DNA from: Phycisphaerae bacterium | GTDB taxonomy: Bacteria > Planctomycetota > Phycisphaerae > Phycisphaerales > SM1A02 | Length of the DNA stretch: 33,924 nucleotides | Reading direction: 5' to 3' | Assembly (NCBI GenBank): GCA_016873315.1 | Contig: VGXL01000016.1 | Span: 1 to 33,924 of the forward strand | Part shown: positions 1 through 33,924 of the stretch, in pieces | Position numbering within the stretch: the first letter of the stretch is position 1 | Layout: the number at the start of each line of letters is the position of its first letter | Program-made: the position numbers and the translations under genes | Notes under the pieces: model-generated | The model's database searches: none | Told to the model about the DNA's origin: nothing | Seen by the model: the letters and a program-made list of their open reading frames with translations, nothing else

Positions 1-32
1 CTGCTCCACGCCGTGCGCTTGCCACCTTCGCC

Positions 33-3000
33 ATGACCCTCGGCGGCGTGAAGCGGGTCTTGAGCGGATCGCTCCGCTCACTCGGAGTGCTCGCGACCAC
101 GATCAGTGCGTTGTCCACGGGTGGCTCGGCGTTTGCACAAAACCAGGAGCAGTCTGGGCAGGTCCTGCAGTGGGGGCTACAAGGCAGTCTCCTGCCCGGG
201 TCGCTGCTTCCGTACACGCAGGTCGCCTGTGGCCAATGGTTCACCTACGCCCTCAAGAACGACGGGACGTTGGTGGGTTGGGGGTCCAACTGGATTGGCC
301 AGATCAACACTCCAGCGGGCTTGGCTGGCGTGACGCAGATCGCGTGCGGCTCGGACCACACCTACGCCCTGAAGAACGACGGCACGCTGGTCGGTTGGGG
401 CAGCAACGAGTTTGGCCAGACCAGCACTCCTGCGAATCTCGGCGGTGTGGCAAAGGTCGTTTGTGGCAAGTACCACACCTACGCCCTGAAGAACGACGGC
501 ACACTGGTCGGTTGGGGCGCCGGTGGACCAGGGCAAAGTGGGATGTACGACTTCGGCCAGTCCGTGACCCCGACGGGCCTGACGGATGTGATCCAAGTCA
601 GCTGTGGCGGGTTGCACACCTACGCGCTGAAGAGCGACGGAACGCTCATTGGATGGGGCAGGGACTTTGAGGGGCAGATCAAGACTCCAACTGGTCTGAG
701 CGGCGTGGCGCAGGTCGCTTGTGGCGAATGGCACACCTACGCGCTGAAGAACGACGGCACGCTGGTTGGATGGGGAGCGGGCGGGTCCGGTCAGACCGGA
801 TTTCCGCATTTCGGTCAAACCGAAACGCCGAGTGATCTGAGCGGCGTCGTGCAGGTCTCCTGCGGCAGCCTCACCACCTACGCCCTGAAGAATGACGGCA
901 CGCTGGTGGGATGGGGCGGCGGCGCCATGGGCGAGGGCGTCACCCCCGCCGGGCTCAGCGGCGTGACGCGGGTCGCCTGCGGTTGGGACCACACCTACGC
1001 CCTGAAGAGTGACGGCACCTTGGTGGGTTGGGGATACAACCTCTTTGCCCAAACCAGCACCCCAGCAAACCTCAGCGCGGTCACGCGTGTTTCCTGCGGC
1101 GGCTACCACAACTACGGCCTGAAGAGCGACGGCACGCTGGTGGGATGGGGGGACAACAGCTCCGGCCAGACCGGCACACCCGCGGGCCTGAGCGTCGTCA
1201 CGCAGGTTGCATGCGGTGAGGCCCACACCTACGCGCTGCAGATCAACGGCACGCTGGTGGGCTGGGGCGACAACTTCTCCGGCCAAACCAGCTCGCCCGC
1301 GGGCCTCGGTGTCGTGTCGCAGGTCGCCTGCGGCAGCTCCCACACCTACGCCCTGCAGATCGACGGCACACTGGTGGGATGGGGCAGTAATCAAACTGGC
1401 CAGATCGATACGCCAGCGGGACTGAACGGCGTCACGCAGGTCGCTTGTGGCAACAAGCACACGTACGCCCTGCGGAGCAACGGCACGCTCGTGGGGTGGG
1501 GAGCTGGTGGAGCCGATCAGTCTGACGACTTTGGGCACTTCGGCCAGACGGTGACTCCGGCGAACCTCAGCGGCGTGACGCAGGTCGCCTGCGGCAGCTA
1601 CCACACGTACGCCTTGAAGACCAACGGCACGCTCGTCGGGTGGGGATGGAATCACTACGGTCAACGAACCACCCCCTCGGGACTTGGCGTGGTGACCCAG
1701 GTGGCCTGCGGTTTTGGCCACACCTATGCGTTGAAGAGTGACGGCACGATCCGCGGATGGGGCGACAACTGGTTTGACCAGACCACGACCCCGGCGGGCT
1801 TGCGCGGCGTCACGCAGGTGGCCTGTGGTATCGACTTCACCCTTGCCGTGTTGGCACCTGAACTCAGCACCTGCACCAATCCCGGCGGCTCTGGCACGGC
1901 GACGTTGACGACGAGTGGATCGGCGTGGGAGAACATCGGTGTGTGGACCTGGTCGAACGGTGGTGGTCCGCAGGTGCCTGGTCCGCTCTCAGCTGTCGAT
2001 CTTGGTACATACGGATCTGTAGGCAGCACATGCGATGCGCAAGCAGCGAGCTTGGTGGCTCGAAGCGGGAGCACGCTCTTGATGCCGGTGGATCTGTCGG
2101 TGCCTGCGTCTGGTCAGCCGGATCATTCGATCGATGTGAGCGGTACGGCGACCTTGGCGGGTCGCATCTGGCTCTTGGGATCAGGAGCGAGCGTGCTGCC
2201 AGCCGACCTGAACATCCCGGTCCTTCGCAGCGGGAATCCGGTGGGGAACTTTGACATCATCCAGACGACGGTGCCTGCGCCTCAAGGGAAGTTCTTGGCC
2301 TTGGTGCCGAGCGCTGGTGCGCTGGGTCAGACGCTGTACTCGCTGCGTCTCTTGGATCTGACTGGGAATGCGAACCTGACTGGTGCGAACACGGGTGGCT
2401 TCTCCGGGAGCGCTGTCGCCGCGGAGGCGATGGACTGGAACGGCGACGGGTTTGACGACTTGGCCTTGGCGATCGACTTTGGTCCAGGCCAGCCCGGAAC
2501 CTTGCAGGTCCTCTTGAACGACGGTCAAGGGAATCTTGGTGGCACGAGTGTGCAGGTCTCGACGGCGCCGAGTCCGAGCTGCCTTGCGGTGGGCGATACC
2601 AACGGCGACGGGAAGATTGATGCGGTCGTGGGCACGACGAGCAACAACCGAGCTCAGGTGTACCTGAACAACGCTCCGAGCCAGACGCCTGCCTTTACGA
2701 GTGGCTTCACCTTGAATCCCAATGGAACCCCACGGAGCGTGTGCGTGATTCCGCCCGCTACGAGCTACATGGGTTTCGGGGGTGGTGGAGTGGGCGTGGG
2801 CAGCGGTGGGAGCGGAGATGCAAGCGGCGACAAGGCGAGCATCTTCAGTCCATCGACCGGTGATGTTGAGCAGGTGATCGCACTGCCCACAACGCCGACG
2901 ACGACCACCACGCGCGGTCGTCGCGTGGCGACAGGCGGAGCATCGAGCACGACGCTGGGCGGAACCGAGCTTGGCCGTGTGGTGGTGCTCGATCCCGGCC

Positions 3001-3695
3001 CGACGGGGTCATTTGCGATCACGCAGGTGATGAATGTGCCTGGTGTACCAGTCGGCCTTGACTTTGTGGACATGGACGGCGACGGTAAGGATGAGGTGGT
3101 GACCGCGAATGCGAATCCCGTGCAGCAGGGCGTTGGGAGTGCGTACCCGGTCTTGACGCTCTTCCGTGGCCAGACCGGTGGCGGCTTCGGGAGTGCGGTG
3201 CCGATTGCGCCGACTGGTGCAAGCAGCGGACTCGATGTGAGCCTGATCGACGCGGACGGTGACGGCGACCGAGACATCGTGAGTGTGCAGCGCACGGTGG
3301 GGACGCAGTCCAAGGCCGTCGTGATGCGAATCGACACGACGGGCGCAGGCGGTCCGATGACGATCGGTGCGGAGACGGACCTTGGTGCATCGGCGCCGAT
3401 CTTGAGCACGCGCGGTGATCTTGACGGCGTGGGTGGCGAGGATCTCTTCCTCGTCGACCAAGCAGCGAGTTTCACGGGCGGCGGCGGTGCGCCGGTGGCC
3501 AAGCCATACTTGGGTGAACTAGGCAACGCGTGCCCTGCAGACATCGACGGCGATGGCCAGGTGAACGCGAAGGATCTCTCTGCAGTCTTGGCGCAGTGGG
3601 GAGCGAGCGGCAACGCCGACACCAACAACGATGGTCTCGTCGACGGCAAGGACCTGGCAGCAGTCCTCTCCAGCTGGGGTCCCTGCGGTCAGTGA
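33..3695 (+). CDS. Exported RCC1/BLIP-II-like beta-propeller, FG-GAP and dockerin-like protein
   Basis: Large predicted secreted protein of 1220 aa. The N-terminus has a basic stretch, a hydrophobic core and an Ala-rich end (GGSAFAQ), as in a Sec signal peptide. Residues about 62-610 hold 13 full and one partial copy of a repeat of about 39 residues with the core CG..HTYALK.DGTLVGWG, typical of the short RCC1-like repeats of BLIP-II-type propellers. A beta-rich stretch without recognised motifs follows (about 610-790). Then come FG-GAP/VCBS-like calcium motifs (DWNGDGFDD, DTNGDGKID, DMDGDGKDE, DADGDGDRD), and finally a C-terminal dockerin-like pair (CPADIDGDGQVN and ADTNNDGLVD, each followed by a helix and a WG). 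Function is unknown; surface display or extracellular binding is inferred. The reading frame is open to the window edge and no Shine-Dalgarno precedes the ATG at 33, so the true start could be upstream, or at the GTG at 48. Confidence 0.85.
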   Translation: MTLGGVKRVLSGSLRSLGVLATTISALSTGGSAFAQNQEQSGQVLQWGLQGSLLPGSLLPYTQVACGQWFTYALKNDGTLVGWGSNWIGQINTPAGLAGVTQIACGSDHTYALKNDGTLVGWGSNEFGQTSTPANLGGVAKVVCGKYHTYALKNDGTLVGWGAGGPGQSGMYDFGQSVTPTGLTDVIQVSCGGLHTYALKSDGTLIGWGRDFEGQIKTPTGLSGVAQVACGEWHTYALKNDGTLVGWGAGGSGQTGFPHFGQTETPSDLSGVVQVSCGSLTTYALKNDGTLVGWGGGAMGEGVTPAGLSGVTRVACGWDHTYALKSDGTLVGWGYNLFAQTSTPANLSAVTRVSCGGYHNYGLKSDGTLVGWGDNSSGQTGTPAGLSVVTQVACGEAHTYALQINGTLVGWGDNFSGQTSSPAGLGVVSQVACGSSHTYALQIDGTLVGWGSNQTGQIDTPAGLNGVTQVACGNKHTYALRSNGTLVGWGAGGADQSDDFGHFGQTVTPANLSGVTQVACGSYHTYALKTNGTLVGWGWNHYGQRTTPSGLGVVTQVACGFGHTYALKSDGTIRGWGDNWFDQTTTPAGLRGVTQVACGIDFTLAVLAPELSTCTNPGGSGTATLTTSGSAWENIGVWTWSNGGGPQVPGPLSAVDLGTYGSVGSTCDAQAASLVARSGSTLLMPVDLSVPASGQPDHSIDVSGTATLAGRIWLLGSGASVLPADLNIPVLRSGNPVGNFDIIQTTVPAPQGKFLALVPSAGALGQTLYSLRLLDLTGNANLTGANTGGFSGSAVAAEAMDWNGDGFDDLALAIDFGPGQPGTLQVLLNDGQGNLGGTSVQVSTAPSPSCLAVGDTNGDGKIDAVVGTTSNNRAQVYLNNAPSQTPAFTSGFTLNPNGTPRSVCVIPPATSYMGFGGGGVGVGSGGSGDASGDKASIFSPSTGDVEQVIALPTTPTTTTTRGRRVATGGASSTTLGGTELGRVVVLDPGPTGSFAITQVMNVPGVPVGLDFVDMDGDGKDEVVTANANPVQQGVGSAYPVLTLFRGQTGGGFGSAVPIAPTGASSGLDVSLIDADGDGDRDIVSVQRTVGTQSKAVVMRIDTTGAGGPMTIGAETDLGASAPILSTRGDLDGVGGEDLFLVDQAASFTGGGGAPVAKPYLGELGNACPADIDGDGQVNAKDLSAVLAQWGASGNADTNNDGLVDGKDLAAVLSSWGPCGQ
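216..1856 (+). repeat. Tandem RCC1-like coding repeats (13 full plus 1 partial)
   Basis: In-frame tandem repeats inside the exported protein. Ten units are about 39 codons (117 nt) long; units 3, 5 and 11 carry an extra 8-9 codons after the GWGAGG segment. The DNA is well conserved between units, for example around the codons for TYALKNDGTLVGWG. This suggests recent amplification or gene conversion. The repeats also keep a long antisense frame open (177-1721), which is an artefact. Confidence 0.9.
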
Positions 3696-3713
3696 CGATC
3701 GATCGTCGTCACT
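3691..3713. terminator. Palindromic hairpin shared by two convergent genes
   Basis: A perfect 8-bp inverted repeat, AGTGACGA and TCGTCACT, is separated by 7 nt. It contains the stop codon of the upstream plus-strand gene (3693-3695) and, symmetrically, the stop of the minus-strand dsbD (3709-3711). There is no T-tract on either side, so a bidirectional terminator or 3'-end-protecting stem is possible but not proven. Confidence 0.4.
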
Positions 3714-5661
3714 TCCCCGCGCGTTCAATCGCCGAGACCACATCGCCCGGCGTGTAGAGCTCGCTCTTCCAGATCGGGCCGTCCTTGGGCGACACGATCA
3801 CGAGCAGCGGGATCGTCGCGCCGCCTGCCGACTTGAGCCGATCGCCGCGGGCGGGCACGCCGCTCGTCAGGTCGACCTTGAGCGGCACCACCCCGTGCGC
3901 TTCGAGCGCATCGAGCACGGCCTGTGATTCGAGCACGGTCTTCTCGAGCGTCTTACAGTTGATGCACCAATCCGCGGTGAAGTCGACCATCACGATCTTG
4001 CCATCCTTGATCGCAGCGGCCTCGCGCTCGGCGGTCCAGGTCTGCCAGTGGATCGCTTCGTAGGTCATTGACCATCCGATCAGCGCGCTCAGGCCAGCGA
4101 TGAACAGCCCGACGCCGCCGAACACCGTGCGGTTGCGCGGGCTCTTCGCGAGCTTCAGTGTGCCGCGCACGAGCCAGAGTCCAGCCCCAATGCCCGAGAG
4201 CGCAACGAGCCACCAGTACGCGTGACTTGGTTCTTCGAGATAGCCGTTCACGCCGCTGCCAACGAAGTAGATGCCCGCGGCCAAGAGCAGAAGTCCCATG
4301 CACTGCTTGAGCAGTTCGCCAGCCGCGCCGCCGCGCGGCATGCGGTCGACCAAGCGTGGATTCATGCTGAGCAGCAGATACGGCAGCGCCATACCCAGAC
4401 CGATCGATGTGAAGACCAGCATCACGGTGCCCGGATCTTGGATCTTGATCGCGTAGCCCGCCGCGGCGCCCATCAACGGCGCGGTGCACGGCGTACTCAA
4501 GACAGCGGTCATGATGCCGAACACGAAGCTTCCGCCTGCGGATTCCTGCTTCGTTTCGATCGAATAGACCCAGTTGGGCAACCCGACGGTGAAGAAGCCT
4601 GCCATCCCGATCGCCATCACGCAGATGAAGATGCCCACGGCGATCGTGAACCATGGCAATTGGAAGAGCGCATTGAGCTGCGCGAAGCCCTCGAGTGACT
4701 TGATCCCGGTGCTCGCGAGCGCGAAGAGCGTGCCCAGTGCGACCCAGAAGAAGACGACGCCCAGGCTCATGATCCCGCCCAACTTCAGCATGCGGCCCTT
4801 GGTGCCAGCCGCGCGCGACAGGCTCATGATCTTGAGCGGGATGACGGGCAGCACGCACGGCGTGAAGTTCAAGAGCACGCCGCCGAGCGCAGCAAGCAGT
4901 GCCAGCAGCACGAGCCCTGAACCGCGCGGATCGATCTCGAAGCGAATCGAGTCGGTGAGCTTGAACTCCAACGACATCGGGGCCGCTTCGCCCCCACGGA
5001 TGCGCCCAAAGACCGCTGGATCGAATCCCGCGAAGAGATCACCAGCGGGCGCGGTTGTGGCTGCGCCGCCGAGCTTGAGCGAGATCGTCTCAGTCACATC
5101 CGCCGGAGCAAGGCATGTCGCGCTGTCGCAGCTCTGAAAGCCAGCCTGCACCGTGAGCGTGACGGTTCCGGTTGCACCGTGCGCGATCGTGACTGGCACG
5201 AAGACCACCGAGCGGCCTTCGAAGACCGCGTAGGACAGCTCGCCGTCGCCAAGATCGGCCTTGACCGTGTGGACCTCGGGCCACTGGGCGAAGCCGTCGT
5301 GCACGATGGCCTTCGCGGCGTCGCTGCTCGTCACGGAGACTGTCGTCGTGACGGCGCCGATGAACTCAGCGGTGCCTTCTGGAAGCTTGCGCTGGTTCGG
5401 CCAGGTGTGCCAACCTGGAGCGATCGTGAGCTCGACCGCGACCACCAGATCGGCACCCGCGGCGGGGCTCGTCGTCGAGGCGACGACCCGGACCTTGACC
5501 TTGTCCGTGCTCAGGCCGGTGCCGGCGTCGGCGGGCTCGCCCAAAGGCGCAGAACCGGGGAAACCACCAAGGCCGGGCGCCTGCGCGACCGCGGCGGGCG
5601 TGGCCCGGACCAGCAAGAAAAGGGTCAGAACGATCGCTGCAGGGAACGCGAAACGGGTCAT
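3709..5661 (-). CDS. dsbD: Thiol:disulfide interchange protein DsbD
   Basis: Membrane thiol reductant transporter of 650 aa, which passes electrons from cytoplasmic thioredoxin to periplasmic thiol proteins. All three DsbD modules are visible. After a signal peptide (MTRFAFPAAIVLTLFLLV) comes a periplasmic N-terminal domain with the pair C178/C183 (CDSATC). The central hydrophobic region (about 250-530, some eight segments) has the two CcdA-type motifs TPCVLP (C269) and STPCTAPL (C392). The C-terminal thioredoxin domain carries WCINC (C566/C569). Length is close to that of proteobacterial DsbD. The gene is convergent with its left neighbour and divergent from nusA. The start at 5661 has no Shine-Dalgarno but a TAGGAT hexamer six bases upstream, suggesting a leaderless mRNA. 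Likely roles are cytochrome c maturation or disulfide reduction in the cell envelope. Confidence 0.93.
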   Translation of the reverse strand: MTRFAFPAAIVLTLFLLVRATPAAVAQAPGLGGFPGSAPLGEPADAGTGLSTDKVKVRVVASTTSPAAGADLVVAVELTIAPGWHTWPNQRKLPEGTAEFIGAVTTTVSVTSSDAAKAIVHDGFAQWPEVHTVKADLGDGELSYAVFEGRSVVFVPVTIAHGATGTVTLTVQAGFQSCDSATCLAPADVTETISLKLGGAATTAPAGDLFAGFDPAVFGRIRGGEAAPMSLEFKLTDSIRFEIDPRGSGLVLLALLAALGGVLLNFTPCVLPVIPLKIMSLSRAAGTKGRMLKLGGIMSLGVVFFWVALGTLFALASTGIKSLEGFAQLNALFQLPWFTIAVGIFICVMAIGMAGFFTVGLPNWVYSIETKQESAGGSFVFGIMTAVLSTPCTAPLMGAAAGYAIKIQDPGTVMLVFTSIGLGMALPYLLLSMNPRLVDRMPRGGAAGELLKQCMGLLLLAAGIYFVGSGVNGYLEEPSHAYWWLVALSGIGAGLWLVRGTLKLAKSPRNRTVFGGVGLFIAGLSALIGWSMTYEAIHWQTWTAEREAAAIKDGKIVMVDFTADWCINCKTLEKTVLESQAVLDALEAHGVVPLKVDLTSGVPARGDRLKSAGGATIPLLVIVSPKDGPIWKSELYTPGDVVSAIERAGK

Positions 5662-5667
5662 GGGGCC

Positions 5668-5673
5668 ATCCTA
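5668..5673 (-). promoter_or_regulatory. Putative -10 element of dsbD (leaderless)
   Basis: TAGGAT on the minus strand matches TATAAT at 4 of 6 positions. It ends 6 nt before the dsbD ATG, so transcription would begin at or next to the start codon. No convincing -35 box is seen. The support comes mainly from the same arrangement at other first genes in the window. Confidence 0.45.
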
Positions 5674-5723
5674 CGGCTGGGCCAGCGCGTGGTTTGCCGT
5701 TTCCGCAGTGACGGGGAAATCGC

Positions 5724-5729
5724 TAGAAT
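5724..5729 (+). promoter_or_regulatory. Putative -10 element of the nusA operon
   Basis: TAGAAT matches TATAAT at 5 of 6 positions. A weak -35 candidate, TTTCCG at 5700-5705, lies 18 nt upstream. If used, transcription would start near 5736 and give nusA an untranslated leader of about 345 nt. Confidence 0.45.
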
Positions 5730-5814
5730 CTCGCCTCCCGCCGGGTCGTCCGAGCGGGACTCGTCTCTCGCACCCCTTCGTTGAAACGGCGCATGCTTCG
5801 ATCCATCGACAGCC

Positions 5815-6025
5815 TGCTTGCCCGCCTGCTGGCGGGTTCCGCTTCGACGGCCTACCGCTGATGGCGCGCTCGCGCGTCCATCCTTGGTCGGCCGGCGTCG
5901 GTCGCGCCTTGCTCCCCGCTTGCGGGAAGGCAGGGGGCGCCTAGCGCCAGGGAAACCACCATCTGGTGGTGCAGAGCGACGAGCCACGCGGTTGCCGCAA
6001 CCGCCGTGGCTCGATGTGTTTTTGC
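5815..6025 (+). ncRNA. Hairpin-rich candidate leader RNA upstream of nusA
   Basis: The 421-base gap between dsbD and nusA has no credible coding sequence but holds six inverted repeats in about 195 nt. They are: 5821-5836 (6 bp, TGCT loop); 5860-5882 (9 bp, CTCG loop, one bulged base); 5915-5926 (CCCG, CTTG loop); 5936-5948 (GGCGC, CTA, GCGCC); 5955-5970 (ACCACC, ATCT, GGTGGT); and 5980-6013 (15 bp with one bulged C). GCGCC at 5904-5908 could pair with GGCGC at 5936-5940 and compete with the fourth hairpin. I do not recognise a known RNA family (not RNase P, tmRNA or SRP RNA). It may be an attenuator, a cis-regulatory RNA, or a cluster of extragenic palindromic repeats. Confidence 0.45.
5980..6023 (+). 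terminator. Terminator-like hairpin before nusA (possible attenuator)
   Basis: Arms CGAGCCACG+CGGTTG and CAACCG+CGTGGCTCG form a 15-bp stem with a 3-nt loop and a single bulged C at 6004. A run of five T follows at 6019-6023, five bases after the stem. The T-run is short and offset, so termination may be weak or conditional. It lies about 60 nt before the nusA ATG. Confidence 0.45.
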
Positions 6026-6082
6026 GCGGCGACAACTCACCAACCTTCCAATCCATCAACTCAGCACGCCAAGGACCAGACC

Positions 6083-7396
6083 ATGAACCAAGAAACGCTC
6101 CGCATCCTCGAATCGATCGCCCGCGAACGCAGCATCGACCGTGAACTCCTGATCCAGGACCTGGAGCAGGCCATGGTCAGCGCTGCGCGCAAGCACTTCA
6201 ATTCGCTCGATCCCGAGGAGTTCGGCTGCGAGATGGACCGCCTCACCGGCGCCATCACGCTTTGGCGCAATGATCTGGAGACTGGCGAGCGCGAGAACAT
6301 TCCGCTCGCTCGCTTGGGCCGCATCCCTGCGCAGACCGCCAAGCAGGTCATGATCCAGCGCTTCCGCGAGGACGAACGCAGCAGCCTGCTCGACCAATTC
6401 AGCAAGCGCCAGGGCGAACTCGTCACGGGCGTCGCGCAGCGTTACGAGGGCAACGCGCTCATCGTGCAGATCGACCGCGCCGAGGGCTTCATGCCGCGCA
6501 GCGAGCAGATCCCCGGCGAGCAATTCCAGCCCGGCGATCGCGTGCGATGTCTCCTGCTCGATGTGCGCGACGCGGGTCATCAGGTCAAGATCGTCCTCAG
6601 CCGCGCGCACCAGGACTTCATTCGCCGCCTCTTCGAGGCCGAAGTTCCCGAAGTCGCCGAGCGCACCATCGAGATCAAGGCCATGTCGCGTGAGCCGGGC
6701 TTCCGCACCAAGCTCGCGGTCGCGAGCATCGACAGCAAGGTCGATGCCGTCGGCGCGTGCGTCGGCGTGCGTGGTAGCCGCATCCGCAACATCGTCGATG
6801 AACTCGGCGGCGAAAAGATCGACATCGTTCGCTGGAACGAGAGCAGCCAGATCCTGATCTCGAACTCGCTCAAGCCCGCCGAAGTCGAGGAAGTCAGCCT
6901 GTGTTTCGAGCTCGGCCGCGCCACGATCATCGTGCGCGACGACCAACTGTCGCTCGCCATCGGCCGTCGCGGTCAGAACGTGCGCTTGGCCGCACGCTTG
7001 ACTGGTTGGGACGTCGACATCCTCACGCCGCCTGAGTTCCAGCGCGGCCTCGAGATCCTTGAGGAAACCGTGCGCGGCGTCGAAGGCGTCACGGACGAGA
7101 TGCTCGACCGTATGGGTGTCCTGGGCCTCATCAGCGTCTTTGACGTCGAAGAGGTCGGCGAGGCGATCCTCGTCAACGAAGCCGGCATGGGCGAAGAACT
7201 CGCTGTTGCAGTCGTCGATGCGTGCACCGAGCGTGCCAAGGTCGTCGCTGCCGAGCAGGAAGCCGCCAAGCAGGCCGAGGCCGAGCGCCTTGCTGCCGAA
7301 GGCGGCGACGTGGTCGATGGCATCCTCGGCGGTGGCCAATCCGCCTCGCCCGATGCGGCGAGCGAAGCCGCGGCGGACGACATCCTCGGGCGTTGA
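6083..7396 (+). CDS. nusA: Transcription termination/antitermination protein NusA
   Basis: RNA-polymerase-binding elongation factor of 437 aa that modulates pausing, termination and antitermination. Domains in order: the N-terminal polymerase-binding domain (1-105, starting MNQETLRILESIARE), an S1 domain (about 108-180), and two KH domains with GxxG loops GVRG and GRRG. A helical C-terminus follows (about 325-400), then an Ala/Glu-rich tail ending in DDILGR. It lacks the long duplicated acidic repeats of E. coli NusA (495 aa). I chose the ATG at 6083 because AAGGA lies 7 nt upstream and the protein then begins exactly at the family start; frame further upstream runs into the hairpin region. 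It leads the nusA-infB-rbfA block; the usual upstream rimP is missing. Confidence 0.96.
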   Translation: MNQETLRILESIARERSIDRELLIQDLEQAMVSAARKHFNSLDPEEFGCEMDRLTGAITLWRNDLETGERENIPLARLGRIPAQTAKQVMIQRFREDERSSLLDQFSKRQGELVTGVAQRYEGNALIVQIDRAEGFMPRSEQIPGEQFQPGDRVRCLLLDVRDAGHQVKIVLSRAHQDFIRRLFEAEVPEVAERTIEIKAMSREPGFRTKLAVASIDSKVDAVGACVGVRGSRIRNIVDELGGEKIDIVRWNESSQILISNSLKPAEVEEVSLCFELGRATIIVRDDQLSLAIGRRGQNVRLAARLTGWDVDILTPPEFQRGLEILEETVRGVEGVTDEMLDRMGVLGLISVFDVEEVGEAILVNEAGMGEELAVAVVDACTERAKVVAAEQEAAKQAEAERLAAEGGDVVDGILGGGQSASPDAASEAAADDILGR

Positions 7397-7474
7397 ACGC
7401 TTCAGATTTCCTTCACGATTCAGAATTCTCCAGACCAGCACGACTGACCGGAACCACCACAGAAAGAGCACCGC

Positions 7475-10400
7475 TTGAGTACTCCCAAGGGCAGCAAGAT
7501 CAGAATCAGCCAACTCGCCAAGGAGCTGGGCGTCACCAGCAAGGATGTCGTCGAGAAGTGCCAGCGCGAGCAGATCGACGGCGTCTCGAGCGCCGCATCG
7601 ACGGTGTCGGTTGGCCTTTCGCTGACCATTCGTGAGTGGTTCTCAGGTGCTGGCGGCGGCACGGCCGTCGAGACGGCCGAGAAGGTCGATGTCGTCGAGG
7701 CGAAGAAGCGCGCCACGACGGCCAAGTCGAAGAAGAAGAAGGGCGACGAGGCTTCTGGCGATGCGCCCGCGCCAAGTTCGACCAAGACGGTTGAACCCAA
7801 GCCCGCCGCGGTGAAGGCCAAGGCCGAAGGTTCCGCCCCGGCACCCGTGGAACCGGCCGCGCCCGCGGTTTCCGCTGCGGCGCCGGCTCCAGCCGCCCGC
7901 GCCGCTGAGACGGCTGCTGCTGGCACGCCCGCTGCAACCAAGGCCGCTGCAACCGCTCCGGCAGCTCCGGCTGCGTCGAGCGCCGCAACCGCGCCTGCGA
8001 CCACTTCGACGACCACTTCGACCACTACGCCCGCGGGTCGGCCGTCCAGCCTGACTTCGGGCGTCGTCCGCACGGGAGCAAGCGGCGTTGCGCCCCGCAC
8101 GCCTGCGGCGCCTGGCACCACAGGCGGCACGCCGCCGACCGCCGGTCTCGGTTCATCGGGCACGACTGGTCCATCCGGCCCCACGGGCACCACGCCACCC
8201 GCGCCAGCGCGGCCGACTTGGCGCCCCAGCGACACTGGTCCGCGTCCGGTTCCCAACGTTCCGCGCCGCCCTGAAGTCGTCAAGCCAGCAGGGCAGATGC
8301 TCTCGCAGCCGACCAAGTCGGCGCTCTCGGGTCCGCGCGTGGTGCGTGTCGAAGAACCCGATCGCATCGCAGCACCGCGTCCTCGAACCGGTCCCGGCAT
8401 GGGCGGCCCCGGCAGCGGCCCTGGCCGAACGGGTTCACGACCCGGTGGCTTCGGTGGAACAGGTGTGCGCCCCGGTGGTGCTGCCGGTCCAGGCGGCGCT
8501 GCGCGCGGCCGTGATGATCGTCGTCCTGGTCCCAACGACAAGCGGCCCGGCGGTCGCGCGGATGGCGCGGGCGGCCGCAGCGCGAAGGCTGGCGGCGATG
8601 CGCCGTTTGAGCCGTGGCGCGCACAAGACCTGATCGACCGCGAAGGTCGGCTCACGCGTGCGGGTGGCTTCTTCAAGAGCCACAAGGCCACGCCCGGTCG
8701 CGGTGGCCCCGGTGGTCGCCTTGGCCCCGGTGGTCGCGCGCAGGCTCAGAAGAGCAGCGGTCCGGTCAAGATCGCTGAACCAATCGTGATCAAGGAACTG
8801 AGCGCCGCCACCGGCGTGAAGGCGACCGACATCCTGAAGAAGCTCCTGCTCTCGGGCACGATGGCGACGATCAATAGCGTGATCGAAACTTCGCGCGCTG
8901 AAGAGATCATGCTCGAGTTCGACATCGTGCTCGAAGTCGCCAGCGAGCAGACCGCCGAAGACGCGATCGCGAGCCAGTTCGCGCAGCGTGAACGCAAGGA
9001 CGCGCGTCCGCGTTCGCCGGTCATCACGATCCTTGGCCACGTCGACCACGGCAAGACGAGCCTGCTCGACCGCATCCGCAAGGCCAACGTTGCAGCGGGC
9101 GAAGCGGGCGGCATCACGCAGGCGACCAGCGCGTTCATGGTGCCAGTCAAGGCCGGCGACACCGAGCGCACGCTCACCTTCATCGATACGCCCGGTCACG
9201 AAGCCTTCACCGCCATGCGTTCGCGCGGTGCACGCATCACCGACATCGTGGTGCTGGTGGTCGACGCCGTCGACGGCGTCATGCCCCAGACGATTGAGAG
9301 CATCAACCACGCGAAGGCGGCCGGTGTGCCGATCGTTGTGGCCCTGAATAAGGTCGACAAGCCCGAAGCCGGCGTGAAGACCTTCCAACGCATCTACGGC
9401 CAGCTCGCCGAGCACGGCCTGAACACGGTGCCGTGGGGCGGCGACGTCGAAGTCGTCAAGACCAGCGCGCTCAAGGACATCGGCATTCAAGACCTGCTCG
9501 ACATGCTCGCGCTCGTGTCCGACATGAAGGGCATCGAGGCCGACTGGGCTGGCAACGCGCAGGGCGCGGTGCTCGAAGCGCAGATGGAAGAGGGCCGCGG
9601 TCCCGTCGCGCGCATCCTCGTCCAGGAAGGCGTGCTCAAGAAGGGCGATTCGATCGTGATCGGCCGCGCATCGGGCCGCATTCGCGACATCGTCAACGAC
9701 CGAGGCCAGCGCGTGACGGAAGCGATCCCCGGAACGCCCTGCGCGGTCAGCGGTCTCGATGAGCTGCCGGATGCCGGCGACAAGTTCTTCGTGGTCGATT
9801 CGCTCAAGGAAGCCGAGCAAGCCGCGAACGAGCGTCGTCAGGCCGAACGCCTGCGCGAACTCGCCGCGCCGAAGGTCACGCTCGACAACATCCTTGAACA
9901 CATCGGCAAGGACAAGGCCAAGGAGCTTTCGCTCGTGGTCAAGGCTGATGTGCAGGGCAGTGTCGAAACGCTCAAGGCCATGCTTCCCAAGATCAGCGTG
10001 GGCGACCTCAAGGTGGTCGTCAAGCACTGCGCGGTGGGCGGCATCAACGAGAGCGACATGCTGCTCGCCGAGACGACTGGCGCGATCGTGGTTGGTTTCA
10101 ACGTCACGACCAACGCCAAGGCGCGCGCCCTCGCCGAGTCCAAGAAGATCGATGTTCGCCTGTACGACGTCATCTATCACATCAGCGAGGACATCGAGAA
10201 GGCGCTCAAGGGCATGCTCGAACCGACGGTGCGCATCGACGTGCTTGGTCACGCCGAGGTGCGCCAGGTGTTCCGCATCTCCAAGGTCGGCGCGATCGCG
10301 GGCTGCTACGTCACCGATGGCACGGTCGAGCGCAACGCGCAGATCCGCGTCACGCGTGGTGGCATCGTCATCGAGAAGGACCGCCGGCTCGAACAGCTCA

Positions 10401-10540
10401 AGCGGTTCAAGGACGACGCCAAGGAAGTGCGCTCCGGCAACGAGTGCGGCATGAAGATCGTCGGCTACGACGACATTCAGGTTGGCGATGTGCTCGAGTG
10501 CTACAAGTCGGTCGTCGTGCGCGAAGGCAGCGATGACTGA
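7475..10540 (+). CDS. infB: Translation initiation factor IF-2
   Basis: GTPase of 1021 aa that delivers initiator tRNA to the 30S subunit and promotes subunit joining. An N-terminal IF2_N helix bundle starts [14 protein letters not shown] long low-complexity linker rich in Ala, Pro, Thr, Gly and Arg (about 60-425) and a second IF2_N segment ([19 protein letters not shown]) follow. The G domain has GHVDHGKT (about 523-530), GGITQ, DTPGHEA (about 571) and NKVDKPEA (about 624). Domains II, III and IV end at the C-terminus ([14 protein letters not shown]). The start is TTG at 7475, weakly supported by AAAGAG upstream; no closer ATG or GTG fits the conserved N-terminus. It lies 78 nt after nusA, and its stop overlaps the rbfA start. 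Confidence 0.96.
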
Positions 10541-11039
10541 GCGCCGCCGGCCCGCTACCTCGCTCCCCGGCATCGCCGGCAAGGACGAGACGCCGATCCG
10601 CCTGCTGCAGTGGGCGAGCGTCATCCGACGCGCGTTGCAGCAGCGCTTGTCCGAGGGGCTCGCCGACCCGCGCTTCCAGGGTCTGGTCTCGATCGTTTCG
10701 GTCGAGGTCTCACCCGATGAGCAACGCGCACTTGTGCGCGTGAGCGTGTCGCCTGCGGATCGCGGCCGGCTTGCGGTCAGTGCGCTCCGCAGTGCGGCGG
10801 CGCACCTGCGCCACGTCGTGCGCGACGAGAGCGCGCTGCGGCATGTGCCGCGGCTCGACTTCGTGCTCGACGAGAGCGGGCATCGACAGATGAGCGTTGA
10901 GCAGGCGATCGCCGAGGGCTTGCGACGCGAGGGCATCGTTCCGGGCTCGGATTTGGGCAACGAAGGCGTCGAGCCGATTGATCAGGACGGATCCGATGAC
11001 GGTTCCGAGGCAACCACCGACCAGGCAGACCACACGTGA
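10533..11039 (+). CDS. rbfA: 30S ribosome-binding factor RbfA
   Basis: 168-aa protein for late maturation of the 30S subunit (16S 5' end). The core RLLQWASVIRRALQQRLSEGLADPRFQGLVSI... through a beta strand with ALVRVSVS and helix segments to HVPRLDFVLDESGHRQ fits the KH-like RbfA fold. An acidic tail (EPIDQDGSDDGSEATTD) extends it beyond the usual 120-130 aa. The ATG at 10533 overlaps the infB stop by 8 nt and has GAAGG five bases upstream, so translational coupling is likely. Identification rests on the fold pattern and on the conserved infB-rbfA order. Confidence 0.87.
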   Translation: MTERRRPATSLPGIAGKDETPIRLLQWASVIRRALQQRLSEGLADPRFQGLVSIVSVEVSPDEQRALVRVSVSPADRGRLAVSALRSAAAHLRHVVRDESALRHVPRLDFVLDESGHRQMSVEQAIAEGLRREGIVPGSDLGNEGVEPIDQDGSDDGSEATTDQADHT

Positions 11040-11812
11040 CCACCACCATGACCGCCAAGAAACCACAGTTCCACCAGACCAAGTTCAACGCGCTCGTGAA
11101 GCGCCATGAGCAGCCTTCGCACACGGCCGATCCCAACGCGGTCGATCCGGTCGCGCTGCTCATCTCGAGCTTCCTCATGTACGACGCGCCGACCCACATG
11201 GCCGAAGCCGCCATGCAGAAGATCCGCTCGGCGACGGTGGACTTCAACGAGTTCCGCGTGAGCCTCGTCGAAGAAATGGTGCACATGATCGGTGTGCGCT
11301 ACCCGCGCGCCGAAGAGCGTTGCAAGGCGCTCCGTCGCGTGCTGTACGACATCTTCCGGCACCACCACAAGGTGAGCTTGTCTCATCTTGAGGGGCATCC
11401 CAAGCAGCACATCCGCGCGTACCTCGACAACCTCGACGGCATGATTGCGTACGTCTCGAACCGAGTGTGCCTGCTGCGCTACGGCGTGCACGCGATCCCG
11501 GTCGACCAGACGACGCACGAGTTGCTGATCGAGGAAGGCGCGCTCACGCCCACGGTGTCCCTCTCGGATGCGGCGGGCGTGCTCGAGCGCAACATCCGCG
11601 CAGGGCACGGACTGGAGTCGTACTTCGCGCTGCAGGCCGCAGCGGACAAGCGACACGCATCGGGCCCCAAGGCCGCTTCGAAGTCCGCGAAGGCGGACAA
11701 GGCCGCAAAGCCTGAGAAGTCCGCCAAGGCAGCGAAGGCGGGCTCCAAGTCCGCGAAGTCCGCATCGGGTGCAACGCGAACCAAGGTCATTGCGCGCTCG
11801 AAGGGGAAGTGA
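11036..11812 (+). CDS. Degenerate HhH-GPD (endonuclease III-like) protein with Lys/Ala tail
   Basis: 258-aa protein resembling the endonuclease III/HhH-GPD DNA glycosylase fold. LLISSFLMYDAPTH resembles the helix beginning LLSAQATD in Nth. A middle segment (RYPRAEERCKALRRVL) parallels Nth GLYNSKAENIIKTC. LDGMIAYVSNRVCLLRYG occupies the place of the LPGVGRKTANVV hairpin. IPVDQTTHELL parallels AVDTHIFRV. The catalytic Asp position is kept (D157), but the GVG hairpin is lost and the catalytic Lys position is Tyr. No Cys cluster for an iron-sulfur centre is seen. From about residue 205 the protein becomes a Lys/Ala/Ser tail like histone H1. The start is GTG at 11036, overlapping the rbfA stop in a GTGA junction; ATG at 11048 is an alternative. 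The homology is my alignment by eye and function is unknown. Confidence 0.6.
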   Translation: MTTTMTAKKPQFHQTKFNALVKRHEQPSHTADPNAVDPVALLISSFLMYDAPTHMAEAAMQKIRSATVDFNEFRVSLVEEMVHMIGVRYPRAEERCKALRRVLYDIFRHHHKVSLSHLEGHPKQHIRAYLDNLDGMIAYVSNRVCLLRYGVHAIPVDQTTHELLIEEGALTPTVSLSDAAGVLERNIRAGHGLESYFALQAAADKRHASGPKAASKSAKADKAAKPEKSAKAAKAGSKSAKSASGATRTKVIARSKGK

Positions 11813-11893
11813 TTCCCACGCGAGCCGCAGAGCGTCGGGAGAGCTGAGCGAACGACGGATCCAGTTGGATCCACGGCACGGAGCACGAACGCC

Positions 11894-12619
11894 ATGGCTG
11901 GTCACAGCGCCTGGAAGAACATCAAGCACCGCAAGGCCGCCGTCGATGCCAAGCGTGGCAAGCTCTGGTCCAAGGCGAGCCGCGCGATCATCATGGCCGC
12001 CAAGTCCGGTGGTGGTGATCCGCGCTTCAACGCTGGCCTTCGTCTGGCCATCGACGAAGCCAAGGCAGTGAACATGCCCCGCGACACGATCGAGAAGGCC
12101 GTGAAGAAGGGGACGGGGGAACTCGACTCCGAGTCCTACGAGGCCGTGCGCTACGAGGGCTACGCGACGGGCGGCGTGGCGGTGATCGCTGAGTGCTTGG
12201 TCTGCAACGTCAATCGCACGGCACCCGAGATCCGCACGATCTTCGACAAGAACGGCGGCAGTTTCGGGGTGCCCGGCAGCGTCAGCTACTCCTTCGCGCA
12301 GCAGGGCTCGATCATCGTCGACGGCGAGAAGGCGAGCGAGGAACGGCTGATGGACATCGCGCTCGAGGCCGGTGCGCAGGACATTCGTGACGTCGGTGGA
12401 GCCTGGCAGGTGCTCACGGCTCCCGCGGCGCTGACCGAAGTCAAGGAAGCGCTCGAGGCGGCCTCGATCGCGATCGAGTCAGCGGAGATCGCGTGGATTC
12501 CCGGCATGATGGTGCAGGTCGATCCGGCCGCTGGTGCAGCCGTGCAGAAACTGATCGATGCGCTCGAGGAGCACGACGATGTGCAGAAGGTCTTCACGAA
12601 TGCAGAATTCGCCGAGTGA
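11894..12619 (+). CDS. yebC: YebC/PmpR/TACO1 family protein
   Basis: 241-aa member of the YebC family. These proteins were described as transcriptional regulators; related TACO1 and YebC proteins help translation of proline-rich or difficult mRNAs. The family start MAGHSAWKNIKHRKAAVDAKRGK is complete. It is followed by SGGGDPRFNAGLRLAIDEAKAVNMP and the second-domain motifs VNRTAPEIRTIFDKNGGSFG and PGSVSYSF. Length matches the family (about 240 aa). It lies 81 nt after the HhH-GPD-like gene on the same strand and overlaps the next gene by 20 nt. No Shine-Dalgarno is obvious. Confidence 0.95.
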   Translation: MAGHSAWKNIKHRKAAVDAKRGKLWSKASRAIIMAAKSGGGDPRFNAGLRLAIDEAKAVNMPRDTIEKAVKKGTGELDSESYEAVRYEGYATGGVAVIAECLVCNVNRTAPEIRTIFDKNGGSFGVPGSVSYSFAQQGSIIVDGEKASEERLMDIALEAGAQDIRDVGGAWQVLTAPAALTEVKEALEAASIAIESAEIAWIPGMMVQVDPAAGAAVQKLIDALEEHDDVQKVFTNAEFAE

Positions 12620-13157
12620 TGCACTTCGTCTGATCGCACGGGTTGTGGCGTTCGTCGCGCTCGTGCTGCCGTCCACTGGATGCGCGATGGGCACAGCGTC
12701 ACGGCCCTATCCGGGCGTGGATGTCGATCGGTTGTGGGCGTGCACGGTCGCGGTTGCCGAGGATCCGACGGTCGAGCAGTGGCACACCGTCGAGAACAAC
12801 GCCTGGGTCAGCCGCGGTGATCGTCGCGTCGAAGTCATGCGCGTCCTCGAACGCGTGCTGGAGCAGGAGGGGGCCAAGCCCGAGTACCAGCGACAGACCT
12901 GGTCGATGACGCTCCGCGTGCTGCCGGCGGCACCCGAGGGGGATCCAGAGACTGGCGAGGTGCGCACGGATCCAGAGGTGCGGATCGAGTCACGAAGCAG
13001 TCGTCCACCCGCGCAGTTCTGGATCTTCGCCGACGACATGCTCGATGCGATCGATGCGCGCGTGAACGATCCGGTTGTGCGGCCCACCGTGGCGCCGACC
13101 AAGCAGCCACCGCGCTTGGGGCCGGTTGTCCCGGGCGGTCCGCTGCAGTCGCCGTGA
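12600..13157 (+). CDS. Putative small lipoprotein, unknown function
   Basis: 185-aa protein that I do not recognise. The N-terminus has a hydrophobic segment (IARVVAFVALVLPSTGC) ending in a lipobox-like STGC, suggesting lipid anchoring at the envelope. The mature part contains one probable alpha/beta domain (DRLWACTVAVAEDPTVEQW ... WSMTLRVLP) and a Pro-rich C-terminus. The ATG at 12600 overlaps the yebC end by 20 nt and has AAGG about 8 nt upstream, so it is likely co-transcribed with yebC. Overlap in another frame and a plausible export signal support it as a real gene. Confidence 0.7.
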   Translation: MQNSPSDALRLIARVVAFVALVLPSTGCAMGTASRPYPGVDVDRLWACTVAVAEDPTVEQWHTVENNAWVSRGDRRVEVMRVLERVLEQEGAKPEYQRQTWSMTLRVLPAAPEGDPETGEVRTDPEVRIESRSSRPPAQFWIFADDMLDAIDARVNDPVVRPTVAPTKQPPRLGPVVPGGPLQSP

Positions 13158-13214
13158 GCATGTGGTGGCGGTCCGGCGCGCACAGTGTGCCGAGCCCCGC
13201 AGTCGCATGGTTGG

Positions 13215-13967
13215 CTACGGCGAAGTCTCGAGCCCCGCTTGCTTGAGCGCACGCTTCGCGACATGGCTGATGACGCTGAACGCAGCGATGAGCGCCACGA
13301 TGCCGATGCCGAACCAGAGCCAGCCCTGATCCTTGATCAGCGCCTGGATGTCGCTGGCGCCCGTGGCCGCGCCGGCCGCTGCGATGCCAGCGGCTGCAAT
13401 CGTGCGCGGCGTCATGCCGATCGCGGTGCCGGCCATGAACGGAAGAAGACGAACGCCGGTGCTCGCCATGGCCAGGTTTGCAATGGCGAAGGGCGAGTTC
13501 GGCGGCAGGCGGAGCAGAGCGACCAGCCACATCAGTCGAAGTTGGTGCGCGCCGACGAGCGCGGTGCGAATCGCGCGCGCCTTGGGACGAGCGTCGAGCC
13601 ACGATTCGATGCCCCGACCGCTGACGAGTCGCGAGAACGACCAGCCGAGCAGCGCACCGCCGACGCAGCCGGCGATCGCCGCGGGCGCGCCGAGGGCCAA
13701 GCCGAACACCCAGCCACCAAGGATCGCCTGCGCGTAGGTCGGAAGAATGCCGAGCCCGCTCGAGACCGCGAAGAGCAGGATGTATGCCGGGATCCCACGC
13801 GAGGGATCCTCTTTGAGCCACTCGCCGACCGCGCCGATGTTCGCCAGCAATTTGAAGCCGAACAGCGGCGGAACCGTCACCCACACGATGGCCAGCGCGA
13901 ACGCGGCGTTGCGGCGGGTGGTCGATGTTGCGCGTGCGGCGTTAGAGAATGATGGGTCAGTCGTCAC
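13215..13967 (-). CDS. TVP38/TMEM64 (VTT/DedA-like) family membrane protein
   Basis: 250-aa polytopic membrane protein of the VTT domain superfamily. Some members of this superfamily move phospholipids between leaflets; the substrate here is unknown. Hydrophobic segments lie at about 24-45, 63-100, 130-155, 175-200 and 220-240. The VTT core is visible as ILPTYAQAILGGWVFGLALGAPAAIAGCVGGALLGW and LLRLPPNSPFAIANLAMASTGVRLLPFMAGTAIGMTP. The start is GTG at 13967, with only a weak AAGG upstream. A duplicated 16-bp sequence lies 16-47 nt upstream. It is 80 nt downstream of the TauE gene on the same strand and may share its transcript. Confidence 0.85.
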   Translation of the reverse strand: MTTDPSFSNAARATSTTRRNAAFALAIVWVTVPPLFGFKLLANIGAVGEWLKEDPSRGIPAYILLFAVSSGLGILPTYAQAILGGWVFGLALGAPAAIAGCVGGALLGWSFSRLVSGRGIESWLDARPKARAIRTALVGAHQLRLMWLVALLRLPPNSPFAIANLAMASTGVRLLPFMAGTAIGMTPRTIAAAGIAAAGAATGASDIQALIKDQGWLWFGIGIVALIAAFSVISHVAKRALKQAGLETSP

Positions 13968-13982
13968 GGTGCGTGGAGCCTT

Positions 13983-14014
13983 GGTCGAGGGGGTGATCGG
14001 TCGAGGGAGTGACC
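13983..14014. repeat. Two tandem 16-bp direct repeats upstream of the VTT gene
   Basis: GGTCGAGGGGGTGATC (13983-13998) and GGTCGAGGGAGTGACC (13999-14014) agree at 14 of 16 positions and abut exactly. They sit between the TauE stop and the start of the minus-strand VTT gene. A 16-bp phased pair could be an operator, but it may also be simple duplication. Confidence 0.4.
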
Positions 14015-14047
14015 AGTGGAGAGTTCATTGGTCGTGCGGTCAGTTGT

Positions 14048-14887
14048 TCATCGGCCCACGAACATCCGCGCCGCGAGCACGATCAGTACGACGACGAATC
14101 CAGCCGCAAGGTGTCGCACCGGAAGTCGGTGCACGAGCGCCGCGCCCAAGTAGCCGCCCGCAATTGCACCGGGAAGAAGGCACGCGGCGATCAGTGCTTC
14201 ATCCTGCAGCCCCGTCGGACCGTCGGCGCGAAGAATCGGCGTGACGCGCGTGATCGTCGCAAAGATGCTCGTCAAGAGGACGAGCGCGGAACTCGTGGCC
14301 ACGGTCGTGCGCATCGATAGTCCGCCGAGCATGCGCAGAAACGGCACGGCAAGAATGCCGCCGCCGATGCCCAGGAGCGCCGAGAGCACGCCCATCATGG
14401 TGCCCAGCGCCAGCGCCATCGCGGGAATGGGTGCCGCGGTGCTCGGCGGATGGCCAGCATCAGGTTCCTTGCCGCGCCAGAGCACCCACGATTCGCGCAA
14501 GGCCGTCGCCGCGAGGAAGCACCCAAACAGGAGTTCGAGCACGCGTGCGTCGAGCCGTCCAGCGAGCATCGAACCGATCCAGGAACCGGCGAGCGTTGCG
14601 GGGATCGCCCACCGAACCCAGCGCCACTGCACGGTGTTCGTCCGCAGGTGCTTGACGACGCTGCTGCCGGCCACGCAGACGCCGACGGGCAGCGCTGCCA
14701 CTTGGAATGTCTTGATCGATGCCCCTGAGAGCATCGTGAGGCCGGGGATCATCACCAGTCCGCCGCCGATGCCGAAGAGTCCGCCGCCGAGTCCGCCAGC
14801 AAGACCAAGGAGCGCGATCTTGGCCGCGAGCGCAGGTTGGTCGGTGACGCTCGTCAGGATGGGCAGCGTGCTGGCGGCAGGATCCAC
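14048..14887 (-). CDS. TauE/SafE family sulfite exporter-like membrane protein
   Basis: 279-aa membrane protein of the TauE/SafE family, which includes putative exporters of sulfite or other organosulfur anions; the substrate here cannot be told. The two family halves are clear: LGLAGGLGGGLFGIGGGLVMIPGL near the N-terminus and LGTMMGVLSALLGIGGGILAVPFL in the middle, each followed by further membrane helices (about eight in all). The start is chosen as GTG at 14887. It is the nearest start codon before the first helix and has TACATT six bases upstream. The open frame runs much further upstream (to 15397) but that part is antisense to the comM gene and unlike the family. It probably forms an operon with the VTT gene. 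Confidence 0.87.
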   Translation of the reverse strand: MDPAASTLPILTSVTDQPALAAKIALLGLAGGLGGGLFGIGGGLVMIPGLTMLSGASIKTFQVAALPVGVCVAGSSVVKHLRTNTVQWRWVRWAIPATLAGSWIGSMLAGRLDARVLELLFGCFLAATALRESWVLWRGKEPDAGHPPSTAAPIPAMALALGTMMGVLSALLGIGGGILAVPFLRMLGGLSMRTTVATSSALVLLTSIFATITRVTPILRADGPTGLQDEALIAACLLPGAIAGGYLGAALVHRLPVRHLAAGFVVVLIVLAARMFVGR

Positions 14888-14893
14888 CGCGCG

Positions 14894-14899
14894 AATGTA
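14894..14899 (-). promoter_or_regulatory. Putative -10 element of the TauE gene (leaderless)
   Basis: TACATT on the minus strand matches TATAAT at 4 of 6 positions, with a 6-nt gap to the GTG start at 14887. No Shine-Dalgarno is present between them. It supports both the GTG start choice and leaderless initiation. Confidence 0.4.
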
Positions 14900-14965
14900 G
14901 CCGCGCCGACTGCGCGGTGGCGTGCGGCGGTGCGCGACGAATCTGCGCCGAAGTTCCTGCGGGTT

Positions 14966-14996
14966 TTGGCATGGCGGTGTGCGACTGCTCCATGAT
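14966..14996 (+). promoter_or_regulatory. Putative promoter of the comM gene
   Basis: TTGGCA at 14966-14971 matches the -35 consensus at 5 of 6. CATGAT at 14991-14996 matches -10 at 4 of 6, with a spacer of 19 nt. The -10 ends 6 nt before the ATG at 15003. The spacer is longer than ideal, so this is tentative. Confidence 0.35.
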
Positions 14997-15002
14997 GGCA
15001 CG

Positions 15003-16553
15003 ATGCCTGCCGGGTGTCTTTCGTTTGTCCTGCGCGGCCTCGATGCCCTTGCCGTCGAGGTCGAGGTCACCGTCGCCAGTCGTGGTTTGCCGCACACGAC
15101 GATCGTTGGGCTGCCCGACGCCGCCGTGCGCGAGAGCATCCAGCGCGTGCGCAGTGCGCTCGCGGCGATCGGGCGCGACATGCCTCGCAGTCCGCTCACC
15201 ATCAATCTCGCGCCGGCGCATCTGCGCAAAGAAGGTCCCGTCTTCGACCTGCCCATGGCGCTCGGTTTGCTCGCGGCAGATGGTGCGTTCGCCAAGGCAC
15301 CCGCGGCGGCGCCCGCGCTCCACGAATGGATGGTGGCCGGCGAACTCGCGCTCGATGGCCGGCTCCGTTCGGTGACGGGTGCGGTGAGCATGGCCATGGC
15401 TGCACGCTCGATGGGTCTTCGTGGCGTGATCGTGCCAGCCGAGAACGCCGCTCAAGCTGCGGTCGTGCGAGGGATCACCGTTCTCGGCGCAGCGCACCTC
15501 AAGCAGGTGGTCGAGCATGTGCGCACTGGGAACGCGATCGAGCCCTTCGAGCCGCGCGTGGTGAGCGCGCCGCTTGCGCCCACCGCGCCTGACTTTGGCG
15601 CAATTCTCGGGCAAGAGTTGGCCAAGCGCGCCATGGCGATCGCCGCGGCAGGTGGACACAATGTCCTGCTCATTGGTCCCGCGGGCTGCGGCAAGACGAT
15701 GATGGCTCGCGCGCTGCCCGGCATCCTGCCGCCACTCGACCACGATCAGGCGCTCGAGGTCACGCGGATCCAAAGTGCGGCGGGGCTTCTTCCTGGCGGC
15801 GTGTCCCTGGCCATCGAGCGGCCGGTTCGATCGCCGCACCACACCGCCAGTTGCGCAGCGATCGTCGGTGGCGGCCGTGGCCCCCGACCGGGCGAAGTCA
15901 CGCTTGCGCACCATGGCATTCTGTTTCTTGACGAGCTTCCCGAGTTCATGCGGCCTGCACTCGAAGCGCTGCGTGAGCCGCTCGAGGATGGCCATGTCAC
16001 GATCGCACGCAGTGCCGGCACCGTGCGGTTTCCGGCGCGGTGCATGCTCGTGGCTGCGATGAACCCAACCGCGCGGGGCAACCGTGGCGGTGGTCGCGGC
16101 GGGGGCGCCGCCGATGCTGATGCCTATCTGTCACGCGTCAGCGGCCCATTGCTCGATCGGATCGACATGCATGTTCAAGTGCGACCGGTCGATGTTTCGC
16201 TGTTCGCCACGCGTCGCGCGGGTGCCGATTCATCGAGCCTGCGAGCGCTGGTCGATCGCGCCCGATCGCGTCAGAGTGCACGACAGGGGAGCGCGCTGAA
16301 TGCCGCGCTCACCTCGTCGAGCCTGGATCGGTGCGGCGGCATCACGGCCTCCGCCGCGGCGGTCTTGTCCGAGTCCATGACTGGCTTGGGGCTTTCGGCG
16401 CGTGCGTACGACAAGGTCCGCCGCGTCGCACGCACGATCGCCGACCTTGAGGACAGCGAGCGGGTCGAACCCGAGCATGTCCTCGAGGCCGTGCAGTACC
16501 GACAACTCGATCGCAGCAGCGGCGCGTTGGTGGAGTACGCAGCGCCGGGTTAG
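15003..16553 (+). CDS. comM: YifB/ComM family Mg-chelatase-like AAA ATPase
   Basis: 516-aa ATPase of the YifB/ComM family. In naturally transformable bacteria ComM is a hexameric helicase that promotes branch migration during recombination. The N-terminal LonC-like domain (SFVLRGLDALAVEVEVTVASRGLPHTTIVGLPDAAVRES) is typical. The AAA core has Walker A GPAGCGKT (225-232, K231), the family motif RSPHHTAS and Walker B ILFLDELPEF. A C-terminal helical region holds LSARAYDKVRRVARTIADLE. The ATG at 15003 gives the usual N-terminus; earlier codons in frame overlap the divergent promoter region. The gene stands alone between divergent tauE and convergent putA. Whether this organism is naturally competent cannot be judged here. 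Confidence 0.93.
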   Translation: MPAGCLSFVLRGLDALAVEVEVTVASRGLPHTTIVGLPDAAVRESIQRVRSALAAIGRDMPRSPLTINLAPAHLRKEGPVFDLPMALGLLAADGAFAKAPAAAPALHEWMVAGELALDGRLRSVTGAVSMAMAARSMGLRGVIVPAENAAQAAVVRGITVLGAAHLKQVVEHVRTGNAIEPFEPRVVSAPLAPTAPDFGAILGQELAKRAMAIAAAGGHNVLLIGPAGCGKTMMARALPGILPPLDHDQALEVTRIQSAAGLLPGGVSLAIERPVRSPHHTASCAAIVGGGRGPRPGEVTLAHHGILFLDELPEFMRPALEALREPLEDGHVTIARSAGTVRFPARCMLVAAMNPTARGNRGGGRGGGAADADAYLSRVSGPLLDRIDMHVQVRPVDVSLFATRRAGADSSSLRALVDRARSRQSARQGSALNAALTSSSLDRCGGITASAAAVLSESMTGLGLSARAYDKVRRVARTIADLEDSERVEPEHVLEAVQYRQLDRSSGALVEYAAPG

Positions 16554-16565
16554 CCCTGCACCGCG

Positions 16566-16581
16566 GGGCTCACTCGAGCCC
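16566..16581. terminator. Small hairpin between convergent comM and putA
   Basis: GGGCTC and GAGCCC form a 6-bp stem with an ACTC loop, overlapping the putA stop codon (16570-16572). No T-run is present. It could act as a weak terminator or 3'-end stem. Confidence 0.25.
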
Positions 16582-19542
16582 GGGTGCGAAGCCACGGCGC
16601 ATGGTGTTCTCGCACACGCAGCGTGGTTCGACAAAGTGCAGCAGGTAGTCGCGCCCGCCGGCCTTGCTGCCGAGCCCGCTCATGCCGAACCCACCGAATG
16701 GTTGCCGCCCCACGAGCGCGCCGGTGATCCCGCGGTTCAGGTACAGGTTGCCCACGCGGAACTCGCGGCGTGCGCGAACCAGGTTCGAGGGCTTGCGGCT
16801 GTACACGCCGCCCGTGAGCTTGTACTCGCCTTGATTGGCCAATTCGAGCGCGTGATCGAAGTCGCGCGCGCGCATCACGGCGAGCACCGGTCCAAAGATC
16901 TCCTCGCGAGCAAGGCGGTGGTGGGGCTCGATGCCACTGATGATGGCCGGCCCGACGAACGGCTTGCCCACGCGTTCGGCAAGTCCCGCAGGAACCGGCA
17001 GCTGCGTCTCGAGTTTGCCTTCCGTTGCACCAAACGCGACAGAGGACGAAATCTTGCGCGCGGCGTCTTCATCGATGACCGGGCCGATGTCGGTGCCCGG
17101 CAGCGTTGGATCGCCAACGACGAGCGCTTGCGTTGCGCCGACCAGTCGATGCAGGAACGCATCGTGCGCTGAGTCGATCACGATCACCCGGCTGCACGCC
17201 GAGCACTTCTGCCCGCAGAACCCAAACGCCGAGTGCCGCACGCCGAGCACGGCCTCGTCAAGGTCCGCGCTCGCATCGACGATGATCGCGTTCTTGCCGC
17301 CCATCTCGCAGACGACCTTCTTCACGAAGCCGTCGCCGGGCACGCCGCACGCCGACACGATGTCAAGGCCGACCGCCTTCGATCCCGTGAAGGCGACGAG
17401 CGCAGTGCGCGGATGGCGCACGAGCGCTGCTCCGACGGTTTCGCCCTGCCCGGCGATGAAGTGGAGCACATCGCGAGGTGCGCCGGCGGACCACAGGATG
17501 TCGCACAAGAGTTTGGCGATGCCGGGCGTTTGCTCGGCGGGCTTCACGATGCATGTGTTGCCCGTGACGAGCGCCGCCACGGCCATGCCGCAGCAGATCG
17601 CGAGCGGGAAGTTCCACGGCGCGATCACGACGGCCACGCCCCTTGGCTGGTGCCACTGTTCGTCGAGTTCGCCAACGAAGCTGCCCAGTCGCTGCGCCGC
17701 GAAGAGCCGGCAGGATTCGCGCGCGTAAAACTCGCAGAAGTCGATCGCTTCGCAGACATCCGCGTCGGCCTCGCGCCAAGTCTTGCCGCTCTCGCGGATG
17801 ATGATCGCGCTCAGTTCGTCGCGCCGCTCGCGCATGGCTTGCGCTGCCCGCACCAAGACTGCGGTTCGCGAACGATGCTCGGCATCACGCCAGGCTGGGA
17901 ACGCGCGGTGCGCGGCGTCGACCATGGCCGTCGCCTGCTCGACCGTTCCGTCGTTCGTGACCTGCGGCACGCGTGCGCTCGACAGGGCCGCGGCGAATCG
18001 GTCGCGCGTGTCCTTGCGCGAGAAGTCGCGCATCGGTTCGGTGTAGAAGGGACGACCATCGCCAACGCCGTCGACGGCATCGCTGAGCGCGTGGCGCTCG
18101 GGCGCGGCGTCGAGTCGCGCGGTCGCGCTGACCGGGTCGGGCCGGGCGGGATCGGCCAGCAGCGTGTCGGCACTTGCGTTGTCGAGGAAGCCGGCCTTGA
18201 GCCAACTTTCGTTGCTCGTGTTTTCGAGCAGGCGCCGCACCAAGTACGCCATGCCCGGCACCAACTCACCGACCGGGACATACTCGCGAATGCGAAGTCC
18301 CAGGTCGACCGCCGCGGCCTTCAGTTCGTCGGCCATGCCGTGCAACATCTGCAGTTCGAGTGCGCTCGTCGGCAGGCCGCGCCGCTCCAGTGCCGTCATC
18401 GCGGCAGCGATCGACCGAGCGTTGTGCGAACCCAGCGCAAGTTTCACGCCGCCTTCGCCCGCCGATGTCGGCGTGCTGGCGATGAACTGCGCGGCCATCC
18501 GCTCGAAGCTCGCGTCGGTGTCGCGCTTGGCTCCCCAGACGGGACTGGCCCAGCCTTGCTGCTCGGCGTGGATCGTCTCGTAGTCCCAGTACGCGCCCTT
18601 GACCAGCCGCACCGTGACCTGGCGGCCGGTGCGACGGCTCCAATCGATGATGCGCGTCGCGTCATCCGACCCGCTGCGCAGGTAGGCCTGCATCGCCAAT
18701 CCGGCGGGGAAGGCATGACGCTCGCACGCGCGCATGAAGAGCTCCAGCGTCAGGTCCTTGAGCGCACACTGCTCCATGTCGAAATTGACGAAGGCACCCT
18801 TGGACGCCGCTGCTGCAAGAATCGGATCGAGCGACTCGAGCAGGGCGCGGATCGACCCTTCGGTATCGATCGGGTCCACGCGCGCCGAGAGCGACGAGAT
18901 CTTGATGCTCACATTCGTCCGTGGGATCGCACCCAGATGGTCGCTGTCGAGCCGTGCGTTGTGGGACCAACCAGCCACGGTCGACGGCAGGTTGTTGACC
19001 AAGTCGAGGTACTTGGCGCGATACGCCGTTGCCTCGTCATCGCTCACGCACGCTTCGCCAAGCAGGTCGACGCTGAACGCCAGACCCTGCTTCCACAGCG
19101 ATTGCAGCGTGGGCAGTGCGCTCTGCGCATCGGTGCCGGCAATGAACTTCCCGGCCATGGCGGTGATCTGGCCCTCCATGCCCCAGTTCATGAGCCCCTT
19201 GAAGAGCCCGCCGGCCTTCATGCCGAGTTCGAAGCCCGGTGGGGGCTTCACCCCCGGCTGCGCCATGTAGTCAGCCAGATGCTCGTGCACCGCGTCGGGT
19301 GTCCGCAGCGTGGGATAGCAGTCGACGAATCGGAAGAGCTGGACCTTGAAGGCTTCATCCTTCATCGACCAGTCCATGAGCTTGTTCGACCAGACCGCTG
19401 CACTCAGGATCGAACCCTTGTTGCGGCGTGCGCGATCGAGAAACTGTCCCCCGAGTTCGCGGATCCGGGCCTCGGTGGCGTTCGATGGAGCGCTCGTGGC
19501 CGGTGTTGCAGGGGTGGGACGGCGCTTGGTGAAGAAGCCCAT
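16570..19542 (-). CDS. putA: Bifunctional proline dehydrogenase / L-glutamate gamma-semialdehyde dehydrogenase
   Basis: 990-aa bifunctional enzyme that oxidises proline to glutamate, using FAD then NAD+. The proline dehydrogenase half (about 30-460) has VTVRLVKGAYWDYE, LEFQMLHG-like ELQMLHGMADEL and GMAYLVRRLLENTSNESWL. The aldehyde dehydrogenase half (about 510-980) has NFPLAICCGM, FTGSKAVG, CEMGGKNAIIVD and the catalytic-cysteine motif GQKCSA (C780). There is no N-terminal ribbon-helix-helix DNA-binding domain, so it is not a self-regulating PutA of the E. coli kind. It begins 13 nt after the glycosyltransferase stop, and AGGA lies about 11 nt before the ATG. It is therefore probably read from the glycosyltransferase transcript, an unusual partnership. 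Confidence 0.96.
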   Translation of the reverse strand: MGFFTKRRPTPATPATSAPSNATEARIRELGGQFLDRARRNKGSILSAAVWSNKLMDWSMKDEAFKVQLFRFVDCYPTLRTPDAVHEHLADYMAQPGVKPPPGFELGMKAGGLFKGLMNWGMEGQITAMAGKFIAGTDAQSALPTLQSLWKQGLAFSVDLLGEACVSDDEATAYRAKYLDLVNNLPSTVAGWSHNARLDSDHLGAIPRTNVSIKISSLSARVDPIDTEGSIRALLESLDPILAAAASKGAFVNFDMEQCALKDLTLELFMRACERHAFPAGLAMQAYLRSGSDDATRIIDWSRRTGRQVTVRLVKGAYWDYETIHAEQQGWASPVWGAKRDTDASFERMAAQFIASTPTSAGEGGVKLALGSHNARSIAAAMTALERRGLPTSALELQMLHGMADELKAAAVDLGLRIREYVPVGELVPGMAYLVRRLLENTSNESWLKAGFLDNASADTLLADPARPDPVSATARLDAAPERHALSDAVDGVGDGRPFYTEPMRDFSRKDTRDRFAAALSSARVPQVTNDGTVEQATAMVDAAHRAFPAWRDAEHRSRTAVLVRAAQAMRERRDELSAIIIRESGKTWREADADVCEAIDFCEFYARESCRLFAAQRLGSFVGELDEQWHQPRGVAVVIAPWNFPLAICCGMAVAALVTGNTCIVKPAEQTPGIAKLLCDILWSAGAPRDVLHFIAGQGETVGAALVRHPRTALVAFTGSKAVGLDIVSACGVPGDGFVKKVVCEMGGKNAIIVDASADLDEAVLGVRHSAFGFCGQKCSACSRVIVIDSAHDAFLHRLVGATQALVVGDPTLPGTDIGPVIDEDAARKISSSVAFGATEGKLETQLPVPAGLAERVGKPFVGPAIISGIEPHHRLAREEIFGPVLAVMRARDFDHALELANQGEYKLTGGVYSRKPSNLVRARREFRVGNLYLNRGITGALVGRQPFGGFGMSGLGSKAGGRDYLLHFVEPRCVCENTMRRGFAPGLE

Positions 19543-19555
19543 GGCGAGACAGGTC

Positions 19556-21064
19556 CTAGGGGTGCGACGAGGCCTTGATCATAGGGCGCACGGTCGTGAT
19601 GGCGCGGCGATATGAGTCGACGCACTTGCGAGCCGCGCCGTCCCAGCCGATGCCGCGCACCTCAAACTCGCCGTGATCCTGCAGCGCTCGCTGCAGGGGA
19701 GGATGGCGGAGCACGGCCACGATCTTGTTGGCGATGTCGTCGACATCCCAGAAGTCGACCTTCAGCGCATGCATCAGGATCTCGCTCACGCCGCTATTGC
19801 GGCTGATGATGACGGGGACCCGGTGGCCCATGGCCTCGAGCGGAGCGATGCCGAAGGGTTCGCTCACGCTTGGCATGACATACAGGTCGGCCATCGAGAA
19901 GACCCGGCTGATGTCGCGCCCGCGCAGAAAGCCCGTGAAGGTCATCTTTCCGCCGATCCCGAGTTGCGCAGCCAGTTCGATCATGCGCTGGGCCTGATCG
20001 CCGCTGCCAGCAACCACGAATCGAACATCGCCCATCACCTCGAGCACGCGCTTGGCCGCGCGAACGAAGAACTCCGGGCCCTTCTGCATCGTGATCCGGC
20101 CGAAGTACAGCACGATCTTTTCGTGGCGCTCGATGCGCTTGATCCCTGCCTGTGCGGGGTCAAGGTCCACGCCGTTGTAGACGACATCGATCTTCTCGGC
20201 TGGCACACCGTAGCGGTTCGTGCAGAGGTTTTTGGTGAGCATGCTCACCGCAAGGACGCGCGCTGCGGCGTGCATGCCGCGGCGTTCGATGTTGTAGACG
20301 ACCTGGTTCACATGCTCGCCGCTGCGGTCGAACTCCGTGGCGTGCACATGCACCACGAGCGGCTTGCCCGTGAGCCTGGCGACCGCGATGCCCGCGGGGT
20401 AGGTCAGCCAGTCATGCGCATGGATCACATCAAAGTCGAGCCCGCGAGCAGACTGCACGCAGAATTGCGCGTAGCGCTCGCTCTGCGCGACGAGGTCGCC
20501 GCTGTAGTCGGCAGCACCGACGATGGGCGCAGCCTCTGCAGGAGCTGGTGCTGGCGTGTTCGGTGCAAGGAAGTCCGCAAGGGGAATGGTTGCGCCGCCT
20601 GCAACTGGAATCCGCAGGGTTCGCAGCACCTCGGGTGCCGCACCCATCTCATGGATCCACCGCGCGACCGCCTCGGTCCGAGACCCCTCGTACGGAGCAT
20701 CCACGATGACAGGCAGTTCAAGCAAGCGCGCTTGGATGAACTCGCGCAGCCGATTCTGGTCGACGACGGTGGGTTCGACGGTCGGCGCAACCGTTGCATC
20801 GTGCGGCTTGGGCGCTGGTGTCGACGGGGTCGCGACCTGTTGGGACCGAGCGTGATCGTGGCGAACGAATCGTGCTCCGTCTTCGGGCGCGAGCAGGTTC
20901 ACATGTGAAGCGAACGAGCGATCCACGCTCTTGGGCAGCACGAAGGTGACGGGCACGCCCTCGGTATCAAGGGCCTTCGTGAGTCCGTAGCACGCGGTGC
21001 CCAGGCCACCGGTGATGAATGGCGGAAACTCCCACCCGAGCATCAGCACGCGAGGGGCCGGCAT
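19556..21064 (-). CDS. Glycosyltransferase family 4 (glycogen synthase-like)
   Basis: 502-aa GT-B fold retaining glycosyltransferase. The N-terminus (VLMLGWEFPPFITGGLGTACYGLTKAL) is of the starch/glycogen synthase-like kind that binds the acceptor and nucleotide. The C-terminal domain has VVYNGVDLD, VLYFGRITMQKGPEFF, FTGFLRGRDISRVFSMADLYVMPS and the donor-site EX7E motif SEPFGIAPLEAM. The middle (about 90-140) is a variable linker rich in Pro, Thr and Ala. Donor and product are unknown; a glycogen-like glucan or surface glycan is possible. I chose the ATG at 21064 over the adjacent GTG at 21067 because GAGGA then lies at 6 nt. The ATG overlaps the stop of the upstream 48-aa gene by one base (TGATG), implying coupling. 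Confidence 0.9.
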   Translation of the reverse strand: MPAPRVLMLGWEFPPFITGGLGTACYGLTKALDTEGVPVTFVLPKSVDRSFASHVNLLAPEDGARFVRHDHARSQQVATPSTPAPKPHDATVAPTVEPTVVDQNRLREFIQARLLELPVIVDAPYEGSRTEAVARWIHEMGAAPEVLRTLRIPVAGGATIPLADFLAPNTPAPAPAEAAPIVGAADYSGDLVAQSERYAQFCVQSARGLDFDVIHAHDWLTYPAGIAVARLTGKPLVVHVHATEFDRSGEHVNQVVYNIERRGMHAAARVLAVSMLTKNLCTNRYGVPAEKIDVVYNGVDLDPAQAGIKRIERHEKIVLYFGRITMQKGPEFFVRAAKRVLEVMGDVRFVVAGSGDQAQRMIELAAQLGIGGKMTFTGFLRGRDISRVFSMADLYVMPSVSEPFGIAPLEAMGHRVPVIISRNSGVSEILMHALKVDFWDVDDIANKIVAVLRHPPLQRALQDHGEFEVRGIGWDGAARKCVDSYRRAITTVRPMIKASSHP

Positions 21065-21210
21065 CACTCTTCCTCGTTGCCGCGGACTCGGTCAGCGAGC
21101 TGCAGAAGGGCAGCGGCGTCGGCGGCACGCTCGAGGTCGTGTCCGAGAGCGATGACGCTGGCGCCGGACACGGCGGCTTGGATGGCGATGGCGTTCAGGT
21201 CGATGCGCAT
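21064..21210 (-). CDS. Small 48-aa protein coupled to the glycosyltransferase
   Basis: A short gene of 48 codons, starting MRIDLNAIAIQAAVSGASVI and ending RVRGNEEE. Its TGA overlaps the glycosyltransferase ATG as TGATG, and the Shine-Dalgarno of the glycosyltransferase lies inside its last codons. The peptide looks helical: an Ala/Leu-rich stretch (HDLERAADAAALLQLADRV) is flanked by charged ends. I recognise no family. A non-coding leader is the alternative, but the stop-start overlap, codon content and position favour translation. It may serve as a leader peptide or a small partner protein. No clear Shine-Dalgarno precedes it. Confidence 0.55.
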   Translation of the reverse strand: MRIDLNAIAIQAAVSGASVIALGHDLERAADAAALLQLADRVRGNEEE

Positions 21211-21266
21211 GGTGCTTCGGTCGGGGCGGAAATGGTAGCGATTCCCGGCGCGGTGGACTGGCTCGC

Positions 21267-21272
21267 TAGGAT
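21267..21272 (+). promoter_or_regulatory. Putative -10 element of prmC (leaderless)
   Basis: TAGGAT lies 7 nt before the prmC ATG at 21280, with no Shine-Dalgarno between. The surrounding bases (CGCTAGGATCCTCGCC) resemble those around the nusA -10 (CGCTAGAATCTCGCC). A -35 is not convincing. Confidence 0.45.
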
Positions 21273-21279
21273 CCTCGCC

Positions 21280-22449
21280 ATGGCGACCGAGTCATGGACG
21301 ACCCGAAGCCTTCGCGACTGGATGCGGGGTTTCCTTCAACAGAAGGGGATCGAGAGCGCCCCGGCCTGTGCAGACCTGCTCCTGTCCCATGTCGCTGGCT
21401 GCGAGCGCATGCACCTGTACATGGAGCCCGATCGACCCTGGACCGCCGAGGAACTTGCGACGCTGCGCGCACTCGTCGCGCGGGCGGCCCGTCATGAGCC
21501 CGTGCAGTTCCTCGTCGGTTCGTGGGGTTTCCATGCTGCCGACTTCGAGGTCGCACCGTGCACGCTCATCCCACGGCCGTCGACGGAAACGCTCGTCGAC
21601 GCCGCGTTGGAGTGGATCAGTCAGCAGCCACCGGAGTCGGTGCGATCAGCGATCGACCTTGGCACGGGAACTGGTTGCATCGCGCTGAGCATCCTGCGCG
21701 CCTTGCGAGGGAGACAGCGCAAGGGGCGCGTTCTCGCGCGGGCATCGCAGTCGCGTTCGTCACAGCAACCAGAGGTTGCAGAAGGAAGCGACGACCGGCC
21801 CTTCGATCCCGCTGTGGTCCAAGCGATCCAGATCGACGGCGAGGCGCTGCGGACCGATCCGTCGGCGACCCACGCAGTCCAGATCGACGACGAGGCGCTG
21901 CGGACCGATTCGACGGCGACCCACGCAGTCCAGATCGACGACGAGGAACCGCGGACCGATCCGTCGGTTGCTCGGGCAAACGCGCTCGCCTGCGATGCGT
22001 TGCCGACGTTCGTGCTCACTGATCTCGTTCCCGAGGCGATCGAACTCTCCAAACGCAACGCGCAGCGACACGGGCTCACTGATCGATGCTCGTTCCGCGT
22101 GGGCGATGCCTGGTCGGCGCTCGAACGATCGGACGGTCCGTTCGATCTGGTGGTCTCGAATCCGCCGTACATCAGCGACGCAGAGTTCTCCCAGCTCGCG
22201 CCCAATGTGGCCGAGTGGGAGCCGCGAACCGCGTTGCACGGCGGCGCCAGTGGACTCGAAGTCGTCCAACGCATCGTGCGCGGCGCGACGGCACACATGC
22301 GACCCGGGGGCTTGCTCTTGGTCGAGATCGCAGCGAGCCAAGAACGCGCAGCGCTTGACCTTGCCCGATCGTGCGGCTTGCTCCACGCGGCTGTTCTTCG
22401 CGACAGCGACGATCTGCCGCGCGTGCTGCGCGCGCTCACGCCCGCTTGA
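21280..22449 (+). CDS. prmC: Release factor glutamine methyltransferase PrmC with an inserted repeat region
   Basis: 389-aa SAM-dependent methyltransferase predicted to methylate the GGQ glutamine of peptide release factors. The helical N-terminal domain ends in the family motif HEPVQFLVGSWGFHAADFEV. Then come TLIPRPSTETLV, SAM motif I DLGTGTGCIALSIL (about 128-141), VLTDLVPEAIELSKRNAQ and the catalytic NPPY (VVSNPPYISDAEF). Typical PrmC is about 280 aa. The excess is an insertion between motif I and the next strand (about 145-240), with a basic then acidic sequence and three 17-residue repeats. The fold around the insertion is complete, so activity is plausible. The ATG at 21280 gives the normal N-terminus. 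Its 3' end overlaps the convergent receiver gene by 14 nt. Confidence 0.92.
   Translation: MATESWTTRSLRDWMRGFLQQKGIESAPACADLLLSHVAGCERMHLYMEPDRPWTAEELATLRALVARAARHEPVQFLVGSWGFHAADFEVAPCTLIPRPSTETLVDAALEWISQQPPESVRSAIDLGTGTGCIALSILRALRGRQRKGRVLARASQSRSSQQPEVAEGSDDRPFDPAVVQAIQIDGEALRTDPSATHAVQIDDEALRTDSTATHAVQIDDEEPRTDPSVARANALACDALPTFVLTDLVPEAIELSKRNAQRHGLTDRCSFRVGDAWSALERSDGPFDLVVSNPPYISDAEFSQLAPNVAEWEPRTALHGGASGLEVVQRIVRGATAHMRPGGLLLVEIAASQERAALDLARSCGLLHAAVLRDSDDLPRVLRALTPA
21820..21972 (+). repeat. Three 51-bp tandem repeats inside prmC
   Basis: Three in-frame copies of a 51-bp unit at 21820-21870, 21871-21921 and 21922-21972, coding QAIQIDGEALRTDPSAT, HAVQIDDEALRTDSTAT and HAVQIDDEEPRTDPSVA. 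Copies 1 and 2 differ at 6 bases, copies 2 and 3 at 9. They lie in the insertion between SAM motif I and the following strand. Confidence 0.9.
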
Positions 22450-23899
22450 CGAGTGCCTTGCGGACTTCCTCGAGCAGTTGCGCTGCCTGGAACGGCTTGA
22501 ACAGGCAGCACTGAAGCCCCTCTTGACTCGAGCGCACGATCGAGTGGTTGGGGTCGTAGCCGAAGCCAGTCATGAGCAGCACCGGCGTGCCGGGGCACAT
22601 GTCGCGCGTGCCACGGAACACCTCGTAGCCATTGCGGTCGGGCATGCGCACATCGGAGATGACGAGGTCGTAGGGGTGCTGGTCCGCGATCGCGCGCGCC
22701 ACCGCATCGAGCGCACTGCCGCCGTCAGCCCGCACATCGACGCTTGCGCCAGCCTCGCCGAGGATCGACTTGATCGCATCGCGCACGCCGGCCTCGTCAT
22801 CGGCGACCAGAATCCGCTTGCCAACAATGAGCGGATCGGGCTCGGCGTGACGCTCGATCTTGTCGATGCCCAAGACCGTTTGGGGACCACCGGTTGCACT
22901 GCGAATGCGGGACTCAAGGGTTTCGAGCGCGGCTTCAAGACGCTCGTGCGAATCGAGTCGACCTGCGGCCACGCCGGTCGCCGCCTCTCGCACGAGTTGA
23001 ATCGGAATCGCGATCTCATCGCGGACGATGCCGCCGATCCGCTCGCTCGTCGTGGATCGCTCGACGATGAGCATGTCGAGAATGTTGAGCGCCATCGCCA
23101 CATAGCGGCCGTAGGTCTCCAGACCAACTTGGTCCGCATCGCTGAAGGCGGTCTCGCGATCGCTCTCCACGTTGATGACGCCGATGACGCGCTCGTGCAA
23201 GAGCAGAGGCACCGTGAGTGACGATCGCGCCAGCGGCAGCCCGGGCAGATAGTTCGGATCGCGCGACGGGTCGTTGCAGATGTACGACCGCCCGGTGGCG
23301 GCGACGAGCCCCGAGATCCCATGACCCACGGGTTCCGCGTTGATGGATTCACCGATCCGCAGGGGATCGAGTCCGTGCCCGATCACGAGCTCGAGTTGGT
23401 TCGTCTTGCGATGCCGCAGTCTGACTTCGTAGTGCGCGAAGCCGAAGATCGACTCCATGGCGGTGCCGATCTTGCGTTCGATCAACTGCAGGCGCTCCGC
23501 AACATTGAGCGGGTTGACGATGTGCGCATCCAGATCGAGCAACTCGCCGCCCGCCGCATCGACTTGATCCATGCGCGTCGCGAGCCGTTGGCGAACGGTC
23601 GCATCGACGAGCACGACCGCCATCCGATCGCTGCCCAGGCTCGTGGCCACGACCTCCCACGCGGTGGCGCCGCAGGTGAATCGTCGCCGCCATGTGCGGC
23701 GCGACTCGGCGGCCATGTCGGGAATGAGCGTGCGAGCGAGATCGGCGAGCGCACGGAGCGTCGCGGCATCCAACTGCGCCACACGCTGGCTCATCCAGTG
23801 GATCTCGCCATGCACATCGACGATGGCGATGCCGTCGCCGATCTCATTGAGCATCGAGATCGCCTGATCGGCTCCGGGTCCGGCTGGAACATTCGACAT
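22436..23899 (-). CDS. PAS-like/GAF sensor with degenerate histidine-kinase dimerisation segment and receiver domain
   Basis: 487-aa signalling protein. Residues about 10-110 look PAS-like (GDGIAIVDVHGEIHWMS). About 135-280 is a GAF domain (GHGISGLVAATGRSYICND, SSLTVPLLLHERVIGVINVESDRETAF). About 287-345 resembles a HisKA dimerisation helix pair, but the usual SHEIRTPL reads RDEIAIPI, with D294 where the phosphorylated His would be. No HATPase domain follows. About 360-485 is a complete receiver domain with the acidic pair VADDEAG, phospho-acceptor D416 (VISDVRMPDR), the T of LLMTGFG and K of LFKPF. There is no output domain. The start is set at ATG 23899; TAGACT lies 11 nt upstream and no Shine-Dalgarno is seen. 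It is divergent from the ABC operon by 73 nt. Confidence 0.85.
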   Translation of the reverse strand: MSNVPAGPGADQAISMLNEIGDGIAIVDVHGEIHWMSQRVAQLDAATLRALADLARTLIPDMAAESRRTWRRRFTCGATAWEVVATSLGSDRMAVVLVDATVRQRLATRMDQVDAAGGELLDLDAHIVNPLNVAERLQLIERKIGTAMESIFGFAHYEVRLRHRKTNQLELVIGHGLDPLRIGESINAEPVGHGISGLVAATGRSYICNDPSRDPNYLPGLPLARSSLTVPLLLHERVIGVINVESDRETAFSDADQVGLETYGRYVAMALNILDMLIVERSTTSERIGGIVRDEIAIPIQLVREAATGVAAGRLDSHERLEAALETLESRIRSATGGPQTVLGIDKIERHAEPDPLIVGKRILVADDEAGVRDAIKSILGEAGASVDVRADGGSALDAVARAIADQHPYDLVISDVRMPDRNGYEVFRGTRDMCPGTPVLLMTGFGYDPNHSIVRSSQEGLQCCLFKPFQAAQLLEEVRKALVKRA

Positions 23900-23940
23900 C
23901 GTGAGGAAGAAGTCTACACCGCGTGTGGTCCGCCAAGGCA

Positions 23941-23958
23941 GTCCGTACACTCACGGAC
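23941..23958. promoter_or_regulatory. Inverted repeat before the ABC transporter operon
   Basis: GTCCGT and ACGGAC form a perfect 6-bp inverted repeat with a 6-nt loop. It lies in the 73-nt divergent region, just before the AAGGA Shine-Dalgarno (23959-23963) of the ATPase gene. It could be an operator or an RNA stem affecting ribosome access. Confidence 0.3.
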
Positions 23959-23972
23959 AAGGACTCCGCACC

Positions 23973-24881
23973 GTGATCGAGGTCGAATCGCTGCATCGAA
24001 GGTTCGGCGCCGTGCGCGCGTTGTGCGGGCTGTCGTTCTCAGCGGGACCGACGGGCGTGTGGGGTCTGCTCGGTCCCAATGGCGCGGGCAAGACGACGAC
24101 GCTCCGGATCCTCGCTGGCACGCTCGGTGCCGATGCCGGTCGGGTCCGCGTGGATGGCCTCGATCCCTCATCGCCGCCCGCGCGGGTCAGGCTGGGCACG
24201 CTGCCCCAGCGCAGTCCGCTCCCCAAGGATCTCTCGGTGCGCGAATACTTGGCGTTTCGGTGCGCACTCTCGGGCGTGCCGACCGCGGATCGGTCGTCGG
24301 CGATCGCACGCGAACTGTCGCGGTGCGGCCTTGAGCCGGTGCGCGACCGATTGTGCGGCGCGCTCAGTTCAGGTTTCAGGCAGCGCGCCGGGCTGGCGGC
24401 GAGCCTGGTGCACGGGCCGCGTGTGGTGCTGCTGGACGAGCCGAGCGCAGGGCTCGATCCGGTTCAGGCACCGGCCTTCCGCGCCTTGCTTCGAGAGATC
24501 GGGACTTCGTCGCTTGTCCTGGTGAGCAGTCACGCGCTGGCCGACATCGAACAGTCGTGCGACGGAGCAGTGCTCATGGATCATGGGGCGACCGTTGCGC
24601 AGGGCACCTTGGCTGAGCTTCGTGCCATCGGTGCCGATGACGCTGCCTTCGTCATCGAGTGGAAGGGCGCTCGGCCATCGCTCGGTGACGGATGGCGCGA
24701 GGCCGAGGTCGAGCAACTCGACGGCGGTTGGAGCCGGCTTCGGGCGCGCAGCGCACTCCCCGATGCGCAGGAGCGACTCGCTCATGCGGCCCGCGGTGAA
24801 GACAGGCTGGTTCGGCGGATCGAGCGTGAGCCCGATGCGCTCGAGGCGGTCTTCGCGCGCTTGGTTGGGGGAAAGCGATGA
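23973..24881 (+). CDS. ABC transporter ATP-binding protein (GldA-like)
   Basis: 302-aa ABC ATPase. It has Walker A GPNGAGKTTT, a signature LSSGFRQR in place of LSGGQ, Walker B VVLLDEPSAGLDP and H-loop SSHAL. A C-terminal extension (about 215-302) follows the nucleotide-binding domain. Order and sequence fit the GldA type that works with GldF/GldG-like membrane subunits. The start is GTG at 23973 (VIEVESLHRRFGAVRAL), preceded by AAGGA at a spacing of 9 nt; the upstream extension to 23901 is unlike the family. Its stop overlaps the permease start as ATGA. Substrate is unknown. Confidence 0.92.
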   Translation: MIEVESLHRRFGAVRALCGLSFSAGPTGVWGLLGPNGAGKTTTLRILAGTLGADAGRVRVDGLDPSSPPARVRLGTLPQRSPLPKDLSVREYLAFRCALSGVPTADRSSAIARELSRCGLEPVRDRLCGALSSGFRQRAGLAASLVHGPRVVLLDEPSAGLDPVQAPAFRALLREIGTSSLVLVSSHALADIEQSCDGAVLMDHGATVAQGTLAELRAIGADDAAFVIEWKGARPSLGDGWREAEVEQLDGGWSRLRARSALPDAQERLAHAARGEDRLVRRIEREPDALEAVFARLVGGKR

Positions 24882-27586
24882 GCGCGTTCCTTGGCATGGT
24901 GCGACGCGAACTCATCGCACTCATCGGAACGATGTCGGGCTGGACAGTCTTCGCCGCCGTTCTGGCGATTGGGCTGGTCGTCACGCTGCAGTCGGTGCTC
25001 GTCGATGGTGCGCTGCTGGACCTTCGCCCGGCGCTCGTCGCGGTGATGTGGTCGATGCTGCTGCTGGCGCCCGCACTCGGGATCAGGGCCACCGTGACCG
25101 AGCGGCGATCTGGTCTTTGGGAAGTGCTGCTGTCCACACCAGCGTCGGCGCGCGTGCTCACCGTGGGCCGATGGTGCGGCGCGGTCATCGTCTCGACCAC
25201 CATCACGATGTTCGTGTGCGGCGCGTGCGCCGTCCTCGCGTGGTGCGTGTCGGCTCCCGACTGGGGTGCCTTGGCAGCGGCGATCTTGGGCATCGCGCTC
25301 GCGGCTTCGGCCCTCATCGCATGGACGCTGGCGATCGGCGCGCTCGCGGGTTCCGCCGAAGCCGCGTACGCGCTCACGCTCGCCTGCGCCGCGGGTTGGG
25401 CGATGGTCACCGCTGCGCTGACCGGCTCGAGCGCGCCGGGGGTCGCCGACATCGGCTTCGCGCTCAGCCCGCTCCATCGACTCGATGACTTCCTGCTCGG
25501 CCTCGTTGATCTCTCCAATGTCGTCATGTTCGCAGGGCTTGCTGCAGCTGGCCTGGGTGTGGCGACCGGGCTCGGCGCGACTGAAGTCGCTCGCTCTGCA
25601 CAAGCGCTTGGACTTCGGCGTTGGGCCATGCCCGTCGCTCATGGGGCGGCATGGTGCGTGATCGCGCTCGCCGCCTTCGCGCTCGCTCGGAGTCCGCAAT
25701 GGCGCGTTCAGTCAGACTGGACGCGCGCAGGACTGTTCGAGATCAGCGCACCGACGCGGGAGCTGCTCGCCTCGATGCAGGGCACTTGGCGCATCACGCT
25801 CGTGGCACCCGGTGATGTCGACGCACAGATCCGCGTGCAGGTTGGGCAGGTGCTCGGCGCGATCGAGGATGCGGCTCGCGCGGAGGGCCGCGAGCTGTCG
25901 GTGGCCAGTTTCGATCCCGCCGCGCCCGGCGATGCAACGGCGTACGGCGCGTGGCTCGAGGAACTCGATCAGCGCTTCACCCGCGACCAGCGCGCCTACG
26001 ACCAGGCGCTCGGTCGCGCCGCCGAGGACCTCGACGCCTTCGAGCGGTTCACGGCGGCAGTTCGGCCGGACCTGCGCGACACCGTCGCCGCGCTCCCTGC
26101 GTCGAGCGCGGATCGCACATCGATCGATCAGGTGCGCGGTCTGTTCGATCAACTCTCCGAGCAGTTCCCAGCGTTCCGACAACGCGTCGATGGGCTGCGC
26201 GTGGCAAGCGAAGAGCGACCGTTCCCAGATCGCGCCGGCGCGGCGCGTGCGTACGAGGAACTCTTCCGGGCGTGGTCGCAGCAGCTCGTGGGCATTGCTC
26301 GCGATCTCGTGGAGCGTTCCGTCGGCGACGATGTGCCCGATGCGCTTCGGACCTTTGTCGCCGAACACGCCCGCGCGTTCGATGCGCAAGGGCAATCGCT
26401 GCGGTTGGCCCAGGATCGTCTCCTGCTCTTGCCGCAGGATGAACCGGGGCGGCTCGCCGAAGCGATCTCGCGTGGTTCTGCCGCCGTCATCGAGGGTCCG
26501 AGTGGCGTGGCGGTGCTCCCTGGATGGCAGCTCTTCCCATCAGAGGTCGGTGAGCGTGCGCCCGATCGACGGTTCCGGGGCGAAGAAGCGATCGCTGCAG
26601 CGATTCGATCCCTGCAGTCGAGTGAGCGGCTCTGCGTGGTGCTTGTGCATGCCGAGCCGCGCTCGTTGATGAAGCCATCCGCCAACGGCGCGGATCTTGC
26701 TTCGCTTGTCGACGCCGTTCGTCTTGGGCGCGGCGAAGTGTTGGAGTGGATCGTGACGGCTGGTGGCGAACCCACGGGGGCCGATGGCGCCCGTCGCGCG
26801 TACTTGATCGTGCCGCCGAACGAGCGTTCCGTCGGAGAGCCGTCGCGCCGCGAACGCGAACTGCTCTCGGTCGCGCGGCGACTGATCGAGCGTGGCGATC
26901 CCGTCATCCTGTCGATCGGTCCAAGCGTGCGAGCGCTCGCTGGACAAGTCGATCCGTGGGCCGGCCTCGCCACGGCGCTCGGAGCAAGCGCGAACACCGG
27001 CGGCATCGTGGTCGATGATGTCGCGGTGGGCGAAGGTCGTCGCGAACCGCGAAGCGATCAACTCTTCGCCGGGCTTCGTGGCGACGGTGCGTTGGCGCGC
27101 GCGCTCGACGGCCAGCGCGTGCGACTGCCGTCGGTGGTCTCGCTCGAACCGACCGCTGGCGCGGTCACACTGGCTGAAGTCGAGCCCGCTCCGGGCCGCC
27201 GCATCGATCGCGAGTGGCGCGCGGGCTCGCGTCGCCGCGCAGACGACTCGCTTGAAGCATCGGTTGCGGCGATCGTCGCGCACGAGCCAGTGCCTGGCCG
27301 TCGGTCCATCGTCATCGCGTGCCCCGACTGGATGCTCAGCGCTGTTGCGGCGCGTCGAACACCGGTCGCCGGTGGACACACGGCGCTGACGGATCCGGGC
27401 AATCTTGCGTTGGCGACGCAGGGCGCACTCTGGGTGGCCGGCCTCGATCCGCTCATGTCCGCGTCCGCGGCGGCTCGCGATGCAGCTCGCGTGCAGGCAG
27501 TGCCTGGATTGTGGTGGGCCATGAGTCTGCCGGTGATCGTGCTCGCCGTCGGTGCGCTCGTTGTACGCAGGCGAGGTGCGGCATGA
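24878..27586 (+). CDS. Fused ABC-2 permease (GldF-like) and auxiliary (GldG-like) protein
   Basis: 902-aa membrane protein with two parts. Residues 1-240 are an ABC-2 type permease with about six hydrophobic segments and the typical VTERRSGLWEVLLSTPASARVLTVGRW segment. A further membrane helix (about 247-265) leads into a long extracytoplasmic region (about 275-875). This starts like the GldG/ABC_transp_aux family (ITLVAPGDVDAQIRVQVGQVLGAIEDAAR...LSVASFDP), includes a charged, probably coiled-coil stretch (about 360-530), and ends with a C-terminal helix followed by RRRG. In Flavobacterium GldF and GldG are separate proteins; here they are one chain. GGGGGA lies 5 nt before the ATG, and its stop overlaps the next start as ATGA. 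The N-terminal call is firm; the GldG call is by pattern and context. Confidence 0.82.
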   Translation: MSAFLGMVRRELIALIGTMSGWTVFAAVLAIGLVVTLQSVLVDGALLDLRPALVAVMWSMLLLAPALGIRATVTERRSGLWEVLLSTPASARVLTVGRWCGAVIVSTTITMFVCGACAVLAWCVSAPDWGALAAAILGIALAASALIAWTLAIGALAGSAEAAYALTLACAAGWAMVTAALTGSSAPGVADIGFALSPLHRLDDFLLGLVDLSNVVMFAGLAAAGLGVATGLGATEVARSAQALGLRRWAMPVAHGAAWCVIALAAFALARSPQWRVQSDWTRAGLFEISAPTRELLASMQGTWRITLVAPGDVDAQIRVQVGQVLGAIEDAARAEGRELSVASFDPAAPGDATAYGAWLEELDQRFTRDQRAYDQALGRAAEDLDAFERFTAAVRPDLRDTVAALPASSADRTSIDQVRGLFDQLSEQFPAFRQRVDGLRVASEERPFPDRAGAARAYEELFRAWSQQLVGIARDLVERSVGDDVPDALRTFVAEHARAFDAQGQSLRLAQDRLLLLPQDEPGRLAEAISRGSAAVIEGPSGVAVLPGWQLFPSEVGERAPDRRFRGEEAIAAAIRSLQSSERLCVVLVHAEPRSLMKPSANGADLASLVDAVRLGRGEVLEWIVTAGGEPTGADGARRAYLIVPPNERSVGEPSRRERELLSVARRLIERGDPVILSIGPSVRALAGQVDPWAGLATALGASANTGGIVVDDVAVGEGRREPRSDQLFAGLRGDGALARALDGQRVRLPSVVSLEPTAGAVTLAEVEPAPGRRIDREWRAGSRRRADDSLEASVAAIVAHEPVPGRRSIVIACPDWMLSAVAARRTPVAGGHTALTDPGNLALATQGALWVAGLDPLMSASAAARDAARVQAVPGLWWAMSLPVIVLAVGALVVRRRGAA

Positions 27587-28932
27587 ACTGGTCCGTCGTC
27601 CTCCGTCGGTGGGTGCTTGCCGCGACGCTCGTCGCTGCGGCCATCGTCGCATGGCGCGACGGTACCGATGCCCCGTCGAGGGGCTTGGCGATGGCGAGCA
27701 TCGATGCCGGCGTGGTCGACCGACTGACCGTGACCTCACGGGGGAGCACCTCGACCTTTGCTGCCGATGGACTGGCCTGGCACCAAGTCGAACCGTATCG
27801 GTGCGTCGCCGACGCGCTGGCGATTCGCGACACCATCGATGTGCTTGCAGCATTGCCGGCGTACCAGTCCTTCGCGGCCGAATCGGTCGACCGGGCTGCA
27901 CTTGGCCTTGACCGGCCAGTCGCGACGATGGAGCTTGGCGCTCCGGGCACCACCGCTCGCGTCGAACTTGGCCGTCGCGCGCCAGCTGGCCGTGCCTGGA
28001 TCCAGATCGGTGATCGCGTCATCAGCACGACGGACGCATTGCACACCTTGGTCGTGTCGAGCGATCCTCGACGCTGGCGTGATCCGGCGCTCTTCGATCG
28101 GCTGTCGCCGGATCTCGACCGCATCGTGCTCCGGAACGGCAGCGCATCAACCGTGCTCGAGCGGACCGGCCAGCACTGGACGATGCGTGCGCCGATCTCG
28201 ACACGCGCCGATGCCGATGCGGTCGGTCGCCTGATCGATGCTCTCTCGCGGGTCCGCGCCGAGGCGTGGCTCGCCGACCTGCCAGCCGGCGATGTTGCCG
28301 ATGTCGCGCGATTCGGCCTCGATGCGCCCGCGGGATCGGTGACGGTGTCCATGACGACGCGCTCGATGAGAGATGGCGTGGTCGTGGCGGACACTTTGGA
28401 TCAGACCGTGGAGTGGGGCAGCGTCGTCGAACGGGGAACGGGATTGCGCGTGGCGCGTCGCGTGGGGTCGCCGGCGATCGTTTCACTCGATGAGCGCGCA
28501 TTGGCATCGATGGATCCCGCTCCCGAGTCGCTCATCGATGGCCGCATGCTTGATGTGCCCTCGAGTTCGATCAAGGCGATCGTGATCGATGGGCCCGCTG
28601 GTCAGTTCACGCTCGAGCGTCGCGAAGGTCAGTGGTTCGTGATCGATGCTGCGCACGCCGATGGTGCGCCTGCTCGCGAACCAGCGATCGCGTCGCTTGT
28701 GGTGGCGCTCACCGAAGCCCGCGCGATGGCCATGAACGATCAGGGCGCACCAGACACGCTCGCGCGGACGATGATCTCGGTCCGTGGATTCGATGGCGCG
28801 TCGCTTGCGTCGCTCACGGTCGTGCGCGAGGGGCCCAATGGCCGATTCGGTGTTGCATGTGGCGACGGACTGCTCCGGATCTACTCCGAACGCATGCTGC
28901 TGCCGCTCGCGCCAGAGCAGTACTTGCGCTGA
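27583..28932 (+). CDS. DUF4340 family membrane-anchored protein
   Basis: 449-aa protein with one N-terminal membrane helix (VVLRRWVLAATLVAAAIVAW) and a long exported part made of repeated beta-rich modules. The segments VDRLTVTSRGSTSTFAADGLAWHQVEPYRCVADALAI, DRIVLRNGSASTVLERTGQHWTM and IKAIVIDGPAGQFTLERREGQWFVI repeat the same pattern (strand, turn, W), which is typical of DUF4340. This family often follows GldG-like genes. The ATG at 27583 overlaps the previous stop (ATGA) and has GAGGTG upstream, so the three ABC genes form one coupled operon. The molecular role is unknown; an extracytoplasmic partner of the transporter is inferred. Confidence 0.82.
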   Translation: MNWSVVLRRWVLAATLVAAAIVAWRDGTDAPSRGLAMASIDAGVVDRLTVTSRGSTSTFAADGLAWHQVEPYRCVADALAIRDTIDVLAALPAYQSFAAESVDRAALGLDRPVATMELGAPGTTARVELGRRAPAGRAWIQIGDRVISTTDALHTLVVSSDPRRWRDPALFDRLSPDLDRIVLRNGSASTVLERTGQHWTMRAPISTRADADAVGRLIDALSRVRAEAWLADLPAGDVADVARFGLDAPAGSVTVSMTTRSMRDGVVVADTLDQTVEWGSVVERGTGLRVARRVGSPAIVSLDERALASMDPAPESLIDGRMLDVPSSSIKAIVIDGPAGQFTLERREGQWFVIDAAHADGAPAREPAIASLVVALTEARAMAMNDQGAPDTLARTMISVRGFDGASLASLTVVREGPNGRFGVACGDGLLRIYSERMLLPLAPEQYLR

Positions 28933-28942
28933 CGTCGTCGTC

Positions 28943-30055
28943 TCACGCGTTCGCGTGCCTGCGGAGTCGAAGTTCGACGTCGTCACCCGAACGCGCCACG
29001 CTCACCGTGCGCCAGCGCGAACAGTCGGCCAGTTGCACCGGGTCGACGCCCCGGATCGGCGATGGTGCTTGGGCGTCTCCCATCACGATCGGCGCAATGA
29101 ACGCCCACAGTTCGTCGACGAGATCGGCCTCGACGAGTTTTCCCACCAGTCCACCGCCAGCCTCGACGAGCACCGTGCTCACGCCGAGCCGCGTGTGGAG
29201 GTCGCGCAGAAGCGAGTTGAGCCCTTCGCCGCCGTCATCGATCGCCAGAACATCGGCGCCGGCCGACCGCAGAAGACCCGCTCGGTCCGCTCGTCGCGTG
29301 ATCGCCTCCTGCGCGCACGCCACCGTCAGCGGAGCCTGCCCGATCGTCTTCACCAACGCGCTCGTGACCTCAAGGTCGAGCTGGCGGTCAACGACCACGC
29401 GCCGCGCGCGGCGAAGGATGGGCGTCCCACGAGCCGTCAGGCGTGGGTCGTCGGCACGCACCGTGCCCATGCCAGTCAGGATCGCATCCACGCGAGCGCG
29501 TTCACGATGCACGCGGCGACGACTCGCTGCACACGAAATCCACTGGCTCTCGCCGCCGCGTGTCGCGATCGCGCCATCGAGCGTCTGCGCCCACTTCGCG
29601 GTGACCCACGGCATGCGTGCGGTCACGCGCTTGACGAATGGAGCATTCAAGTCGTCCGTCTCGGGCATCGGATGATGCACGGCTTCGATGCCGGCGGCGT
29701 GGAGCGCCTGCATGCCACCGGCGGCGGTGGGATTGGGATCTCGCGTGGCGAACACCACGCGCGCCACGCCGGCCGCGATCAGCGCATGCGAGCAGGGACC
29801 GGTGCGTCCGTGATGGTTGCACGGTTCGAGCGTGATGTAGGCCGTCGCTCCGCGTGCGCGATCACCCGCATCGGCCAAGGCGTTGATCTCGGCGTGGGCC
29901 TCGCCGCAGCAGCGGTGCCACCCGCGTCCAACGATGTGCCCGTCTCGCACGATGACGCAGCCCACCATCGGATTCGGTTCCGCGCCCCCGTGGCCGCGCA
30001 GGGCCAAGCGCGTGGCCGCCAGAAGGAAACGACGCGTGGCGGCATCAGCCGACAT
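28943..30055 (-). CDS. ribD: Bifunctional riboflavin biosynthesis protein RibD
   Basis: 370-aa enzyme carrying out two steps of riboflavin synthesis: deamination of the pyrimidine intermediate and reduction of its ribosyl group. The N-terminal deaminase has the zinc motif HAE (GEAHAEINAL) and PCNHHGRTGPCSHAL. The C-terminal reductase has AKWAQTLDGAIATRGGESQWIS, GMGTVRADDPRLTAR and VLVEAGGGLVGKLVEADLVDEL. The ATG at 30055 is chosen because GGAGG stands 6 nt upstream; a TTG at 30070 would be the next alternative. The start lies within the last codons of the upstream phosphatase gene (11-nt overlap), so translation is probably coupled. No other rib gene is nearby and no FMN riboswitch was noticed. 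Confidence 0.95.
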   Translation of the reverse strand: MSADAATRRFLLAATRLALRGHGGAEPNPMVGCVIVRDGHIVGRGWHRCCGEAHAEINALADAGDRARGATAYITLEPCNHHGRTGPCSHALIAAGVARVVFATRDPNPTAAGGMQALHAAGIEAVHHPMPETDDLNAPFVKRVTARMPWVTAKWAQTLDGAIATRGGESQWISCAASRRRVHRERARVDAILTGMGTVRADDPRLTARGTPILRRARRVVVDRQLDLEVTSALVKTIGQAPLTVACAQEAITRRADRAGLLRSAGADVLAIDDGGEGLNSLLRDLHTRLGVSTVLVEAGGGLVGKLVEADLVDELWAFIAPIVMGDAQAPSPIRGVDPVQLADCSRWRTVSVARSGDDVELRLRRHANA

Positions 30056-31586
30056 GCGCGGCCTCCGCAACTGGTCCCGCCACCTGGGTCGGCATGACCG
30101 TCGGTGCGGACTGCATTGGTCCAGCCATCACGACGAGCACATCATCGTCACGACGCCCCCGAGTCCAGCTGTCCACAAGCGCTGCGAGATGGGCGGTCAC
30201 ATCGATCGGCAGGTCACGGCGCGAGAGCGTGGCTCGCAGGTTGTCCAGCCCAAGCGAGTGGCGCGACGGGTTCTGCGCCTCGATGACACCGTCGGTGTAG
30301 GCAATGAAGGCATCCCCTGGACCGATCGAAACGGTCTCCTGCGTCAGCGGCTCTTGATCGGGAATGCCGAGCACGCCAGCGTTGGCATCGAGCGATCTGG
30401 GCGCTCCGCCGCGGGCCGCGCGCACGAAAGCAGGCGGATGTGCAGCATTCGTGAAGGTCATCGTCCCGGCGGCTGGATCGATCTTCGCGCAGATCGCAGT
30501 GGCGTAGGACTGATGTCGCGAGAGCACGAGTTCGCAGTAGCGGTGCAGGCCACCCATGAGTGCGGCAGGATCGATGAGCGGATCCTCAAGCCGCAGGCGC
30601 TCGATTTCGCCTGCAAGACGCTGCACCGCAAGTGCTGAGCGCAGTCCGTGTCCAAAGACATCGACCAACAGCACCATGCGCGCGCCATCGTCGCGCACCC
30701 AGGTTGCTGGGAAGTCGCCACCCAGGTCCTGCGCAGGCTTGAAGGTGTAGCGGAATGGCACCGCAGCATCGGGATCCTGTCCGGGGAAAATGCTCTCGTG
30801 GATCGCGCGCGCGCTCGCGAGTTCGCGTCGCAGGTTCACGAAGCCGTCGCGGAACCGCTTGGTCCGAAAGCGCGAACCGTGCCGTCGCAGGCGGAGCCAG
30901 CAGAGCAGGAGCCCCGGAGCCAAGACGAACGGAAGAGCGATCGTTCGCGCGAGCGCAGTGGTCCACCAGCGCGTGCCCATCTCGACGCCATCGACGATGA
31001 CTGGCGCGTCGACCGGCAACGGAAGCAGGAGGTCGGCCAGCATGTAGATGACGAGCAGCGGCGCGATCGGCTTCAGGCTCTGCAGAGGACTCCACGGCAG
31101 GAAGAGGCACGCCGTGAAGTGCCAGAAGAAGAGTGAAGTGAGCGGGCTGAAGCCATGGCGCGAGTTCAGGCCGAGGTAGACATCGAGCGCTGCCTGCGCC
31201 ACACCGACGAGCACGATCATGATGCTCGCCTCGTGGATGAGCTCGTCACGACCACTGATCGCGCGGCGGCGCACGAGCCCGAAGAGCGCGGCGATGCCCG
31301 CAATGATCAGGGTGAGCGTGATGACGAGCCAAGTCTGCAGTCGGCTCAGGCCGCCTAGGGCGATGATCGTGGCCGTATCGGGGCGCGGTACGCCGACGGG
31401 CCATCGGTCGTTTGCCAAGAGGTCAAGGGTTGCATCAGCGCTCCACTGGGTGGCAACGATCAGGGCGACGCCGAGCAACTCGAAGGCGATGTAGGCAACC
31501 GCGAGCCAGAGGAATCGGCGCTTGAAGAAGCGCGACAGCTCAACTTCGTACTCGCTGCGGAACCAGTCGCGTTCGTCGGCGGCCAC
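30045..31586 (-). CDS. Membrane-bound SpoIIE/RsbU-type PP2C phosphatase
   Basis: 513-aa protein with an N-terminal membrane region of about six hydrophobic segments (about 20-260), then a linker helix and a C-terminal SpoIIE-type serine phosphatase domain (about 285-490). Metal-binding and fold motifs are FKPAQDLGGDFPATW, VLLVDVFGHGLRSALA, YTDGVIEAQN and DDDVLVVMA. Such proteins usually act on anti-sigma-factor antagonists in partner-switching systems, but no STAS or kinase partner is in the window. The start is set at GTG 31586 because TATCCT lies 6 nt upstream and the earlier in-frame sequence (to 31709) is low-complexity intergenic-like DNA with hairpins. Its stop overlaps the ribD start. 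Confidence 0.85.
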   Translation of the reverse strand: MAADERDWFRSEYEVELSRFFKRRFLWLAVAYIAFELLGVALIVATQWSADATLDLLANDRWPVGVPRPDTATIIALGGLSRLQTWLVITLTLIIAGIAALFGLVRRRAISGRDELIHEASIMIVLVGVAQAALDVYLGLNSRHGFSPLTSLFFWHFTACLFLPWSPLQSLKPIAPLLVIYMLADLLLPLPVDAPVIVDGVEMGTRWWTTALARTIALPFVLAPGLLLCWLRLRRHGSRFRTKRFRDGFVNLRRELASARAIHESIFPGQDPDAAVPFRYTFKPAQDLGGDFPATWVRDDGARMVLLVDVFGHGLRSALAVQRLAGEIERLRLEDPLIDPAALMGGLHRYCELVLSRHQSYATAICAKIDPAAGTMTFTNAAHPPAFVRAARGGAPRSLDANAGVLGIPDQEPLTQETVSIGPGDAFIAYTDGVIEAQNPSRHSLGLDNLRATLSRRDLPIDVTAHLAALVDSWTRGRRDDDVLVVMAGPMQSAPTVMPTQVAGPVAEAAHVG

Positions 31587-31592
31587 GCTATG

Positions 31593-31598
31593 AGGATA
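31593..31598 (-). promoter_or_regulatory. Putative -10 element of the phosphatase gene (leaderless)
   Basis: TATCCT on the minus strand is separated from the GTG start at 31586 by 6 nt, with no Shine-Dalgarno. It lies downstream of the fusA terminator, so this gene needs its own promoter. No clear -35. Confidence 0.42.
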
Positions 31599-31677
31599 GC
31601 CCGACTCGCGGCGCGCTTTGGATCGCCGTGCGCCGTCGTGCACCCATCGCCTCGGTTCGCCAACCACCTTGGTTCGC

Positions 31678-31692
31678 GGCGCGCTTCGCGCC
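31678..31692. repeat. Extragenic hairpin between the phosphatase gene and fusA
   Basis: GGCGCG, loop CTT, CGCGCC gives a 6-bp stem in the 215-nt gap. Nearby GGTTCGCCAACC and ACCACCTTGGT are also self-complementary. The cluster resembles in style the hairpins before nusA and may belong to a dispersed extragenic repeat family. Confidence 0.35.
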
Positions 31693-31723
31693 TCGTTCGG
31701 CGGCGACACGGCTCGCCACCACG

Positions 31724-31754
31724 AAAAAAAAGGGGCGCCCGAGTGGGGCGCCCC
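31724..31754 (-). terminator. Intrinsic terminator of fusA
   Basis: On the minus strand a 9-bp GC-only stem (GGGGCGCCC with GGGCGCCCC, 5-nt loop) is followed at once by eight T (31731-31724). It lies about 48 nt after the fusA stop. This is a textbook rho-independent terminator. Confidence 0.92.
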
Positions 31755-31801
31755 GTGGGGTGACTTCAGTGGTTCGAATCGGTCAGGCGACCGATGCGCG
31801 A

Positions 31802-33919
31802 TCAGCCCTGCTTGGCAAGGACTTCGTCCTTCAAGCGATCCGGCATCAGGCGATAGGTCAGCGGCTCCATGCTGCTGCTCGCGCGACCCTGAGTCATGCT
31901 GCGCAGCGTGGTGGTGTAGCCGAAGAGTTCCGAGAGCGGCACTTCGCAGTGCAGCAGACGGGTCACGCCGCGCATCTCGCTGTCGACGATCGAGCCGCGA
32001 CGGCTGGCGATGTCACCCGAGACGTTGCCGAAGAACTCGTCAGGAGTCGTGACGACGAGCTTCATGATCGGCTCGAGCAGCGCCGGACGGGCCTTCATGC
32101 ACGCCTCGCGGAACGCCAGCGCGCCAGCCTGTTCGAAGGCGATCTGGCTCGAGTCGACGTCGTGGTAGGAGCCGAAGACCAGCTCGACCTTGACGTTGAT
32201 CATGGGGAAGCCGCCGATGATGCCGCTCGTCGCAGCCTGACGCACGCCGTATTCGACGCTGGGGATGAACTCGCGCGGAATCACGCCGCCCGAGATCTTG
32301 TCCAGGAACACGACGCCGTCCTTCATCTTCAGCTCCTCGGCCTCGGCTTCTTCCGGGGTGATGGGGCTGACGTTCACGGTGGCATCGCCGAACTGGCCAC
32401 GACCACCGGTCTGCTTCTTGAAGAGACCACGCACGTCCTTCGCGGTGCCGACGATCGTCTCGCGGTACGCCACGCGGGGCTTGCCAACGTTGACGTTGAT
32501 CTTCATGTCACGGACGAGCTTGTTGCGGATGATTTCCAGGTGAAGTTCACCCATGCCGCTGATGATCGTCTCGCCGGTCTCTTCGTTGAAGTTGGAGCGG
32601 AACGAGGGGTCTTCGCGACGGATGGTGGTGAGCGCTTCGCCGAGCTTCTTGCGGTCATCAGCCGTGACGGGCTCGATGCTCATGCTGATCACGGGCTCGG
32701 GGAACACCATGCGCTCGAGGATGATCTGCTCATCGTTGTCGCACAGCGTGTCGCCGGTGTACGAGTCCTTGAGGCCGACGACCGCCACGATCTGGCCGGA
32801 GCCAGTCGAGTCGAGCGCGTTTCGGTCTTTCGCGTGCATCTCGTAGATGCGGCTGACGATTTCGCGCTTGCCGTTGCCGGGGTTGGTGACGCGCATGCCC
32901 TTCTCGAGCTTTCCCGAGTAGATGCGGATGTACGTCAGCGTGCCGGCGACGTCGGCGACGACCTTGAACACGAGTGCGCTGAACGGCGCGTTCTCGGTGT
33001 GGGGGCGCGTCATGCGCTCGTCGGGGTCGCGGGGGTTCACGCCTTCGACGTCGTTGCGTTCGGTTGGGTTGGGCAGGAACTCGATGGCCGCGTCGAGCAC
33101 CTTCTGGATGCCGACATACTTCAGCGCCGAACCGCAGAGGACGGGGAAGCACTTCAGGGCGACGGTGCCCTTGCGCAGGGCAGCCTTCAGTTCCTCGACC
33201 GTGACCGAGGCCGGATCGCTCAGGAACTTGTCCGTCAGGTTTTCGTCGAGTTCGCAGATCTTCTCGACCATGCGTTCACGCCAGACCTGCGCATCGACGA
33301 GGAACTCCTCGGGGATCTCGCCTTCGGTCATGGTCTGACCGTCGTCCTCGACGCTCCAGCGGATCGCCTTCATGTTGAACAGATCGATCACGCCTTGGAA
33401 GTCGTTGCCGTAGCCCATCGGGAACTGAATCGCGATGGCGTTGGCACCGAGTCGGGTCAGGATGCTGCTGAACGAGAAGTTGAAGTCGGCGCCCATCTTG
33501 TCCATCTTGTTGATGAGGCAGCAGCGCGGAACGCCGTAGCGGTCGGCCTGACGCCAGACGGTTTCGCTCTGGGCTTCCACGCCTTCCTTGCCGTCGAACA
33601 CGGCAACGGCGCCATCGAGCACGCGCAGCGAGCGCTCCACTTCGATGGTGAAGTCGACGTGGCCCGGGGTATCGATCAGGTTGACCTTGTACTCGGTATC
33701 GTTGAAGGTCCAGGGGCAGGTCGTCGCGGCCGACTGGATGGTGATGCCGCGCTCCTGCTCTTCCTGCAGGCTGTCCATGGTCGCGGTGCCTTCATGGACT
33801 TCGCCCATGCGGTGGATCTTGCCGGTGTAGAAGAGGATGCGCTCGGTGACGGTGGTCTTGCCAGCGTCGATGTGGGCGCAGATGCCGATGTTGCGAACCT
33901 TGGTCAGGTCAATAGCCAT
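31802..33919 (-). CDS. fusA: Elongation factor G
   Basis: 705-aa ribosomal translocase GTPase. G-domain motifs are AHIDAGKTT (near residue 16), switch [14 protein letters not shown] and NKMDK. Domain II ([19 protein letters not shown]), domain III ([29 protein letters not shown]), domain IV ([29 protein letters not shown]) and domain V ([25 protein letters not shown] ... [14 protein letters not shown]) are all present. Length matches E. coli EF-G (704 aa). The ATG at 33919 gives the standard [18 protein letters not shown] start; only five bases remain upstream, so its promoter and any rpsL/rpsG neighbours are outside the window. An intrinsic terminator follows. Confidence 0.97.
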
Positions 33920-33924
33920 GGTGG

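Follow-up and report, generated by a model that had tools for sequence, protein, structure and literature searches.

A conserved leader before nusA-infB-rbfA in Phycisphaerales with a terminator-like hairpin, a competing upstream helix and overlapping small ORFs: a probable variant of transcription attenuation

The sequence upstream of nusA in the Phycisphaerae genome studied here is probably a transcription attenuator of the nusA-infB-rbfA operon that reads ribosome activity on small leader ORFs, with NusA probably favouring termination. Its anatomy, in which a terminator, an antiterminator (the helix P1) and leader ORFs precede nusA in a fixed order, is well supported by sequence comparison; the signal and the sign of regulation are what we infer from it. 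We regard the leader as a real element that many genera and several families of the order share, and would class it with the transcription attenuators, as a new variant among them. The window analysed (33,924 nucleotides of contig VGXL01000016.1) and its genus carry the terminator, P1 in a weak form and the ORF pair, without the minigene that ends the second ORF in many genera. An earlier note on this DNA had proposed either a cis-regulatory RNA of the nusA-infB operon or a cluster of extragenic palindromes, and had named conservation and covariation upstream of nusA in relatives as what would speak for the former. Both are found, and its reading is thus partly supported; the terminator/antiterminator pair and the probable translation of the leader had escaped it.

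nusA is the first gene of the operon, with infB and then rbfA downstream. The intergenic interval 5662-6082 separates it from a divergent dsbD-like gene (3709-5661, minus strand), and near this region the window also encodes a large protein with RCC1 and FG-GAP repeats (33-3695). The interval had been called gene-free, a description that fails because two small overlapping ORFs, uORF1 and uORF2, lie inside it (Table 1). The TAGAAT proposed as a -10 box is where the earlier note placed it, and TAGAATC is invariant in 8/8 aligned genomes of the window's genus; a promoter scan of the window recognised no -35 box. TAnAAT-type boxes occur in many relatives, 205-310 nt upstream of the terminator. 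By blastn the leader is present in eight of nine genus genomes searched, our own included, the other seven at 86-94% identity. From TAGAATC to the T-run the genus alignment is nearly invariant, the small hairpin 5955-5970 excepted. Sequence 5' of the -10 box is less conserved than the leader, and so are the third codon positions of nusA, which are only 79-86% identical to our copy, when set against the leader 3' of TAGAATC.

Table 1. Features of the nusA leader in the window, with the evidence for each.
Feature	Positions	Strand	Evidence and remarks
-10 promoter box TAGAAT, predicted start ~5736	5724..5729	+	same sequence in 8 aligned genus genomes
First leader hairpin	5737..5758	+	MFE; related hairpins at the same place in groups A and C
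P1 5' strand (5760-5765 with 5978-5983; 5767-5769 with 5974-5976)	5760..5769	+	anchored pairing tests, folds; own copy weaker than relatives'
uORF1, MLRSIDSLLARLLAGSASTAYR*	5793..5861	+	frame tests, sequence
Hairpin holding uORF2 start codon (AUGACGC type)	5860..5882	+	MFE; same hairpin in relatives
uORF2, MARSRVHPWSAGVGRALLPACGKAGGA*	5861..5944	+	ORF-pair statistics; without the start-codon-stop minigene of other genera
Small hairpin ACCACC-ATCT-GGTGGT	5955..5970	+	MFE; stem and loop variable within genus
P1 3' strand, sharing 4 nt (5980-5983) with terminator base	5974..5983	+	pairing tests, folds
Terminator-like hairpin (arms 5980-5988/6005-6013; apical stem 5989-5994/5998-6003), T-run 6019-6023	5980..6023	+	motif score, covariation, R1 35.8 bits
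nusA, first operon gene	6083..7396	+	Pfam NusA_N, S1, KH

The structured region singled out by the earlier note, 5815-6025, has correct coordinates and folds far below shuffled sequence: its MFE is -119.6 kcal/mol against a mean of -101.1 (RNAfold, 200 dinucleotide shuffles; z -4.0, no shuffle as low). The longer stretch 5731-6083 gives z -4.1 (RNAfold, 100 shuffles). The claim of six inverted repeats held in part, as the MFE structure of 5815-6025 has five apical hairpins and a sixth can be counted among the nested arms. The 15-bp hairpin was located at 5980-6013, and the one with a G(CTTG)C loop at about 5916-5927 (CCCGC-TTGC-GGG). The last hairpin, which is followed by TTTTT at 6019-6023, resembles a terminator, though a simple terminator scan gave 0 sites. 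No RNA family had been recognised by eye. Rfam gave no match above gathering score in the window (four at E <=10, all far below theirs), and the loci of 18 relatives gave none.

For comparison, 121 family genomes were searched, of which 113 yielded nusA, with 30 of the loci supplied directly and 60 more retrieved; nusA was also located on 80 named contigs, most of which carry the label Planctomycetota, Phycisphaerae or Phycisphaerales. Pooling family genomes, named contigs and the genus blastn gave 149 distinct leaders. One genome, G008, has two nusA loci (L015 on contig C48 and L003 on C150) with very different leaders and NusA proteins 91% and 99% identical to the window's, so this assembly may be contaminated. 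Near-identical leaders were removed before the dereplicated counts (P1, ORF, minigene), and the swap test, ORF-pair and minigene counts exclude any leader that contains N, has under 300 nt of upstream sequence or has a terminator score <19.5, a score found in 12/149. The -10-anchored P1 set comprises leaders with a recognised -10 box, 32 before and 16 after dereplication. It was on this first leader set that terminator motif, ORF-pair rule and minigene pattern were defined. A held-out set came from an order-wide search, out of which 40 further loci of two other families were taken; six were in or near the first set, leaving 34 new. The held-out ORF and minigene counts use the 29 of these with a terminator score of 19.5 and 240 nt upstream, the other five being dropped. 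This set covers terminator, ORF pair and minigene, and the P1 statistics are those of the first set.

As in an attenuator, a stable G+C-rich hairpin followed by a T-run lies upstream of the first gene. The stem GGGYCACG...CGTGRCCC with a T-rich tail before nusA scores >=20 in 133/149 leaders, from which the motif itself was derived, against 12/447 shuffles. Reverse complements reach this score in 44/149, a count raised because a hairpin reads as a hairpin on the other strand too; at >=22 the figures are 81/149 leaders, 0/447 shuffles and 3/149 reverse complements. Among the 34 new held-out loci, 28 score >=20 against 1/102 shuffles. The window's own stem is GAGCCACG/CGTGGCTC, and its T-tract is interrupted (ATGTGTTTTT). 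Alignment A1, of 91 dissimilar leaders, shows two-sided changes in 11 of 12 stem pairs, 158 cells against 46.6 when shuffled. Because eight of the 12 pairs served to select the sequences, covariation is seen more cleanly in the three apical pairs (44, 19 and 26 double changes) and in pair 8/53. The covariance model R1 scanned 31 whole genomes, many of which had contributed to its training set; in our own genome the next best match after that at nusA (Table 1) has 22.5 bits. Of 30 loci checked, 25 have the top genome-wide R1 match at nusA. Among the five exceptions, G034 and G036 have a lower-ranked match ~100 nt before nusA, and in the remaining three no match at nusA is among the matches listed. 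Within the held-out search, R1 matched at E <=0.1 on the nusA strand in 37/40 loci, one of them (L313) ~440 nt upstream of nusA. A dispersed repeat element was considered and rejected: CCACG...CGTGG occurs 238 times in our own genome against 229 in the reversed control, and of 15 further R1 matches inspected most overlap a mechanical ORF or resemble ordinary terminators.

The second structural element, P1, is formed by a segment beginning 32-37 nt after the start of the -10 box that can pair over 9-15 nt with the terminator 5' arm and the variable bases before it, in 16/16 nonredundant leaders. Its 5' partner lies +22 to +34 nt from the predicted start in all 16, and equally good pairing in the first 55 nt was found in 38/240 shuffled leaders. 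With this anchoring the composition-shuffle p is <=0.04 in 14/16 and 0.085 in two, the window included; for the window's own P1, which is mismatched at 5759/5984 and 5766/5977, p ranges from 0.085 to about 0.1. The clear signal came with -10-box anchoring. Anchored on the uORF1 start, P1 reached p <0.05 in 19/32 leaders (L031 was mis-anchored, and P1 of L022 and L069 falls outside the 80-nt window used). Over all leaders P1 appears only as a tendency. In the swap test the leader's own partner beat the swapped one at p <=0.05 in 36/133 loci, which is significant as a set only, and a free duplex search gave a mean z of -0.9, with 22% of 133 loci having <=1 of 30 shuffles as good, which is unconvincing per locus. 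P1 is paired 97-100% in groups C and A. Group C holds two compensatory pairs (CTTGG/CCAAG vs CCTGG/CCAGG), and the variable flank and its partner also change together in L034 (GTCTGTC/GACAGAC).

The computed folds, together with the fixed position of P1, describe a mutually exclusive antiterminator. A partial transcript ending at the terminator 5' arm folds with P1 in 16/16 leaders, and the full transcript folds with the terminator in 14/16. These models predict that P1 forms first and that, in many leaders, it and the terminator are then nearly balanced. If the arm is made to pair upstream, the penalty across the 16 is 0-11.7 kcal/mol. The window is the worst of them under the stricter constraint, at 11.7 kcal/mol, because 5984 is unpaired in its P1. 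The window's own P1 is incompatible with just the basal four terminator pairs (5980-5983/6010-6013), at a computed cost of 4.1 kcal/mol.

The leader also carries two overlapping ORFs. Of 49 leaders whose AUGACGC-type hairpin was identified by rule, 43 have an ATG open to its TGA within 110 nt in one frame, that of uORF1, and two and three have one in the other frames (20, 1 and 3 of 25 nonredundant leaders). A set of 36 leaders, nine with stops placed by eye and some rule-found leaders missing from it, gave 35/36 vs 2/36 and 0/36. A plain frame count is uninformative because two frames are open in such G+C-rich DNA, and it is the start-codon version that separates the frames. uORF2 starts inside the hairpin, overlapping the uORF1 stop; it was found in 34/36 leaders examined, is 22-55 codons long and ends some 20-85 nt upstream of the terminator-like hairpin. 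Many of its peptides read MT[RP]xxV...E[VAT]xxMG*. Defined by rule, the overlapping pair is present in 68/90 nonredundant leaders against a shuffle mean of 5.67 and 5/90 reverse complements, and in the held-out set in 20/29 against 1.75 expected, with one reverse complement.

The leader ORFs are likely to be translated, a reading strongly favoured by the frame and overlap statistics. Codon tests gave no sign of purifying selection on the uORF1 peptide (37 synonymous changes vs 43.3 expected) and a weak synonymous excess in uORF2 (49 vs 36.4, p 0.02); codons 1-40 of nusA change within the genus at third positions only (0, 0, 40). With codon tests that are weak or negative, conservation concerns the frame with its starts and stops and hardly the peptide. 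A Shine-Dalgarno sequence is mostly missing at uORF1, where the duplex energy is <=-4 in 5/32 leaders (one mis-anchored) vs 21/32 for nusA. Inspection of the peptides of the 36-leader sets found no run of one regulatory residue common to them.

At the end of uORF2 many leaders carry a minigene. The 95 nt that precede the terminator contain the pattern GGAG-spacer-ATG-NNN-stop, which has a single sense codon, in 37/90 leaders, where 0.20 are expected and 0/90 reverse complements have it. Variants with zero, two and three sense codons are found in 2, 2 and 0 of 90, and a relaxed form allowing GTG or TTG and a weaker Shine-Dalgarno in 57/90 vs 1.73. In the held-out set the ATG form is present in 14/29 leaders against 0.10 expected and none in reverse complement. 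The leader of the window and its genus lack the minigene; here uORF2 ends GGC GCC TAG. Among 26 nusA loci from other Planctomycetota classes (L243-L268) two matches were seen, at distances of 278 and 345 nt on the upstream side of nusA, with none closer to the gene. By eye, 18 of those 26 loci have a GTGGG...CCC[AG]C hairpin and T-run, which resembles the published rimP-leader and differs from the stem of the window's relatives. The lambda bar minigenes are a known case of two-codon minigenes. Another acts in the axe-txe leader, and such minigenes can affect translation and mRNA stability, according to PMC8708949. Both share with ours the Shine-Dalgarno sequence, start, one sense codon and stop, axe-txe likewise within a leader. 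Unlike them, the minigene here closes a longer leader ORF whose frame it shares, has a conserved terminator downstream and is missing from the window's own genus.

In attenuators of the trp/his type, leader ORFs lie beside a mutually exclusive antiterminator and terminator. The nusA leader has the same combination of leader ORFs with competing structures. It differs in having two overlapping ORFs, no regulatory-codon run that we could see and hardly any peptide conservation, and in preceding an operon for transcription and translation factors rather than an amino-acid pathway.

The closest published relative by location is the rimP-leader, described by Naville and Gautheret (2010, PMC2965389) as a conserved terminator in the leader of the rimP-nusA-infB operon, for which, in their account of the element, larger conserved elements were not found. 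There NusA is proposed as regulator, and papers of 1985 on nusA-infB autoregulation are cited; the main text of PMC2965389 contains no match to 'planctomyc'. Our element likewise consists of a conserved-stem terminator hairpin in the leader of a nusA and infB operon, with NusA as the suspected regulator, and its stem reads GGGYCACG...CGTGRCCC where GGGc...gCCC is given for the rimP-leader (PMC2965389). Like the rimP-leader it sits in the leader of this operon, ahead of nusA, infB and rbfA, though a RimP N-terminal domain was not found in our own 95%-complete genome, in a search whose control was positive in 10/14 genomes. rimP may be absent there, very divergent, or in the missing 5% of the assembly. 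The RF01770 covariance model, a narrow model run with stricter filters and over cut-off in 1/14 control genomes, was over cut-off in none of 61 family genomes; it matched weakly in 19/61, never at nusA, and gave nothing in the window. Among the literature matches listed, none describes leader ORFs, a minigene or an antiterminator upstream of a planctomycete nusA, most subscription papers lying outside the coverage of that search.

In the mechanism that we favour, P1 would be the most stable structure until the terminator 3' arm is made, and the terminator, more stable by a few kcal/mol, would then displace it. In the window P1 would take up just the 4 bp at the terminator base, beside the T-run, and this should suffice to spoil termination. 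Ribosomes translating the leader ORFs would lie within the loop closed by P1, and in some distant loci (L083 and L183, for example) the P1 5' strand itself falls within an ORF, so translation should hinder P1 and favour termination: the P1 domain would be kept open, the terminator would form and the operon would be off. The distance from the end of P1 downstream to uORF1 is 44-48 nt in group C, too great for a direct block by an initiating ribosome, so that any ribosome effect there would have to be indirect. When translation is poor (low IF2, immature 30S, cold), P1 would stand, and read-through would yield more NusA, IF2 and RbfA. NusA would work in the same direction, as its stimulation of the terminator would amount to negative feedback; autoregulation by NusA is plausible. 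Many intrinsic terminators of B. subtilis are stimulated by NusA (PMC8060035, which cites Mondal 2016). The hairpin here is likewise of the intrinsic type and plausibly helped by NusA, and the T-tract of the window is interrupted. In E. coli K12 the same operon is cold-induced and begins with an initiator tRNA gene (PMC6511841), which would fit a link to initiation and proves nothing here. A more specific version, which we offer as a tentative suggestion, is a homeostatic switch in which the coupled ORFs, minigene-ended in many genera, would gauge initiation capacity (IF2, initiator tRNA, mature 30S). Intrinsic termination would read this out, turning on the genes for IF2, RbfA and NusA when initiation or termination factors are short.

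The leader might instead be a NusA-dependent attenuator like the rimP-leader, in which NusA acts on the hairpin, P1 merely tunes it and the leader ORFs are minor. We think this doubtful but credible, given the conserved sequence of the terminator stem, the same operon and the same proposal in the rimP-leader report (PMC2965389), the stimulation of many B. subtilis terminators by NusA (as summarised in PMC8060035) and leader peptides that are barely selected; it leaves the conserved overlapping ORFs, the start-codon-stop motif and the fixed P1 partner unexplained. It is unlikely that the leader ORFs act by controlling translation, mRNA stability or Rho-dependent termination, with the hairpin and T-run as a minor or constitutive terminator. 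Such a role would suit the position of the uORF2 stop and the effects on translation and mRNA stability that the axe-txe account attributes to two-codon minigenes (PMC8708949). A constitutive terminator, however, needs no competing helix, and yet P1 is held in 16/16 leaders.

Known riboswitches have a closing helix around a multibranched domain and overlapping a terminator. P1, too, closes a multibranched domain and overlaps the terminator, and we nevertheless consider a metabolite riboswitch very improbable: Rfam gave no match in the window or in the 18 relatives' loci, start, stop and Shine-Dalgarno signals account for the conserved motifs of the domain, and its length and sequence vary strongly between genera. 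Less credible again is that the hairpin marks the end of an independent small RNA gene, or that the region is a dispersed palindromic element. The promoter and terminator-like end would serve a small RNA well, but blastn finds the region once in the genome, and relatives carry it at nusA, where the terminator model also has its top match in most of the loci checked; the palindrome cluster suggested by the earlier note is therefore ruled out.

How bacteria control the level of NusA and IF2 is an old question. A position-fixed antiterminator with two overlapping ORFs, often with a one-codon minigene, across many genera is a directly testable design, and in such a design translation initiation itself could set the transcription of an initiation factor gene. 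A seemingly gene-free leader can be full of small ORFs.

The leader ORFs vary in form among more distant relatives. Five leaders (L181, L183, L185, L182 and L073) have a longer ORF of 38-44 codons with a shared GPR stretch, which contains the antiterminator strand itself. In distant families (L083, L095, L096, L098, L099, L107, L117, L283, L292 and others) uORF1 is often exactly nine codons long, many of these reading MxxxxxH[AV]R*, and the uORF2 start overlaps codons 6-8.
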